Below are positions 1-64,000 of a stretch of 64,000 bases of DNA, piece by piece. Source of the DNA: an uncultured Pelagibacteraceae bacterium (GTDB lineage Bacteria > Pseudomonadota > Alphaproteobacteria > Pelagibacterales > Pelagibacteraceae); NCBI GenBank assembly GCA_902578935.1, contig CACHEU010000001.1:310001-374000 (forward strand). Direction: 5' to 3'. Numbering within the stretch: the stretch's first letter is position 1; the number at the start of each line of letters is the position of its first letter. A model generated the notes under the pieces. That model ran no database searches, was not told where the DNA came from, and was given only the letters and a program-made list of their open reading frames with translations. Position numbers and translations under genes: made by a program.

Positions 1-196
1 TGTTTGTAAAAGTCACGCAAAGTATTTGGTTTGGCCAAGCCTTTTTTTGCTCAACTATGTATGCTAATTTTGATGTCAAAACTTTTGTTTTGCCAGAGCC
101 AGCACCTGCGACAACTAATGTTGGTCCTGCTATATTGAGAACGGCAGATTTTTGTTGTTCATTTAATTCTTTAAGAAAATTTTCTTTTTCTTTCAT
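1..196 (-). CDS. UvrD/Rep-family DNA helicase, N-terminal fragment
   Basis: A minus-strand reading frame opens with ATG at 196 and runs off the left edge, giving the first 65 residues. It starts with a helicase Q motif (LNEQQKSAV, about residues 11-19) followed by a Walker A motif GAGSGKT at 31-37. This is the standard opening of superfamily 1A helicases such as UvrD, Rep and PcrA, which unwind DNA 3' to 5' in nucleotide excision and mismatch repair. The remaining motifs lie outside the window, so UvrD cannot be told from Rep. It is divergent from the AsmA-like gene, with 46 bases between the two starts. Confidence 0.85.
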
Positions 197-242
197 GATA
201 AAGAGCTTTATTTTTACATCATACTGCTTATAAAACAACAAA

Positions 243-1688
243 ATGAAAACTTCAGCATTTAAAATTATAAGACTCTGGTTGAATAAATTAAAGCTTAATA
301 AGTCACAAAACTATTTAAATAAACGGACAATCTCAATTGGTATTACAACCTTTTTTGTATTAACGATTCTTTTTTACTTTTTAAAGCCAGTTTATTTTGA
401 CTATCAAGGAAACAAAAAACTTCTTCAAAATAAAATTAATAGTGTTTTCAAATTAAAAATGGATATTGACGGAAAGATTTCGTATAAAATTTTTCCAACT
501 CCAAGAATTTTAGTTGAGAATGTAAGATTAAATTTTATTCAATCAAATAAAAAAAAAATAAAAATAAAAAAATTATATATTTTAATTTCTCCGATAAATC
601 TTAACAATTTTGAAAATATTGATCTAAAAAAAATTCTTGTTAAAAATCAACAGTTAAAGATTCATCCAAATAATTTTAAAAAATATTTTAATTATTTGAC
701 CCTCCACAAGAAAAAAACTTTAATTTTTAAGAATTCTGATTTCTTTTTTGTAGATGCTCAGGGCAATAAAGTTGTATTTAATAATGGTAATTACAAGGAA
801 AAATTATCAGATAATGAACATAAAATAGAATCAAACGCCATTTTTTCTAAAAATAAAATTAATGTTAAATTTTTAAATAGAATTGGTTCAGAAAAATATT
901 TAAAAATAAGTATTCCTGATTTAAAACAGTCTTTAGATATTAATTTTGACAAAGAAAGTAATTTAAGTTTCTTATCAGGAGAATTGAAGCTGAGATTTCT
1001 TGAAACTCTTCTCTTATTAAACTTTAAAGGCAAAGAAGACTTTAAAATTACAAATTCTTTTTTGAGAAATAAATTTTTAAATTCCAAAATAAATGGAAAG
1101 ATTTCTTTTAAAGATAACTTTTATTTTGATTTTGATCTAGATATAAACCGAATAGATCTCAGAAAGCTTCTATTATACTATCCAATTTTTCAAACAGGTG
1201 GAGTTAGTAAAAAAATTAATGGCAAGCTTAATATTATTAATAAAAATACAGATTCATTTTTTGGAAATATAAAAGATAGCAAAATGATTTTAACATTTGA
1301 AAATGGTGATATAAAAATTAAAGATTTTTCTGCCAAAATAATGAATAGCACTGATATTAAATCGAATATCTCAATTTTACAAAATAATAAAAAGGCGATT
1401 ATTCAATTTTCAATAAGCCTCAATACTAAAGATCCTGTTAAATTTTTTAGAAAATTTGGTCTATATAATTTTAATAACAGCCCAACTTCTTTTCTTGTAA
1501 ATGGAAATATTGATATAAATGGTAAAAAAATTAATTTTAGAGAAGTAGTTAGAGATAATAATCAACGAATTAATAATAAAGAAATTTTGATTATGGAGAA
1601 AGCTTTTAATCGCTATGTTCTTAGCGAAGGAGTTATCGGTTTATTTGATTTTTTTAAAATTAAAAAATTTGCTCAAGAAATTTACTAA
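243..1688 (+). CDS. AsmA-like inner-membrane-anchored protein
   Basis: The 481-residue protein has a basic N-terminus, one membrane segment at about 32-50, and a long lysine- and asparagine-rich periplasmic part. Just after the membrane segment, the pattern around [19 protein letters not shown] (about 75-93) matches the start of AsmA-family proteins, where a new beta repeat follows the anchor. AsmA relatives are thought to move or organise phospholipids between the membranes. The call rests on topology and this N-terminal pattern only. The gene is extremely AT-rich and converges with fumC, ending 10 bases from its stop codon. Confidence 0.55.
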
Positions 1689-1698
1689 AAAACAAAAT

Positions 1699-3090
1699 TT
1701 ATCTATTAGGAGCAACCATTCTTTTTGGATTGACAATTTTTAAAAATTCCTTTTCATTTATCAGGCCTGATTTTATAGCCTCTTCTTTTAAAGTTGTTCC
1801 ATTCTTATGTGCTAATTTCGCAATTTTAGCAGCATTATCGTAACCTATTTTTGGTGAGAGAGCTGTGACTAGCATTAAAGAATTATCAAGAAGAGATTTA
1901 ATTCTTTTTTTGTCAGCCTTGATTCCTTTGATACAATAATTTGCGAAACCTTTTGATGAGTCAGCCATTATATTTATAGATTGTAAAATATTATGTATAA
2001 TTAATGGTTTGAAAACATTTAATTCAAAGTGACCATGCGAACCTGCCATTGTTATACCGTTGTGATTGCCAATGACCTTTACACAAACCATAGTTACAGC
2101 CTCACATTGTGTAGGATTTACTTTACCAGGCATAATTGATGAACCCGGTTCATTTTCTGGAAGTATGAGTTCTCCATAACCAGCTCTTGGTCCAGACCCA
2201 AGAAACCTAATATCGTTTGCAATCTTCATAAGGCAAACCGCTGTTGTATTTAAGGTACCCGAAAAGTTTACTATTGAATCATGAGCAGCTAAGGCTGCAA
2301 ATTTGTTTTTAATTGGTTTAAATGGAAGTTTTGTTATTTTTTTGATCTCTTTTACAATTTTTTTATCAAAATTTTTTTTAGTATTTAAACCAGTACCAAC
2401 AGCGGTACCACCTTGGGCTAAATAGTAAATTTCATTTAAAGCTCTTTCAATTCTTTCAATACATTTTTTCAATTGAGAATGATATCCAGAGAACTCCTGC
2501 CCCAACGTTATTGGTGTAGCGTCCTGCAAATGTGTTCTTCCTAATTTAACTATTTTACGAAATTCTTTTACTTTTCTTCCCAATTGTTTTTCTAATAATT
2601 TTAGAGAAGGTAATAATTTATTTTTAGTTTTTATTGCAATTGCTATATGCATTGCCGTCGGAAATACATCATTAGTTGATTGAGATTTATTTACATGGTC
2701 GTTGGGGTGAACAGGTTTTTTTGTTCCCATTTTTCCATTCATCATTTGTATTGCTCTATTAGAAATTACTTCGTTAACATTCATGTTTGTTTGGGTTCCA
2801 GAACCGGTTTGCCAAACTTTTAATGGAAAATGATCATTTAGTTTTTCTTTGATAATTTCATCGGCTGCTTTAACTATATATTTGCTTATTTTTTTGTCTA
2901 AATCACCATTTTGAGAATTCACTATTGCTGCAGCTTTTTTAATTATAGCTATTGATTGAATTAGAATTGGTCTTACAAGAAAATCTCCAATATCGAAGTA
3001 TTTATTTGATCTTTGAGTTGATGCACCCCAATACTTATCACCAGGAACTTTAATTTTTCCTATAGAATCAAATTCCGTTCTATATTTCAT
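1699..3090 (-). CDS. fumC: Fumarate hydratase, class II
   Basis: This is the cytosolic TCA-cycle enzyme that interconverts fumarate and malate. The family signature [15 protein letters not shown] lies near residues 313-327, and the active-site stretches [13 protein letters not shown] and [10 protein letters not shown] are intact. I take the ATG at 3090 as the start (463 aa). A longer frame would begin at a TTG at 3102 but adds only four residues with no family support. A TATAAT at 3113-3108 could be its -10 box. Full length and iron-independent class II type; very secure. Confidence 0.96.
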
Positions 3091-3157
3091 TGATGTAACC
3101 AATTTATATTATACATAGAAAATTGTAAATAATTTAAGAATTAACTGTGGGGATTTT

Positions 3158-3532
3158 ATGACAAACTTCATTAGTGTGAAAAAATTTATGGAAAAATTTG
3201 GACAGGAGGTCAAAACAAAACCTGAGTTTCCATCAGAAAAAATAGTGAAATTAAGGTATGATTTGATAAAGGAAGAACTAGATGAATTCGAACAAGCTCT
3301 AAAAGATAAAAACCTAGAAGAGGTTGCGGATTCGCTTGCGGATATTCTATACGTTACCTATGGTGCAGGGCATGCTTTCGGTATAGATCTGGACAAATGC
3401 TTTGACGAGGTTCAAAGATCAAATATGAGTAAACTTGGGGCAGATGGAAAGCCAATTTATAATGAAGACGGCAAAGTTATGAAAGGACCTAAATATTTTA
3501 AACCTGATTTTTCAAAATTTGTTAAAAAATGA
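3158..3532 (+). CDS. All-alpha NTP pyrophosphohydrolase (HisE/MazG superfamily)
   Basis: The 124-residue protein has the metal-binding layout of all-alpha NTP pyrophosphatases: an EExxE helix (EELDE, about 38-42) followed by ExxD (EVADSLAD, about 55-62). A C-terminal tail GKVMKGPKYFKPDF is typical of the phosphoribosyl-ATP pyrophosphohydrolase-like subgroup. Such enzymes hydrolyse nucleoside triphosphates to monophosphates, often for house-cleaning. The substrate is not deducible, and this is not a standard HisE. A good GGGGA ribosome site precedes the ATG. Confidence 0.75.
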   Translation: MTNFISVKKFMEKFGQEVKTKPEFPSEKIVKLRYDLIKEELDEFEQALKDKNLEEVADSLADILYVTYGAGHAFGIDLDKCFDEVQRSNMSKLGADGKPIYNEDGKVMKGPKYFKPDFSKFVKK

Positions 3533-3624
3533 ATCCTCTTTAGTTTTTTGTCTCCAGGATTCCAATAGAACCAACAAAATAAACACAATATTTAAAGTTG
3601 GGGTTATTATTTTTTTATTAATTT

Positions 3625-4644
3625 TCATTTTAATAGGACGTTATCTTTTAGAGGTAATTGGGCGTAAATACAATCTGAAACAAATTTATGACCTATCCTA
3701 TTAGGATGACCTTCTCCCTCAACCCTGTAATTCTCTCCCTCCGGAAAGTAACAATTTATATGTTCTATGGATTCTTCTTTAAAAAATTTTTTATATTTAA
3801 TAAATTTTTCTTCTGGTATTTTGTTTAAAACAAGAAGTATAAATTTTGAATCATTTTCTTCGGCAATTTCTTTCATATTTAATATAATTTCTTTCGATAT
3901 TTTAGTTTCTTGAAAGGATCTTTTAAAAGAATTTAACTTTAGGATTTTTTTTTCAATTTTTGTAATTAATGCTGACCTGTTTCCTAGTGTTAGCTTTAAA
4001 TATTTTTTTGGCTTGTGAATTACTAGCTTTTGATTCTTAATTGACGCATAAGGCAAGCTTAATTTTCCTTCGGTACCTCTTGATCCTTTGTTTAGTAGAT
4101 GCATCCATGAGCCAGAAGCGATATTTCTAACTTCATGGTGAGGTATAAATCCATAAATTACCAATTTTATATTTTTTTCATTTTCAAATACATTTTGTAA
4201 CTTTAAAAACGATTGAACCCCTCCGTAGCCACCCACTCCATAATTTTTAATTTTGTAATTTTTAAATTTTTTTTGTAATAACCAGGAAAATGTGCTGCTG
4301 TCATCAACAGCCCAACCTTGTGTCAAAGAACCTCCAACAAAAACTATTTTGTTTTCTTCACTTTTATATCCGGTAAGGCGCTCACCGTTATCCAGATTGG
4401 TTAATTTAGTTGTTCTTCCGTTTTTTCCCCAGGGTTTAAAAATGTATTCACCAGGTTTTGGTTTCCAGCCTAATACTTTGTCTTCAACAAAAGATATTGG
4501 TTGATCTTTTAAATCAAAATCCAGTTCATTTCTCGGCTTCTCTCCAAGGACAAATCTTATAAACAATTCTAATACCAAGCATGTTAAAAATATACTTAGT
4601 ATAACTAAAAAAATATTTTGAACTCTATTTTTTGTCAAAATCAT
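3625..4644 (-). CDS. SGNH-hydrolase-like membrane-anchored protein
   Basis: The 339-residue protein has one N-terminal membrane segment (about 10-31). A GDSL/SGNH block I, GGSLTQG, follows at about 103-109, a glycine-rich block NYGVGGYGG follows that, and a C-terminal GHPNRIGH at about 311-318 fits block V with the catalytic His. In surface-polysaccharide loci such proteins often add or remove acetyl groups, but no substrate can be assigned. It is the last gene of a leftward run with an FkbM-type and a sugar O-methyltransferase, which suggests surface glycan decoration. Confidence 0.6.
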   Translation of the reverse strand: MILTKNRVQNIFLVILSIFLTCLVLELFIRFVLGEKPRNELDFDLKDQPISFVEDKVLGWKPKPGEYIFKPWGKNGRTTKLTNLDNGERLTGYKSEENKIVFVGGSLTQGWAVDDSSTFSWLLQKKFKNYKIKNYGVGGYGGVQSFLKLQNVFENEKNIKLVIYGFIPHHEVRNIASGSWMHLLNKGSRGTEGKLSLPYASIKNQKLVIHKPKKYLKLTLGNRSALITKIEKKILKLNSFKRSFQETKISKEIILNMKEIAEENDSKFILLVLNKIPEEKFIKYKKFFKEESIEHINCYFPEGENYRVEGEGHPNRIGHKFVSDCIYAQLPLKDNVLLK

Positions 4645-4672
4645 TTTTTAAACTTATTTATTTTTTTGGTTA

Positions 4673-5410
4673 TCAAATTAATCTTTTTATTTTTTTTAAA
4701 AATTCTACCATAGAGATAGGCATTAGTTTTAGAAGTATTCTTTTTAAAATATTGTCTTTTTTATTTAACCAAGACCTATCAAATAAAATATCAGGATTAT
4801 TTAATGAGTTTTCTTCGTAATTAATTTTATTTTTTAAATCGTCTCTTAAGAAAATACAGTTTCCAGTATGACAAACAAGTATATATCCCTTTTTTTTACC
4901 AACCTCGACTGTTGCGGAAAAACTGTTGCCTTGATTTTTTAAACTGTGCCTTTGAATTATTCCTGGCTCAATTGAGCTATTAATTTCTATCACAACAATT
5001 TTGGGTCTGTAATTCTCTAAAGCTTCCCAAACATCTAGATCGTAGGAATCTATATCAATAGACAAAATTTCAAAATCTAGGGGAATTTTTGTTTTTTCTA
5101 AAACTTTTTCTAATGAATTAGATGAACTTTTATTTTTATCAATCGTTCGATTAATTGCATAAATATTTGGATATCTTGATTCAGTTTTTTTTAAATCTTT
5201 AAACTTATTTCTATCACTCTCTATATAAATAGCTCTATAACCAAAATTTTTTACTAAATTAAATGTATTGCTGCCGTATTTACCATCCCATGCTCCAAAT
5301 TCACAACACCAACCATTTTTTACAAGTTCTAATTTTTTTAAAATTTCCTCCAAAATTCCGTCCTCACCATTTTGAGAATATATGTTTTTTTTAAAATCAT
5401 TAAACACCAT
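4673..5410 (-). CDS. FkbM-like SAM-dependent methyltransferase
   Basis: The 245-residue protein opens with YSQNGEDGIL, then a Rossmann-type SAM-binding motif CEFGAWDG (about 35-42) and an acidic strand end YIESD. Later LSIDIDSYDLDVWEAL and VIEIN complete the fold seen in FkbM and related sugar O-methyltransferases. It probably methylates a hydroxyl on a glycan or glycolipid; the target is unknown. It lies 28 bases upstream of the SGNH gene and 20 bases downstream of another methyltransferase, probably in one leftward transcript. Confidence 0.65.
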   Translation of the reverse strand: MVFNDFKKNIYSQNGEDGILEEILKKLELVKNGWCCEFGAWDGKYGSNTFNLVKNFGYRAIYIESDRNKFKDLKKTESRYPNIYAINRTIDKNKSSSNSLEKVLEKTKIPLDFEILSIDIDSYDLDVWEALENYRPKIVVIEINSSIEPGIIQRHSLKNQGNSFSATVEVGKKKGYILVCHTGNCIFLRDDLKNKINYEENSLNNPDILFDRSWLNKKDNILKRILLKLMPISMVEFLKKIKRLI

Positions 5411-5430
5411 ATTGCCGTTCCTATATTAAG

Positions 5431-6450
5431 TTAATTCTTTTTAGAGGTTAAAAATATTGATTTTTTTTTATATTCATCAATTAAATTTTCATTCCATTGA
5501 ATATCTAAATTTCCATCAAAAAATTTGTTTAGCAATTCTGGATTAAAAGTTGTTCTTGGATCATGGTCACCATAAGATACTATGGATATATCTTTAATTT
5601 TATTTTTTTTAATGTAAGACACATAATTTTTTATCGCTTTTTCCGGCATTTCTACGAAAGAAGCTGCATTATGAAAATGATCTATTTTTGTATCTAATTT
5701 TTCAATTTCCCAAGGAGGCACACAAATAATTTCAAGCTCATCATCATTACTAAAAGATATTTTTTTAGATTCACAAGTATTTAAATAATTTTTTACAGAT
5801 TTGCCATAAAAGTGTTCCAGGTACTCCGATCCGACATATATGTTAGGAACAGCGTCTAGATAAATAATTTTTTTTATATTTGAAAAATTTGTTAATAAAA
5901 AATGAATATTAGCTCCGAAACCTCCGCCAATCTCAAAAAAACTTTTTATCTTTTTAAAATCAAAGGTTTTTGAAAGAATGTCTATTCTATGCGCCATATT
6001 TAGATAATGTGTAGAATATAATGAATTATTTAAATTAAAGTTGCTAACACAGCCAAATTCAACTGTCCTGTCAAATTTGTATTTTTTAATTAAGTTTTTA
6101 ACCATTTCATTATTTTTATAAACTATAGATAAATTTTTTAGATAATTATTTATATGATCAGATGTAACTGCTAATTGACCCTGAAAAATTTTTTTAATTA
6201 AAGGAAAATCAAAAAAGGTTGATACAATTCTACCCTTTAAGTTTAACTCATTTCTAAAATCATACACTAAGCTGTCAGTATAGCTTGTTCCCACACCCGA
6301 GTTTAACCCTCTAAAATTTTCTAATCCATTTTTTTTTAATTGATAAATAGTCCTTTTATTTTTGTAATCCCAGTAAGGTCCTGATGAATACAAACTTCTA
6401 TCCACTTTTTTTTCATCACTTAACAGTTTATTTAAAAGTTTATTATTCAT
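5431..6450 (-). CDS. Putative sugar O-methyltransferase
   Basis: The 339-residue protein has a SAM-binding motif FFEIGGGFGAN near 169-179, followed by a hydrophobic strand and an acidic residue (IIYLDAVPN). This is the pattern of the putative sugar O-methyltransferase family in polysaccharide and O-antigen islands. It resembles the rightward gene at 6634-7728 (EIGGGFGS), suggesting paralogy within the region. Its ATG lies only four bases from a partial copy of the tmRNA 3'-end repeat, and no Shine-Dalgarno site is visible. Confidence 0.6.
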   Translation of the reverse strand: MNNKLLNKLLSDEKKVDRSLYSSGPYWDYKNKRTIYQLKKNGLENFRGLNSGVGTSYTDSLVYDFRNELNLKGRIVSTFFDFPLIKKIFQGQLAVTSDHINNYLKNLSIVYKNNEMVKNLIKKYKFDRTVEFGCVSNFNLNNSLYSTHYLNMAHRIDILSKTFDFKKIKSFFEIGGGFGANIHFLLTNFSNIKKIIYLDAVPNIYVGSEYLEHFYGKSVKNYLNTCESKKISFSNDDELEIICVPPWEIEKLDTKIDHFHNAASFVEMPEKAIKNYVSYIKKNKIKDISIVSYGDHDPRTTFNPELLNKFFDGNLDIQWNENLIDEYKKKSIFLTSKKN

Positions 6451-6454
6451 TTTT

Positions 6455-6475
6455 AAGGGGCGTTCTGTTTCGCCC
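6455..6475. repeat. Partial copy of the tmRNA 3'-end repeat
   Basis: The first 15 bases (aaggggcgttctgtt) match the repeats at 9836 and 11791 exactly, then the sequence diverges but closes a short GGGCG/CGCCC hairpin. I read it as a decayed outer attachment site left by an earlier island insertion at the tmRNA 3' end. It could also be the original chromosomal flank. Confidence 0.5.
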
Positions 6476-6633
6476 TCAATTTTAATTAATAGCAGAAAAT
6501 ATAGTTTTTTGAAAACACTTCATTTGAATAGTTAAGATAGTTTGATTATTTTTTTTGTGATATATGATTATTAAATGAAACTTACTTATCGTCCAGAAAT
6601 GAATAGTCTACTAGTAACCCTTGTCGTATAATT

Positions 6634-7728
6634 ATGAAAGATTTCTCTTACTTAATTGATGTATACAAAAAAACAAAAGAAGATGAAAAATTATTTATTC
6701 ACAATCAAAGCATTCATTGGGACAAACATTATAAAGAAGATAAAAAATTTTATAATTTAGATAATTTAATTCATTTTAGAAATAATCAAATTTTATCAGA
6801 AGGTTTAGATGATGCTATGAATTTACAAAATAGTTTTAATTTATTAGAAGCGCTTAAATATTTTGATGGTAATTTTTTAAAAAAACATCTTCCTGAAAAA
6901 AATGTAGGGAACTGTCATTATTCAATTAATTTTTTAGGTTATTGGTTTGATAATGGAATAATTCATCACCTTAAATGGTATGAAGAAATAGAGAAATATA
7001 TTAAGAATAATTTCTTTATATTAGAGATTGGTGGCGGATTTGGTTCTTTAGCAAGAATTATTATAAATGATAAAAAATGTAAATATTTTTTAATTGATTT
7101 GCCAGAGGCAAACTTAATGAGTAACTATTATTTACAAAATTATTTTCCTGAAAAAAAAATATTTAATTATTCTGATTATAAAGAAAAATTATTAGAGGAT
7201 GTTATTCAAAATTATGATATTTTTATTTTACCTCCTGGAACTTTAGATAAGCAAAATATAAAATTTGATTTTATTATTAATTCCAGGTCTTTTATGGAGA
7301 TGAACAAAAAGATAATTAAAGAATATTTTAATCTAATTCAGTCTAAAGTTAATAGAGATGGTTATTTTTTAAATATTAATAGATATTTAAAATCAACTGT
7401 TGGAGAAGATATAAAATTTGATGAATATCCTTATGATAATTTATGGAATGTAGTAATTTCAAAAAAAAGTTTTTTACAAGACAGCATACATTTTTTATTA
7501 GTTCAAAGACAAATTAATGAAGGAAATATAAAAAATGAATTATTGAAGTTAAAAAATTCTAGTAAAAAATATAAAAGTTCAATTTTTGATAGGTTAAGGT
7601 TTATAAAATATCATATTAAAAGATTTGCTTGGTTAACTGTTAAAACAATTTTAACTAATTTATTTACTAAAAAATTTTTAAAAAAATTGGCAAAAGTTAT
7701 TTACAATATTAGTGAAATTGGTAATTAA
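6634..7728 (+). CDS. Putative sugar O-methyltransferase (second copy)
   Basis: The 364-residue protein has a SAM-binding motif ILEIGGGFGS at about 128-137, followed by KYFLIDLPEANL, matching the same putative sugar O-methyltransferase family as the divergent 5431-6450 gene. The C-terminal 60 residues are very lysine-rich, with a hydrophobic stretch. It is among the most AT-rich genes of the window, in keeping with horizontally acquired surface-modification genes. A TATAAT ends one base before the ATG, too close to be its promoter, so the true transcript start is unresolved. Confidence 0.6.
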   Translation: MKDFSYLIDVYKKTKEDEKLFIHNQSIHWDKHYKEDKKFYNLDNLIHFRNNQILSEGLDDAMNLQNSFNLLEALKYFDGNFLKKHLPEKNVGNCHYSINFLGYWFDNGIIHHLKWYEEIEKYIKNNFFILEIGGGFGSLARIIINDKKCKYFLIDLPEANLMSNYYLQNYFPEKKIFNYSDYKEKLLEDVIQNYDIFILPPGTLDKQNIKFDFIINSRSFMEMNKKIIKEYFNLIQSKVNRDGYFLNINRYLKSTVGEDIKFDEYPYDNLWNVVISKKSFLQDSIHFLLVQRQINEGNIKNELLKLKNSSKKYKSSIFDRLRFIKYHIKRFAWLTVKTILTNLFTKKFLKKLAKVIYNISEIGN

Positions 7729-7774
7729 AGGACAGTAATTCTAGATCATAAAAAACGTCAATTTCTTTGCTAGG

Positions 7775-7792
7775 TGAGTCCGTATTGAGTCC
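7775..7792 (+). repeat. Paired TGAGTCC repeat, 11-bp period
   Basis: TGAGTCC occurs at 7775-7781 and 7786-7792, exactly 11 bases apart. The unit and spacer closely resemble the TGCGTC repeats near 9934 and 11730. It overlaps the likely -35 box of the nuclease gene (TTGAGT at 7785-7790). It may be an integrase arm-type site, a regulator site, or both. Confidence 0.45.
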
Positions 7793-7813
7793 AACGGTGT
7801 GAAAGGTTATGGT
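7785..7813 (+). promoter_or_regulatory. Predicted promoter of the HNH nuclease gene
   Basis: TTGAGT at 7785-7790 and TATGGT at 7808-7813 are 17 bases apart. The -10 box ends six bases before the ATG at 7820, so transcription would begin at or next to the start codon and give a leaderless message. The same geometry occurs before the genes at 9979 and 18090. Confidence 0.45.
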
Positions 7814-7819
7814 GTGTCT

Positions 7820-8818
7820 ATGATTTCTTCAACATTAAAAGAAATTGCATCTAAATATTTAGATGAAAAAAATACACCAATAGCAAATAATAAATTTGCA
7901 TCTTTTGTTAGAGAGGCGGCTAAAGAAAAAATTAAGCCTAAAGTTAAAAAAAATAGAGATCATTTTTTTTATAAAAGTAGTCCAGGAAGACCTCCTCATT
8001 GGGCAGATGTACCTTGGATTGGTATTTATGATCCAAACGTCACTACTACAGCGCAGCATGGCTATTATATAACTTATCTATTTTCTATAGATATGAAGAG
8101 GGTATATCTAAATTTAAATCAAGGAATGACAGACTTAGAAAGCGAACTCGGACCTAAAGGAGCTGCTCAAGAACTATTAAGAAGAGCAGAATTTATTCGC
8201 GATAGAGTTAAGGAATATAAAAAATCTTTTAACGATAAACCTATTAATCTTTCAATTGATTTAGCAGGAAGTACAAAAAGACCAATGCTTTATGAAAAAG
8301 GTTTTGCTTTTGGAAAAGAATATGACTTAACAAAAGATTTAAATGAAGAAGAGCTAACTATCGATCTTAACAATATGATTGATTTGTATACTATGTTGGT
8401 TTTTAGAGGTGGAACTGATCCCGATATAGTAGATGATTATGTTTCTGATGATATTGGTGAAGAGGAAGAGGAGGAAAAAAAAGAAGAAACTTTAATAGAG
8501 AAAAGAAGAAAAAAACTCCATAGAACAACTGAAAGATCAAGTACCAACGCAAGAAAAGTTAAACAAAAGTTAGGCTATACTTGTGAGGTTTGTGGTTTTA
8601 ATTTTAAAGAAAAATTTGGAGATATTAGTTTAAATAAAAAAAAGGAGGAATTCATCGAAGCCCACCATAAAATACCTGTACACACACTTCCTGAAAATGA
8701 GACAATAGAATTTAAAATTGATGATTTTGCTGTTCTATGTTCTAATTGTCATCGGATGGCGCATAAAAGAAAAGAGCCATATACCATAGAAGAATTAAAA
8801 GGATTTTTAAAAAAATGA
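7820..8818 (+). CDS. DUF3578 (McrB N-terminal-like) / HNH endonuclease
   Basis: The 332-residue protein joins two domains. The N-terminal half contains HWADVPWIGIYD and YITYLFSID..VYLNLNQG, the pattern of DUF3578, also found at the N-terminus of McrB-type restriction subunits. An acidic linker (about residues 213-225) leads to an HNH nuclease: CEVC (about 254), EAHHKIP (about 279-285) and LCSNCHRMAH (about 306-315), with four zinc-type cysteines and the catalytic His pair. Such fusions are modification-dependent restriction enzymes acting on foreign DNA. I choose the ATG at 7820 because a promoter overlaps the alternative GTG at 7799. The stop overlaps the next ATG by four bases. Confidence 0.75.
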   Translation: MISSTLKEIASKYLDEKNTPIANNKFASFVREAAKEKIKPKVKKNRDHFFYKSSPGRPPHWADVPWIGIYDPNVTTTAQHGYYITYLFSIDMKRVYLNLNQGMTDLESELGPKGAAQELLRRAEFIRDRVKEYKKSFNDKPINLSIDLAGSTKRPMLYEKGFAFGKEYDLTKDLNEEELTIDLNNMIDLYTMLVFRGGTDPDIVDDYVSDDIGEEEEEEKKEETLIEKRRKKLHRTTERSSTNARKVKQKLGYTCEVCGFNFKEKFGDISLNKKKEEFIEAHHKIPVHTLPENETIEFKIDDFAVLCSNCHRMAHKRKEPYTIEELKGFLKK

Positions 8819-9741
8819 AAAAACTTTTAGGGATCTTGGTTCTGGGTTTGTTGTGGAGTGGCCCTGTGGTAGCAAGTTGTAGTGACTTTTTAGATTTCTC
8901 CTGGAAATTTGTTGGAAAAGATAGAGTCACGCATGTCAATAGTAGTAATGCTCATTACGCAGAATTTACTTTTAAAAGCACTTCCGACAAAACAATTAGA
9001 ATAAACTTTGTAAGATTAACTACAGCAGATGGTAAAATAGTTAAAAAAGATGAGTATGTTGATTTTTATATTAAACCTTTTGGCAAAGATAGTGATTTAA
9101 TGTACGGCATGAAATCTCTAAATTTAGATGTTGTAACGTCTGGAGGTTATTCATGTAGATTTGAAAATCAACCAGCAAAAAAAACCTCAACAACAAATAG
9201 CAACAAATCAAACAACACTGAGGAAAGTCCAGCATTAGTTCTCCTAGTAGTTTTTGCCATCATAGGTTTTATTATCTATAAGCTTGTAGGTTCAAAAAAT
9301 AATCCCGACTCTAATTTTACTAGTAAGTCACAACCTGCTTCTTCTAAATATCAAGTATCACCAAATAAAAATTTACAAAAAAATACCGTCAAAATTTTAT
9401 CAGTAAAGGAATTTAATAAAAAAATTAAAAATTATATACCATCACATCAGGTTGCTAGTCTTCCCAGAATAGGTGATGTAGAGGGACAGGAATTTCAATG
9501 TGGTTGTGGAAAATCTCATATTATGAATTTTAATCAACATTACTTTATTGCGGATGGAGGTATATATAAGGCTGTTTTTTTATCTCCAGCTTGTGGATAT
9601 CTAAATGCACTAAAATTAAAAGGACCAATGACAACTGGTATTAAAAATTTATGCAGTACAAAATATTTAGCTAATAAACCAAAATATGGTTTTAATGATT
9701 ATCCAGATATAGCCGGATCGATTGATAAGTATTTTAAATAA
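8815..9741 (+). CDS. Unknown secreted/membrane protein coupled to the HNH nuclease
   Basis: The 308-residue protein is of unrecognised family. It has a signal peptide (MKKLLGILVLGLLWSGPVVA), an extracytoplasmic part of about 115 residues, a low-complexity Ser/Thr/Asn linker, one membrane segment (about 140-160), and a C-terminal part with CGCGKSH (about 228-234) and two further cysteines that could bind metal. The ATG overlaps the nuclease stop (ATGA), so translation is probably coupled. This may mean a joint role or mere packing. The signal sequence is nearly the same at DNA level as in two later genes. Confidence 0.7.
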   Translation: MKKLLGILVLGLLWSGPVVASCSDFLDFSWKFVGKDRVTHVNSSNAHYAEFTFKSTSDKTIRINFVRLTTADGKIVKKDEYVDFYIKPFGKDSDLMYGMKSLNLDVVTSGGYSCRFENQPAKKTSTTNSNKSNNTEESPALVLLVVFAIIGFIIYKLVGSKNNPDSNFTSKSQPASSKYQVSPNKNLQKNTVKILSVKEFNKKIKNYIPSHQVASLPRIGDVEGQEFQCGCGKSHIMNFNQHYFIADGGIYKAVFLSPACGYLNALKLKGPMTTGIKNLCSTKYLANKPKYGFNDYPDIAGSIDKYFK

Positions 9742-9773
9742 TTCCCCCGCGCACGCACTTTGCCTGTCGTCAC

Positions 9774-9794
9774 TGTGATCAGATTGTGATCAGA
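9774..9794 (+). repeat. Paired TGTGATCAGA repeat, 11-bp period
   Basis: TGTGATCAGA at 9774-9783 is repeated at 9785-9794, an 11-base period, 41 bases to the left of the core repeat. The layout mirrors the TGCGTC pair that lies 44 bases left of the 11791 core. A candidate arm-type binding site of a different integrase specificity. Confidence 0.45.
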
Positions 9795-9835
9795 ATTTTA
9801 AAAATGTTTAATTGATTAGTGTTTAAGTCGATTCG

Positions 9836-9861
9836 AAGGGGCGTTCTGTTGCCAGGTGCCC
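9836..9861. repeat. Exact 26-bp duplicate of the tmRNA 3' end (attachment-site core)
   Basis: All 26 bases are identical, in the same orientation, to 11791-11816, which is the 3' end of the tmRNA coding piece. Direct repeats of the 3' end of a tmRNA or tRNA gene are the usual trace of site-specific integration by tyrosine recombinases. The two copies bound a 1.95-kb segment with three genes. Confidence 0.75.
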
Positions 9862-9933
9862 TTAACCTCATTTCGTTAATCCTCGTTATATAATAATTAT
9901 TTTACAACCTAAAGCCCAAAACTGGTTCTTCAG

Positions 9934-9962
9934 TGCGTCGGTATTGCGTCAGAAATTGCGTC
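9934..9962 (+). repeat. Triple TGCGTC repeat, 11-12-bp period
   Basis: TGCGTC occurs at 9934-9939, 9945-9950 and 9957-9962, so the units lie on one face of the helix. The array is 72 bases inside the island from the 9836 core. The middle unit overlaps the likely -35 box of the next gene. Confidence 0.5.
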
Positions 9963-9972
9963 GGGCTATAAT
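9944..9972 (+). promoter_or_regulatory. Predicted promoter of the 9979 gene
   Basis: TTGCGT at 9944-9949, a 17-base spacer and a perfect TATAAT at 9967-9972. The ATG at 9979 lies six bases after the -10 box, so the transcript is probably leaderless. The -35 box is part of the TGCGTC array, so a protein bound there could repress transcription. Confidence 0.55.
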
Positions 9973-9978
9973 TAATCG

Positions 9979-10845
9979 ATGTTTTTTTTGAAGAGACTAC
10001 GACAGGCTGCAGTTGGAATAGCGGGTCTTTTTTCAGTCCCGTTCGGAAAAAAAATTGAAAAATCTTTCACTAAAATTATTGATGATAAACCTACCATCTA
10101 CGACGATAAAATAGATAAATTTTATAATGAAACCCATATAGGTGGTTTCACGCACAGACATTTTGATGGAAGTCATAGCCCTATTCAAATGTGGGAAAAA
10201 GTTAAAGCAACATTACCCGATGATACAAATTTTGAAGAATTTAAAAATTATGTCTTATCTTTATCCAAAGATCTTCAGACTACAATGGGTATACCATTAT
10301 TTAATATAGATAATAAAGAGGCCTACGATAAATTTGCTAATTATATGAGCTCTAACTTTTCTGTTAAGAAAAGTTGGTTGCTAGATATTCAAAGCGTTAA
10401 TCTAGCTGAAATTTTTGGTGCAACACTTGGAGTGGTATCATTAATGTTTGGCTGGAAACAAAAAGAAAAAGAAGAGTTTGCTAATCATGCTTCAAGTTTA
10501 ATTTTAGCTGGTGCTGTATCAGCTAATCCTATCCTATTAATAGTGTCACTAGTTTCTTGGGCAAAATCCTACACAAAAAATAAAAATAAAAAGGCATTCA
10601 AAGAAGGAACGATCAAAGGTTTGCTTGGTATGGGTTCATTTATAATGTCAGCAAGCTTATTTGCTAGCCCCTTGTTGGGAATAATAATTGGTTTGGTTGT
10701 TTTAATCGTTGTTAAAAGAAAACTTAAAAAAATTGAAGTTTCAGAGATTTATGACTGGTTTAAAAAACAAATTAAAGAACACGGAAAAGTCCTTGCGGCT
10801 ATGGGTGGAGGCGCAGGAATAGCAGTTATGATGGGAGGTTTATGA
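9979..10845 (+). CDS. Unknown integral membrane protein with HRHFDGSH motif
   Basis: The 288-residue protein belongs to no family I can name. A soluble N-terminal half contains FTHRHFDGSHSPIQMWEKV (about 57-75), whose clustered His and Asp could form a metal or catalytic site. The second half has hydrophobic segments at about 148-160, 174-194 and 212-244, then a basic amphipathic stretch and a Gly/Ala/Met-rich tail (about 271-288). It is the first gene of a three-gene run inside the 9.84-11.8 kb island, overlapping the next by four bases. Confidence 0.65.
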   Translation: MFFLKRLRQAAVGIAGLFSVPFGKKIEKSFTKIIDDKPTIYDDKIDKFYNETHIGGFTHRHFDGSHSPIQMWEKVKATLPDDTNFEEFKNYVLSLSKDLQTTMGIPLFNIDNKEAYDKFANYMSSNFSVKKSWLLDIQSVNLAEIFGATLGVVSLMFGWKQKEKEEFANHASSLILAGAVSANPILLIVSLVSWAKSYTKNKNKKAFKEGTIKGLLGMGSFIMSASLFASPLLGIIIGLVVLIVVKRKLKKIEVSEIYDWFKKQIKEHGKVLAAMGGGAGIAVMMGGL

Positions 10846-11141
10846 AAAAACTTTTAACGATTGTAGTTCTAGGTTTGTTATTAAGCGGCAATGCTTATGC
10901 TGGTAAATATGAAATGGAACAAGCTGCAAAAACAATTCCAGGAGTTGCTGATGCTGCTTTCCAGGGAAGCTCATCTTTTTGGGTTGTAATGTCAAACCCT
11001 AATGCTGGTCATGATTTTGATTATTATGGATCAATGTTATGTAACGGTGGTCAACAAAAATTTGGTGTAGCCAAAGGATATACTATTACTTTTTGGAATG
11101 CATATACCAAAAAGCCAATTAAAAAATTTAGATGTTATTAG
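10842..11141 (+). CDS. Small unknown secreted protein
   Basis: The 99-residue product has the signal peptide MKKLLTIVVLGLLLSGNAYA followed by about 79 mature residues with two cysteines (a possible disulfide) and a pattern VADAAFQGSSSFWVVMSNPN. No family is recognised. The start overlaps the upstream stop (ATGA) and its own stop overlaps the next start by one base, so the three genes are co-translated. The signal-peptide coding DNA is a close copy of those at 8815 and 11141. Confidence 0.65.
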   Translation: MKKLLTIVVLGLLLSGNAYAGKYEMEQAAKTIPGVADAAFQGSSSFWVVMSNPNAGHDFDYYGSMLCNGGQQKFGVAKGYTITFWNAYTKKPIKKFRCY

Positions 11142-11701
11142 TGAAAAAACTTTTAGCGATCGTGGTTCTGGGTTTGTTGTGGAGTGGCAGTGCATCAGCG
11201 GATCAGGCTCAATTATTTGGTATAAAACTTTACAAAGATTTATTCCAGTCAATTGACAAAGATACGTGGCTCAAGGAAAAATGTATTAATAAAAGTTCTT
11301 ATAGTGCATTTATTAGATATCAAGAAGTCCCCTTGTATAACGATATGTTTCCATCAGTTAAAGCGGAGGTAGATAAGTGCAAAGTTTTTGCAGTTTGGGG
11401 AACAGGATTTTTTAAGAAAAAATCTAAATGCAGAAAAAATATTGAACCAATAATGCAAGTTACACTAAAAAGACTTAAAGAAGATTATAAAATTTCAGAA
11501 ATTAAAAAAGGCAATCCATTGAAAGATGATAATTTTTCTAAATCAGCCAACATTTCTGGCAATGGAAAAGAAATGACTTTGTATGGTTATTGTTTTAAAG
11601 ATCCTCAAGGATATTTTATGGATTATGGAATTGTTGACAATACAAAAGCCAAGCACCACTCTAAATATTTAGGAGTTACAAACCTTAAAAAAGGACTATA
11701 A
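11141..11701 (+). CDS. Unknown secreted protein with the shared signal cassette
   Basis: The 186-residue protein has signal peptide (M)KKLLAIVVLGLLWSGSASA and then an unrecognised lysine-rich mature part with six cysteines, which suggests periplasmic disulfides. I take the GTG at 11141 as start, because it aligns with the start of the two sibling signal peptides and overlaps the upstream TAG by one base; an ATG at 11132 would add three residues. It is the last gene before the tmRNA attachment site. Confidence 0.62.
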   Translation: MKKLLAIVVLGLLWSGSASADQAQLFGIKLYKDLFQSIDKDTWLKEKCINKSSYSAFIRYQEVPLYNDMFPSVKAEVDKCKVFAVWGTGFFKKKSKCRKNIEPIMQVTLKRLKEDYKISEIKKGNPLKDDNFSKSANISGNGKEMTLYGYCFKDPQGYFMDYGIVDNTKAKHHSKYLGVTNLKKGL

Positions 11702-11729
11702 AATTTTAAATGTCAAAACTTTTTCTCAC

Positions 11730-11746
11730 TGCGTCCATAGTGCGTC
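11730..11746 (+). repeat. Paired TGCGTC repeat, 11-bp period
   Basis: TGCGTC occurs at 11730-11735 and 11741-11746, the same unit, period and orientation as at 9934-9962. It lies 44 bases inside the right core repeat. No gene starts downstream on this strand, so a promoter role is unlikely here, which favours an integrase arm-site reading. Confidence 0.5.
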
Positions 11747-11786
11747 ACAAAATTTTTAATTGTTGGTATTAAAGAAGAATCAGAGA

Positions 11787-12047
11787 TTTAAAGGGGCGTT
11801 CTGTTGCCAGGTGCCCCGAACCCCGTTTACTTAATTAACAAGTTAATTAAGCAGCAAGTGCAAATTTATTATTTGCATTTATAATTAGCCCGTTACGTCG
11901 GAACCATCTCGAACGAAAGAATAGCTTTTAGACACTCGTCGATTCTGATTCACCCCCATAAGTTGTAAATGGTGGAGGTGGTGGGTACTGCCCCCACGTC
12001 CGCAATGTTTATTACGAAACTCGTTTATCGTCATAGTTGGAAAACCA
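11787..12047 (-). ncRNA. ssrA: Permuted two-piece tmRNA
   Basis: On the minus strand the acceptor piece (about 12047-11970) ends CACCTCC-A-CCA. After a 12-base excised spacer (11969-11958), the coding piece begins GGGGGTG at 11957. The two ends pair over seven positions (one G-U), which proves the permuted order known in Alphaproteobacteria. The T stem GTGGG/CCCAC closes a loop GGCAGTA. The tag frame reads ANNKFALAA then stop (11876-11847). A nine-base-pair AT stem follows (arms CTTAATTAA and TTAATTAAG), then a GC-rich 3' pseudoknot-like end. It rescues stalled ribosomes and marks the products for proteolysis. Confidence 0.9.
11791..11817. repeat. tmRNA 3'-end core repeat (right copy)
   Basis: The final 26 to 27 bases of the tmRNA coding piece, folding as part of its 3' pseudoknot-like structure. 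They are duplicated exactly at 9836-9861 and partly at 6455. This is the likely attachment core, kept functional after each insertion because the incoming copy restores the RNA end. Confidence 0.75.
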
Positions 12048-12053
12048 ACAAAT

Positions 12054-12083
12054 ATAATATAAAATTTAAAAAAAAAGATTCAA
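12054..12083 (-). promoter_or_regulatory. Predicted tmRNA promoter
   Basis: Reading leftward, TTGAAT (12083-12078) is followed after 18 bases, including a run of nine Ts, by TATTAT (12059-12054). This puts transcription start near 12047, at a GTTGG-TTTT-CCAAC hairpin that would cap the acceptor piece. Confidence 0.5.
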
Positions 12084-12096
12084 TAAGTATTTCTAA

Positions 12097-13044
12097 ATGA
12101 AGCTCACAAAAGAACAAAAACAGGAAATTTTAGATCAACAATCCCAAGAAAACGTTACTAAGAGAGTAACGTCGCCGGAATTAGAAAAAATTCTTTATGA
12201 AGCTCTTCCAGTTTTAGATCATGGATTTGTTAGAGTTGTAGATTATATGGGTGACGATACTTCTATAGTTCAAGCAGCAAGAGTTTCATACGGAAAGGGA
12301 ACAAAAAAAGTTTCTACAGATAGTGGTTTAATAAAATATTTAATGAGACATAGACACAGTACACCTTTTGAAATGTGTGAGATCAAATATCATGTGAAAC
12401 TTCCAATATTTGTTGCGAGACAGTGGATAAGACACCGAACCGCTAATGTAAACGAATATTCTGCAAGATATTCTATTTTAGATAAAGAGTTTTATATTCC
12501 AGATAAGCAGCATCTTGCTGCACAGTCAGAGATCAATCGTCAAGGAAGAGGGAATTTAATTAATGGTAAACAAGCTGATGAAATTTTAAATTTACTGAAA
12601 GAAGATGCTCAAAGAAATTATGATGATTATGAAAAAATGTTAAACCAAAAATATGACGGGACAGTTATTGATGAAAATAAACAAGGATTAGCAAGGGAGC
12701 TTGCGCGAATGAATCTCACACTAAATGCTTATACACAATGGTATTGGAAAACTGATTTGTTAAATTTACTTAACTTTCTTTCTCTCAGAGCAGATAGTCA
12801 TGCGCAGTATGAGATAAGAGCCTATGCAGATGTGATGACCGATTCTTTAAAAAGATGGGTGCCTATAGCCTACGAAGCTTTTATGGATTATCGTGTTGGA
12901 GCAATGGAATTATCTTCAAAAGGAAAATCTGTTGTGAAAAAAATGATGAAAGGTGAGAAGTGTAGTTACGAACATTCTGGGCTTTCAAAAAGAGAATGGA
13001 ATGAATTAATGGGTTCTCTAGGTTTCAAAGAACATCTTTTGTAA
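12097..13044 (+). CDS. thyX: FAD-dependent thymidylate synthase
   Basis: This flavoenzyme makes dTMP from dUMP using methylene-tetrahydrofolate and NADPH, replacing ThyA. The ThyX signature RHRX7S is present as [11 protein letters not shown] at about 112-122, and the C-terminal region [17 protein letters not shown] is typical. At 315 residues it is of normal length. It is divergent from the tmRNA and converges with the Mrp-type gene; their coding 3' ends overlap by 20 bases. Confidence 0.96.
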
Positions 13045-13849
13045 TCTTTTTAGCAATTTCCGAAAATATTTTTGATACTTCGTGATCTGGTTCTTTATAT
13101 GCTAGCGGCAACCCTAGGTCCGCCGACTCTCTTAGTTTAGTATTAATAGGAATTTTACCTAAAAATTTTTTTCCAAATTCTTTTGCAATTCTTTCAACAC
13201 CACCTTCTCCAAAAATAGCATATTTTTTTCCATCGTCTCCTTTAAAAAAGCTCATATTATCTATAAGGCCAAGAATTTTTATTTTTGTTTTATCAAACAT
13301 TTGAATTCCTCTTTGAACATCCATCAAAGCTAACTCTTGTGGAGTTGAAACTATAATAGCTCCATCAATTTTTATGTCCTGTGCGAAAGTAAGTTGGGTA
13401 TCACCAGTGCCTGGGGGCATATCAATTATTAAAAAATCTAAATTCTTCCACGAAACTTTTTCTGTAAGAGTTTTAATCGCACTGATAACCATTGGTCCTC
13501 TCCAAATCATAGGAGTTTTTTCATCAACCAAAAAACCTAAAGACATAAATTGTGCCCCATATTTTTCTAAAGGAAATAAAAATTTTCCATCACTTTTTGG
13601 TTTTTCATTTAGCCCAATCATTTTTGGTAAAGAAGGTCCATAAATATCCGCATCTAAGAAACCAACTTTCTTTCCAAGTTTTTGAAGAGCAAAAGTTAAA
13701 TTAATAGCAAAAGTAGATTTTCCAACTCCTCCTTTTGCACTGGAGATCATTAGTGTAAATTTTGTTCCTTTTATTGGATTTTTCTCAAAATTTTTTGGTT
13801 TAGTCTTTTTTTTTAAACTATCACTTATTTTAGCTTCATTTTTGGACAT
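13025..13849 (-). CDS. Mrp/ApbC-type P-loop ATPase, short form
   Basis: The deviant Walker A KGGVGKS (about 39-45), [10 protein letters not shown] and [12 protein letters not shown] place this 274-residue protein in the Mrp/NBP35 family of iron-sulfur cluster carriers. Two things are unusual. The N-terminal MIP18 (DUF59) domain of typical Mrp is missing and replaced by a lysine-rich leader. The CPxC motif that normally follows the NMS stretch and bridges the cluster in the dimer is also absent ([13 protein letters not shown] here). It may carry clusters differently or act only as an ATPase. Confidence 0.85.
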
Positions 13850-13903
13850 TATATCGCTTTATCATAACTTGTTTTTGTTTAAAAAGTCACTATATAAAGT
13901 GTG

Positions 13904-15022
13904 ATGTCATCTAAAGACGATATATTAATATTAAAAAATGAATCTCCCTGGGGTTCTCCTCCAGGTGGCCGAGGAAGAGGCGATGGAAATGGTTCAGGAG
14001 AAAGACGACCACCTCCTAATATTGATGACTTAATTAGAAAAGCACAAGGTTCCGTTGGAAGAATTTTTCCAGGCGGAAGAGGAAGCAACAAATCAATTTA
14101 TTTAGGAATTTTAATTTTATTAGTTCTTTGGGCGCTAAGCGGACTCTACAGAGTTTTGCCAGACGAACAAGGGGTAGTTTTACGATTTGGAAAATTTATT
14201 AAAACAACTCAACCAGGATTAAATTATCATATTCCTTTTCCAGTAGAGAGAGCTTTGACTCCCAAGGTTACAAAAGTAAATCGTATTGACGTTGGTTTTA
14301 GATCCGCAAGTGATAGCGGAAGATCTTCTGGCATTGGAGACGTGTCTGAAGAAAGCTTAATGCTAACCGGAGACGAAAACATAGTTGATATTGATTATTC
14401 CGTTTTTTGGGTAATCAAGGATGCGGGAAAGTTTCTTTTTAATATACAGAGTCCATTAGAAACAGTTAAAGCTGCTTCAGAAACTGCAATGAGAGAAGTG
14501 ATAGCCAAGAGTAGAATTCAATCGATCTTAACTGAAGGAAGATCAAAAATAGAAAATGAAGTTCAAGAAATTACCCAAGGAATTTTAGACGAATATGGTT
14601 CTGGTATTCAGATAACTCAAGTTCAAACTCAAAAAGCCGACCCACCTGATCAAGTTATTGATGCTTTTAGAGATGTCCAAGCGGCAAGAGCTGATAGAGA
14701 AAGATCGAAAAACGAAGCAGAAGCTTACGCGAATGATGTTATACCAAGAGCTCGTGGGGAAGCAGAAAAAATTTTACAGCAAGCTGAAGCTTATAAAAAA
14801 GAAGTTGTAGCTAAAGCAGAGGGTGAGGCAAGCAGATTTTTAGCAATATATAATGAATACAAGCTTGCTAAGCGAGTAACGCAAGAGAGAATGTATTTAG
14901 AAACAATGGAAAAAGTTTTAGCTGATATTGATAAAGTTATAATTGATAAAAGCTCTGGTTCAGGAGTAGTTCCATACCTTCCGTTGCCAGAAATCAAAAA
15001 GAAATCACAGGGAGGACAATGA
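13904..15022 (+). CDS. hflK: Band 7/SPFH protein HflK
   Basis: HflK with HflC forms a large periplasmic membrane complex that encloses and regulates the FtsH protease. The 372-residue protein has a Gly/Pro/Arg-rich cytoplasmic N-terminus, one membrane segment (about 66-84), then an SPFH domain starting DEQGVVLRFGKF and a coiled-coil region rich in Glu, Arg and Ala (about 260-330). I choose the ATG at 13904 over the GTG at 13901. Its stop overlaps the hflC ATG (ATGA). Confidence 0.93.
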   Translation: MSSKDDILILKNESPWGSPPGGRGRGDGNGSGERRPPPNIDDLIRKAQGSVGRIFPGGRGSNKSIYLGILILLVLWALSGLYRVLPDEQGVVLRFGKFIKTTQPGLNYHIPFPVERALTPKVTKVNRIDVGFRSASDSGRSSGIGDVSEESLMLTGDENIVDIDYSVFWVIKDAGKFLFNIQSPLETVKAASETAMREVIAKSRIQSILTEGRSKIENEVQEITQGILDEYGSGIQITQVQTQKADPPDQVIDAFRDVQAARADRERSKNEAEAYANDVIPRARGEAEKILQQAEAYKKEVVAKAEGEASRFLAIYNEYKLAKRVTQERMYLETMEKVLADIDKVIIDKSSGSGVVPYLPLPEIKKKSQGGQ

Positions 15023-15888
15023 GAAAAATTTTAATACCAATTCTTGTAGTCCTAGGGTTTGTTGCTTATAACGCATTGTTTGTTGTACAAGAAATTAACC
15101 AGGCTATAGTATTGCAGTTTGGTGATCCAAAAAAAATTATAACAAAGCCCGGTTTAAATTATAAAATTCCTTTTATACAAAACGTAGTTTACTTAGATAG
15201 AAGGGTATTAAATTTAGATAATCCACCAGAAGAAGTTATTGCAGCTGACCAAAAAAGACTAATTGTTGATGCTTTTGCAAGATTTAAAATTGTTGATCCA
15301 TTAAAATTTTATATATCAGTTGGAAATGAAAGGGTTGCAAGATCAAGGTTAGCAACAATCATAAATTCAAGAATAAGAAGCGTATTAGGTACGCAAGAAT
15401 TAGCAACTCTATTATCAACGGATAGAGCTGTACACATGGCTACAATTCAGAATGATGTTAATACAGAGGCTGAAAATTTTGGAATTACAATTGTAGATGT
15501 AAGAATTAAACGTGCAGATTTACCTCAAGCAAATAGTGAAGCAATATTTAAACGAATGCAGACTGAAAGAGAGAGAGAAGCAAAAGAATTTAGAGCTCAA
15601 GGAGCTGAGATGGCTGCCAAAATAACTTCAACTGCAGATAAAGAAGTGACAGTAATCTTAGCTAATGCAAATAAACAATCTGAAATAATGAGAGGTGAGG
15701 GAGACGGTAAGAGAAATAACATTTTTGCTGATGCTTTTGGAAGAGATCCAGAATTTTTTAGTTTCTATAGAGCAATGCAATCTTACGAAAAAGCCTTAAT
15801 TGGTGGCGATACATCTATGATATTATCTCCCGATAGTGATTTTTTTAAGTTTTTTGGTAAAACTGGAGTTATCAAAAAGAAACAATAG
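15019..15888 (+). CDS. hflC: Band 7/SPFH protein HflC
   Basis: Partner of HflK: 289 residues, an N-terminal membrane anchor (about 5-22), an SPFH domain beginning QEINQAIVLQFGDPKK, and a C-terminal helical part ending SDFFKFFG, typical of HflC. It is translationally coupled to hflK and followed ten bases later by a DUF2065 gene, the order commonly seen in Proteobacteria. Confidence 0.93.
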   Translation: MRKILIPILVVLGFVAYNALFVVQEINQAIVLQFGDPKKIITKPGLNYKIPFIQNVVYLDRRVLNLDNPPEEVIAADQKRLIVDAFARFKIVDPLKFYISVGNERVARSRLATIINSRIRSVLGTQELATLLSTDRAVHMATIQNDVNTEAENFGITIVDVRIKRADLPQANSEAIFKRMQTEREREAKEFRAQGAEMAAKITSTADKEVTVILANANKQSEIMRGEGDGKRNNIFADAFGRDPEFFSFYRAMQSYEKALIGGDTSMILSPDSDFFKFFGKTGVIKKKQ

Positions 15889-15898
15889 TTACTAAGGC

Positions 15899-16084
15899 AT
15901 GAATGAATTCATTATTGCCATTGGTTTAGTTTTATTTATCGAAGGTCTCCTTTGCGCCTTGTTTCCGTCAAAAATCAAGAATATGTCTAAGCTAATCGAA
16001 GCTATGCCAGCAAACAATTTAAGGACAATTGGTGTGGTGTTTACAATAATTGGTTTTATTATAATTTGGTATATTAAAAAGTAA
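15899..16084 (+). CDS. DUF2065 (YjeT-like) small membrane protein
   Basis: A 61-residue protein with two membrane segments (about 4-22 and 42-58) and the family motifs GLVLFIEGLLCALFP and LRTIGVVFTIIGF. DUF2065 proteins commonly sit beside hflKC, as here. The biochemical role is unknown. Its stop shares one base with the ATG of the protease gene. Confidence 0.85.
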   Translation: MNEFIIAIGLVLFIEGLLCALFPSKIKNMSKLIEAMPANNLRTIGVVFTIIGFIIIWYIKK

Positions 16085-17172
16085 TGAAATTAAGTTCTAA
16101 AAAATTTTTTGTATGGTTCGCATTTTTCTATTTTATTTTTAATATTGAAGGAAACGCAAAAAATCCACCCGCATCATTTGCAGATCTTGCAGAGAAGTTG
16201 ATGCCATCTGTGGTTAATATTTCAACTACTCAAACAATTAAAACTCAATCAAATCCATTTCCATTTCAATTTCCACCCGGATCTCCGTTTGAAGACATGT
16301 TCAAAGAATTTGATAGACCAACAGAGAGAAAGGCAACTTCTTTAGGGTCAGGATTTATTATAAAGAAAGATGGAATGGTAGTTACAAATAATCACGTTAT
16401 AGCAAATGCAGACGATATTATTGTAAGAGTAAATAATAAAGAATATCAAGCAAAAGTTTTAGGAGCAGACCCATATTCAGACATCGCGGTATTAAAAATT
16501 GAATCACCAAAAAATTTTGAAACTGTGAAGTTTGGAAATTCTGACAAAGCCAGAGTTGGAGATTGGGTAGTTGCAATTGGAAATCCTTTTGGTTTGGGAG
16601 GAACTGTAACTTCAGGAATAATTTCTGCAAGAAATCGAGATATAAATTTAACTCGTTATGACGATTTTATTCAGACAGATGCATCAATCAATCAAGGTAA
16701 TTCAGGAGGCCCATTATTTAATATGGACGGAGATGTAATTGGAATCAATACAGCAATCATCAGTCCATCTGGGGCGAGTAGTGGAATTGGTTTTGCAATT
16801 CCAGCAAATTACGCATCAACCATTATTGATCAATTAATTAAGTATGGAGAAACAAAAAGAGGCTGGTTGGGAGTTAGAATTCAACAAGTTACCAAGGAAA
16901 TGTCTACGATTGCAGGACTAAAAGAAACAACAGGAGCATTTATTGGAGGAGTTTCTGAAAATAGTCCGGCTGAAAAAGGGGGAATAAAAGAAGGTGATAT
17001 AATTTTAGAATTTGATGGGCAAAAAATAAAAACTATGAGAAATCTTCCAAAAGTTGTTGCAAACACAAAACCCAACAAGAAAGTCATCGTTAAAGTTTGG
17101 AGAGATAAAAAATTGATTACATTAAAGTTGACTCTAGGAAGAATGGAATCAGCCAAAGAGTTTAAAAAATAA
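16084..17172 (+). CDS. HtrA/Deg-family periplasmic serine protease, one PDZ domain
   Basis: The 362-residue protein has a signal sequence (about 1-24), a chymotrypsin-fold protease with the full triad (His about 104 in TNNHVI, Asp about 133 in YSDIAVLKI, Ser about 207 in GNSGGPLF), and one C-terminal PDZ domain (about 260-350). DegP and DegQ have two PDZ domains, so the layout is DegS-like, though the cleavable-looking leader suggests a soluble periplasmic enzyme. It would degrade or sense misfolded envelope proteins. It sits at the end of the hflKC run. Confidence 0.9.
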   Translation: MKLSSKKFFVWFAFFYFIFNIEGNAKNPPASFADLAEKLMPSVVNISTTQTIKTQSNPFPFQFPPGSPFEDMFKEFDRPTERKATSLGSGFIIKKDGMVVTNNHVIANADDIIVRVNNKEYQAKVLGADPYSDIAVLKIESPKNFETVKFGNSDKARVGDWVVAIGNPFGLGGTVTSGIISARNRDINLTRYDDFIQTDASINQGNSGGPLFNMDGDVIGINTAIISPSGASSGIGFAIPANYASTIIDQLIKYGETKRGWLGVRIQQVTKEMSTIAGLKETTGAFIGGVSENSPAEKGGIKEGDIILEFDGQKIKTMRNLPKVVANTKPNKKVIVKVWRDKKLITLKLTLGRMESAKEFKK

Positions 17173-17177
17173 ATAGC

Positions 17178-18059
17178 TTGTCAAAAAAAATAATACTTTT
17201 ATTTGGTCCAACCGCATCAGGAAAATCAAGATTAGCTCTAGACATTGCCAAAGAATTTAGTTGTGAAATTATCAATGCAGATAGCATGCAGGTATATAAA
17301 GAAGTTAAGATTTTGTCAGCCAGACCTAATAACAAAAGTATAAAACATCATTTATATGGATTTATTTCAGTAAAAAAAAATTTTTCAACTGGATCTTGGT
17401 ATAAGTTAGCAGCAAAAAAAATTAAAGATATAAACAAAAGGGGTAAAGTGGCCCTCGTAGTTGGAGGGACAGGTCTGTATTTCAAGGCCTTAACAGACGG
17501 TTTATCTGAAGTACCAGAGGTTCCCAAAATAAACATGAGCTCAAAATTAGATAAAGATTATATTCTAAAAAATCCTAAAATTTTTAAAGGTATTCCAATC
17601 AATGACAAACAGAGACTACAAAGAGCAATTTCTGTTTATAAACACACAGGAAAACCTTTATGGGTATGGCAGAAAAAAAATAAGAAAATTTTTAAGGATA
17701 GAGAATTTACAAAAATTTTTATTCAACCAGGGAAACCAGAAATAGAAATTAGAATTAAAAAAAGGTTCGACCAGATGTTGCGAGAAGGAGCCATTCAAGA
17801 GGCTGAAAATTTTAAAAAAATTCGAGTGAACTCTATAAATTCATCTAATTTTATAATTGGACTTAAAGAAATATCGGAATTTTTGAGCAATAAAATTTCA
17901 CTGAATGAACTTAAAGAGAAGGTGGTTATTAGATCAAGACAATACGCCAAGAGACAACTTACCTGGCAAAGAGGTCAAATGAAGGATTGGAAGGGATTTA
18001 CTGATACGAATTATCTTGATTTAAGAAAAAAAATTCTAAGTTATTTATCTAAAACTTGA
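17178..18059 (+). CDS. miaA: tRNA dimethylallyltransferase
   Basis: MiaA transfers the dimethylallyl group to A37 of tRNAs that read UNN codons. The P-loop GPTASGKS is at about 9-16, followed by NADSMQVYK and VGGTGLYFKAL, and the C-terminal RQYAKRQLTWQRGQ is diagnostic. Length (293 aa) is normal. The start is a TTG: the P-loop needs the residues after it and no ATG lies upstream in frame. It begins five bases after the protease stop. Confidence 0.94.
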   Translation: MSKKIILLFGPTASGKSRLALDIAKEFSCEIINADSMQVYKEVKILSARPNNKSIKHHLYGFISVKKNFSTGSWYKLAAKKIKDINKRGKVALVVGGTGLYFKALTDGLSEVPEVPKINMSSKLDKDYILKNPKIFKGIPINDKQRLQRAISVYKHTGKPLWVWQKKNKKIFKDREFTKIFIQPGKPEIEIRIKKRFDQMLREGAIQEAENFKKIRVNSINSSNFIIGLKEISEFLSNKISLNELKEKVVIRSRQYAKRQLTWQRGQMKDWKGFTDTNYLDLRKKILSYLSKT

Positions 18060-18083
18060 CCCAAAATTTTCCTAAGATAGATT
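18056..18083 (+). promoter_or_regulatory. Predicted ilvB promoter, leaderless geometry
   Basis: TTGACC (18056-18061) and TAGATT (18078-18083) are 16 bases apart. The ATG of ilvB starts seven bases after the last base of the -10 box, and no Shine-Dalgarno sequence can be seen, so transcription probably begins at or beside the start codon. Confidence 0.5.
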
Positions 18084-18089
18084 ACATTT

Positions 18090-19856
18090 ATGGGGAAATT
18101 ATTTTCAGGCGCAGAAATTGTTTTTAAGGTTTTGGAGCATCATAAAGTAGAGCACATATTTGGTTATCCAGGTGGTGCTGTACTGCCAATTTATGATGAA
18201 TTAAAAAACCATAAAACAATAAAACATATTTTAGCTCGTCATGAGCAAGGGGCAGGACATGCCGCAGAAGGATATGCACGCTCTTCTGGAAAGCCTGGCG
18301 TAATGCTAGTTACATCTGGGCCTGGAGCTACTAATGCAGTAACAGCGCTAACCGATGCTTACATGGACTCGGTTCCCATTGTTTGTATAAGCGGTCAAGT
18401 ACCAACTCACTTGATCGGAACAGATGCATTTCAAGAATGCGACACAACAGGAATCACTAGACCTTGTACAAAACATAATTGGCTAGTGAAAGATGTAAAA
18501 GATTTAGCCGACGTGATAGATCGTGCGTTTGAAATCGCAACAACAGGAAGACCTGGTCCAGTTTTAGTGGATATACCAAAAGATATTCAATTCAAAAAAA
18601 CAGAATTTATTTTAAAAAATAAAAAAAAGAAACAGGTTAACGGAAAACTAAATGGAAAAGTTAGCAATACAGAAATCGACAAAATTATAAGTATGATGAA
18701 AAAATCTTCTAGACCAATTTTTTATACGGGAGGCGGAGTAATAAACTCTGGACCTGAAGCCAGCAAATTACTAAGAGAGCTTGTCGCACTAACAGGATTT
18801 CCAATTACTTCTACCCTTCAAGGCCTAGGAGCTTATCCTGGAGACGATCCTTTATTTTTAGGAATGTTAGGAATGCACGGAACATACGAGGCCAACAACG
18901 CTATGTATAGTTGTGATTTGATGATTAATATTGGGGCTAGATTTGATGACAGAATAACAGGGAAGGTGGATGAGTTTTCGCCGAAATCAAAAAAAATTCA
19001 TGTTGATATCGATCCTTCGTCCATAGGAAAAAACATTAAGGTAGATCTTGCTGTTGTGAGTGATGTTGAAAGTTTTTTAAAAACTTTAAACAAAAGATTT
19101 AAAGAAAAAAATAAAGACTTTTTAAACTCAAATAAGTCAAACATATCCACGTGGTGGAAAGATATTGACAAATGGAGGCAAAAAAAATCATTGGGTTACA
19201 AAAACAGCAAAGAAGTTATAAAACCCCAGTATGCTGTTCAAAGACTCTATGAGCTTTCTAAAGATAAAGACGCTTATATAACAACGGAAGTTGGCCAGCA
19301 CCAAATGTGGGCGGCTCAACATTATAAATTTAGCAAACCAAACAGATGGATGACATCGGGTGGTCTTGGTACCATGGGCTATGGGTTACCTGCTGCCGTT
19401 GGTGTTCAAGTGGCAAATCCTGGTAAATTAGTAATAGATATTGCCGGAGAAGCATCTGTTCTAATGACAATGCAAGAAATGTCGACAGCAGTTCAATACA
19501 ATTTGCCGATTAAAATATTTATTTTAAACAACCAGTATATGGGGATGGTCAGGCAGTGGCAGGAGCTTTTACATGAAAAGAATTATTCAGAAAGTTATAC
19601 TGCTGCATTACCAGATTTTGTTAAACTTGCAGAAGCATACGGATGTGTAGGAATTCAAGCAAAAAAACCTGATGAGTTGGATGAAAAAATAAATGAAATG
19701 ATTAATGTCAACAAACCAGTCATTTTTGATTGTCTAGTTGATCCAATGGAAAATTGTTTTCCAATGATACCTTCAGGAAAACCTCATAATCAAATGTTGT
19801 TAGGTCCGGAAGATGAAAAAGAAGAAGTTTCTGACGAAGGGAAGACTTTAGTATAA
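18090..19856 (+). CDS. ilvB: Acetolactate synthase large subunit
   Basis: This TPP- and FAD-dependent enzyme condenses two pyruvates (or pyruvate and 2-oxobutyrate), the first common step of branched-chain amino acid synthesis. The catalytic glutamate lies in ARHEQGAGHAAEGYA (about 50-64), and the TPP-binding region is IDIAGEASVLMTMQE with NNQYMGMVRQWQE. Full length at 588 residues. It heads ilvB-ilvH-ilvC, with its stop overlapping the ilvH ATG by one base. Confidence 0.96.
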   Translation: MGKLFSGAEIVFKVLEHHKVEHIFGYPGGAVLPIYDELKNHKTIKHILARHEQGAGHAAEGYARSSGKPGVMLVTSGPGATNAVTALTDAYMDSVPIVCISGQVPTHLIGTDAFQECDTTGITRPCTKHNWLVKDVKDLADVIDRAFEIATTGRPGPVLVDIPKDIQFKKTEFILKNKKKKQVNGKLNGKVSNTEIDKIISMMKKSSRPIFYTGGGVINSGPEASKLLRELVALTGFPITSTLQGLGAYPGDDPLFLGMLGMHGTYEANNAMYSCDLMINIGARFDDRITGKVDEFSPKSKKIHVDIDPSSIGKNIKVDLAVVSDVESFLKTLNKRFKEKNKDFLNSNKSNISTWWKDIDKWRQKKSLGYKNSKEVIKPQYAVQRLYELSKDKDAYITTEVGQHQMWAAQHYKFSKPNRWMTSGGLGTMGYGLPAAVGVQVANPGKLVIDIAGEASVLMTMQEMSTAVQYNLPIKIFILNNQYMGMVRQWQELLHEKNYSESYTAALPDFVKLAEAYGCVGIQAKKPDELDEKINEMINVNKPVIFDCLVDPMENCFPMIPSGKPHNQMLLGPEDEKEEVSDEGKTLV

Positions 19857-20404
19857 TGGGTAAATCTAAATCAGCTTATAGTGAACCTGGAAAACTTGGA
19901 AAATCCGAGCATCATATTATAGTTGTTTGGGTTGATAACGAAGCTGGAGTTTTAGCTAGAGTGGCAGGTTTATTTTCAGGGAGAGGTTACAACATAGAGT
20001 CACTAGCCGTTGCAGAGGTTGACAAGAAAAAACACATATCCAGAATTACAATTGTAACTTCAGGAACGCCTCAGGTTATAGAACAGATCAAGCTTCAATT
20101 GAGAAAACTCGTTCCGGTTCACAAAGTTGCTGATTTTAAGAGAAATGATCCAAAAATTTTATTTAAAGAACTGGCTTTATTTAAGGTGGTTTCGTCAAAG
20201 AAAAACAGGGAAAAAGCCAAAAAAGTTTGTAAAAGATATAACTCTATTATATTAGACAAATCAAAAAACTCTTTTGTTATTCAAGTAACTGCATTAAGAA
20301 GAGATATTGATAAACTAATTGAAACATTGGGTCCACTTGGTTTAGTAAGTGCGTCAAGAACCGGTGCTGTTGCCATGACAAGAGGCTCGGAAATTTTTAA
20401 ATAG
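19856..20404 (+). CDS. ilvH: Acetolactate synthase small (regulatory) subunit
   Basis: The 182-residue subunit has an N-terminal ACT domain (HIIVVWVDNEAGVLARVAGLFSGRGYNIESLAV, about 20-52) that senses valine and activates the large subunit, and the usual C-terminal domain ending GAVAMTRGSE. It starts on the ilvB stop (TAATG), so the two subunits are translationally coupled. Confidence 0.95.
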   Translation: MGKSKSAYSEPGKLGKSEHHIIVVWVDNEAGVLARVAGLFSGRGYNIESLAVAEVDKKKHISRITIVTSGTPQVIEQIKLQLRKLVPVHKVADFKRNDPKILFKELALFKVVSSKKNREKAKKVCKRYNSIILDKSKNSFVIQVTALRRDIDKLIETLGPLGLVSASRTGAVAMTRGSEIFK

Positions 20405-21439
<1,035 letters not shown>

Positions 21440-21478
21440 CCCAATCTGGTTCAAAACATAAAAATTTTAATAATTATT

Positions 21479-21506
21479 TTGCAAATTAGCGTATTAATTG
21501 TATTAT
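21479..21506 (+). promoter_or_regulatory. Predicted leuA promoter
   Basis: TTGCAA (21479-21484), a 16-base spacer and TATTAT (21501-21506), in the 94-base gap after ilvC. It would start transcription near 21513, giving a short leader before the leuA ATG at 21534. Confidence 0.4.
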
Positions 21507-21533
21507 GCTAATTGCCTAAAATTATAAAAGATA

Positions 21534-24156
<2,623 letters not shown>

Positions 24157-24174
24157 TTTATTGTTATTTAAGCA

Positions 24175-25029
24175 ATGGCAACAAGCAGAGATGATTTTGG
24201 GATAGCTATTCGCTCTGCTTTGTTGCAGAGGGGAGCCAAACAAAAATTTTCTCTCTTCGTTTTAATTTTAATTTCAATCGTCATTTTTGCCGTAGACAAT
24301 ACCGAGATAAAACCCGTAAAAGTTTTAAGAAGCTTAATAAATGATAGTATATATCGGGTCTCTGCAATCTCTTCTTCTCCACTAAGATTTGCCTCAGGCA
24401 CAAAGGATTTTTTTGTTAAACATATTTTTATCTATGAGGAGAATGAACAATTAAAAACTGAAATCGCAGAACTTAAGAAACAAAAATTTAATACTTCTTA
24501 TCTTGAAACTGAGAACAAACAACTCCAAGAAGTAGTGGAACTAGATAAAAAGCTAGCTTTTACGACAGTTGGAGCAAAAATAATGCTAGATAAAAACAGT
24601 CCATATTTGAACTCAGCCATTATAAACAAGGGTTCTAATGCTGGAATTAAACTAGGGATGCCAGTTTTGAGCAAAGGCCACTTAGTTGGAAGGATTGTAG
24701 AGGTAAATTATATCTCGTCTAGGATCTTACTTTTGAACGATCTTAACAGCAAAATTCCCGTAGTTATATCACCTTCTGGTGATCAGGCAATTCTTTCTGG
24801 AATAGGAAAATTAAAACCAAGTTTAGAATATTTGCCAGAAAATTTTTATCCTGGAGATAATAATTTAGTCTATACATCTGGAAAAGATGGAGTGTTAGTT
24901 CCTGGAATTTCTATTGGCAAAGTATTAATGGAAGATGATCGTATGAAGGTAAAATTGTTTACTGATCCCACACAAATCTTTCTTGTGAATGTGGTTTTAG
25001 AACAGCAAACAGATTTGGAGGCAATGTAA
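24175..25029 (+). CDS. mreC: Rod-shape protein MreC
   Basis: The 284-residue protein has a short cytoplasmic N-terminus, one membrane segment (about 23-40), a coiled coil (about 85-125) and a beta-rich periplasmic domain with the typical stretches INKGSNAGIKLGMPVLSKG and GVLVPGISIGKV. MreC links MreB to the PBP2-RodA synthase. It lies in the canonical mreBCD-mrdA-rodA order. Confidence 0.92.
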   Translation: MATSRDDFGIAIRSALLQRGAKQKFSLFVLILISIVIFAVDNTEIKPVKVLRSLINDSIYRVSAISSSPLRFASGTKDFFVKHIFIYEENEQLKTEIAELKKQKFNTSYLETENKQLQEVVELDKKLAFTTVGAKIMLDKNSPYLNSAIINKGSNAGIKLGMPVLSKGHLVGRIVEVNYISSRILLLNDLNSKIPVVISPSGDQAILSGIGKLKPSLEYLPENFYPGDNNLVYTSGKDGVLVPGISIGKVLMEDDRMKVKLFTDPTQIFLVNVVLEQQTDLEAM

Positions 25030-25030
25030 A

Positions 25031-25546
25031 ATGGCACTAAATATAAAAATAATTAAAGAAAGTTTATTACGTTTAGGCCCGTTAATATTACTTATTTATA
25101 TATGTGTTTCTGAATTTCATACACAATTTTATTATTGGAAGATTTTTTCTTTCAATCTTCAGTTCATAATAATCTATTACTGGATTTTGAGAGACCCTTC
25201 GATCTTAGGATACGGTTTTGTATTTTTATGTGGAATAATAAACGACGTAATTTTAAGTTTACCTCTAGGAACAAGTCCCCTTTCTTATTTATTTGTTTCA
25301 CTGGTTGCTGCGTATGTAAGAAATGCCACAGTTAGAAGTACATTATTTACTGACTGGTTTACCTTTGTTGTAGCAATATTAGGTGGAAACATGCTTACTT
25401 ATTTTTTAATTAAAAATTTTACAGAAATGCAAACAGAATACACATCTGTTTTCTATGACTCTATGTTTACATTTATACTGTATCCTTTTTTCTGGGGTAT
25501 TTTTGAACTGTATAAAAGATTCATAGGTTTGAGGATTTATGATTAG
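25031..25546 (+). CDS. mreD: Rod-shape protein MreD
   Basis: A 171-residue integral membrane protein with about five hydrophobic segments and GIINDVILSLPLGTSPLSYL, an MreD family feature. It is placed between mreC (one-base gap) and mrdA (eight-base overlap), which supports the call more than sequence alone. Confidence 0.85.
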   Translation: MALNIKIIKESLLRLGPLILLIYICVSEFHTQFYYWKIFSFNLQFIIIYYWILRDPSILGYGFVFLCGIINDVILSLPLGTSPLSYLFVSLVAAYVRNATVRSTLFTDWFTFVVAILGGNMLTYFLIKNFTEMQTEYTSVFYDSMFTFILYPFFWGIFELYKRFIGLRIYD

Positions 25547-27473
25547 GTCAGGTGGAGAAAGTAAGATCAGGTTAATCGGAAGAAGAATGTTTATAATTTC
25601 AGCGGCAAAGGCCGTTGTTGTTTTTGGAATAGTTGGAAGACTAATATCTCTTCAAATTAATGAGAGCAAAAAGTATAAAACTTTATCAGATAAAAATAGA
25701 TTTCGAGAATGGAAATTTTCACCACCTCGTGGCCTTATCAATGATTATTTTGGAAAAGAAATAGCTTCTAACAAACAAGTATATCAACTTCACATTGTTC
25801 CAGAAAACTCAGAAAATTTAGAAGTTTTAATTTTCAGACTAAAAAATATTTTAAACTTAACTGAAAGAGAAATTTTTAAAATTAGAAGAAAAATTAGTTC
25901 CCAAAAACCCTGGGATCCAATTGTTGTCTCAGATAATTTAACATGGTCTGAATTTTCAAGAATAAATTTATTTTTACATGAATTACAAGGTGCGGAGCCT
26001 GTAGTATCGGTAGCTAGACTTTATACAGAACCTTCGTCTGCACACGTAATTGGCTATGTTTCAAAAGCTAGCAAAAAAGATTTACAAACAAAGAATTATT
26101 TGGAAAACAAGATTGCTGCCGGCACAAGAGTTGGAAAAACAGGTCTAGAAAATAGACTAGATTCAGAAGTTATCGGAGAAGTTGGTTACAAAAGATATGA
26201 AGTAAATGCTTTTGGTAAAAGGATTAGAGAAATATCAATTGATCCTGGAAAATCTGGCAAGAATTTTAGAACAACTTTAGACCTAGATGTTCAGGAGGAA
26301 GCAGCAAAGCAACTCAAAGGGAAATCAGGTTCTGTTTGTGTTATGGATATTTACAGGGGAGACATTATTGCCATGGTTTCCTCACCAACATTTGATGCAA
26401 ATAAGTTTGTTCATGGCATTGATAGAAAAAGTTGGAATTGGCTAATTAAACATAGAGATAAACCTTTAATTAACAAAGCAGTTTCCGGTCTTTATCCACC
26501 AGGATCTACAATTAAAATGTTAGCAGCCATCAGCGCTTTAGAAAATGATATCTTTAACCCAAAAACAGCAATTCGTTGTAAAGGTTCAATAGAACTTTAT
26601 GGAGAAAAATTTCACTGTTGGAAAAAAAAAGGACATGGCTATATGGACATGAGAGAAGGTATTAAACAATCCTGTGATATTTATTTTTATGAGGTTGCAA
26701 GAAGGCTAGGTATTGATCGATTATCAGAAACTGCAAAAAAATTTGGTTTAGGAAAACTAGTTTTGGAAGAATTTGTTGAAGAAAGGACAGGTGTTGTTCC
26801 AAATACAAGCTGGAAGAAAAAAAATATCGGTAAAAACTGGTACCTCGGAGAAACACTTCATGCTGGAATAGGACAGGGTTATTGGCAAAGTTCTCCCTTG
26901 CAGTTATGTTTAATGACAGCACAAATTGCAAACGGTGGTTATAAAATTAAGCCCAGAATTATTTTAGATAAAAAAGAAAGCGATCAATTTTTAGATCTAG
27001 ATCAATTTATTAAAGATAAAAAACTTTTTTCAGATGATGTGGTAAGTTTGTACGAGTTTATTGCTAAGTTTAAATACAAAAGCTTATTCAAAAACCCTGA
27101 GAATATAAAATTTGTTCAAGATGCTCTTTTTGGAGCAACAAATGAACCTGGAGGAACTTCATATGGATCAAGGCTAACAAAAAAAGAATTTATTTTTGCT
27201 GGGAAAACTGGAACTTCACAGGTCAAAAGATTTACCGAATTACAAAGAGAATTAGAAATTAAAAACGAAGATTTACCTTACGAAGAGAGAGATCATGCTT
27301 TATTTGTAGCCTTTGCTCCTTATAAAGACCCGAGGTATTCTATTAGTGTTGTAGTGGAACATGGAGGATCCGGAAGTAAGAGTGCAGCACCAATAGCCAA
27401 AGAAGTTATTAAAAAAATTCTAGAAAAACATCCTATGAGAGATTCTAAAAGAGAACAAGGAGAACAAGCGTAA
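25539..27473 (+). CDS. mrdA: Penicillin-binding protein 2, elongation transpeptidase
   Basis: PBP2 cross-links peptidoglycan during elongation, working with RodA. The 644-residue protein has an N-terminal membrane segment (about 17-37), a dimerisation domain and a transpeptidase domain with the active serine in PPGSTIK (about 323-329), the SxD motif SCD (about 378-380) and KTGTSQVK (about 552-559). It overlaps mreD by eight bases and rodA by one. Confidence 0.95.
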   Translation: MIRSGGESKIRLIGRRMFIISAAKAVVVFGIVGRLISLQINESKKYKTLSDKNRFREWKFSPPRGLINDYFGKEIASNKQVYQLHIVPENSENLEVLIFRLKNILNLTEREIFKIRRKISSQKPWDPIVVSDNLTWSEFSRINLFLHELQGAEPVVSVARLYTEPSSAHVIGYVSKASKKDLQTKNYLENKIAAGTRVGKTGLENRLDSEVIGEVGYKRYEVNAFGKRIREISIDPGKSGKNFRTTLDLDVQEEAAKQLKGKSGSVCVMDIYRGDIIAMVSSPTFDANKFVHGIDRKSWNWLIKHRDKPLINKAVSGLYPPGSTIKMLAAISALENDIFNPKTAIRCKGSIELYGEKFHCWKKKGHGYMDMREGIKQSCDIYFYEVARRLGIDRLSETAKKFGLGKLVLEEFVEERTGVVPNTSWKKKNIGKNWYLGETLHAGIGQGYWQSSPLQLCLMTAQIANGGYKIKPRIILDKKESDQFLDLDQFIKDKKLFSDDVVSLYEFIAKFKYKSLFKNPENIKFVQDALFGATNEPGGTSYGSRLTKKEFIFAGKTGTSQVKRFTELQRELEIKNEDLPYEERDHALFVAFAPYKDPRYSISVVVEHGGSGSKSAAPIAKEVIKKILEKHPMRDSKREQGEQA

Positions 27474-28597
27474 TGTTTAGACAAGGATCCATTCAATCAC
27501 ACTTAAGTTTAAGAGACAAAGTATTTTCTCTAGACTTAATTATGTTCTTTTGTATTTTAATTCTTGGGATAATCAGTTTTTTTGCAATGTATTCTACAGA
27601 TGGTGGCGAGTTTGCGTATCATACAAAAAGCCATATTGTTAGGTTTTTTGTTTTCTTCCTTTTATTTATTGCAGTTTCTTTTTTTCAAATAAATTTTTGG
27701 TACACTTGGAGTATTCCTATTTATATAGGAATTCTTACTTTATTAGTTTTAGTAAAGTTTTTTGGTTTAACCTCCTCTGGCTCACAAAGATGGTTAGATC
27801 TTTATTTTCTTAATCTTCAGCCTTCTGAATTAATGAAAATAGGTTTAATTTTATTCTTGGCTAAATATTACCATAGAATTTCATCAGGTGATGTTAATAG
27901 GATGAAATTTTTAGTGGCTCCTATCATCGCCTTAGTTATTCCGGTTATTCTTGTGGTTACACAACCAGATCTTGGTACAGCTTTTTTAATTGGAGCAGGT
28001 GGAGCTGTTGTGATTTGGCTTGCGGGGGTTAAGATGAAATTTTTTGCTTATATTGGAGTAATTTTTTTATCAATCACCCCTATTGCGATTTCCTTTTTGA
28101 AACCATATCAAAAATCAAGAATTTTAACTTTTTTGGATCCGAGTAGAGATCCACTTGGCGCAGGATATCAAATCACTCAATCAAAAATAGCTATTGGCTC
28201 AGGAGGATTATTTGGAAAAGGTTTTTTGAATGGATCTCAAAGTTATCTAGACTATTTACCAGAAAAACATACCGATTTTATCTTCACTTTATTTTCTGAA
28301 GAATTTGGCTTTTTTGGTTCATGTTTAGTTTTAGCGCTTTATATTTTAATTACTTGGAGAATAGTCTCTATAGGAAATGGGTTTAGAGATACTTTTGGAA
28401 AATTATATTGTTACAGTTTTGCAACGGCTTTCTTTCTGTACGTTGCTGTGAATATGGGAATGGTCCTAGGTCTAATACCCATTGTGGGCGCACCATTACC
28501 TATACTTTCCTACGGTGGTTCTTCAATGATGGCCATGATGTTCGGTTTGGGTGTAGTGATGAGTTGCAAGATACATAAAGATCAACAAATAGGTTAA
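27473..28597 (+). CDS. rodA: SEDS-family peptidoglycan glycosyltransferase RodA
   Basis: The 374-residue protein has about ten membrane segments and the SEDS-family stretches QPSELMKIGLILFLAKYY, TQPDLGTA and GAPLPILSYGGSS. RodA polymerises lipid II with PBP2. Its ATG shares a base with the mrdA stop (TAATG), so both subunits are made together. Confidence 0.95.
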   Translation: MFRQGSIQSHLSLRDKVFSLDLIMFFCILILGIISFFAMYSTDGGEFAYHTKSHIVRFFVFFLLFIAVSFFQINFWYTWSIPIYIGILTLLVLVKFFGLTSSGSQRWLDLYFLNLQPSELMKIGLILFLAKYYHRISSGDVNRMKFLVAPIIALVIPVILVVTQPDLGTAFLIGAGGAVVIWLAGVKMKFFAYIGVIFLSITPIAISFLKPYQKSRILTFLDPSRDPLGAGYQITQSKIAIGSGGLFGKGFLNGSQSYLDYLPEKHTDFIFTLFSEEFGFFGSCLVLALYILITWRIVSIGNGFRDTFGKLYCYSFATAFFLYVAVNMGMVLGLIPIVGAPLPILSYGGSSMMAMMFGLGVVMSCKIHKDQQIG

Positions 28598-28644
28598 TAC
28601 AACCAATAATCGTAATATTTTGATAAAAATAATTAATTCAGCTG

Positions 28645-28673
28645 TTGCATTCTTGTGGATAATTTGCTGAAAT
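28645..28673 (+). promoter_or_regulatory. Predicted bactofilin promoter
   Basis: TTGCAT (28645-28650), a 17-base spacer and TGAAAT (28668-28673), seven bases before the ATG at 28681. No Shine-Dalgarno site is present, which again fits a leaderless message; the -10 box is weak. Confidence 0.3.
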
Positions 28674-28680
28674 ACGTCCT

Positions 28681-29151
28681 ATGTTTGGAAACAAAAAGAC
28701 CAGTATCCCAAGACCGTTGAATGACAGCGGCAGATCTTTGATTAGCGAAACTTTTTCTTTAGAAGGTACGCTTAGGACTTCTGGTGCTATAGACATAGCG
28801 GGATTGATCAAGGGCGCTGTATATACTAACGATTTAATTATAAAGGAAACGGGTTCTATTATAGGTCCGGTTGAAACAGACAAAATAGAAATTCATGGTC
28901 ACTTGGAAGGCAAGATTGTAGCAAGAACTATTGTTATAGGCAGTACTGCAGTAGTTAAAGGTGATATTTTATTTAGCGAAAGCTTAAAAACAGAAGAAGG
29001 CGCGGATATTAACGGATATCTTAAGAAGACTGAAAGCACAAGTTTAGAGGCAGCACAAAGCGAATTCAAATTGGACTCAATAGAGACCAAAGAATCTAAA
29101 GAAAAAGAAAAATCTAAAAAAGGCCGACCAAAAATAGTTGCTAGCAACTAA
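28681..29151 (+). CDS. Bactofilin
   Basis: The 156-residue protein has a central bactofilin beta-helix core (about 20-115) with repeats such as GTLRTSGAIDIAGLIKGAV and GHLEGKIVARTIVIGSTAVVKGDI, flanked by flexible charged ends. Bactofilins form nucleotide-independent filaments used in cell shape or polar organisation. Its place right after mreBCD-mrdA-rodA fits a role in envelope growth. Confidence 0.88.
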   Translation: MFGNKKTSIPRPLNDSGRSLISETFSLEGTLRTSGAIDIAGLIKGAVYTNDLIIKETGSIIGPVETDKIEIHGHLEGKIVARTIVIGSTAVVKGDILFSESLKTEEGADINGYLKKTESTSLEAAQSEFKLDSIETKESKEKEKSKKGRPKIVASN

Positions 29152-29210
29152 CTAAAAGAAGTACAATCTAACACAGTTAAATCATTGGAGCTTTGGGTTA
29201 AAACAGATTT

Positions 29211-30467
29211 ATGTCTGCAAAAGGTTGTTCTTCAGTTGGGATCATAGGCGGTGGTATACAAGGAGTTTGTATTGGCCTTCAGCTCTTGAAAAAAAATATT
29301 CCCACAACAATATTCGACAGAAATCACCCAAACGAACCAGGAACGATGGCTTCTTATGGTAATGCTGGTCATTTTTCACCGTATGCAGTTTTACAATTAA
29401 ATAGGCCTGATGTTTTATACGATGTTCCTAAAATGATCCTAAGTTCATTTGGTCCTTTAGCACTAAAATGGAATTATATTCCAAAAATGTTACCGTGGAT
29501 CTTTCATTACTTAAAAAACTGCAACAAAAAATCAATGCTGAATACAGCAAAGTATATGCATCAAATTTTAGACCTTTCAATGAACGCCTATGAAGAAATT
29601 TTTCAAGAAATTGATACTACCAATTTAGTAGATCAGAAAGGAATTATTTATATTTGGACAAACCAAAACATTAAAAGCAGAGAGTTAGAGATTAAAGTTA
29701 GAAATGATTTAGGAGTAAAGCAAAAGATATTAAGTACAAAAGAAATTTTAGATCTAGAACCAAATCTTAAACCTGTTTTTTCTGGAGGTTGTTATTATGA
29801 CTATGCTTATCACGCTAGAGATCCTCATGGTATATTAAAAAAGATATTTGAACTATTCATAAAAAAAGGAGGAAAATTTATCAAGGAAGATGTTCAATCT
29901 TTAAAACAATTAGATGAAAATCAAACATTAATTAAAACCGCAACACAAGAATATAAATTTGAAAAATCAGTAATTGCTTGTGGAGCTTTTTCAAAAAAAC
30001 TAACCGATCAGCTTGGAGAAAAAATTCCTCTAGATACAGAAAGAGGTTACCATGTTCATTTTAAAGGTATGGATAAATTAATTAGCAGACCTGTAATTTT
30101 TCTAGACAGAGGTTTTGGGATGACTCCTATGAATCAAGGCTTAAGAGCAGTTGGAACTGTTGAATTGGGAGGTTTAAAAAATCCTATTTCAAAAAAAAGA
30201 ATTCAATATGTAGTCAATTGTGCAAAAGAATTACTTCCTCAATTGAAAGAACATGAAGATGAATGGTTGGGTTTTAGACCAACATTGCCAGACTTCCTTC
30301 CAGTCATTGGTCCGTCTAAAAATAATAAAAATATTGTTTATGCTTTTGGCCACCAACATCTAGGATGGACGCTTGGTGCCATAACTGGAAAAATTGTTTC
30401 AGGTATTTTGGCTAATGAGAAAACAAATTTGGATTTATCAGCTTATAGTTCTTCAAGGTTTGGTTAA
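29211..30467 (+). CDS. DadA-like FAD-dependent D-amino acid dehydrogenase
   Basis: The 418-residue protein has an FAD-binding Rossmann motif VGIIGGGIQGVCIGLQLL (about 9-26) and the D-amino acid dehydrogenase pattern NAGHFSPYA, and its C-terminus (FRPTLPDFLPVIGPS..GHQHLGWTLGAITG) is that of DadA-type enzymes. It would oxidise a D-amino acid or related secondary amine and pass electrons to the respiratory chain. The following gene starts on the next base, so the two probably act together. Substrate not deducible. Confidence 0.8.
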   Translation: MSAKGCSSVGIIGGGIQGVCIGLQLLKKNIPTTIFDRNHPNEPGTMASYGNAGHFSPYAVLQLNRPDVLYDVPKMILSSFGPLALKWNYIPKMLPWIFHYLKNCNKKSMLNTAKYMHQILDLSMNAYEEIFQEIDTTNLVDQKGIIYIWTNQNIKSRELEIKVRNDLGVKQKILSTKEILDLEPNLKPVFSGGCYYDYAYHARDPHGILKKIFELFIKKGGKFIKEDVQSLKQLDENQTLIKTATQEYKFEKSVIACGAFSKKLTDQLGEKIPLDTERGYHVHFKGMDKLISRPVIFLDRGFGMTPMNQGLRAVGTVELGGLKNPISKKRIQYVVNCAKELLPQLKEHEDEWLGFRPTLPDFLPVIGPSKNNKNIVYAFGHQHLGWTLGAITGKIVSGILANEKTNLDLSAYSSSRFG

Positions 30468-31418
30468 ATGATCAAAGTAGCAGTTTTAGACGATTATCAA
30501 AACATTTTTAGAGAATTTATTGATATTGATAAATACAAAAACAAGTTTGATTTCAAAATTTTTACCAAACCTTTTCAAAACGAAGATGAAGCTTTATTAG
30601 AATTAGAAAATTTTGACGCTATTTTAGTGATGAGAGAGAGAACAAAGATCTCAAAATCTTTGATTACAGGAATGAAAAATTTAAAATATATAATCACGAG
30701 CGGTATGAGAAATAAAGCAATAGATTTAGAAGAGACTAAAAAGAGAAAAATTATAGTATGTGGTACAGATATTAATTCCAATCCGACAGCAGAAATTACA
30801 TGGGCTCTGATATTGGGACTTATGAGAAACATGAAACAAGAGATAGACAATATGTTCCAAGGATACTGGCAAACCACAATTGGTCTTGAGTTAAAAGGCA
30901 AAGTGTTAGGGATAATTGGCCTTGGAAAAATAGGATCTCAAGTTGCAAAAATTGGCAAAGCTTTTGGAATGCAAATTGTAGCTTGGAGTGAAAATTTAAA
31001 CTTATCTATAGCAAATGAGCTTGGCGTATTACCTATGAGCAAAGAAGAACTGTTGAAACAATCTGATATCATTTCTTTGCACGTAGTTTTAGGCGATAAA
31101 TATAGGAATTTAATTACCAAAAAAGAATTCAACATCATGAAAAAAACTTGTTTTTTAATCAATACTTCGAGAGGCCCAATTATTAATGAAAAAGATTTGG
31201 TCGAAGCACTCGAAGAAGATGCTATAGCGGGCGTAGGTTTAGACGTTTACGATATTGAACCTTTACCCCAAGATCATAAACTAAGATTTTTGCCAAACGC
31301 TTTATTACTTCCTCACCTCGGTTATGTAACAGAGGAAAATTATTCTAAATTTTACACTCAAATGGTTGAAAATCTTGAATCGTGTTTAAGTGGAAAACCC
31401 ACTAGGATTTTAAATTAA
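30468..31418 (+). CDS. D-2-hydroxyacid dehydrogenase family protein
   Basis: The 316-residue protein has the NAD-binding motif GIIGLGKIGSQVAKIGKAFGM (about 145-165 with flanks) and the catalytic Arg (NTSRGP), Glu (DVYDIEP) and His (LLPHLGY) of the SerA/LdhA/GhrA family. It would interconvert a 2-oxoacid and its D-2-hydroxyacid. As it directly follows a D-amino acid dehydrogenase, it could reduce the oxoacid that enzyme makes; that link is inference. Confidence 0.85.
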   Translation: MIKVAVLDDYQNIFREFIDIDKYKNKFDFKIFTKPFQNEDEALLELENFDAILVMRERTKISKSLITGMKNLKYIITSGMRNKAIDLEETKKRKIIVCGTDINSNPTAEITWALILGLMRNMKQEIDNMFQGYWQTTIGLELKGKVLGIIGLGKIGSQVAKIGKAFGMQIVAWSENLNLSIANELGVLPMSKEELLKQSDIISLHVVLGDKYRNLITKKEFNIMKKTCFLINTSRGPIINEKDLVEALEEDAIAGVGLDVYDIEPLPQDHKLRFLPNALLLPHLGYVTEENYSKFYTQMVENLESCLSGKPTRILN

Positions 31419-31431
31419 ACTCCTCATTTCG

Positions 31432-31467
31432 GGCTCAAACAATCGAGTTTGAAAGCCTTAAATTTTT
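31432..31467 (+). terminator. Intrinsic terminator after the hydroxyacid dehydrogenase
   Basis: GGC-TCAAAC pairs with GTTTGA-GCC around a six-base loop, with a two-base bulge, followed by a T-rich run. Rest of the 157-base gap: a promoter at 31508-31537. Confidence 0.5.
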
Positions 31468-31507
31468 CAATAAAAATGGTCTTTTTTTGAAATAAATCAA
31501 TTTATGG

Positions 31508-31537
31508 TTGTATAAAGCTACATTATTTCTGTATATT
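31508..31537 (+). promoter_or_regulatory. Predicted promoter of the first lipoprotein gene
   Basis: TTGTAT (31508-31513), an 18-base spacer and TATATT (31532-31537). The ATG follows at 31576?-31590 region after a GGGGAT purine-rich ribosome site, so this gene, unlike its neighbours, has an ordinary leader. Confidence 0.4.
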
Positions 31538-31575
31538 CAACCAAAGTTTTGTGATTGATTCGTTTTTGGGGATAA

Positions 31576-31956
31576 GTGGAAATGAAGAGAGTATTAATAT
31601 TGTTATTTTTTGGAATGTTATTAACAGGCTGTTACACCAGTTCTTTGACTGTTGTAGGTCCAGCCACTGGAGTTGCTTCGGGTAAAATTTCAGAGACAGC
31701 AGCATCTGCTTCACTTAACTACGTTGTTAAAAAACGAACAGGCAAAACTCCAATCGAACACGTTCTAAGCGAAAATCAAATTAAATCTCTAGAAACAAAC
31801 AAGGCAAAAGTGAATCCGTGCAAAAAAAATAAAGAGCTTTGCTCAATTGTAAACACTAGAATAGAAAAAATGCAAAAACAACTTCTAGGTTTAAATTTAC
31901 AAGCAAGGATAGAAAAAAAACATAAAAAAATCTTTTCTAAGGACCAAAAGAACTAA
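31576..31956 (+). CDS. Unknown lipoprotein, paralogue 1
   Basis: The first in-frame ATG is at 31576 in the given frame, giving 126 residues (MEMKRVLIL); the ATG two codons on, preceded by GGGGATAAGTGGAA, may be the true start. A lipobox LLTGC puts lipid on a cysteine at about residue 19. After it comes YTSSLTVVGPATGVASGKISE and KKRTGKTPIEHVLSE, a pattern shared with the next gene, then a charged lysine-rich tail. No known family is recognised. Confidence 0.65.
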   Translation: MEMKRVLILLFFGMLLTGCYTSSLTVVGPATGVASGKISETAASASLNYVVKKRTGKTPIEHVLSENQIKSLETNKAKVNPCKKNKELCSIVNTRIEKMQKQLLGLNLQARIEKKHKKIFSKDQKN

Positions 31957-31983
31957 AATAAAATTTATTACAACTTTAAGTTT

Positions 31984-32010
31984 ATGTTTCACGTAAAGAA
32001 ACATTTTGTA
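31984..32010 (+). terminator. Weak hairpin with T-rich tail between the lipoprotein genes
   Basis: ATGTTTC (31984-31990) pairs with GAAACAT (31998-32004) over a seven-base loop, followed by a T-rich stretch. A plausible but weak terminator, so some read-through into the second paralogue is likely. Confidence 0.35.
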
Positions 32011-32070
32011 GTTTTATTTCATAAAATATTCTCTTTCAAAAAATAAGTTTTGTGTTAAGCCTTTCCAGAT

Positions 32071-32499
32071 ATGCGTAATTCTATATTCGTGCCAATATTC
32101 CTGTTTTTTTTCTTGCAAGGTTGTTACCAAACATCTTTGGCGCCTATGTTAGGGCCAGCTGCAGGTGCTTCTCAAGGAAGAATAGCTTATTCAGCTGTTT
32201 CGACTAGCGTAAGCTACGGTGTAAAGCATAAAACGGGCAAATATCCTATTGAGCACATTCTTAAACGAGAAAAAGATAAAATCGTAAAAAAAATTGACAA
32301 CATAGAAAAAGAAGTAATAGAGAAATCTTCTCTAGTTAAAAAGAAGTTAGTTCAGCAAAAAGATAATCTGAAAATAAAAGAAAAGGCTAGCAAAAAGCTC
32401 CATTGGGTTCTGCATATTAAGGACATTAAAAACGTTAAACAGGAAGAAGCCTTTCCCGCTAACAAGCCTCGTTATTCGTACTGGTCTAAGCAAAAATAG
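32071..32499 (+). CDS. Unknown lipoprotein, paralogue 2
   Basis: The 142-residue protein has a lipobox FLQGC (Cys about 18), then YQTSLAPMLGPAAGASQGRIAYSAVSTS and KHKTGKYPIEHILK, matching the neighbouring paralogue: Cys-Tyr, a Thr-Ser pair, GPAxGxxxG and TGKxPIEHxL. A coiled-coil-like charged region follows (about 65-115). The pair looks like a tandem duplication that has diverged. Function unknown; probably in the envelope. Confidence 0.65.
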   Translation: MRNSIFVPIFLFFFLQGCYQTSLAPMLGPAAGASQGRIAYSAVSTSVSYGVKHKTGKYPIEHILKREKDKIVKKIDNIEKEVIEKSSLVKKKLVQQKDNLKIKEKASKKLHWVLHIKDIKNVKQEEAFPANKPRYSYWSKQK

Positions 32500-32547
32500 G
32501 CTATTTTAATCATTTAAATCTCAATTAAGTTATCATATTCTTGATTT

Positions 32548-34980
32548 ATGAAATCGAAATCCAAAGTTGTTGTAATAGGCGGAGGTGCAGTAGGAGTTAG
32601 CACTCTTTACCATCTTGCCAAGAAAGGTTGGTCAGATGTGGTTTTGGTTGAAAGAAAAGAGTTAACATCAGGTTCAACTTGGCATGCAGCAGGATTATTA
32701 CCTCTTTTTAATATGAGTTATTCTGTTGGGCAGCTACACAGATATGCTGTTCAGTTATACAAATCTTTAGAAAAAGAAACCGGAAAAAAAGTTGGTTTCA
32801 GTGTTGTTTCAAATATTCGTTTAGCACAAACAAAAGATCGTATGGATGAATACCATCAGTATGCTGGTGTGGCACAAACTATTGGGGTAAATGTAAAATT
32901 TTTAAAACCTGAACAAGTAAAAGAAATTTGGCCTTTGTGTAACATTGAAGGATTAGTTGGGGCAATACAACATCCAGAAGATGGTTATATTCAACCAGCA
33001 GATCTTACACAAGCGCTTGCCACAGGCGCAAGAAATCGTGGTGCAGAAATTTATAGAAACACAACGGTAGTTGGTATTAAACAAACAAAAGATGGATGGA
33101 CCGTAGAAACTGACAAGGGAGCTATTTCTTGTGAGCACGTTGTGTCTTGCAGCGGAAACTTTGCAAGACAAACAGGAAAGATGGTTGGAATTGAAATTCC
33201 CGCTATTCCAGTTGAGCACCAATATATTGTAACAGAACCTCATCCAGAACTTCAAAAAAGAAAAAAAGAGGGGAAACCGGAAATGGGAGTGCTAAGAGAC
33301 AGTGATAACTCTTGGTACATGAGAGAAGAGGCTGGTGGATTTATTTTAGGACCCTACGAAAAAGGAGCTCCTTGTTGTTACGTTGACGGCCCATCAAAAG
33401 ATAGTGAGTACGAATTATTTCAAGAAGATTTAGATCGTTTGGCTCCTCATATAGAGGGAGCAATCAAAAGAGTACCAGCTTTCGCAGAAGTTGGAGTAAA
33501 AAAAGTTTATAACGGTGCTATTTGTTATACGCCTGATGGAAATCCAATCGTTGGACCAGCATGGGGATTAAAAAATTTTTGGATAAATGATGGACATAGT
33601 TTTGGTATTACTGCAGCTGGTGGAGCAGGTTGGCAGTTAGCAGAATGGATCATCGATGGAGAACCAACAATTGATATGCTTGGTGTTGAACCTAGAAGAT
33701 ACGGTTCTTATGCAACAAAATCTTATTTAATTGAAAAGAATGAAGAAGCTTATGCTAACGTATTTACTATTCACTATCCCGATGAAGAAAGAGAAGCGGG
33801 AAGACCATTAAGACAAGCTCCTTGTTATGATCGCATGAAAAAGTTGGGAGCCGTCTTTGGACAAAAGTTTGGATGGGAAAGACCAAACTTTTTTGCAACA
33901 GAGGGTGAGAAGCAAGAAGATGATTGGTCATTTAGAAGATCTAAGTGGTTCAAGAGTATTGAAAAAGAATGTAAAAACGTAAAAGAAAATGTTGGTCTGC
34001 TTGATATGACCGCATTTGCAAAATGCAGAATTAAGGGCCCAGGAGCAGAAGAATTTCTAGACAAACTAGTAGCAAACAAACTTCCAAAAAAAATTGGAAG
34101 AATTAATCTTTGTCACGCATTAAACACAAAAGGCGGAGTTCATTCAGAATTTACAATTATGCGAGAAGCAGCAGATAGTTTTTATTTAGTATCTGCAGGA
34201 GCTTTTCAAAGACTGGATCATGATTGGATACATAAGTGGATACCAAAAGATGGAACAGTTCAGTTTGAAAATTTAACAAACAGCATGGGTGTGCTCGTGG
34301 TCTCTGGTCCAAAAGCAAGAAAGCTTATGCAGAAAGTGTCAAAAGCAGATTTTTCTAATGATAAATTTAAGTGGTTGAGCGCACAAAATATTAATATTGG
34401 TTTAGCACCTTGTAATGCCATGAGAGTAAATTTTGTAGGAGAATTAGGTTGGGAGCTACATCACCCAATTGAATACCAAAACCATATTTTTGATAAGCTG
34501 ATGGAAGCTGGAAAAGAGTTTAATTTAAAACCTTATGGTATTAGAGCCATGAATAGCTTGAGGGTAGAAAAATCTTACAAATTGGTAGGGACCGAACTTT
34601 CCATTGAGTATTCTCCATACGAGTCAGGCTTGGATAGATTTATTCATCCGAACAAAGGAGATTTTATTGGACGTGCGGCATTAGACAAATGGAGAGCGAA
34701 AGGGTTTTCAAATAAATTGGTAACCATGGAAATTCAAGGAGTAAAGGATGCGGACGTTTTAGGCAACAATCCTATCTATAGTAATGGAAAAGTAGTGGGC
34801 AGAGCCACTGGCGGAGATTTTGGTTTTAGATTAAATAAATCTTTGGCTTTAGGAATGGTAAAGCCTGAACTAGCAAAAGTTGGACAAAAATTAGAAATTG
34901 ATATACTAGGTACAATGCACAAAGTTTCTGTTATTGAAGACTCACCATACGACTCTGAAAACAAATTACTAAGAGCTTAA
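32548..34980 (+). CDS. Dimethylglycine/sarcosine dehydrogenase-like flavoprotein (DAO-GcvT fusion)
   Basis: An N-terminal DAO-type FAD domain opens with VVVIGGGAVGVSTLYHLA (about 7-24) and contains SGSTWHAAGLLP, the histidine region of covalent FAD attachment in this family. From about residue 420 to the end it is a GcvT-like folate-binding domain with its usual C-terminal barrel. At 810 residues it matches dimethylglycine and sarcosine dehydrogenases, which demethylate the amine, load the carbon on tetrahydrofolate and pass electrons to ETF. The etfBA and ETF-QO genes follow directly. Dimethylglycine is the likeliest substrate here, because bhmT and sarcosine oxidase also lie in the window. 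Much longer than DmdA. Confidence 0.85.
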   Translation: MKSKSKVVVIGGGAVGVSTLYHLAKKGWSDVVLVERKELTSGSTWHAAGLLPLFNMSYSVGQLHRYAVQLYKSLEKETGKKVGFSVVSNIRLAQTKDRMDEYHQYAGVAQTIGVNVKFLKPEQVKEIWPLCNIEGLVGAIQHPEDGYIQPADLTQALATGARNRGAEIYRNTTVVGIKQTKDGWTVETDKGAISCEHVVSCSGNFARQTGKMVGIEIPAIPVEHQYIVTEPHPELQKRKKEGKPEMGVLRDSDNSWYMREEAGGFILGPYEKGAPCCYVDGPSKDSEYELFQEDLDRLAPHIEGAIKRVPAFAEVGVKKVYNGAICYTPDGNPIVGPAWGLKNFWINDGHSFGITAAGGAGWQLAEWIIDGEPTIDMLGVEPRRYGSYATKSYLIEKNEEAYANVFTIHYPDEEREAGRPLRQAPCYDRMKKLGAVFGQKFGWERPNFFATEGEKQEDDWSFRRSKWFKSIEKECKNVKENVGLLDMTAFAKCRIKGPGAEEFLDKLVANKLPKKIGRINLCHALNTKGGVHSEFTIMREAADSFYLVSAGAFQRLDHDWIHKWIPKDGTVQFENLTNSMGVLVVSGPKARKLMQKVSKADFSNDKFKWLSAQNINIGLAPCNAMRVNFVGELGWELHHPIEYQNHIFDKLMEAGKEFNLKPYGIRAMNSLRVEKSYKLVGTELSIEYSPYESGLDRFIHPNKGDFIGRAALDKWRAKGFSNKLVTMEIQGVKDADVLGNNPIYSNGKVVGRATGGDFGFRLNKSLALGMVKPELAKVGQKLEIDILGTMHKVSVIEDSPYDSENKLLRA

Positions 34981-35730
34981 ATGAAAATCTTAGTCGCTGT
35001 TAAAAGAGTTATAGATTACAACGTTCAAATTAGAGTTAAGGAAGATGGCTCTGGCGTTCATACAGACAACGTTAAAATGTCAACCAATCCACCAGATGAT
35101 AATGCTGTTGAAGAAGCAGTAAAACTTAAAGAGTCAGGCAAGGTTAAAGAAGTTGTTGCAATTACAATTGGCGAAGAGAAAGCACAAGAAACTGTTAGAA
35201 AAGCTTTAGCTGTTGGTGCTGACAGAGGAATTCATGTTAAGGCTGATAGCTATATTGAACCTTTAGGTATTGCAAAAATTTTAAAAAAAGTTGTTGAAAA
35301 AGAAAAACCGGACATGGTTTTTTTAGGCAAACAAGCCATCGATGATGATTGTAATCAAACAGGTCAAATGTTGGCTGCCATGTTAAATTGGCCACAAGGA
35401 ACTTTTACATCCAAAGTAAATTTAAAAGATAAATCTATGGAAATAGTTAGAGAAATCGACGAAGGTTTAGAAACTATAGAAATAAATTTACCCGCAATAG
35501 TTACTTGTGATTTAAGACTTAACGAACCTCGTTATGCTTCTCTACCAAACATTATGAAGGCTAAGAAAAAACCCATAGAGCCAATGGTTGCAAAAGATTT
35601 GGGCGTAGACATTACAAATAGAATTCAACAGATAAAAGTAGAAGAGCCTCCTAAAAGAAAAGGTGGAATTAAAGTTTCAAGCGTAGCGGAATTAGTAAGC
35701 AAACTTAAGAACGAGGCGAAGGTAATATAA
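34981..35730 (+). CDS. etfB: Electron transfer flavoprotein beta subunit
   Basis: The 249-residue subunit shows [19 protein letters not shown] at its start, ETF-beta features such as [17 protein letters not shown], and the FAD/AMP-binding stretch [25 protein letters not shown]. It starts on the base after the dehydrogenase stop. ETF accepts electrons from the upstream flavoprotein. Confidence 0.95.
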
Positions 35731-36683
35731 TGTCACTCTTATTAATAGCAGAACACGATAACTCAAAACTAAAAGTATTCACTTTGAATGCTATCAATGC
35801 TGCTTCAAAAATAGATGGAGATGTTCATGTTTTAGTTGCTGGAAGCGGATGTGAAAACGTTGCAAAAGAAGTAGCCGCAGTTCCTTTAGTAAAGAAAGTT
35901 TTACTTTGCGACTCGCCAAATTATAAAAATTACTTACCTGAAAATTTAGCACCATTAGTTACAAAAGTTGCAGAGAAATACGATAATATTGTTGCATCAG
36001 CTAATACTTTTGGAAAAAATTTTATGCCAAGAGTAGCAGCAGCACTGGATGTTTCTCAAGTAAGTGATGTTACTAAAATTAATAGTGCAGATACTTTTAT
36101 CAGACCTATTTACGCAGGAAATGCTTTTGCAACGGTTAAAAGTAATGACAAAAAGAAATGTATAACCATTAGACCTACATCTTTTGATCCTGCTCCAAAA
36201 ACAGGAGGATCAGCACAAGTCGAAAAGGTTGAAGCAGTAGCGGTCCCAAATAACTCTAAATTTATTAAAAGAGAAGAAACAAAATCTGAAAGACCTGAAC
36301 TTGGAACAGCAAGAGTAGTGATTTCTGGCGGAAGAGGAATGGAAAGCGCAGATAATTTTAAATTAATAACTGCAATTGCTGACAAACTAAACGCTGCTGT
36401 TGGTGCATCACGTGCAGCAGTTGATGCTGGCTACATAAGTAACGATCACCAAGTAGGTCAAACAGGAAAAGTAGTTGTTCCAGATTTATATATTGCTGTA
36501 GGGATTTCAGGAGCTATTCAACACCTAGCAGGGATGAAAGAGAGTAAAATTATTGTCGCAATTAATAAAGACGGTGAAGCTCCAATTTTTAGCATTGCAG
36601 ATTACGGTTTAGAAGCAGATTTATTTAAGGCCCTTCCAGAGTTTTTAGCAGAGCTGAACAAACTCAACACTATCCAAAAATAA
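35730..36683 (+). CDS. etfA: Electron transfer flavoprotein alpha subunit
   Basis: The 317-residue subunit has the C-terminal FAD-binding domain with VISGGRGM, DAGYISNDHQVGQTGKVVVP, the ISGAIQHLAGM motif and DYGLEADLF, all characteristic of ETF-alpha. It overlaps etfB by one base (TAATG) and forms the heterodimer that carries electrons to the quinone oxidoreductase encoded next. Confidence 0.95.
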   Translation: MSLLLIAEHDNSKLKVFTLNAINAASKIDGDVHVLVAGSGCENVAKEVAAVPLVKKVLLCDSPNYKNYLPENLAPLVTKVAEKYDNIVASANTFGKNFMPRVAAALDVSQVSDVTKINSADTFIRPIYAGNAFATVKSNDKKKCITIRPTSFDPAPKTGGSAQVEKVEAVAVPNNSKFIKREETKSERPELGTARVVISGGRGMESADNFKLITAIADKLNAAVGASRAAVDAGYISNDHQVGQTGKVVVPDLYIAVGISGAIQHLAGMKESKIIVAINKDGEAPIFSIADYGLEADLFKALPEFLAELNKLNTIQK

Positions 36684-36704
36684 AAATTTTGATATAGTCC
36701 CGCC

Positions 36705-38312
36705 ATGGCTAGAGAAGCAATGCAATATGATGTGGTTATTGTTGGTGCAGGACCAGCAGGATTATCAACCGCAATTAAATTAAAACAGCTCGAACCTAAA
36801 TTAAACGTTTGTATTCTTGAAAAAGGATCAGAAGTTGGAGCCCATATTTTAAGTGGAAACGTTTTTGAAACCAAAGCACTTGATGAATTATTGCCAAAAT
36901 GGAAAGAGGAGGGAGCCCCTGTTAAAACTAAAGTTTCAAAAGAAAAGTTTTTATTTTTAGGAAAAAAATCATCTTTAAGTTGGCCCACATGGCTTTTACC
37001 GTCTGTTCAAAAAAATCATAACAATTACATTATCAGCCTTGCTAATCTTTGCCGTTGGTTAGCGGAGCAAGCTGAAAAGTTAGGTGTTGAGATTTTCCCA
37101 GGATTTCCTGCGAGTGAAATTCTTTATAACGAAGATGGTTCTATTAAAGGTGTTGCCACTTTAGATATGGGTTTAGATAAAGAGGGAAACAAAAAAGAAG
37201 GCTATCAAGAAGGCATGGAACTGCATGCTAAAGTTACCGTTTTTTCTGAAGGCTGCAGAGGTCATTTAGGAAAACAATTAATTAAAAAATTTAATCTTGA
37301 TGAAGGGAAAAGTCCTCAGCAATACGGTATTGGTTTTAAAGAAATTTGGGAAGTAAGTGATGAGCAACACCAAGAAGGTTTAGTTATGCATACTGCTGGC
37401 TGGCCATTAGATAATAAAACATATGGTGGAAGTTTTGTTTATCACGCTGATAAAAAACAAATTTATATTGGTTATGTCATCGGTCTTGATTATCAAAACC
37501 CTCATCTATCACCCTTTGATGAGTTTCAAAGATTTAAAACACACAAAGCCATTAGAAAAATGTTGGAAGGCGGAAAAAGAATTTCTTTTGGTGCACGAGC
37601 TTTAATTGAAGGTGGTCTTCAAAGTTTACCTAAAATGTATATGCCAGGAGGATTATTAATTGGTTGTAACGCAGGAACTTTAAATATGCCAAAGATTAAA
37701 GGTTCCCATACCGCAATGAAGAGCGGAATAATTGCCGGCGAAGTGATTGTTGAACATATTAAAAATAAAAGAAAATTATCTTTATACGAAGAACTATTTA
37801 AAAAAAGCTGGGCTTACGAAGAACTTCATGCGGCAAGAAATGTTAAGCCAAGCTTTAGATGGGGTTTAATACCAGGCATTATCTTTACAGGCTTAGATCA
37901 AATTTTATTTAGAGGAAAGTTACCTTTTACTTTAAAACACAAGCACGCTGATCATGAAGCATTAAAACCTGCAAACAAAATGCCAAAAATTGAATATCCA
38001 AAACCTGATGGGAAACTTACCTTTGATAAAACAAGTTCTGTTTATTTAACAGGAACTAATCATACAGAAAATCAACCTGTGCATCTCAAATTAAAAAACA
38101 AATACTTACCGATCCAATATACTTTAAAGGAATATGATGAGCCTGCTCAAAGATATTGTCCAGTAGGTGTTTACGAAATTCAGCAGAAAGAATTTGTTAT
38201 TAATTCACAAAATTGTATTCACTGCAAAACGTGCGATATAAAAGAACCTTCCCAAAATATTACTTGGGTTGCCCCAGAAGGCGGCGGTGGACCTAAGTAT
38301 GGCAACATGTAA
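36705..38312 (+). CDS. ETF:ubiquinone oxidoreductase
   Basis: The 535-residue membrane-associated enzyme oxidises reduced ETF and reduces ubiquinone. It has an FAD motif DVVIVGAGPAGLSTAI (about 9-24), the quinone-binding region WPLDNKTYGGSFVYH, and a C-terminal 4Fe-4S cluster domain with cysteines in RYCPVGVYE and NCIHCKTCDIKEP. With the upstream genes it forms a complete path from methylated amines to the quinone pool. Confidence 0.95.
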   Translation: MAREAMQYDVVIVGAGPAGLSTAIKLKQLEPKLNVCILEKGSEVGAHILSGNVFETKALDELLPKWKEEGAPVKTKVSKEKFLFLGKKSSLSWPTWLLPSVQKNHNNYIISLANLCRWLAEQAEKLGVEIFPGFPASEILYNEDGSIKGVATLDMGLDKEGNKKEGYQEGMELHAKVTVFSEGCRGHLGKQLIKKFNLDEGKSPQQYGIGFKEIWEVSDEQHQEGLVMHTAGWPLDNKTYGGSFVYHADKKQIYIGYVIGLDYQNPHLSPFDEFQRFKTHKAIRKMLEGGKRISFGARALIEGGLQSLPKMYMPGGLLIGCNAGTLNMPKIKGSHTAMKSGIIAGEVIVEHIKNKRKLSLYEELFKKSWAYEELHAARNVKPSFRWGLIPGIIFTGLDQILFRGKLPFTLKHKHADHEALKPANKMPKIEYPKPDGKLTFDKTSSVYLTGTNHTENQPVHLKLKNKYLPIQYTLKEYDEPAQRYCPVGVYEIQQKEFVINSQNCIHCKTCDIKEPSQNITWVAPEGGGGPKYGNM

Positions 38313-39205
38313 TGTCAAAAGATAAAGCTAACTCAGCTGTACTTGTTGTTTTAGTTGCTGGACTATTTTGGTCTTTTGGACCATTAGTAGTTAGAAATAT
38401 AGATAACGCTGAGTTAATTCCTTGGCAGTATCTTTTCTTTAGAGGCTCCGTAATCTTTTTAGTTTTAAATATTTATTTATTTTTAGCTGAGGGTCAAAAA
38501 TTTATAAACAATTATAGCAGGGTAGGATTATCTGGATTAATTGGTGGAGCCAGCCTTGGTATTGGTAATATAACTTTTATCCTTTCAATAACAACAACCA
38601 CAGCAGCTATTACTATGATGATGTTAGCTGCAATGCCTTTCATGGCAGCAATTTTAGCATATGTTTTTTTAAAGGAAAAAATTTCAACAACAACCTTGAT
38701 AGCCATAATAATTGCTGCAGCCGGAATATTATTTATGTCATTTGATAGCAAAGGAGAAGGAACGCTATTTGGTTTAATCAACGGATTGCTTTCATCTTTA
38801 GGTTTTGCCGGGTTTACAGTTTCTCTTAGATGGAGAAAGAAAACACCAAAGTTTACGACAGTGGCTATTGCAGGAATTTTTTGTGCCGCTGTTTCTCTTC
38901 TAGTTTTGTTGTTCAATGATAGCAACATACTTATATCTTTAAAAAGCACTTCACTTTCAGCATTACATGGATTTTTAGTTTGCTCAGGACTTATTTTATA
39001 TTCTACAAAGTCAAAATATTTACCAGCGGCAGATTTAACACTGCTTTCGCTTACAGAGGTTCTAGGTGGAATTCTCTGGGTCTGGTTACCAGTGTTTGGA
39101 ATTAATGAAGTTCCTAGTACAAATACCTTAATCGGCGGAGCTGTAATTACTTTTGCAATAATATTCTATGGTTTAAATACTAAGCGCTTTATGTTTAAGT
39201 ATTAA
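38312..39205 (+). CDS. EamA/DMT-family transporter
   Basis: A 297-residue protein with ten hydrophobic segments in two EamA repeats (about 8-140 and 150-290), including LAAMPFMAAILAYVFLKEKI, typical of drug/metabolite exporters. The substrate is unknown. It starts on the ETF-QO stop (TAATG), so it may export a product of the amine pathway. It converges with a LysE gene, overlapping by 11 bases. Confidence 0.85.
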   Translation: MSKDKANSAVLVVLVAGLFWSFGPLVVRNIDNAELIPWQYLFFRGSVIFLVLNIYLFLAEGQKFINNYSRVGLSGLIGGASLGIGNITFILSITTTTAAITMMMLAAMPFMAAILAYVFLKEKISTTTLIAIIIAAAGILFMSFDSKGEGTLFGLINGLLSSLGFAGFTVSLRWRKKTPKFTTVAIAGIFCAAVSLLVLLFNDSNILISLKSTSLSALHGFLVCSGLILYSTKSKYLPAADLTLLSLTEVLGGILWVWLPVFGINEVPSTNTLIGGAVITFAIIFYGLNTKRFMFKY

Positions 39206-39815
39206 TCAGACGAGTATAAGTATCGTAAGAAATATAAATTACCAAAATAGACATAAAGGTTATTATAAAAGTATTTATATACTTCCACGTACTTTTCTTT
39301 TTAATAAAACCTGCAAACATACTGGACATATAACCTAGAGAGTAAAAAAAAATAATAGATGCAAATGAAGCTCCCAAAGCAAAATAGAATTTGTCTTCTA
39401 ATTTAAAGTTTTTAGACAAGTTCCCCAAAATAAAAACGGTATCTGAATAAACATGTGGATTTAAATAAGTAAAACCAAGTGTTTTAAATATTATATTTTT
39501 TAAATTTTGTGATTTTTTTATATTTTTAATCTTGTGATTTGTTCTAAATTCATTGATTTTTTCCTTAATAAATCTTACTAAAAATAAAACTAGAACGATG
39601 TTCAAAATAACTTCCACTTCTAAGGAAATAGAATCGAAAATGTGATAAATAAAAATTCCAAGGAAAATTAATAATATGTCTGAAACGGTACAAATTGTTG
39701 TAACAGTAAATACAAAATTTCTTTTTAACCCCTGCTCAATTACAAAAAGGTTTTGAGGTCCTATTGCTAAGATCAAGCTACCACCGGTTAAAAAACCTAG
39801 TATAAAATTTTCCAC
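39195..39815 (-). CDS. LysE/ArgO-type amino acid exporter
   Basis: The 206-residue protein has six hydrophobic segments and the family motif FLTGGSLILAIGPQNLFVIEQGLKR at its start, as in LysE/ArgO. LysE proteins export basic or other amino acids. Its ATG shares the last base of soxG, so it belongs to the sarcosine oxidase transcript and might relieve build-up of glycine or a related amino acid. The specificity is inferred, not seen. Confidence 0.85.
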   Translation of the reverse strand: MENFILGFLTGGSLILAIGPQNLFVIEQGLKRNFVFTVTTICTVSDILLIFLGIFIYHIFDSISLEVEVILNIVLVLFLVRFIKEKINEFRTNHKIKNIKKSQNLKNIIFKTLGFTYLNPHVYSDTVFILGNLSKNFKLEDKFYFALGASFASIIFFYSLGYMSSMFAGFIKKKSTWKYINTFIITFMSILVIYISYDTYTRLINT

Positions 39816-40333
39816 TATAAATTTATAGCATCCTGTAGACGATCCTTGAAGTAATCCTCGAAAGAACTATGGCATGTAACAAGATATTTGTCTTGAAAAT
39901 GATAGATAGAACAATCAATTCTGGCTATTAGTGTTTGAGCCATAGTTGAAATTGGAAATTTTTTTGTACGTAAATCAAAGTGAGTTAGCTTACTTAAGTA
40001 ATGGTCTTTATTTTCTCCGGTAATTTCAAAATAAGTCGTATTAGAATAGTCAGAGGCCAAAATTTCCTCATTGGCATTAAAGGCAGATACTAATCTAAAT
40101 ATTTCCTTCTCTGGTTTAGGTTTTAAACATACCAAACTCCACTGATCAAATGATTGTTTAGCAAAAAGAAACTCATCATTATTTATCATTCTTAAATTAT
40201 CTGTAGGAGGCAGAAGTGATATTTCTTTATTAACTGTGTCAGCAAAGCTACCATCTCCCTTACCTCTCAACAAAATTTGCTGCATATCTTGCTGAACAAT
40301 TTCCATACCTTTTGCTACAAATGTTCTCGTCAT
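39815..40333 (-). CDS. soxG: Sarcosine oxidase gamma subunit
   Basis: The 172-residue subunit completes the soxB-soxD-soxA-soxG order. Features include LLPPTDNLRMI, QSFDQWSLVCLKP and YFEITGE, and a C-terminal RIDCSIYHFQDKYLVTCHSSFEDYFKD. Gamma subunits are poorly conserved, so position matters: it overlaps soxA by four bases and the LysE gene by one. Confidence 0.8.
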   Translation of the reverse strand: MTRTFVAKGMEIVQQDMQQILLRGKGDGSFADTVNKEISLLPPTDNLRMINNDEFLFAKQSFDQWSLVCLKPKPEKEIFRLVSAFNANEEILASDYSNTTYFEITGENKDHYLSKLTHFDLRTKKFPISTMAQTLIARIDCSIYHFQDKYLVTCHSSFEDYFKDRLQDAINL

Positions 40334-43284
40334 GATATCAATCTTTCATTTTTAGGATCAATAAAGTTAGGCTTAACCACTTCTACAGGAATTACGTTGA
40401 GGTCAGACGTTGAAACATAAAGTTGACTTCCAATTTTTCTATTACCGCCTTTTATCAAAGCCATTGCAACAGAATGATTAAGCGTTGGACTAAAATAACT
40501 TGAGGTAACATGCCCGAGCATTTTTACAGGTTTTTTAATAGGTGTGTTTAGATTTTTTTCTTCAATAACATGCTGACCTTCTTCAATACCATAAGCTTTG
40601 TTTAACGGAACAAGACCTACCAACTGTTTTCTGTCCGACCTAACAATATCACTTCTGGTTAAAGATCTTTTCCCAATAAAATCTTTTTTCTTTTTACCAA
40701 TCATCCAGTTTAGATTAAGATCAATCGGAGTAACAGTCCCATCCGTGTCTTGACCAACAATGATATAGCCTTTTTCAGCTCTCAACAAATGCATTGTCTC
40801 TGTTCCATAAGGAACTAGATCAAGGTCCTTACTATAATAAAAAATTCTTTCCCAAAGCGTTAAAGCATGTTTAGGAGAAACATAAATCTCATAACCTGGC
40901 TCTCCAGTAAAGCTTGCCCTAAGAATTCTGACTTTTGTATTCAAATAATCAAAATTATTAAAAGTCATAAAAGGAAAACTTTCATTGCTAAAATCAATAT
41001 TGTTAAACACTCTGCTCATGATAGTTCTTGCTTTTGGTCCACTAATGTTAAATGTTGAAAATTGTTCGGTAATAGAATTCATATAGACATTCATGTTTGG
41101 CCATTCTGTCTGAGCATATTCTTCCATATGTGCTAAAACGTTTGCGGCTCCACCTGTGGTAGTTGTAGTTAAAAAATGTTGGTCATTTATTTTACAAACA
41201 ATACCATCGTCTTTAACCATTCCATCTTCACCAAGCATAAGAGCATATCTTGCGGTCATAGGTTTCATTTTAGTAAAACTATTAGTGTAAATAAGATTTA
41301 CAAATGCTAGCGCATCTTTTCCTTTAATTTCTATTTTTCCAAGAGTACTTCCATCTAAAATACCAGCAGACTCTCTAACTTGTTTAGATTCTCTTTGAAC
41401 CGCTTGTTCCATACTTTCATTATTATGTTTTTTAAAATACCAAGGTCTCTTCCACTGCCCCACGTCTTCAAAGACCGCATTATGTTTTACATGCCAAGGA
41501 TGAACAGGTGTTTTTCTTTCAGGATCATAAAATTCATAAGTACTTCTTCCAGCAATGGCTGAGAAACTTAATGGTGCATACGGTGGCCTATAAATAGTTG
41601 TCCCAACCTCCGAAACACTTTTTTTTAGTATTTTTGAAACAATTCCAAGAGCATTGATGCTACTAATCTTTCCTTGATCGGTTCCCATGCTGTTTGTGGT
41701 GAAACGTTTTAAATGTTCAATACGATTGAAACCTTCAAGCACCGCTTGTTTAAGATCTTTTGTAGTAACGTCATTTTGAAGATCTATAAAAGATTTGGAC
41801 CACAAAGATTTTTTAGCATGATTTGTTTCCCACAATTCTTTAATTTGAAATTTTTTTGGTCCATTAATATTCAATTTTATCTCCAAATCATTTATTCCTT
41901 CAAAAAAATCTAATTTTTTATTAATTTCACCAATAAGTTTTTCGTAACTAAAATTTCCACTTACCGATCCCAAAGTAATTGTATTTTGAAAAGTTTTTTC
42001 AGGCTTGAATGCCAAAATAGTTTCATCCCATTTAAGAAGACCTTTAGATTGAGTAAACAAGTGTATATCTGGATTAAATCCTCCCGAGACACAAAGCATT
42101 GATGTTTTTATTTTTATAATTTCGTTCTTTTTTACTCTGATAGAAACTTTACTAATCTCATTTTTTCCTTCGCAGCCTTCAATTTCTGATTTAGCATACA
42201 AAGGGATGTTATACTTATTCAAAAGTTCTACGGTTTCTTTCTCAATCTTTTTTTGATCTCTAACATCGACATAAGCTTTAGGTTTATGACCAAGATCAAC
42301 AAGTGATTTAACAAGACTGAAAGTAGAAGAATTGTTTGTAAAAATTACAGGACTTTCCTCGGGTACCACACCATATTTTTGAATATACTTTTCAAATGAG
42401 GCAGCAAGCATTACTCCTGGTAGATCGTTATTTCTAAAAGAAATAAATCTTTCAATATGTCCGTTAGCTAAAATAGTTTGTTTTGTTCTAATTTTATGCA
42501 AAACAAGCTCAGGTTTTTCATTATCCTGAGGTTTACCTACCGATTTATCTTCAACAGCGATTAAATGATCACTAAAGTTATATGTAGTCATCAAAGTGTT
42601 CTTTAAAACTTTTATGTTTCTAGAATTTTGAATTAATCGTTCTGTTTTTTCTATCCAGTCACTTGGATTTTGATCATTAATTAATTCAATTTTTTTGGTA
42701 TTTTTTAAAATACCACCTAAAGAATCTTCTCTTTCGATTAGTAAAACATCATAATTTGTACCAGCTAATTTTTTTGCAGCCAAAAGACCGCTGAAGCCAC
42801 CACCGACAATAACGATATCTACGTTATGGTGAAGATGAATACTTTTAGATCTGAATTCTCTAGGGGGCTTACCTAATCCAGCTGTTCTTCTAATTAAAGG
42901 TTCATAGACGTTTTTCCAAAACCCTTTAGGCCCCATAAATGTCTTATAATAAAAACCTGCTGAAAAAATTGGTGACAAAATATTATTTATAGAACCCAAA
43001 TCCCTTTTCAAAGATGGCCAGCGATTTTGACTTTTGACAACCATTCCTTCGTAAATTTTTTTAACGGTAGCTCTTACATTTGGCTCATTATGTTCATTGA
43101 TGATTTGAACAAGAGCATTAGGCTCTTCAATTCCACAAGTATAAATTCCTCTGGGTCTATGATATTTGAAACTTCTTCCAACCAGTTTTACATTATTTCT
43201 TAGTAATGCGGCAGCAATAGTGTCACCTTCGTTACCACCGTAAGTTTTTCCATCAAATTTAAAATAAATTTTATGCTCACTCAT
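40330..43284 (-). CDS. soxA: Sarcosine oxidase alpha subunit
   Basis: This 984-residue subunit of the heterotetrameric enzyme has an N-terminal 2Fe-2S-ferredoxin-like domain (YGGNEGDTIAAALLRNNV, about 13-30), a pyridine nucleotide/FAD domain ([21 protein letters not shown], about 150-170) and a C-terminal GcvT-like folate domain (about 600-960). The complex oxidises sarcosine to glycine, with formaldehyde or methylene-tetrahydrofolate as the carbon product. It overlaps soxD and soxG by four bases each. Confidence 0.94.
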   Translation of the reverse strand: MSEHKIYFKFDGKTYGGNEGDTIAAALLRNNVKLVGRSFKYHRPRGIYTCGIEEPNALVQIINEHNEPNVRATVKKIYEGMVVKSQNRWPSLKRDLGSINNILSPIFSAGFYYKTFMGPKGFWKNVYEPLIRRTAGLGKPPREFRSKSIHLHHNVDIVIVGGGFSGLLAAKKLAGTNYDVLLIEREDSLGGILKNTKKIELINDQNPSDWIEKTERLIQNSRNIKVLKNTLMTTYNFSDHLIAVEDKSVGKPQDNEKPELVLHKIRTKQTILANGHIERFISFRNNDLPGVMLAASFEKYIQKYGVVPEESPVIFTNNSSTFSLVKSLVDLGHKPKAYVDVRDQKKIEKETVELLNKYNIPLYAKSEIEGCEGKNEISKVSIRVKKNEIIKIKTSMLCVSGGFNPDIHLFTQSKGLLKWDETILAFKPEKTFQNTITLGSVSGNFSYEKLIGEINKKLDFFEGINDLEIKLNINGPKKFQIKELWETNHAKKSLWSKSFIDLQNDVTTKDLKQAVLEGFNRIEHLKRFTTNSMGTDQGKISSINALGIVSKILKKSVSEVGTTIYRPPYAPLSFSAIAGRSTYEFYDPERKTPVHPWHVKHNAVFEDVGQWKRPWYFKKHNNESMEQAVQRESKQVRESAGILDGSTLGKIEIKGKDALAFVNLIYTNSFTKMKPMTARYALMLGEDGMVKDDGIVCKINDQHFLTTTTTGGAANVLAHMEEYAQTEWPNMNVYMNSITEQFSTFNISGPKARTIMSRVFNNIDFSNESFPFMTFNNFDYLNTKVRILRASFTGEPGYEIYVSPKHALTLWERIFYYSKDLDLVPYGTETMHLLRAEKGYIIVGQDTDGTVTPIDLNLNWMIGKKKKDFIGKRSLTRSDIVRSDRKQLVGLVPLNKAYGIEEGQHVIEEKNLNTPIKKPVKMLGHVTSSYFSPTLNHSVAMALIKGGNRKIGSQLYVSTSDLNVIPVEVVKPNFIDPKNERLIS

Positions 43285-43634
43285 GGTTTTTTCACTGTAA
43301 AATTTCCAGATCCTACATCAGGTTCTCCTGATGGTGACCTAAGTGTATTTTTGAATCTTTTTATTAGGGGAGGTGTTTCTCCTATTTTATAGATTTTTAA
43401 TATTTCATCGGTAGAAGTATCCCTGATAGCGTTAAACCATTTTTTACAACCGTGTGTGTGGACCCAGCGTTCATAATAAATTCCTTTAGGATTAGCTCGC
43501 ACAAAAACATACTCTGACCATTCTCTGTCATTTACTTGATCAGGATCTTTTGGTCTTGCTACGTGAGCTTCTCCACCATTTGTAAATTCTGATTGATCTC
43601 TTTCACCACAGTATGGACAATTTATTAAAAGCAT
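43281..43634 (-). CDS. soxD: Sarcosine oxidase delta subunit
   Basis: The 117-residue subunit binds zinc through cysteines, seen here as LINCPYCGERDQSEF near the start with HTHGCKKWFNAIRDT later. It is typical in the ERDQSEFTNGGEAH and YVFVRANPKG stretches. It begins one base after the soxB stop codon. Confidence 0.92.
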   Translation of the reverse strand: MLLINCPYCGERDQSEFTNGGEAHVARPKDPDQVNDREWSEYVFVRANPKGIYYERWVHTHGCKKWFNAIRDTSTDEILKIYKIGETPPLIKRFKNTLRSPSGEPDVGSGNFTVKKP

Positions 43635-43635
43635 T

Positions 43636-44892
43636 TTAATGAGCTACAGCAGCTGCTCCGTGTTCGTCTACTAATCTACCACTAACAAAACGTTCTAAAT
43701 TGAAAGGAGCATTAATAGAGTGAGGTTTATCTTTTGCAATAGTGTGTGCAAATAAATTTGCGCTTCCCGGGGTTGCTTTAAATCCTCCCGTTCCCCATCC
43801 ACAATTAAAATACAAACCTTCTATTTCACATTTACTTATGATTGGGCTTGCATCGGGGCAAATATCTACAATACCTCCCCACTGACGAAGCATTTTCATT
43901 TTTCCAAAGATTGGATAGAGTTCTATTATAGCTCTCAAAGTATCTTCAATGGTATTATATCCTCCTCTTTGGGTAAAAGAATTATAACCATCTGTTCCTG
44001 CACCTATTACAAGTTCACCTTTGTCAGATTGACTTACATAAGCATGAACTGCGTTAGACATTACAACAGTATTAATTACAGGTTTAATTGGTTCTGACAC
44101 TAAAGCTTGAAGAGGTTTACTTTGTAGAGGTAATTTTATTCCAGCTGTTTCAGCCAAAACAGTTGTGTGACCTGAAGCAACAACACCAACTCTTTTAGCT
44201 CTTATAATTCCTTTTGTAGTTTCAATTCCATAAACTTTACCATTTTTAGTTCTGATTTTTTTCACTTCACAGTTTTGAATAATGTCTACTCCCAATTCAT
44301 CAGCTCGCATCGCATAACCCCATGCCACAGCATCATGTCGAGCTGTTCCAGCCCTAGGTTGATATGATGCTCCAAGTACTGGATATCTACAGTTCTCAGT
44401 ATTCATGATCGGTACAAGTTTTTTTATTTGTTTTGTATCAGCCCAGTAAGAGTCAATTCCATTCAGCTTGTTTGCACTTACTCTTCTTTTAATTTCTTTT
44501 ATATCATGTTCATTATGAGCGAGATTCAATACACCTCTCTGACTGAACATAACGTTATAATTTAATTCAGTAGATAAATTTTCCCAAAGTTTTAAAGAGT
44601 GTTCATAAAGATGAGCACTTTCATCCCAAAGATAGTTTGATCTTATAATTGTGGTATTACGACCAGTATTTCCACCTCCAAGCCAACCTTTTTCTACAAC
44701 GGCTATATTTTTTAAGCCATGTTCTTTAGCAAGGTAGTAAGCAGTACCAAGACCATGCCCACCACCACCAACAATTACAATGTCATAAAATTTTCTCGGT
44801 TCAGGATTACGCCACATCTTTTTCCAATTTTCGTTATTAGAAAAAGCATTTTTTACAATATTAAAAATGGAGTATTTTTTTTTCACAGACAA
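43636..44892 (-). CDS. soxB: Sarcosine oxidase beta subunit
   Basis: The 418-residue subunit carries covalent FMN and FAD and the sarcosine site. It has [19 protein letters not shown] (about 37-55), [19 protein letters not shown] and the C-terminal [15 protein letters not shown]. It heads the sox genes proper. A DUF4864 gene lies 35 bases upstream in the same direction, so the transcript may begin there. Confidence 0.95.
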
Positions 44893-44927
44893 AAATTAGC
44901 AAAAAAAACTGATTTCATCTACTAAAT

Positions 44928-45392
44928 TTAAGTTGATGACCCTAAAGGAATTGGCTGAGAAACCACAGTAGTAAGCCAACAATTTTTTAAAGGCCCTTTA
45001 TCCAAAAATTTTTCTACCTGCCATCTGAATTTAAAGTATTTCTTATTTGTGTCTAAAACAGTTACTTCATACACAGCTTTCTTGTCATCGCTATAAATTT
45101 CCATAACTTCGTGACTGATATGATTTAGAAGCATATTGTAAGAGTCTCCTTTTATCATTTCCTTAAACCTACTAAGTGGACCAGTAAATCTTTGGTTACT
45201 AGGGTGAGCAAATTCCCATGTTTGCTCAATACCTTTGTCTCTATAAGGAGCGTCATTTTTCATTAATCCTTGTAACTGTATTTTAATTACCTGATCAGGT
45301 TTAATATTAATATTGGGTTTCACCATTTCTGACGAAACAGAACTGAAACTTAATAAAAAGAATATAATAGAAAGTTTAAGTATTTTAGACAT
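44928..45392 (-). CDS. DUF4864 secreted protein
   Basis: The 154-residue protein has a signal peptide (about 1-21) and a mature part matching DUF4864 features: QLQGLMKNDAPYRDKGIEQTWEFAHPSN and TVLDTNKKYFKFRWQVEKF, ending WLTTVVS. The fold resembles NTF2-like ligand-binding proteins in layout, but the function is unknown. It lies between a 33-base palindrome and soxBDAG. Confidence 0.65.
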   Translation of the reverse strand: MSKILKLSIIFFLLSFSSVSSEMVKPNINIKPDQVIKIQLQGLMKNDAPYRDKGIEQTWEFAHPSNQRFTGPLSRFKEMIKGDSYNMLLNHISHEVMEIYSDDKKAVYEVTVLDTNKKYFKFRWQVEKFLDKGPLKNCWLTTVVSQPIPLGSST

Positions 45393-45414
45393 TAAAGATT
45401 TTTAATTTAAACTA

Positions 45415-45447
45415 TTGATACGTCAAGTAGACTACTTGACGTATCAA
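45415..45447. repeat. Perfect 33-bp palindrome between metY and the sox region
   Basis: Two arms TTGATACGTCAAGTAG and its exact complement meet at a single central A, 12 bases past the metY stop and 22 bases upstream of the DUF4864 ATG. As RNA it is a very stable hairpin with little T-run after it on either strand, so as a terminator it is atypical. It could be an operator or an mRNA 3'-end stabiliser. Confidence 0.75.
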
Positions 45448-45459
45448 AAAAGAATTAAT

Positions 45460-46755
45460 TTACGCAGCTAAAGCTTGCTTGATATCTGCAATGATATCAT
45501 CTGGATGTTCTATTCCGATAGAAAGCCTCACATAACCTGGTGTTACTCCAGCTTCAGCTAGCTGTTGATCATTTAACTGACTGTGTGTTGTAGTGGCAGG
45601 ATGTATTGCCAAACTTCTTGCATCACCAATGTTAGCAACATGGTAAAGCATCTTGAGGTTATCGATAAATTTCGCACCGGCTTCTCTTGAACCCAAATCC
45701 ATTCCAACTAAAGAACCATAACCACCTTTCATATATCTTTTTGCTCTTTCTCTGATTTCGCCTTGATGGTTTGTTGGATAGATTACGTTCTTAACTTTTT
45801 TCTCAGTCTCTAAGAATTTTACAACTTTCTCCGCATTAGCACAGTGTTGTTTCATTCTAAGGGCGACAGTTTCCAAACCCTGAATAATTTGGAAAGCATT
45901 GAATGGAGATAAAGGAGCACCTAAATCTCTAAGCAACACTACCCGAGCTCTTATTGCAAAAGCAACATTGGCTCCGGTTAATTTAGGAACATCTCTTCCC
46001 CAAATTGCACCGTTATAACTTGGGTCTGGTTGATTCATAAGAGGTTGTCTCTTTGGATCTTTTACCCAATCAAAGTTTCCTCCATCAACAATAATTCCTC
46101 CTATCGAAGTTCCGTGACCACCAATATATTTTGTTAATGAGTGCATTACGACTGCAGCACCATGCTCTATAGGTTTGCAAATTACTGGCGCAGCTGTGTT
46201 GTCAATAATTAATGGGATGCCATGCTTTCTTCCAATATCTGCAACTTCTTTAATTGGAAATACACGGAGATATGGATTTGGACAAGACTCTCCATAATAA
46301 GCTCTTGTTTTTTCGTCCGTTAACTTTTCGAAATTTTTTGGATCTTTAGGATCAGCAAATCTCACTTCAATACCTTGCATACTCAAAGTATTTTTGAATA
46401 AGTTTACAGTTCCACCGTATAGATCCGTTGATGAAACTACGTTATCACCTGCTTGACAAAGGTTTTGTAGACAAAAAGCAGATGCAGCTTGTCCCGAACC
46501 AACTGCAACGGCAGCTAATCCACCTTCTAAAGCAGCAACTCTTTTTTCAAGAACATCACAAGTTGGATTCATGATCCTTGTATAAATATTTCCAAATTCT
46601 TTTAGTCCAAACAAATTTGCAGCTGTTTCAGCATTTTTAAATTGATAAGAAGTAGTTTGATAAATTGGAACTGCTACCGCAGTTGTTGCAGGATCACTTC
46701 TATATTCTCCGCCATGTAAACCTATTGTTTCTGGATGTTTTATTTTGTTTGCCAT
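45460..46755 (-). CDS. metY: O-acetylhomoserine (thiol)-lyase / sulfhydrylase
   Basis: The PLP enzyme makes homocysteine (or methionine with methanethiol) from O-acetylhomoserine. The PLP lysine lies in VMHSLTKYIGGHGTSIGG, and ATTAVAVPIYQTTSYQF and the C-terminal GVTPGYVRLSIGIEHPDDI are typical. Full length at 431 residues. It lies 21 bases after bhmT with a strong ribosome site (AAAGGGGGA), so it should be governed by the SAM-II switch upstream of bhmT. Confidence 0.95.
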   Translation of the reverse strand: MANKIKHPETIGLHGGEYRSDPATTAVAVPIYQTTSYQFKNAETAANLFGLKEFGNIYTRIMNPTCDVLEKRVAALEGGLAAVAVGSGQAASAFCLQNLCQAGDNVVSSTDLYGGTVNLFKNTLSMQGIEVRFADPKDPKNFEKLTDEKTRAYYGESCPNPYLRVFPIKEVADIGRKHGIPLIIDNTAAPVICKPIEHGAAVVMHSLTKYIGGHGTSIGGIIVDGGNFDWVKDPKRQPLMNQPDPSYNGAIWGRDVPKLTGANVAFAIRARVVLLRDLGAPLSPFNAFQIIQGLETVALRMKQHCANAEKVVKFLETEKKVKNVIYPTNHQGEIRERAKRYMKGGYGSLVGMDLGSREAGAKFIDNLKMLYHVANIGDARSLAIHPATTTHSQLNDQQLAEAGVTPGYVRLSIGIEHPDDIIADIKQALAA

Positions 46756-46776
46756 TATTCCCCCTTTTATTATTTA

Positions 46777-47829
46777 TTATGCTTTGTTTCCGTAATTTTT
46801 CATATGTTTAGGTATACCTTTACCATACATAAAATGATTTTCCATCTTTTCTCTATATTTACTTGCCGGTACCGTTAAACCTACTGCGTGTGCAACTTCT
46901 CTTACTAGCATCGGATTTCCTAAACAACATACACCAAGATAATTAACTCCCATCTTATACGCATCTTTAGCAAACTTTCCAATTTCGTATCGGTTACACA
47001 GTAAAGGTTCCAAGGCCGTTGGAAAAGTTCTTCCATGTGGTGCAGGACATGCGCAATCTTTTCTATCTGGTAAATTAAACCATGTAGTATGTTTTTTGTT
47101 TGTTCTTACAGGTATTGGAAGAGCTCCAACATGACACTTAACCTGTTTTTTAATTTTTTTAAGGTATGGCAACATTGTTGGAGGACCTCTAAAACAATTC
47201 ATTCCCACAACATCTGCGCCTCTTTGTTCTAATTCTTTACAGGTTTCTACTATTCCGTAACCATCACGCATTTTATCTTCTGCCATTGGAGCAATTGTAA
47301 CCACGGTTGGCAACTTCGTTTTTTTCATAACCTCCAAAGCTTTAAATGCTTCTTCTGCGTAATAATAAGTTTCTCCAATTAGCATATCCGCACCTTCATC
47401 AACTGCCCAACCAATCATTTCATTAAACATTTTTTCAACTTGTAAATGGGTTTTTTTATCTTTGTCATTCCAAATGTTGGAATTAGATATATTTCCAGCC
47501 ATTAAGTTGGGTTTTGGTCCTGTTGATTTTAAATCTGCAACTTTTCGTGCAATTTTTAAGGCAGCTCTATTTAAAGGTTCTATTAGCTCTTCTTTACCAA
47601 TTACCTTCATTTTTTCTCTATGGCCGTTATAAGTAAATGCTTCAACAATATCAGAACCAGCGTGTTGAAAATCTTTATGTAAAGTTTCTAGCGCTTCAGG
47701 GTGTTCAAGAGATACCATTGGAACAAATTCCCCAGAGGACATATATCCCCGTCTCTCAATTTCAAAAAGAAATCCCTCAGCACAAATGACAGGGCCTTTG
47801 TTTAGTCTTTCTATCAAATTTTTACTCAT
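46777..47829 (-). CDS. bhmT: Betaine-homocysteine methyltransferase-like protein
   Basis: It transfers a methyl group from glycine betaine to homocysteine, giving methionine and dimethylglycine. The three zinc cysteines of the family appear in GMNCFRGPP and GVCCLGNPMLVRE. I place the start at the ATG at 47829 (350 aa), nine bases after GGAG; a TTG at 47844 and an ATG at 47835 are upstream alternatives but sit too close to the ribosome site. Its product dimethylglycine is the likely substrate of the 32548-34980 dehydrogenase. Confidence 0.9.
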   Translation of the reverse strand: MSKNLIERLNKGPVICAEGFLFEIERRGYMSSGEFVPMVSLEHPEALETLHKDFQHAGSDIVEAFTYNGHREKMKVIGKEELIEPLNRAALKIARKVADLKSTGPKPNLMAGNISNSNIWNDKDKKTHLQVEKMFNEMIGWAVDEGADMLIGETYYYAEEAFKALEVMKKTKLPTVVTIAPMAEDKMRDGYGIVETCKELEQRGADVVGMNCFRGPPTMLPYLKKIKKQVKCHVGALPIPVRTNKKHTTWFNLPDRKDCACPAPHGRTFPTALEPLLCNRYEIGKFAKDAYKMGVNYLGVCCLGNPMLVREVAHAVGLTVPASKYREKMENHFMYGKGIPKHMKNYGNKA

Positions 47830-47842
47830 CTTCATCAACTCC

Positions 47843-47871
47843 AAAAAAAAACCACCGACTAAAGCGGTGGT
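47843..47871 (-). terminator. Riboswitch-controlled terminator in the bhmT leader
   Basis: ACCACCG and CGGTGGT form a seven-base-pair stem over a seven-base loop, followed by a run of eight to nine Ts. Its 5' arm and loop contain CGCTTTAG, fully complementary to CTAAAGCG at the 3' edge of the SAM-II aptamer, so the aptamer strand can act as antiterminator. Confidence 0.85.
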
Positions 47872-47885
47872 CTGACGAAGATATT

Positions 47886-47940
47886 ACGCTTTAGCGGGTT
47901 TTATAAAGCGCTCGCAATTTGTTTTAAATCAGCGCTATGA
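47886..47940 (-). promoter_or_regulatory. SAM-II riboswitch
   Basis: On the minus strand the leader carries AGCGCTGATTTA, then TTGCGAGCGCTTTATAAA, then CCCGCTAAAGCG, which fits the SAM-II consensus: stem P1 from AGCGCT with AGCGCT, and a 3' strand folding back as a pseudoknot. It begins where transcription should start and precedes a terminator and then bhmT. SAM binding should turn bhmT-metY off. Confidence 0.88.
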
Positions 47941-47945
47941 GTGAA

Positions 47946-47975
47946 AGTATATTAGATTTAGAAGTTAAAAGTCAA
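47946..47975 (-). promoter_or_regulatory. Predicted bhmT promoter
   Basis: Reading leftward, TTGACT (47975-47970), an 18-base spacer and TATACT (47951-47946). The start point would fall near 47940, the first base of the SAM-II aptamer. One of the best promoter matches in the window. Confidence 0.65.
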
Positions 47976-48031
47976 GAGTAATTTTGCTTCATTTTTTAGT
48001 TATATAAAATATTGTACAATTAAAAACTATA

Positions 48032-48403
48032 ATGAACAGCAAGTTGAATAAAGATTTAACACCAGAGCAACACCACATACTTCGTGAAGAAGGTACAGAA
48101 CCGCCTGGCTCAAGTCCTTTAAACCAAGAGAAAAGAGAAGGGGATTATCATTGTGTGGGTTGTGATACCAAACTGTTTAGTTCTTCTGCAAAATATGAAA
48201 GCGGATCTGGATGGCCATCTTTCTTTTCATCTTTGCCTGGTGTTTTCGAAACAAAAACCGACATGCACACTGGATACGCAAGAACAGAGTATCACTGTAA
48301 AAAATGTGGAGGTCACCATGGACATATATTTGATGATGGGCCTAAACCAACGGGAAAAAGATTTTGCAACAACGGTCTTTGTTTAATTTTTAAACCAAAA
48401 TAA
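48032..48403 (+). CDS. msrB: Peptide-methionine (R)-S-oxide reductase
   Basis: MsrB repairs methionine R-sulfoxide in proteins. The 123-residue protein has the two zinc CxxC pairs (CVGC and CKKC), SGSGWPSF, and the catalytic cysteine in KRFCNNG near the C-terminus. The stretch after it, GLCLIF, departs from the usual NSASL but adds another cysteine that could act in recycling. It overlaps ccdA by one base and diverges from bhmT. Confidence 0.93.
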   Translation: MNSKLNKDLTPEQHHILREEGTEPPGSSPLNQEKREGDYHCVGCDTKLFSSSAKYESGSGWPSFFSSLPGVFETKTDMHTGYARTEYHCKKCGGHHGHIFDDGPKPTGKRFCNNGLCLIFKPK

Positions 48404-49116
48404 TGATTATAAATTTAACAATTGCTTTTGGAGCTGGCCTAATTAGTTTTCTTTCACCTTGTGTTCTACCTTTAATACCAGGTTATATATCTTATATTTC
48501 CGGTGAAAGTCTTGGAGATATAGTTGAAAAACAAAAAAAAGTTGTTTTGAAAACTATTTTATTTACTGTCGGATTTTCTCTAGTTTTTATTAGTTTTGGC
48601 GCTACCGCTTCTTTTATTGGGAATTTATTATTAGAAAATTCTAATAGTTTAAGAATAATTGCAGGAATAATTATAATAATTTTTTCTTTACAGCTTATGG
48701 AGGTTTTAAATCTTAATTTCTTAAACAAAGAGAAAAGATTGCAAACCAAAAATTATTCAAACAACTTATTTTTTCCTGTTATTGTGGGTGCAGCTTTTGG
48801 TTTTGGTTGGACACCATGCATTGGACCAGTGCTTGGATCGATCTTAACACTTGCTGCAGTTGAAAGTAGCATAGGAAAAGGAATTATATTGTTAAGTTTT
48901 TACTCATTGGGTTTAGCAATACCATTTATATTATCTGGTTATGGTATTTCAAAATTCTTAGCATTTTCTAAAAATTTTAGAAAAAATATTCGCCTTGTTT
49001 CTATTTCAGGAGGAGTAATTTTACTTATTACTGGAATATTAATTCTTACAAATAAGCTACAAGCTTTAGGTTATTTTATATTGGAAGCTATACCAATACT
49101 TGGAAATTTAGGCTAA
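48403..49116 (+). CDS. ccdA: CcdA-type thiol transporter (DsbD-like)
   Basis: The 237-residue protein has six membrane segments and the two conserved cysteine-proline motifs, LSPCVLPLIPGYISYISG (about 15-32) and WTPCIGPVLG (about 136-145). CcdA passes reducing power across the membrane for cytochrome c maturation or periplasmic thiol reduction. Coupling with msrB suggests a thiol-repair pair. Its end overlaps the convergent glutaredoxin gene by nine bases. Confidence 0.9.
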   Translation: MIINLTIAFGAGLISFLSPCVLPLIPGYISYISGESLGDIVEKQKKVVLKTILFTVGFSLVFISFGATASFIGNLLLENSNSLRIIAGIIIIIFSLQLMEVLNLNFLNKEKRLQTKNYSNNLFFPVIVGAAFGFGWTPCIGPVLGSILTLAAVESSIGKGIILLSFYSLGLAIPFILSGYGISKFLAFSKNFRKNIRLVSISGGVILLITGILILTNKLQALGYFILEAIPILGNLG

Positions 49117-49362
49117 TAATTTATCCAACTCACCGCTTTTGTTAGCAGCTTGTAATTCAGCGTTACCACCAACATGATGATCGCCTATAAATATTTGAGG
49201 AACAGATGTTGCTCCACCGCTTTTTTTTAACATTTCTTCTCTTTTTGCATCATCTTTCCAAACATTAATTTCTTCGTAAGGTATTTTTTTTGAATCAAGT
49301 AATGCTTTTGCATACACGCAATACGGGCAGGGATTACCAGTGTACATGACTACTTTTTTCAT
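49108..49362 (-). CDS. grxC: Glutaredoxin 3
   Basis: The 84-residue protein carries the active-site motif CPYC (about 13-16) and the glutathione-binding TSVPQIFIGDHHVGG (about 53-67). Standard small dithiol glutaredoxin. It follows the DUF2805 gene by two bases in the same direction. Confidence 0.94.
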   Translation of the reverse strand: MKKVVMYTGNPCPYCVYAKALLDSKKIPYEEINVWKDDAKREEMLKKSGGATSVPQIFIGDHHVGGNAELQAANKSGELDKLLA

Positions 49363-49364
49363 AA

Positions 49365-49661
49365 TTAATATATATCACTTATTTTAATTTTTTCTCTCAT
49401 TTTTTTTCTTGAGAGTTTAAACTTTTTTCTATGTTTTATACTGGTGTTGTGAACTCTTTCTCTCCAAAGTCTGAATGAACCAGGTTTTAGATTTCTTCTC
49501 ATCATTTTAATTACTTGAGATTCATTTTTACCAGTTTTTTTTTCTATCTCTTCAAAAGTTATCCTATCTGCCCAAGCAGCCCAAATTATCCAATCATTAT
49601 TATATTTTTTTGGTTCGGGATTTTTTACTCTAGTTTCAGGAATAAGACTTCTTTTCTTCAT
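49365..49661 (-). CDS. DUF2805 (TIGR03643) family protein
   Basis: Starting at the ATG at 49661 (98 aa), the protein begins MKKRSLIPETRVKNPEPKKY and contains WIIWAAWADRITFEEIEKKTG and MMRRNLKPGSFRLWRERV, typical of this small helix-turn-helix-like family. A frame start at 49715 would invade the divergent LysE gene and lacks family support. Function unknown. Confidence 0.8.
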   Translation of the reverse strand: MKKRSLIPETRVKNPEPKKYNNDWIIWAAWADRITFEEIEKKTGKNESQVIKMMRRNLKPGSFRLWRERVHNTSIKHRKKFKLSRKKMREKIKISDIY

Positions 49662-49682
49662 TAAAAAATATATAGTCTTAAT

Positions 49683-50291
49683 ATGTTTCCGGAAAATTAC
49701 TTTATATATGTCCAATTGTTGCTGTTTCTATTTATCACACCCGGCCCCCCTAGAGTTGTAATTGTTTCACACACTATTAATTACGGTTTAAAAAGATCTG
49801 TATGGACAGCTGTAGGAGATGTTTCAGCTAATGCTCTCCAAGCAACTTTGGTTACCTTTGTTATTGGATCTTTGTTAGTGGAGAATCCTGAGATTTTTAC
49901 ATATTTGAAATGGATTGGAATTGCATACATATTGTATCTTGCCTATGAGACTTTCACATTAAAAGCTAAAAAAATAGGTGCAGAAAACAAAACATCTAAG
50001 AGTATATTTTCATTTTTCCGTGATGGATTTTTAGTAGCAGGACTAAGCCCCAAAGCCTTACTTGTTTTCGCCACTATCTTCATTCAGTTCATAAATTTTA
50101 ATGAAAATGTATTTTCTCAATTTTTAATTTTGACACTCACTTGGGTAATTTTAGATTTTTCAAGTTTAATGGTTTACGGTTTTGCTGCAGGTAAAATCGC
50201 AAATTGGTTAAAAGGAAATCCTAGATTTTTAAATACAATCTCAGCGTGTGTTCTTGTCATTATCGCAATCATAGTTGCGCTGAAAACTTAA
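49683..50291 (+). CDS. LysE-family translocator
   Basis: The 202-residue protein has about six hydrophobic segments and the RhtB/LysE start FLFITPGPPRVVIVSHTINYGLKR, then GLSPKALLVFATIFIQFIN. It probably exports an amino acid such as homoserine, threonine or leucine; substrate unknown. The normally conserved PGP is present. It stands alone, divergent from the DUF2805 gene. Confidence 0.85.
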   Translation: MFPENYFIYVQLLLFLFITPGPPRVVIVSHTINYGLKRSVWTAVGDVSANALQATLVTFVIGSLLVENPEIFTYLKWIGIAYILYLAYETFTLKAKKIGAENKTSKSIFSFFRDGFLVAGLSPKALLVFATIFIQFINFNENVFSQFLILTLTWVILDFSSLMVYGFAAGKIANWLKGNPRFLNTISACVLVIIAIIVALKT

Positions 50292-50313
50292 AAAATAATT
50301 TTTCCTTATCCTG

Positions 50314-50342
50314 TTGTTAAGACAGCCAAAAATTGCTTTAAT
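50314..50342 (+). promoter_or_regulatory. Predicted promoter of the first livK
   Basis: TTGTTA (50314-50319), a 17-base spacer and TTTAAT (50337-50342), in the 88-base gap before livK. It is followed by a TTAA-repeat leader and the strong ribosome site AAAGGGGGAAAGA. The same TTAA-repeat and GGGG layout precedes the second livK at 63631. Confidence 0.35.
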
Positions 50343-50379
50343 AAATTTAAATTAATTAATTAATTTAAAGGGGGAAAGA

Positions 50380-51621
50380 ATGAATAAATTAGCAAAACTA
50401 TTTATTACATTTGTTTCAGCTATAACTCTAGCACTAGCAAGTATTTCTTCATCTTTTGCAAAAGTTGAAGACGGTATGATTGTGTTAGGTTCTGCGATAT
50501 CTCTTACAGGAAAATATTCTTCTAACGGAGTACACACTCAAAACGGTTATAACTTAGCGGTTGACCGAATTAATAAAATGGGTGGCGTAAAAGTTGGTGG
50601 AAAAAGTTATAAATTTGAGATCATCTATTACGATGATGAATCAAATCCTAAAAGAGCTGCTCAGCTAGCTGAAAGACTAATTAAACAAGATGGCGTTCAT
50701 TATATGCTTGGACCTTACAGTTCAGGTTTAACGAAAGCTATCGCACCAGTAACCGAGAAATATAAAATTCCTATGGTTGAAGCAAATGGTGCATCAAGAT
50801 CTTTATTTACTAAAGGATACAAATATTTGTTCGCGGTGTTATCACCAGCTAACCAATACCTTGAAGTAGCAATCGATCTTGCGGTTGAAAAAAATGGTGG
50901 TAAGCCAGTTAAAATTGCGCAAGCATTTGAACAAGATGCTTTCTCACAAGACGTGAGACTTGGTATCTTAGATGCTGCAAAAAGAACTGGATCTAAAATC
51001 ATCATTGATGACAAGTTACCAAAAGAGCTAAATGATATGGCTGCTACATTGGCAAAAGTTAAAGCAACTAAGCCAGATGTACTTGTTGTATCAGGACATA
51101 CAAAAGGCGCATTAACTGCAATCAGACAAATTTCTGAAATGAAAGTTGATGTACCAATGTTAGCGATGACACACTGCGATGCTGCAAAACTTTCTAAACA
51201 ACACGGAAAGAAGTCAGAATATGCATTGTGTGCTTCTCAGTGGCATAAAAACTTAAGCTACAAAGATAAATTCTTTGGAACTGGCAAGAAGTATGACAAA
51301 GACTTTAAAAAAGAATTTGGTTATGCTCCACCTTACCAATCAGCTGAGTCATCTGCTGCTTTATTAGTGTTTAAAGATGCGTTCGAAAGAGCGAACTCTT
51401 TTGACAGAGATAAAGTTAGAGATGCTTTAAAAGCTACAGAGATGCAAACTTTCTATGGAAACATTAAATTTGGTCCTGGCGGTCAAAACACTGCTAAGCC
51501 AATGATCTTGTTCCAAGTAAGATGTAAAGGTGATGTGTGTGAGAATAAAGTTGTTGCTCCTACAAAATGGGCTTCAGATAAATTCTTCCACCCAATTCCA
51601 CCTTGGTCTGAAAGAGGTTAA
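50380..51621 (+). CDS. LivK-type periplasmic amino acid/amide-binding protein
   Basis: The 413-residue protein has a signal peptide (about 1-27) and a type I periplasmic-binding fold: GSAISLTGKYSSNGVHTQNGYNLAV, YYDDESNPKRAAQLAERLI and GPYSSGLTKAIAPV. It would deliver a branched-chain amino acid or related ligand to the permease encoded next. It has its own strong ribosome site and is followed by an intrinsic terminator, so it should be made in excess over the permease. Confidence 0.9.
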   Translation: MNKLAKLFITFVSAITLALASISSSFAKVEDGMIVLGSAISLTGKYSSNGVHTQNGYNLAVDRINKMGGVKVGGKSYKFEIIYYDDESNPKRAAQLAERLIKQDGVHYMLGPYSSGLTKAIAPVTEKYKIPMVEANGASRSLFTKGYKYLFAVLSPANQYLEVAIDLAVEKNGGKPVKIAQAFEQDAFSQDVRLGILDAAKRTGSKIIIDDKLPKELNDMAATLAKVKATKPDVLVVSGHTKGALTAIRQISEMKVDVPMLAMTHCDAAKLSKQHGKKSEYALCASQWHKNLSYKDKFFGTGKKYDKDFKKEFGYAPPYQSAESSAALLVFKDAFERANSFDRDKVRDALKATEMQTFYGNIKFGPGGQNTAKPMILFQVRCKGDVCENKVVAPTKWASDKFFHPIPPWSERG

Positions 51622-51637
51622 ACTTTTTTAATTATGT

Positions 51638-51671
51638 CCCCTAAATTAATAATTTAGGGGGCATTTTTTTT
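51638..51671 (+). terminator. Attenuating terminator between livK and livH
   Basis: CCCCTAAATT pairs perfectly with AATTTAGGGG over a three-base loop (51638-51660), followed by GCA and eight Ts ending directly at the livH ATG. The GGGGG at the base of the stem is also the only candidate ribosome site for livH, so the hairpin may limit both transcription and translation of the permease genes. Confidence 0.85.
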
Positions 51672-52565
51672 ATGGATTTTTTGATTTTTCAAGCTCCAAT
51701 GTTAATGGTCCAAGCTTCCTTGGACGGAATTCTATTAGGAATTTTATTTGCTTTAATCGCATATGGGATGGCTCTTCAATGGGGAGTGATGAACATAATC
51801 AATATTGCCCAAGGTGATTTAGTTATTTTAGGAGGATACATTGCTTACACAATGTATCTTGCTGGAATTCATCCAGCTTGGGGAGTTATTGTTTCTCCAA
51901 TTTTAATGTATTTCGTTGGCTGGGGACTTTATAAACTAGTAATTAATAAAGTTGTAGATCGAGACTTATTTATTTCAATTTTAGCAACTTTCGGTATCGC
52001 AATTGTATTTCAACAGTTAATGAATTTTATTTTTGGTGCTGACGTAGTTGTTGCTCAGTCTGAATACGGAACAACAATGTTATTTGATAATTCAGTTACC
52101 CTACCAAATTCAAAAATATTCTCTGCATTTGTAAGTCTAGCATATGCAGTAGCTTTGGTTGTTTACATGAAAAAATCTAGACTTGGACGAGCTATAAGAG
52201 CAACAGCACAAAATGCTAGAGCTGCAAAAATTCTTGGTGTAGATACTGAAAAAGTTTATGCTGCAACTTTTGGCATTAATGCTGCGTTATGTGGGATTGC
52301 GGGAGCTCTAATTTCAATTACTCTTACACTTCATCCCTATGTAGGACTTCCTTATACGGTTAGATCTTTCATGATAGTTATTGTAGCAGGTCTTGGTAAT
52401 TTACCGGCGGTAGCAATTTCAGGAATGGGATTAGGATTATTTGAAGAGTTTGCAGATTATATTTTAGGAACAGAATTTAGAATTGGTGCAGTGTTTATGC
52501 TGCTAGTTTTCATATTAGTTTACAGAAGATTTAAACTTTCAAAGAAAAGGGAATATTTAAAATAA
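51672..52565 (+). CDS. livH: Branched-chain amino acid ABC permease LivH-type (cluster 1)
   Basis: A 297-residue permease with about eight membrane segments and GVMNIINIAQGDLVILGGYIAY near the start, the LivH hallmark. The EAA-like cytoplasmic loop GRAIRATAQNARAAKILGVDTEKVY contacts the ATPases. The ATG directly follows the terminator T-run. It ends where livM begins. Confidence 0.92.
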   Translation: MDFLIFQAPMLMVQASLDGILLGILFALIAYGMALQWGVMNIINIAQGDLVILGGYIAYTMYLAGIHPAWGVIVSPILMYFVGWGLYKLVINKVVDRDLFISILATFGIAIVFQQLMNFIFGADVVVAQSEYGTTMLFDNSVTLPNSKIFSAFVSLAYAVALVVYMKKSRLGRAIRATAQNARAAKILGVDTEKVYAATFGINAALCGIAGALISITLTLHPYVGLPYTVRSFMIVIVAGLGNLPAVAISGMGLGLFEEFADYILGTEFRIGAVFMLLVFILVYRRFKLSKKREYLK

Positions 52566-53630
52566 ATGGAAAAAGTAAAACAAAAAGATTTAATATTATA
52601 TTCTGGCCTAATTATCCTAGGTTTAGCGGCGCCCTATTTATTTTCTGCTTTTAAAGTTCAGCTTACATATCTTTGTGTCTTGATCGTTTTGGCGATGACT
52701 TGGAATTTACAAGGTGGAGAAATGGGCTACAATAGTTTTGGAAATATCCTTTTCTATGGTCTTGGAATGTACTTAACTGCATCAGTTCAAGTAGGTATGT
52801 TTTTTCCATTAGCAGAATGGACAGAAAGCGGTGGAGAAAAAACATTCGTGCATACTACAGCACAATATTTTCAAGGAATAGGTGTAGGGTTATTAGTTTC
52901 AGCTATTATTCCAGCTATAGTCGCAGGCGCCATAGGTTATGCTATTTTAGGTTTAAGAGGTCATTATTTTGCTATTTGCACTTTAGGTCTTGGTATTGCG
53001 GCAGGTGAAATCGCTGGAGGCATAGAAATAATTGGAGCTGGTCAAGGCTTTACCACACCACCATTTCCAGCAGAAATAGTTGACGTTGAGGCCAGAGGGA
53101 AGTTTTTCTATTTTTTAAGTTTTTTTGTATTAGTTCTAGCTTTTGTTTTTGTAAAATATATTTACGGCTCTAGATTTAGATTAATTTTAAATGCCATAAG
53201 AGATAACGAAGATAAAGCAGAAGCAATGGGTATTCAGACAATGAAATATAAAATTGTTGGCTGGATGGTATCTGCATTTTTCTGTGGTCTAGCCGGTGGA
53301 ATTATGGGTGGATTAATTGGATATATAGACTCAACGGATGTTGCATTTGATGGAAGAGAGATGGGAGTGTTTATGGTCTTAATGGCAATACTTGGTGGAA
53401 AAGGAACTTTGTGGGGACCAATTATTGGTGCAACTTTATTCCATTTCTTCAAAGAAGGTCTTTGGACTTTTATATTAGGTTGGCAATATGTTGCGTTAGG
53501 AGTTTTGATTGTTGTAATTGTAATTTATTTCCCAGAGGGATTAATGGGTTGGTTAAGAGAAAAATATCCTGAAAGATTTGGAGAAGTTATAGATGAAAAA
53601 GATCGTAAATCACAGGTGGAATTAAAATGA
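52566..53630 (+). CDS. livM: Branched-chain amino acid ABC permease LivM-type (cluster 1)
   Basis: The 354-residue permease has about nine hydrophobic segments, MTWNLQGGEMGYNSFGNILFYGLGMY and LNAIRDNEDKAEAMGIQTMKYK, which mark LivM. It is adjacent to livH with no gap, and livG overlaps its stop by four bases. Confidence 0.92.
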   Translation: MEKVKQKDLILYSGLIILGLAAPYLFSAFKVQLTYLCVLIVLAMTWNLQGGEMGYNSFGNILFYGLGMYLTASVQVGMFFPLAEWTESGGEKTFVHTTAQYFQGIGVGLLVSAIIPAIVAGAIGYAILGLRGHYFAICTLGLGIAAGEIAGGIEIIGAGQGFTTPPFPAEIVDVEARGKFFYFLSFFVLVLAFVFVKYIYGSRFRLILNAIRDNEDKAEAMGIQTMKYKIVGWMVSAFFCGLAGGIMGGLIGYIDSTDVAFDGREMGVFMVLMAILGGKGTLWGPIIGATLFHFFKEGLWTFILGWQYVALGVLIVVIVIYFPEGLMGWLREKYPERFGEVIDEKDRKSQVELK

Positions 53631-54361
53631 GTCTTTTAGAAGTAAAAAATGTAAGCAAATCTTTTGGAGGGGTGAAAGCCAATGTGGATATTTCTGTTTC
53701 CGTGGAGCAAGGTTCAATAGTTGGCTTAATCGGACCAAACGGTTCTGGCAAAACAACGTTATTTAATTCAATCGTTGGAACTCATCCAATTGATCAAGGG
53801 TCTATCATTTTTAATAATACTGAAGTTTCAGAAATGCCTGTCCCTGCAGTAGCTAAAATGGGATTATTAAGAACATTTCAGCAAACAAGAATTTATTCTA
53901 AACTTAATTGCGTAGAAAATATGTTAATTAGCCATAAGGCTAGTGACTCAGGCTTTATATTTGCAAAAATACCTTCCGAGCTTACTGAAAAAGCAGAAAA
54001 TCTTTTAAACTTTGTAGGACTCTATCAAAAAAGAAATTTAAGAGCAGGAGATTTATCATTTGGCCAGCAAAAACTTTTAGAATTAGCAATGGCCTTAATG
54101 AATGAACCTAAAATGCTTTTATTAGACGAGCCAACAGCTGGGATAAATCCAACTTTAATTAATGGAATAATAGATAGATTAATTAAAATTAATAAAGATT
54201 ATGGAATAACTTTATTAGTAATAGAGCACAATATGAAAGTTATAATGAGTTTAGCTCAAAGTATTTTTTGTTTGGCTCATGGAAAACTTTTAGCGGAAGG
54301 CTCACCAGATCAAATTAAAAATGATAAGCGAGTTGTGGATGCTTATTTAGGAGCACAATAA
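53627..54361 (+). CDS. livG: Branched-chain amino acid ABC ATPase LivG-type (cluster 1)
   Basis: The 244-residue ATPase has Walker A GPNGSGKT (about 37-44), the signature LSFGQQKLLELAMALM, and Walker B LLLDEPTAG. The C-terminal VVDAYLG is typical of LivG. It overlaps livM (ATGA) and livF (TAATG). Confidence 0.94.
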   Translation: MSLLEVKNVSKSFGGVKANVDISVSVEQGSIVGLIGPNGSGKTTLFNSIVGTHPIDQGSIIFNNTEVSEMPVPAVAKMGLLRTFQQTRIYSKLNCVENMLISHKASDSGFIFAKIPSELTEKAENLLNFVGLYQKRNLRAGDLSFGQQKLLELAMALMNEPKMLLLDEPTAGINPTLINGIIDRLIKINKDYGITLLVIEHNMKVIMSLAQSIFCLAHGKLLAEGSPDQIKNDKRVVDAYLGAQ

Positions 54362-55146
54362 TGGCAAATCAATATGAAGTTTTAGGAAAAGCTCCAGAAG
54401 TCAAAGATTTACAAAAACTTTCTGGATCAAACCTACATTTACAAATTAAAAATTTAAGCGCTGGTTATGGAAAAATGGAAATACTTCATAATTTCAATTT
54501 ACTTGTAGATAAAGCACAATCTTTATGTCTGATTGGACCCAACGGTGCAGGAAAATCAACAATACTTCATTCTATTTATGGTTTCACAAATATATTCTCG
54601 GGACAAATTGAAATTGATGGAAACGAGATTACTAATCTTACACCGGCCCAAAAATTAAAAAGCTGCGGCATAGCTTATATTCTTCAAGATAATTCAGTAT
54701 TTCCCGATATGACAGTAGAAGAAAATTTATTAATGGGAGGATATATTAAAGATAAAACTGAAGAGTCATACGCTGAAGCTAAAAGAGTTTTGGAAAAGTA
54801 TGAAAGATTAAATAAAAGAAGAAGCCAACCAGCAAAAGTTTTATCAGGAGGGGAAAGAAGACTTCTCGAAATATCAAGAGCTTTAGTTATGCGTCCCTCA
54901 ATCCTTTTGGTAGATGAACCTTCGATAGGATTAGAACCTAGATATATTGAAATGGTTTTTGAAATTTTGGACGATCTTCAAAAGAATGAAAAGAAAACCA
55001 TTATCATGGTTGAACAAAACGCAAAAAAAGGTCTTGAGTTTGCAGACATCGGTTACGTATTAGTTTCTGGACAAACTGCCATCGTAGGCAAAGGAAATGA
55101 CCTATTAAAAAATCCTGACGTTGGAAGATTATTTCTTGGCGGTTAA
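54361..55146 (+). CDS. livF: Branched-chain amino acid ABC ATPase LivF-type (cluster 1)
   Basis: The 261-residue ATPase has Walker A GPNGAGKST (about 59-67), signature LSGGERRLLEISRAL and Walker B LLVDEPSIGL. It has about 20 more N-terminal residues than the usual LivF. Its stop overlaps the azlC ATG by one base, tying transport to the following genes. Confidence 0.93.
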   Translation: MANQYEVLGKAPEVKDLQKLSGSNLHLQIKNLSAGYGKMEILHNFNLLVDKAQSLCLIGPNGAGKSTILHSIYGFTNIFSGQIEIDGNEITNLTPAQKLKSCGIAYILQDNSVFPDMTVEENLLMGGYIKDKTEESYAEAKRVLEKYERLNKRRSQPAKVLSGGERRLLEISRALVMRPSILLVDEPSIGLEPRYIEMVFEILDDLQKNEKKTIIMVEQNAKKGLEFADIGYVLVSGQTAIVGKGNDLLKNPDVGRLFLGG

Positions 55147-55847
55147 TGATAAGTTCTGGATATTTTCTTAAAGGTTTTAAATCAGTTCGGTCTGCAGACA
55201 GTCCAGCTATTGCATTAGGATGCAGTTTTCTTGCCATAGGGGCTTTACTAAAAAATATTGGTTTTAATTTTCAACAAAGTTTTTTTTCTACATTCTTCAC
55301 TTATGCATTACCTGGTCAGCTTGTTATGGCTGAATCTTTTCTCATTGGAGCATCATTAATAAATATTTTTGTTGGCGTTTGGTTAGTTAATGCTCGTTTG
55401 TTTCCCATGGCAGTTTCCATGTTTCCTTTGCTTAAAGCTAAGAATCAACCTAAATGGAAGTATTATTTATCCTGTCATTTCCTTGCTGTTTCTTCTTGGC
55501 TAATAATGAAAAAAGATTACAGAACTATTCATGAAGATTATCGAATAGATTTTTGGATGGGAATTGGAACAGCTACCTGGTCCATTGCTATTTTTTCAAC
55601 AGTTTTAGGATTTTTAGTTTCTGACTATCTAAGTAAAGACATGATGATTGGTCTTGCTATTGTAAATCCTGTTTATTTTTTTTGTATGTTGCTAGGTTCG
55701 ATGAAAAATATTGTTATTGGAGCCTCAGTTATTCTAGGAACAATCCTTGGTCCTGTTTTTTATTTAGTGTCACCTGAGTGGTGTATTTTATACGGTGGAG
55801 TAACCGCAGGCGTAATTGCCTTTTTAGTTGGAGAGTTTAATGAGTAG
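55146..55847 (+). CDS. azlC: AzlC-family branched-chain amino acid exporter, large subunit
   Basis: The 233-residue membrane protein has the AzlC traits: PAIALGCSFLAIGALLKNIGF, ALPGQLVMAESFLIGASLINIFVGVWLVNARLF. AzlCD (YgaZH-like) exports branched-chain amino acids. It is encoded straight after an importer for the same class, and overlaps azlD by eight bases. Confidence 0.88.
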   Translation: MISSGYFLKGFKSVRSADSPAIALGCSFLAIGALLKNIGFNFQQSFFSTFFTYALPGQLVMAESFLIGASLINIFVGVWLVNARLFPMAVSMFPLLKAKNQPKWKYYLSCHFLAVSSWLIMKKDYRTIHEDYRIDFWMGIGTATWSIAIFSTVLGFLVSDYLSKDMMIGLAIVNPVYFFCMLLGSMKNIVIGASVILGTILGPVFYLVSPEWCILYGGVTAGVIAFLVGEFNE

Positions 55848-56172
55848 TTTATCTTCAAATATTATTTTAGTTATAGCCGTCACATCAATTGCAACTTATC
55901 TTTCAAGGTCTTTAGGTGTTTTATTTTCAGAAAGAATTGATGAGAATTCTAAAATATTTAGATTATTTGACTGTATAGCTTATTCAACTTTAGCAGCCTT
56001 AATTTCTAAAGTTGTAGTTTTTCCAGCAGGAGATCTTGTAGAGGCAAACATTTTCATTAGATTATTGGTTGTTTTTTTATGTGTATCCGTGTTCTTGGTA
56101 GCAAAGAGAAATCTTGTATATCCCACAGTTCTTTCTGCTATACTTTTAACAGTTTTAATTAAATTTTTATGA
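55840..56172 (+). CDS. azlD: AzlD-family exporter, small subunit
   Basis: The 110-residue protein has four hydrophobic segments and TYLSRSLGVLF and VEANIFIRLLVVFLC, matching AzlD. I choose the ATG at 55840 inside the azlC end (ATGAGTAG overlap) over a TTG at 55828. It pairs with AzlC and overlaps the next ATG by four bases. Confidence 0.82.
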   Translation: MSSLSSNIILVIAVTSIATYLSRSLGVLFSERIDENSKIFRLFDCIAYSTLAALISKVVVFPAGDLVEANIFIRLLVVFLCVSVFLVAKRNLVYPTVLSAILLTVLIKFL

Positions 56173-57074
56173 AGATAGAAATAGAAAATCACCCAACATC
56201 TAAAAGAATTAAATTAATCAAAATCAAAGAACAGGAACTGGATAAATTAATATTTCCATTTAATAAGCACACTATTCAGTCTTTAGAATACAAACCTTTC
56301 TCTAGATTTTCCTTGGCCAAAAGTGTTGACGATGTTTTTTCTGGGGAATTAAGCAAGGTTTTAAATATAACTTTAAAAGATAGAAATACTGGAACAGCAA
56401 TAATTGAACCAAATATTAAAAATTCAAAATTTGATAAAGATTTTCTTGTAAAATTATCTACTGCCTTAGCTTATTTAGTAGGGCTTCCAAATTTTGATTC
56501 CATGTCAGATAAATATTACGCACGTTTTCATGTTAAACATTCAGATTCAAGCGACTCTTATTTGAGAAAAGCTTATACCAACATGGATTTGCACACAGAT
56601 GGAACCTATGTGAAGGAAAAAACAGACTGGTTGCTAATGACAAAAATGGAAGAAATTAACGTGAAAGGTGGAGAAAGTGTTTTACTACACCTAGACGATT
56701 GGGAACATTGTGAAGAATTTAGCAATAATCCTGTTGGAAAACAAAACTTTGTTTGGGGCTCTCCAAAAAGCAAGAATGTTGACTACAAAGTTGAGCATCC
56801 GGTGTTTTCTAAGGATAAAGAGGGAAAAGCAACTATTTCATATATTGATCAATTTCCAGAACCAAAAAATATGGAACAGGGATTGTTTTTACAAAAATTG
56901 TCTGATGCATTAGAGGAAAGTAAAAACAAGTTGGCTTTACCCCTGAAACCTGGGTCCACAATTTTTTCCAATAATTACTTTTGGCTCCATGGTAGAAAGC
57001 CATTTAAAAAAGACACCAATTTAAGTAGAGAGCTTCTAAGGATAAGAGGAGTCTTTTTTGCTCAATTTTCTTAA
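56169..57074 (+). CDS. glaH: Glutarate 2-hydroxylase (CsiD/GlaH family)
   Basis: The 301-residue Fe(II)/2-oxoglutarate dioxygenase matches CsiD strongly: MDLHTDGTYVKEKTDWLLM (about 138-156, iron ligands His and Asp), GGESVLLHLDDWEHCE, YIDQFPEPKNMEQGLFLQ, WLHGRKPF (third iron ligand His, about 274) and RELLRIRG for 2-oxoglutarate. GlaH converts glutarate to L-2-hydroxyglutarate in lysine catabolism. The usual partner LhgO is not in the window. Being last in the liv-azl operon (ATGA overlap) is unusual and suggests the transporter handles a lysine- or glutarate-related compound. Confidence 0.88.
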   Translation: MKIEIENHPTSKRIKLIKIKEQELDKLIFPFNKHTIQSLEYKPFSRFSLAKSVDDVFSGELSKVLNITLKDRNTGTAIIEPNIKNSKFDKDFLVKLSTALAYLVGLPNFDSMSDKYYARFHVKHSDSSDSYLRKAYTNMDLHTDGTYVKEKTDWLLMTKMEEINVKGGESVLLHLDDWEHCEEFSNNPVGKQNFVWGSPKSKNVDYKVEHPVFSKDKEGKATISYIDQFPEPKNMEQGLFLQKLSDALEESKNKLALPLKPGSTIFSNNYFWLHGRKPFKKDTNLSRELLRIRGVFFAQFS

Positions 57075-57120
57075 AAATTTAAGACAAAAAAAGTACCAAG
57101 TGTTGTATTTATACCACATA

Positions 57121-57145
57121 AAAAGCCCTATTTTACTGGGTTTTT
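57121..57145 (+). terminator. Probable terminator after glaH
   Basis: AAAAGCCC and GGGTTTTT can pair over a nine-base loop with one bulged G. It is weak in GC, but its place 47 bases after glaH and the T-run fit a terminator. The rest of this 187-base gap holds a possible promoter (57184-57210). Confidence 0.4.
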
Positions 57146-57183
57146 AAATTTTGTTTTATTGAATCCTGATGATTTATTTAGTT

Positions 57184-57210
57184 TTGAGTCCCTGTATGTT
57201 TGTATATAGT
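57184..57210 (+). promoter_or_regulatory. Possible promoter of the beta-barrel gene
   Basis: TTGAGT (57184-57189) and TATAGT (57205-57210) with a short 15-base spacer, 51 bases before the ATG. A TGAGTCC unit recurs at 57185 and 57210. The spacer is shorter than usual, so confidence is low. Confidence 0.25.
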
Positions 57211-57261
57211 GAGTCCATTAAATATATATATTTTAGTAAAGTTTTTTGAACGGAGATAAAA

Positions 57262-57933
57262 ATGAGAAAATTATTAAGCTTGATAAGTGCCGGTCTAATT
57301 TGGGCAGCATTGGTTATGCCTGCAAGCGCTCAAATGGGCTTTGGTGTAACAGCCTTGCTTGGAGACATAGAGACATCTGGTACTGAAACAGAAAAAACTG
57401 TAACAGGCGTTACTTCAGAAACAACTAGCACTACTGTTGAAGAGACTTTCATGGGTGCAGCTGTTTATGCTGAGAAAAGAATGGGTAATGGTTTTGCTTT
57501 TGGTGTTGAGTACGTTCCAGTTGATATTGAAATTGGTTCAGGAGCAAGAACTAACAGTAGCTCAGGAGCTGACGTTGCCTCAGAAGCCGACACAGGCGAT
57601 GTATCAGTGAGCGCTGATGTTACCGATTTATTTACATTCTACGCACGTGTGCCATTTCCAATAATTCCTAGCGCATACCTAAAATTGGGTTATCATGATG
57701 CTACTATTAAAACTAATGAAAGTTTAACAACAACGTCATACGGTGATGTTGCTTTAAATGGTTTTGAGTATGGAGCTGGATTTCAAAATGAAGAGGGTAC
57801 AAGAAGATTGGAATTAACATATTCAGACTTCGATGACATTTCTATTACAGGTACTGGTTCAGGAGAAACAAACCAGAACACAGTTACTGCCGATGCTGAT
57901 GCATGGGCTCTAAGATTGTCTTTGGGTTTTTAA
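57262..57933 (+). CDS. Outer-membrane beta-barrel-like protein
   Basis: The 223-residue protein has a signal peptide (about 1-23, ASA-Q) and alternating polar/hydrophobic strands: MGFGVTALLGDIET, FMGAAVYAEKRMGNGFAFGVEYVPVDIEIG and FEYGAGFQNEEGTRRLELTYSDF. It ends in WALRLSLGF, with a C-terminal phenylalanine as in outer-membrane barrels. Loops are rich in Thr, Ser and acidic residues. Family and function not recognised. It has a good ribosome site (CGGAGAT) and ends in a strong terminator. Confidence 0.65.
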   Translation: MRKLLSLISAGLIWAALVMPASAQMGFGVTALLGDIETSGTETEKTVTGVTSETTSTTVEETFMGAAVYAEKRMGNGFAFGVEYVPVDIEIGSGARTNSSSGADVASEADTGDVSVSADVTDLFTFYARVPFPIIPSAYLKLGYHDATIKTNESLTTTSYGDVALNGFEYGAGFQNEEGTRRLELTYSDFDDISITGTGSGETNQNTVTADADAWALRLSLGF

Positions 57934-57959
57934 ATCTATAAAGAAATTATTATAATAAT

Positions 57960-57990
57960 TAACCCGCTTAATTTTTTAAGCGGGTTTTTT
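57960..57990. terminator. Strong terminator shared by the barrel gene and the AbrB gene end
   Basis: AACCCGCTT pairs with AAGCGGGTT over a seven-base loop, followed by a T-run on the plus strand. It ends the barrel gene. The stop codon of the convergent AbrB-family gene lies in its loop, so part of the stem is also coding. Confidence 0.85.
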
Positions 57991-59061
57991 ATTTCTATAA
58001 ATAAACTTTAATATTACCGGAACGACAAAGAGGATCATTAGTAGTCTTATAATATGATGAAAAGATACAAATTCCGGATCTAAATCAAAAAAGATCGCTA
58101 TAACTGCGACCTCGTAAATTCCACCAGGACAATAAGAAAGCAGCAAAGTAAAAAAATTCTTATCAATAACAAGTCCGGCAACAAAAGCTGCTACCAAACC
58201 AAGAAAAACTAAAAACAATGTAGCTACAAAACTATGAACTGTATTTTTAGCTATTTCCTTAAAAGTTTTATCTGCAAATCTACATCCAACTGATGATCCC
58301 AGTATTAATAAACAATAGTCAATTATATTTGGTGGAAGTTTATAAGATGCAATTTCACTGATTTGTAAAAAACCACTTGCAACTAAAGTTCCTGCCAGCA
58401 AAGCTGCAGGAATCTTTAATTTATCAAAAACAACAATCAAAACTATTGATAGAGCAATAAGTATTAATAAGTGAAAGATATTTTGGTTTTCAGTTATTGT
58501 TTCAACAATTTTAACATTATCTGTATCGTAAAAACTATTAACAATAAAAGGAAAAACAGTAATAATAATTATTAATCTTATTAAGTGTGCGGTTGCAACT
58601 TGACTTAGGTCAGATTTCTCATCTTCGGCTAAAATTAGAAGAGGTCCCAGAGCACCGGGGGCAGCTGAAAATATAGATGTTTTTTTTCCGTATCCTGAAA
58701 ATTTTTGTAAATATTTTGAAACCAATAAAACACTAACCACAATATATGCAAGCATAATTAAAGAGGTCCAAACCCACTGATGAATTTGAGAGAATAGATT
58801 TCTATCGATGTAGTTACCTATATAGAGACCTAAAAAAATTAAAACTGTACTCAAAACTAATCTAGGCATTTTTGTTTTAACTCCTCCTAGAGATACAATA
58901 GAAGTCACCAACATAGGACCCAAAAACCAAGCCAGGGGAACGTTAAAATAATCAGCAATAAAGGCACCCGGAATTGATACAATAATGACCCATGCAAATT
59001 CTTTAGAGAAGATTTGCTTAAAATTTTCTTTATTAAATGGAATTGCTTGGTTATTCTGCAT
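57976..59061 (-). CDS. AbrB-family membrane protein
   Basis: The 361-residue protein has about ten hydrophobic segments in two repeats with the AbrB-type features VPLAWFLGPMLVTS, FSAAPGALGPLLILAEDE and CPGGIYEVAVIAIFFDLDPEFVSFHHIIRLL. This is the putative transporter family of E. coli AbrB, not the DNA-binding AbrB. Substrate unknown. Its ATG is five bases from the ATG of the divergent ProC-like gene. Confidence 0.82.
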   Translation of the reverse strand: MQNNQAIPFNKENFKQIFSKEFAWVIIVSIPGAFIADYFNVPLAWFLGPMLVTSIVSLGGVKTKMPRLVLSTVLIFLGLYIGNYIDRNLFSQIHQWVWTSLIMLAYIVVSVLLVSKYLQKFSGYGKKTSIFSAAPGALGPLLILAEDEKSDLSQVATAHLIRLIIIITVFPFIVNSFYDTDNVKIVETITENQNIFHLLILIALSIVLIVVFDKLKIPAALLAGTLVASGFLQISEIASYKLPPNIIDYCLLILGSSVGCRFADKTFKEIAKNTVHSFVATLFLVFLGLVAAFVAGLVIDKNFFTLLLSYCPGGIYEVAVIAIFFDLDPEFVSFHHIIRLLMILFVVPVILKFIYRNKKPA

Positions 59062-59066
59062 AATTA

Positions 59067-59825
59067 ATGAAAATAGGTTTTTTGGGAACAGGGCATATTA
59101 CCTCTTCAGTTATTGAGGGTATTTTTAAATCAAAATTAAAAATCAAAAGAATTTATATCTCTCCTCGCAATAGATTAATATCAAAAAAATTAAGCAGAAA
59201 GTTTAAAAAAGTAAGCATTTCAAAGAATAATCAACAATTGATAGATGAATCTAACTGGGTGTTTTTGGCTGTTACTCCCAAGGTAGGACATAAAATTTTA
59301 AAAGATCTTAATTTTAGAGAAAAGCAGAAGATCGTGAGCTTCATCTCAACTATTAATTTAGAGAAATTAAAAAAATATACAAAAAATAAAAATATTACTC
59401 GAGTTATTCCTATGCCATTTATTGGAATCAAAAAAGGCCCTATAATTATCTGCCCAATGGATAAGAAAGTTAAAAAATTTTTTGATAAATTAGGAAAAAG
59501 TATACAGATAAAAAATGAAAAAATTTCTAAGAATTTTTGGACAACATCTTCTTTTATGGCGCCATTTTATCATATGATGTTAAATACTAGTGATTGGCTT
59601 GTTAGAAGAGGCGTTAATAGAAAAGCTGCCGAAGATTATACAAGAGAATTTTTCCTGGCTCTGTCTCAGGACTCAATATTTAAAAATAAATTGTCTTTAA
59701 AACAACTTACAAGCGAATCTCAAACGCCAGGTGGCATTAATGCCCAAGCATTGAGAGAATTAAAAAAAAAGAAATTTTACAAAATCCAACAAAAAGTTTT
59801 AAATAGCGTCTTTAAAAGATTTTAA
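59067..59825 (+). CDS. Pyrroline-5-carboxylate reductase-like protein
   Basis: The 252-residue protein has an N-terminal NAD(P) motif IGFLGTGHITSSVIEGI (about 3-19), VFLAVTPKVGHKIL, TRVIPMPFIGI and the ProC signature stretch SESQTPGGINAQALREL near 217-233. ProC reduces pyrroline-5-carboxylate to proline. The usual MPN is MPF and the protein is divergent and short, so a related imine reductase is possible. It lies 15 bases upstream of the second liv cluster. Confidence 0.72.
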   Translation: MKIGFLGTGHITSSVIEGIFKSKLKIKRIYISPRNRLISKKLSRKFKKVSISKNNQQLIDESNWVFLAVTPKVGHKILKDLNFREKQKIVSFISTINLEKLKKYTKNKNITRVIPMPFIGIKKGPIIICPMDKKVKKFFDKLGKSIQIKNEKISKNFWTTSSFMAPFYHMMLNTSDWLVRRGVNRKAAEDYTREFFLALSQDSIFKNKLSLKQLTSESQTPGGINAQALRELKKKKFYKIQQKVLNSVFKRF

Positions 59826-59840
59826 AATTTTCTGGGGAGC

Positions 59841-60752
59841 ATGGAGTATTTTCTACAACAGTTGATTAACGGCTTAACCTTAGGGTCTGTTTATGGCCTA
59901 ATCGCTATTGGTTATACAATGGTTTATGGAATCATTGGTATGATTAACTTTGCCCACGGTGATATTTTTATGGTGGGAGCATTTGTTGCCTTAATTTCAT
60001 TTATCCTTTTCGCACTTACAGGAATTTCATTACCAATCGTATTAATGTTAGTTTTGTTAATTGCCATGGTTTTTACAGCTTGTTATGGATGGACAGTAGA
60101 AAAATTAGCATACAAACCCTTAAGAAAATCTTTTAGATTAGCTCCGCTAATTTCTGCATTAGGAATGTCAATTGTGCTTCAGAACTATGTTCAAGCAGCA
60201 CAAGGAGCGAGAATAAAAACTTTACAGCCTGTAATTCAAGGGGGGTTTAATTTCTTTAAAGAATCAGATTTTGTTGTCACATTAAGTTATCTTCAAATCT
60301 TTATAGTTTTAGTAACCATAGTTTTAATGGCAGTCTTTACTTTGTTAATTACCAGAACAGCTTTAGGTCGAGCTCAACGTGCATGTGAACAAGACAGAAC
60401 GATGACTGCACTAATGGGAATAAATGTAGATAGAACAATCTCTATGACATTTATTATAGGTTCATCATTAGCTTCTGTCGCCGGCGTGATGTTTGTTATG
60501 TATTACGGTGTTATAGATTTCTATATTGGTTTCTTGGCTGGGATTAAAGCATTTACCGCCGCTGTATTAGGTGGAATAGGTTCTATACCGGGAGCAATGC
60601 TTGGCGGGTTATTAATTGGATTAATTGAAACTTTTTGGTCAGGATATATTTCAATTGAATATAAAGATATTGCAGCCTTCACTACTTTAGTTATTGTTTT
60701 AATATTTTTCCCAACAGGTTTTCTAGGAAAACCAGATATTGAAAAAGTATAA
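59841..60752 (+). CDS. livH: Branched-chain amino acid ABC permease LivH-type (cluster 2)
   Basis: The 303-residue permease has GYTMVYGIIGMINFAHGDIFMVGAF at its start and LGRAQRACEQDRTMTALMGINVDRTI as its ATPase-contacting loop, both classic LivH. It has about eight membrane segments. The start has a ribosome site (GGGGAG) and lies close to the ProC-like gene. Confidence 0.94.
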   Translation: MEYFLQQLINGLTLGSVYGLIAIGYTMVYGIIGMINFAHGDIFMVGAFVALISFILFALTGISLPIVLMLVLLIAMVFTACYGWTVEKLAYKPLRKSFRLAPLISALGMSIVLQNYVQAAQGARIKTLQPVIQGGFNFFKESDFVVTLSYLQIFIVLVTIVLMAVFTLLITRTALGRAQRACEQDRTMTALMGINVDRTISMTFIIGSSLASVAGVMFVMYYGVIDFYIGFLAGIKAFTAAVLGGIGSIPGAMLGGLLIGLIETFWSGYISIEYKDIAAFTTLVIVLIFFPTGFLGKPDIEKV

Positions 60753-60753
60753 A

Positions 60754-62022
60754 ATGGGAAAAGATTTAATTCAAAAATCACTTAAAGACAGTTTATTTAC
60801 CGGAATTATTGCGCTTGCTTTATTCGGACCTATTGTTGGACTTAGAACAGTTGCTAAAAATGAAGTTTTAGTTGTTGAACCAAAATGGTTTGTTGTTTTG
60901 CTTATAGTAATTTTTTGTGCGGTCGGAAGATTTTTTATCAATCTTTATACTTTTAGAAAAGAACAAAGAAGAGGAGAGCAATCTTCGTTTGGAAAAGCGG
61001 TTTCTAATTTTTTAGATGAAAAAGGTGCTCAAATAGCCATTGCAGCTATTGCTTTTTCTATAATCTTTCCTTTCATGCCATTCGCAGATCGTTATTGGAT
61101 GGATATAGCCATCATGATGATGACCTACATTATGCTAGGCTGGGGGTTAAATATTGTTATTGGTTTAGCTGGACTTTTAGATTTGGGATACGTGGCCTTT
61201 TATGCTGTAGGCGCTTATTCTTATGCTCTTTTTGCAATTCATTTTGGCTGGTCTTTTTGGATTTGTTTACCAATCGCTGGTCTTTTTGCAGGTATGTTTG
61301 GGATTCTATTAGGTTTTCCTGTTCTAAGATTAAGAGGAGATTATCTTGCAATTGTTACACTTGCTTTTGGTGAAATGATAAGAATTCTTCTATTAAATTG
61401 GTATGAATTAACAAAAGGCCCTGATGGTCTTACAGGAATTCCAAGACCTTCGTTTTTTGGTTTACCATTTAAACGTTACCCCGATGAGGGAGTAGAAACT
61501 TTCCATACTTTTTTTGGATTAGAATATGATCCAATGCAAAGAATTATCTTTCTTTATTATTTAATTCTTATCTTGGCCTTAATAACAAACGCTTTTACAA
61601 TAAAGATAAGAAGGTTGCCAGTCGGTAGAGCATGGGAAGCATTACGAGAAGACGAAATAGCCTGTAAGTCTTTAGGAGTTAACCCAAGGAATACTAAATT
61701 AACAGCATTTGCTGTTGGAGCTATGTTCGGTGGTTTTGCAGGATCATTTTTCGCAACTCGTCAGGCATTTATTAGTCCAGAAAGTTTTACATTCATTGAA
61801 TCAGCTATAATAGTTGCGATAGTTGTTTTAGGCGGAATGGGTTCCCAAACAGGGGTAGTTCTATCTACAATTTTTTTAATAGGTCTTATTGAAGTATTTA
61901 GAGATTTTGAATCTTACAGAATGGTCGCTTTTGGTGGTGCAATGGTTCTTATAATGGTTTTTAGACCAAGAGGAATATTGGCAAAAAGAAAACCTACAAT
62001 AATGATGGGTAAGCACGGATAA
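60754..62022 (+). CDS. livM: Branched-chain amino acid ABC permease LivM-type (cluster 2)
   Basis: With the ATG at 60754 (one base after the livH stop) the permease has 422 residues. It has an extra N-terminal region with two or three hydrophobic segments compared with cluster 1 (354 aa), as in E. coli-type LivM. GLAGLLDLGYVAFYAVGAYSYAL and GRAWEALREDEIACKSLGVNPRNTKL are characteristic. Confidence 0.93.
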   Translation: MGKDLIQKSLKDSLFTGIIALALFGPIVGLRTVAKNEVLVVEPKWFVVLLIVIFCAVGRFFINLYTFRKEQRRGEQSSFGKAVSNFLDEKGAQIAIAAIAFSIIFPFMPFADRYWMDIAIMMMTYIMLGWGLNIVIGLAGLLDLGYVAFYAVGAYSYALFAIHFGWSFWICLPIAGLFAGMFGILLGFPVLRLRGDYLAIVTLAFGEMIRILLLNWYELTKGPDGLTGIPRPSFFGLPFKRYPDEGVETFHTFFGLEYDPMQRIIFLYYLILILALITNAFTIKIRRLPVGRAWEALREDEIACKSLGVNPRNTKLTAFAVGAMFGGFAGSFFATRQAFISPESFTFIESAIIVAIVVLGGMGSQTGVVLSTIFLIGLIEVFRDFESYRMVAFGGAMVLIMVFRPRGILAKRKPTIMMGKHG

Positions 62023-62025
62023 TTT

Positions 62026-62820
62026 ATGAGCAATAATTTACTTGATGTTCAAAATTTAACAATGAAGTTCGGTGGTCTTATTGCTATCGACGATCTTTCT
62101 TTTTCTGCAAAAAAAGATCATATCACATCAATTATTGGTCCTAATGGAGCTGGGAAAACTACAGTATTTAATTGTTTAACTGGATTTTACAAAGCGACAG
62201 CAGGTTCTATGTATTTGAACAAAGATAATAACAAAATGGACCTAAAAAAATTTTCTGATTTTAGGGTCGCCCAAAAAGCAGGAGTAGCTAGAACATTTCA
62301 GAACATAAGATTATTTCCACAAATGTCAGTGTTGGAAAATATGATGGTTGCCCAACATAATAAACTAATGGTGGCATCTGGTTTTAGTATACTTGGGTTG
62401 GTTAATTCAAAATCATATTTGCAAAAAGAAAAGGAAGCAGTAGAAATCTCAAAATATTGGCTAGATATTATTGGTTTAACAAATAGAGCAGACGATAATG
62501 CAGGAGATCTTCCTTATGGAGATCAAAGAAAATTAGAAATTGTGAGAGCAATGTGCATAGAACCACACCTTTTATGTTTGGATGAACCTGCCGCAGGATT
62601 GAATGCAAAAGAGTCAGCTGAATTAAATAAATTACTTAAATTTATAAAAAACGATAAAAAAACAGGAATTTTGTTAATCGAACATGACATGAGTGTTGTT
62701 ATGGGAATTTCAGATCATGTTGTCGTTTTGAATTATGGAAAAAAAATCTTTGAAGGTACAGCAAAAGAAACAAAAAATAGTCCCGAAGTTATTGAGGCTT
62801 ATTTGGGTACAGAGGATTAA
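62026..62820 (+). CDS. livG: Branched-chain amino acid ABC ATPase LivG-type (cluster 2)
   Basis: The 264-residue ATPase has Walker A GPNGAGKT (about 38-45), FQNIRLFPQMSVLENMMVAQH, the signature LPYGDQRKLEIVRAM and Walker B LLCLDEPAAGL. The insertion after the Q-loop is normal for LivG. It starts three bases after livM. Confidence 0.95.
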   Translation: MSNNLLDVQNLTMKFGGLIAIDDLSFSAKKDHITSIIGPNGAGKTTVFNCLTGFYKATAGSMYLNKDNNKMDLKKFSDFRVAQKAGVARTFQNIRLFPQMSVLENMMVAQHNKLMVASGFSILGLVNSKSYLQKEKEAVEISKYWLDIIGLTNRADDNAGDLPYGDQRKLEIVRAMCIEPHLLCLDEPAAGLNAKESAELNKLLKFIKNDKKTGILLIEHDMSVVMGISDHVVVLNYGKKIFEGTAKETKNSPEVIEAYLGTED

Positions 62821-62821
62821 A

Positions 62822-63535
62822 ATGTTAAATATTTCTAAAGTTGAAACTTTTTATGGCAACATCCAAGCTCTTAGAGGCGTAGATGTTAAAGTGAACGATG
62901 GAGAAATTGTTGCTTTAATCGGTTCAAATGGTGCAGGAAAATCAACTTTGCTGATGACAATAAGTGGAGTTAATAAAGCAGCTACCGGAGAAATACTTTT
63001 TGAAAGCAAAAGCATAGCCAATTTACCCCCACACGATATTGTTAACCTCGGCATTTCGCAAGTTCCTGAAGGGAGAAGAATATTCTCAAGATTAACCGTA
63101 GAAGATAATTTGAGATTAGGCGCTTCTGTAAATGAAAAAGGTAAAAATTTTGATCAAGATTCAAAAGATGTTTACGATCTTTTTCCTGTTTTAAAAGATC
63201 GATTATCACAAAGAGGTGGAACCTTGTCAGGAGGAGAACAACAAATGTTGGCAATTGGTAGAGCTATGATGGCTAGACCTAGAATGCTTTTATTGGATGA
63301 ACCTTCTTTAGGTATTGCACCTAAATTAGTTAACCAAATATTTGCTTCTATTAAAAACATAAATAAAGAAAAAAAAGTTACAGTTTTTTTAGTTGAGCAA
63401 AATGCAAAAAAAGCATTGGAACTTGCAGATAGAGGTTATGTTTTGGTTAATGGAAAAATCTCTTTAGAAGGCGCAGGCAAAGATCTCTTAAACAACCCAG
63501 ACGTGCAAGCCGCTTATTTAGAGGGCGGAAAATAA
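62822..63535 (+). CDS. livF: Branched-chain amino acid ABC ATPase LivF-type (cluster 2)
   Basis: The 237-residue ATPase starts MLNISKVETFYGNIQALRG and has Walker A GSNGAGKST (about 38-46), signature LSGGEQQMLAIGRAM and Walker B LLLDEPSLGIAP. I choose the ATG at 62822, one base after the livG stop; the frame stays open upstream but that part lies inside livG. Confidence 0.95.
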   Translation: MLNISKVETFYGNIQALRGVDVKVNDGEIVALIGSNGAGKSTLLMTISGVNKAATGEILFESKSIANLPPHDIVNLGISQVPEGRRIFSRLTVEDNLRLGASVNEKGKNFDQDSKDVYDLFPVLKDRLSQRGGTLSGGEQQMLAIGRAMMARPRMLLLDEPSLGIAPKLVNQIFASIKNINKEKKVTVFLVEQNAKKALELADRGYVLVNGKISLEGAGKDLLNNPDVQAAYLEGGK

Positions 63536-63542
63536 TAATTTT

Positions 63543-63571
63543 TTGAACAGTTTGGCTATTTACACTAATCT
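63543..63571 (+). promoter_or_regulatory. Predicted promoter of the second livK
   Basis: TTGAAC (63543-63548), a 17-base spacer and TAATCT (63566-63571). It would give livK its own transcript apart from the permease genes, with a leader of about 53 bases holding a TTAA-repeat tract and the ribosome site GAGGGG. Confidence 0.5.
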
Positions 63572-63630
63572 GCAGTTGTAGTTCAATGACGCAATTTTAA
63601 TTAATTAATTAATTAACGAGGGGAAAACAA

Positions 63631-64000
63631 ATGATTAGATCAATTAAATATCTAGTTTCTGTATTTGCTGCCTTTTTAATGTTTGGTTCGTTCTCAGCGA
63701 AAGCCGACATAGTAGTCGCAAGCGCTGGACCAATGAGCGGACAGTACGCATCTTTTGGTGCTCAGCTTAAAGCTGGTGCTGAAATGTGGGTAAAAGACGT
63801 TAATGCAAAAGGTGGTATAAACGGAGAAAAAGTTAAATTAGTAATCGGTGACGATGCTTGTGATCCAAAACAAGCTGTTGCAGTTGCTAACAAATTTGTA
63901 TCACAGAAAGTTGCCTACGTTGCAGGCCACTTCTGCTCTGGATCTTCAATACCAGCTTCAAAAGTATACACTGAAGAAGGTATAATCCAAGTTTCTCCAG
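63631..64000 (+). CDS. LivK-type periplasmic binding protein (cluster 2), partial
   Basis: The first 123 residues are visible before the window ends. They comprise a signal peptide (about 1-25, AKA-D) and a type I binding fold: VVASAGPMSGQYASFGAQLKAGAEM, DDACDPKQAVAVANKFV and VAGHFCSGSSIPASKVY. This is closer to classic LivJ/LivK than the first cluster's protein. It is last in its cluster, whereas the cluster 1 livK comes first. Confidence 0.92.
   Translation, partial: MIRSIKYLVSVFAAFLMFGSFSAKADIVVASAGPMSGQYASFGAQLKAGAEMWVKDVNAKGGINGEKVKLVIGDDACDPKQAVAVANKFVSQKVAYVAGHFCSGSSIPASKVYTEEGIIQVSP

Follow-up and report, generated by a model that had tools for sequence, protein, structure and literature searches.

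The ssrA (tmRNA) locus of this Pelagibacteraceae genome, like that of many other sampled genomes of the family, carries small cassettes that encode no integrase, that abut a constant core, and that bear short phased words at both ends which tend to agree within one element; such cassettes have been transferred between genera. The best explanation of these features as a whole, to which we assign a probability of about 0.86, is that the words are tyrosine-integrase arm sites flanking the ssrA core on cassettes that would be moved in trans, with the word picking the integrase. Given the layout, the period of the repeats, the agreement of words between ends, the variation of words among elements and the recurrence of the same layout at integrase-bearing elements, the phased words are very probably the arm sites of trans-mobilised cassettes.

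The ssrA locus of the window

The window, meaning the whole 64-kb stretch of DNA analysed here, contains an ssrA gene, with its 3' end serving as the integration site. A 24-bp core occurs twice, both copies being perfect; no third copy was found in the 1.0-Mb assembly when up to 3 mismatches were allowed. The two ssrA 3'-end copies bound element 1, as follows:

11790..12087, minus strand: ssrA, a permuted two-piece alphaproteobacterial tmRNA (Rfam RF01849, 223.5 bits; ARAGORN tmRNA*)
11793..11816, plus strand: core A, within the intact ssrA 3' end, read as the regenerated att site (sequence)
9838..9861, plus strand: core B, a displaced copy of the ssrA 3' end (sequence)
9838..11792, no strand assigned: element 1, a 1955-bp integrase-less cassette with putative TGCGTC arm sites at both ends (cores, arms)
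9862..9933, no strand assigned: conserved distal att scaffold, "scaffold A" (...TTCGTTAATCC..TTATATAATAATTATTTTACAACCTAAAGCCC...; right-flank alignment, group of 72)
9934..9962, plus strand: putative distal arm triple of element 1, TGCGTC at 9934, 9945 and 9957 (sequence, shuffles)
9967..9972, plus strand: TATAAT immediately behind the third arm word and 6 bp upstream of the ATG at 9979 (sequence)
9979..10845, plus strand: cargo gene 1, 288 aa, probable membrane protein (relatives in elements L080.0 and L070.2)
10842..11141, plus strand: cargo gene 2, 99 aa, with a secretion signal-like N terminus (ORF)
11132..11701, plus strand: cargo gene 3, at most 189 aa, with a secretion signal-like N terminus (ORF)
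11730..11746, plus strand: putative ssrA-proximal arm pair of element 1, TGCGTC at 11730 and 11741 (sequence, shuffles)

The positions given in an earlier note on this DNA for the TGCGTC words, and for TGTGATCAGA at 9774 and 9785 in the neighboring element, are exact. The near-equal spacing of the two proximal pairs from their cores, also reported there, holds as a pattern, with gaps of 43 bp (9795-9837) and 46 bp (11747-11792) that are close to the 41 and 44 originally given. The offset of -63 seen for the proximal pair of element 1 recurs in several genomes of the same genus, and the offset of about +96 seen for its distal triple likewise recurs in other genomes of that genus. Lone TGCGTC words show no enrichment within the window (9 observed, 6.6 expected), whereas phased TGCGTC pairs number 3 against 0.00 expected in shuffles. 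Exact pairs of at least 6 bases with an 11-bp period number only 11 in the 64-kb window, four of them being the element ends (7775, 9774, 9934 and 11730). The TATAAT at 9967-9972 is probably the -10 box of a cassette promoter overlapping the arm region, an activity predicted from sequence.

Element 2 lies to the left of core B:

7737..9837, no strand assigned: element 2, integrase-less, with a truncated distal end (ORFs, arms, scaffold)
7737..7816, plus strand: remnant of distal att scaffold B (comparison with scaffold B members)
7775..7792, plus strand: putative distal arm pair of element 2, TGAGTCC at 7775 and 7786 (11-bp-period pair scan)
7817..8818, plus strand: cargo gene for a protein with MrcB_N and HNH domains (Pfam PF12102, 2.4e-49; PF01844, 1.5e-6)
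8815..9741, plus strand: cargo gene, 308 aa, with a secretion signal-like N terminus (ORF)
9774..9794, plus strand: putative ssrA-proximal arm pair of element 2, TGTGATCAGA at 9774 and 9785 (sequence)

At the far end of element 2 the core and the first part of the scaffold are missing; the junction, near 7736/7737, adjoins the stop codon (7728) of a methyltransferase-like gene, and the far arm pair and scaffold remnant sit directly before the ATG at 7817. The words at its two ends differ, TGAGTCC at the far end and TGTGATC at the near end, which makes element 2 a mosaic. The TGTGATC pair has its single occurrence in the assembly here. The earlier note had interpreted the layout as the attL/attR ends of elements with different specificities; the arm-site reading is supported, also by the same layout at integrase-encoding tRNA elements described below, while element 2, with its unlike words, shows that a single specificity for each element is common without being universal. 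Since no integrase is encoded in either element, both are non-autonomous.

The MrcB_N and HNH protein of element 2 is probably, by its domains, a modification-dependent (type IV-like) restriction endonuclease. Its gene has 18 nt (7883-7900) in common with the tag-coding stretch of the tmRNA; a shared peptide, ANNKFA, in an AT-rich genome is the simplest account, and the identity is probably a coincidence. The cargo genes at 8815, 10842 and 11141 begin with nearly the same 47 bp (79-96% identical as DNA), encoding the secretion signal MKKLLxIxVLGLLxSG, and the largest cargo cluster (66 ORFs) seems to be united by a similar N terminus; the near-identical starts and common N terminus suggest that signal peptides are shared between cassettes.

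Arrays and putative arm words across SAR11

The core, with at most 2 mismatches, was found in 337 of 397 genomes of the family, often as several same-strand copies within a few kb (up to 8), and it also occurs in named Pelagibacteraceae contigs, many of them bearing AG- isolate names (as given to single-cell genomes). Sixty SAR11 ssrA loci together with the window yielded 163 core-to-core elements; as these loci were selected for having several cores, frequencies among them are not population estimates. The elements have a median length of 826 bp and range from 98 bp to 13.7 kb (n=163), and an arm scaffold was recognised in 85 of them, leaving 78 without one. Their cargo consists chiefly of short ORFs in many small clusters, and includes trypsin-like proteases, methyltransferases, superoxide dismutase, rhodanese, MrcB_N, DUF2784 and other Pfam families as well as small secreted proteins. 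Core copies resident in ssrA are perfect in 51 of 51 recognised cases and displaced copies in 62 of 159, with decay greatest at the last base; perfect resident cores beside decaying displaced ones are to be expected if insertions entered a functional RNA gene one after another.

Some genomes (G051, G083, G103 and others) have a second core site far from the first. In G083 the sites lie at 15.7-18.3 kb and 102-103 kb of one contig, and in G103 a core on the other strand (C2:61184) has TGAGTCC arms; we read these distant sites as secondary insertions or rearrangements. Several cassette families, including one with a DUF2784 gene, have the core without arms and a gene that starts right at the core (L045.1, L048.0, L051.2 and 8 others), and are perhaps fixed old insertions or the product of another mobilisation route.

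Phased pairs, defined as exact repeats of at least 6 bases with a period of 10-13 and scored in 50-bp windows around the core, occur in 29% of these scoring windows to the left of the core (-90 to -30) and in 29-31% to its right (+40 to +110), over a background of 1-3% in most of the surrounding sequence and up to 5% in the farthest left bins. When periods from 7 to 20 were scanned, period 11 accounted for 62 hits on the left, where no other period exceeded 5, and for 43 on the right, where the next was period 12 with 15; the period-11 peak is absent from control regions. For 25 of 56 proximal pairs the word turns up at least twice in the same element's distal flank (permutation mean 3.9, maximum 11 over 2000 permutations); it does so in none of 34 distal flanks of the next element and in 3.7% of flanks at other loci. 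Among 33 further elements from other loci, 8 have a proximal pair, all of period 11, and in 4 of these 8 the word matches at least twice (permutation mean 0.86, maximum 4), a small sample with the same trend. The presence of the same phased word on both sides of the core is thus true as a population trend and for element 1 of the window, but not for element 2, and words also differ between the ends of several of the further elements.

The earlier note took as contrary evidence repeats lying mainly upstream of unrelated promoters genome-wide, or missing from other tmRNA-linked islands. TGCGTC pairs are instead confined to ssrA arrays (25 of 25 occurrences in 31 genomes of the same genus), and other ssrA islands carry arm repeats as well. 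When compared by hand, 23 of the 25 pairs stand at -63/-74 or +95/96 from a listed core, and the other two, both in G056, lie inside an array where the intervening core seems to have been lost.

The variation of arm words over a fixed core that the earlier note anticipated was observed in the 60 SAR11 ssrA loci, with the same trend in the 33 further elements. More than 20 words were seen (TGCGTC, TGTGATC, TGTGCCC, TGAGTCC, TGTGAC, ACGAGT, CCGCCC, CCGAA, TCCCGTACA, GCGATC and others). Alignment of the distal flanks resolves a few scaffold families in which the sequence from core to word is conserved and the words vary. One cassette, 96% identical over 823 bp, is present in two genera (G056 and G189, whose aligned ssrA genes are 84% identical) and has its two ends marked by TCCCGTACA pairs in one and by TGTGCCA pairs in the other; this is the one switch at both ends among near-identical cassettes. 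Others, 93-98% identical, have a changed proximal word (TGTGATCA versus TGCGTC, TGTGATC versus TGTGCCC, TGCGTC versus TGTGAC). Because the words vary by cassette while the insertion site is the same, each cassette appears to be addressed to a different borrowed integrase.

Candidate helpers and alternative explanations

The assembly of the window (G000) has a single PF00589 protein, of 310 aa and thus Xer-sized, on another contig. None of the PF00589 matches listed for 58 array genomes lies inside an array, nor did an HMM of SAR11 integrases, which recovers its positive controls, detect one in the array loci analysed. The viral contigs and SAR11 data scanned, in which incomplete genomes could hide a helper, yielded neither an integrase nor a phage with the ssrA core, so that the helper is inferred. 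Viral contigs with the exact 20-bp core were only phages with a complete tmRNA gene, in which no integrase was seen, and degenerate-core matches in viral contigs were dismissed as chance GC-rich sequence. Scans of viral contigs for arm pairs (CACTGCGTCCATAGTGCGTC; TGTGATCNNATTGTGATC) returned none, apart from unrelated matches, and scaffold scans gave no matches. Pelagiphages HTVC019P and HTVC011P showed no convincing phased arm pairs near int, and no ssrA core in the 14 kb examined. In IMG/VR phage contigs L094, L096-L098 and L100-L103, the 3' end of a complete tmRNA gene equals the SAR11 ssrA core exactly over 24 bp, and such phages could supply cores or take them up.

Integrase-bearing elements of 4-6 kb are found at tRNA genes elsewhere in the family (L297 216-5889, at tRNA-Met of G049, with its integrase gene at 315-1328; L304, L300, L306, L299 and L302). 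Their integrases have an N-terminal extension ahead of the catalytic domain, and phased words stand between the tRNA 3' end and int (TGACACA in G049, TGACGA in G167, TCCGGCACA in G094, a GGAC-type word in G216). The word is clearly repeated at the far end in these four genomes and weakly so in G007 and G017. A search for relatives that started from one of these integrases returned one viral relative, at tRNA-Met, with the word TGACGC. A primase/helicase-type AAA_25 protein is encoded in four of the tRNA elements and a terminase small subunit in two, firmly in G049 and at the border of the cut-off in G007. With this combination of tyrosine integrase, AAA_25 protein and terminase small subunit the elements look like phage satellites, which by gene content they probably are, and they are candidate helpers. 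At tRNA-Met of G049 a 5.67-kb element with int is followed by a 1.39-kb element without it, TGACACA being present at both ends of each; this pair shows the layout of the ssrA cassettes beside its likely helper. A matching integrase next door was found only there, the ssrA loci having att sites and no integrase.

An alternative, that the words are operators of regulators controlling the cassette promoters, is quite improbable. The distal block does immediately precede a TATAAT-like box and the first gene, integrase promoters themselves are often overlapped by arm sites, and the overlap of the distal block with a probable promoter makes a regulatory role possible on that side; an integrase bound there might also repress the cassette. 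However, equal phased pairs follow the last gene at a constant spacing from the core, elements that carry an integrase have this two-ended arrangement at tRNA cores too, and words agree between the two ends of one element and not with the next, so that operators alone are rejected by the two-ended layout and the agreement within elements. It is very improbable that a host Xer-like recombinase moves the elements and that the phased repeats bind accessory proteins, even though G000 and most array genomes have no tyrosine recombinase other than a single Xer-sized protein of ~310-325 aa: Xer sites need no arms, more than 20 words are hard to explain by one conserved host protein, and the same phased words border the genes of those SAR11 integrases that carry an N-terminal extension.

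The possibility that the cassettes are fixed relics, old accretions that nowadays spread solely through homologous recombination between cores and scaffolds, we regard as unlikely. It would account for the decay of displaced cores, for the recurrence of some armless cassette families in many species (groups of 11, 8 and 6) and for an element 2 without a distal core, but it sits poorly with cassettes that are 96-98% identical over 0.8-1.6 kb at different array positions, once in two genera, and with the persistence of matched arm words at both ends. Homologous recombination may nevertheless add to the mosaics. Chance or low-complexity repeats in an AT-rich genome have a negligible probability; the lack of enrichment of single TGCGTC words in the window is as such a reading expects, but random repeats are refuted by the shuffles, in which no pairs are expected, and by position, period and word agreement far above control.

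Under the preferred reading, that the words are integrase arm sites, the core is the 23-24 bp ssrA 3' end with arms on both sides, set in a string of small integrase-less cassettes. An armed cassette consists of the core, a distal arm block (2-4 words in 11-bp phase, starting about 60-75 bp inside the core), usually a promoter-like box, 1-3 genes, and finally the same word again as a proximal pair, which leaves about 43-46 bp to the next core. A phage, or a satellite with an integrase gene, would provide in trans the integrase that bridges arms and core, and a circular cassette would be excised from, or inserted at, the core, with ssrA rebuilt each time. The word would determine which integrase moves the cassette.

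Related systems and implications

The K1 mycobacteriophages (CrimD, Adephagia, Anaya) have tyrosine integrases and a 24-bp core at the extreme tmRNA 3' end, and their attP carries 11-bp arm-type repeats on both sides, with an arm consensus that varies among relatives sharing the core (PMC3203893). They are whole phages with their own integrase, inverted arms on the two sides and small arm changes (PMC3203893), whereas the SAR11 elements lack an integrase, measure 0.1-13.7 kb (median 0.83 kb), lie in tandem, and have direct arms whose words are nearly wholly changeable. The combination of own integrase and phage genes that marks a K1-like tmRNA prophage is absent from the ssrA elements. The ssrA islands of Dehalococcoides are likewise tandem and bounded by ssrA 3'-end repeats, and about half of them (15) lack an integration module and were proposed to be cis-mobilizable; they differ in their serine recombinases (DsiB/DsiA), 20-bp repeats and larger size (integration modules alone are 9-11 kb), and no arm-site code is described for them (PMC3146451).

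Integron cassettes recombine as single-stranded attC hairpins. The SAR11 arrays resemble CALIN, strings of small integrase-less cassettes movable in trans (PMC11389934), but differ from integrons and CALIN in having a double-sided att with arms beside the tmRNA gene and many cassettes that seemingly have their own promoter. An integron attC reading was rejected, as what recurs is the tmRNA 3' end, flanked by arms on both sides, and the arrays contain no integrase. As far as the available part of its description goes, the additive flexible genomic island at tRNA-Lys of Methylophilaceae is similar in its recurring tRNA 3'-end repeats and streamlined aquatic host and different in site and host, and that part describes no arm sites (PMC10872708).

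The tRNA-borne 4-6 kb elements of SAR11 are comparable to tycheposons, VEIMEs and PICI-like satellites (PMC11389934) in their tyrosine integrase, AAA_25 protein and, in two, terminase small subunit, whereas the ssrA cassettes lack the satellite genes for integrase, AAA_25 primase/helicase-like protein and terminase small subunit. The PICI-like set of integrase, primase/replicase and terS is accordingly incomplete in the ssrA cassettes; it is present in element A of G049 (tRNA-Met) and, with a borderline terS match, in G007. An overview of SAR11 makes no mention of an integrase or direct repeat (PMC7318151). We found no description of the SAR11 combination of features in the open-licence literature searched, and an earlier description elsewhere is possible.

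More tentatively, and at somewhat less than even odds, SAR11 may possess an integron-like cassette system without an integrase of its own, in which a changeable arm "address" selects a phage or satellite integrase and near-identical cassettes have swapped addresses, in some cases at the two ends alike, within a conserved att scaffold. If true, helpers and hitchhikers would be in an arms race over integrase recognition. The arm words are a readable and testable code that may link a cassette to a class of integrase, and cassettes that have kept their genes and changed their words offer a means to study the evolution of integrase specificity. SAR11 is among the most abundant bacterial groups, is streamlined, and has few known routes of gene gain; tandem arrays of cassettes from under one to a few kilobases long, at the tmRNA gene in many sampled genomes of the family, provide a tangible path along which species and genera can exchange genes.
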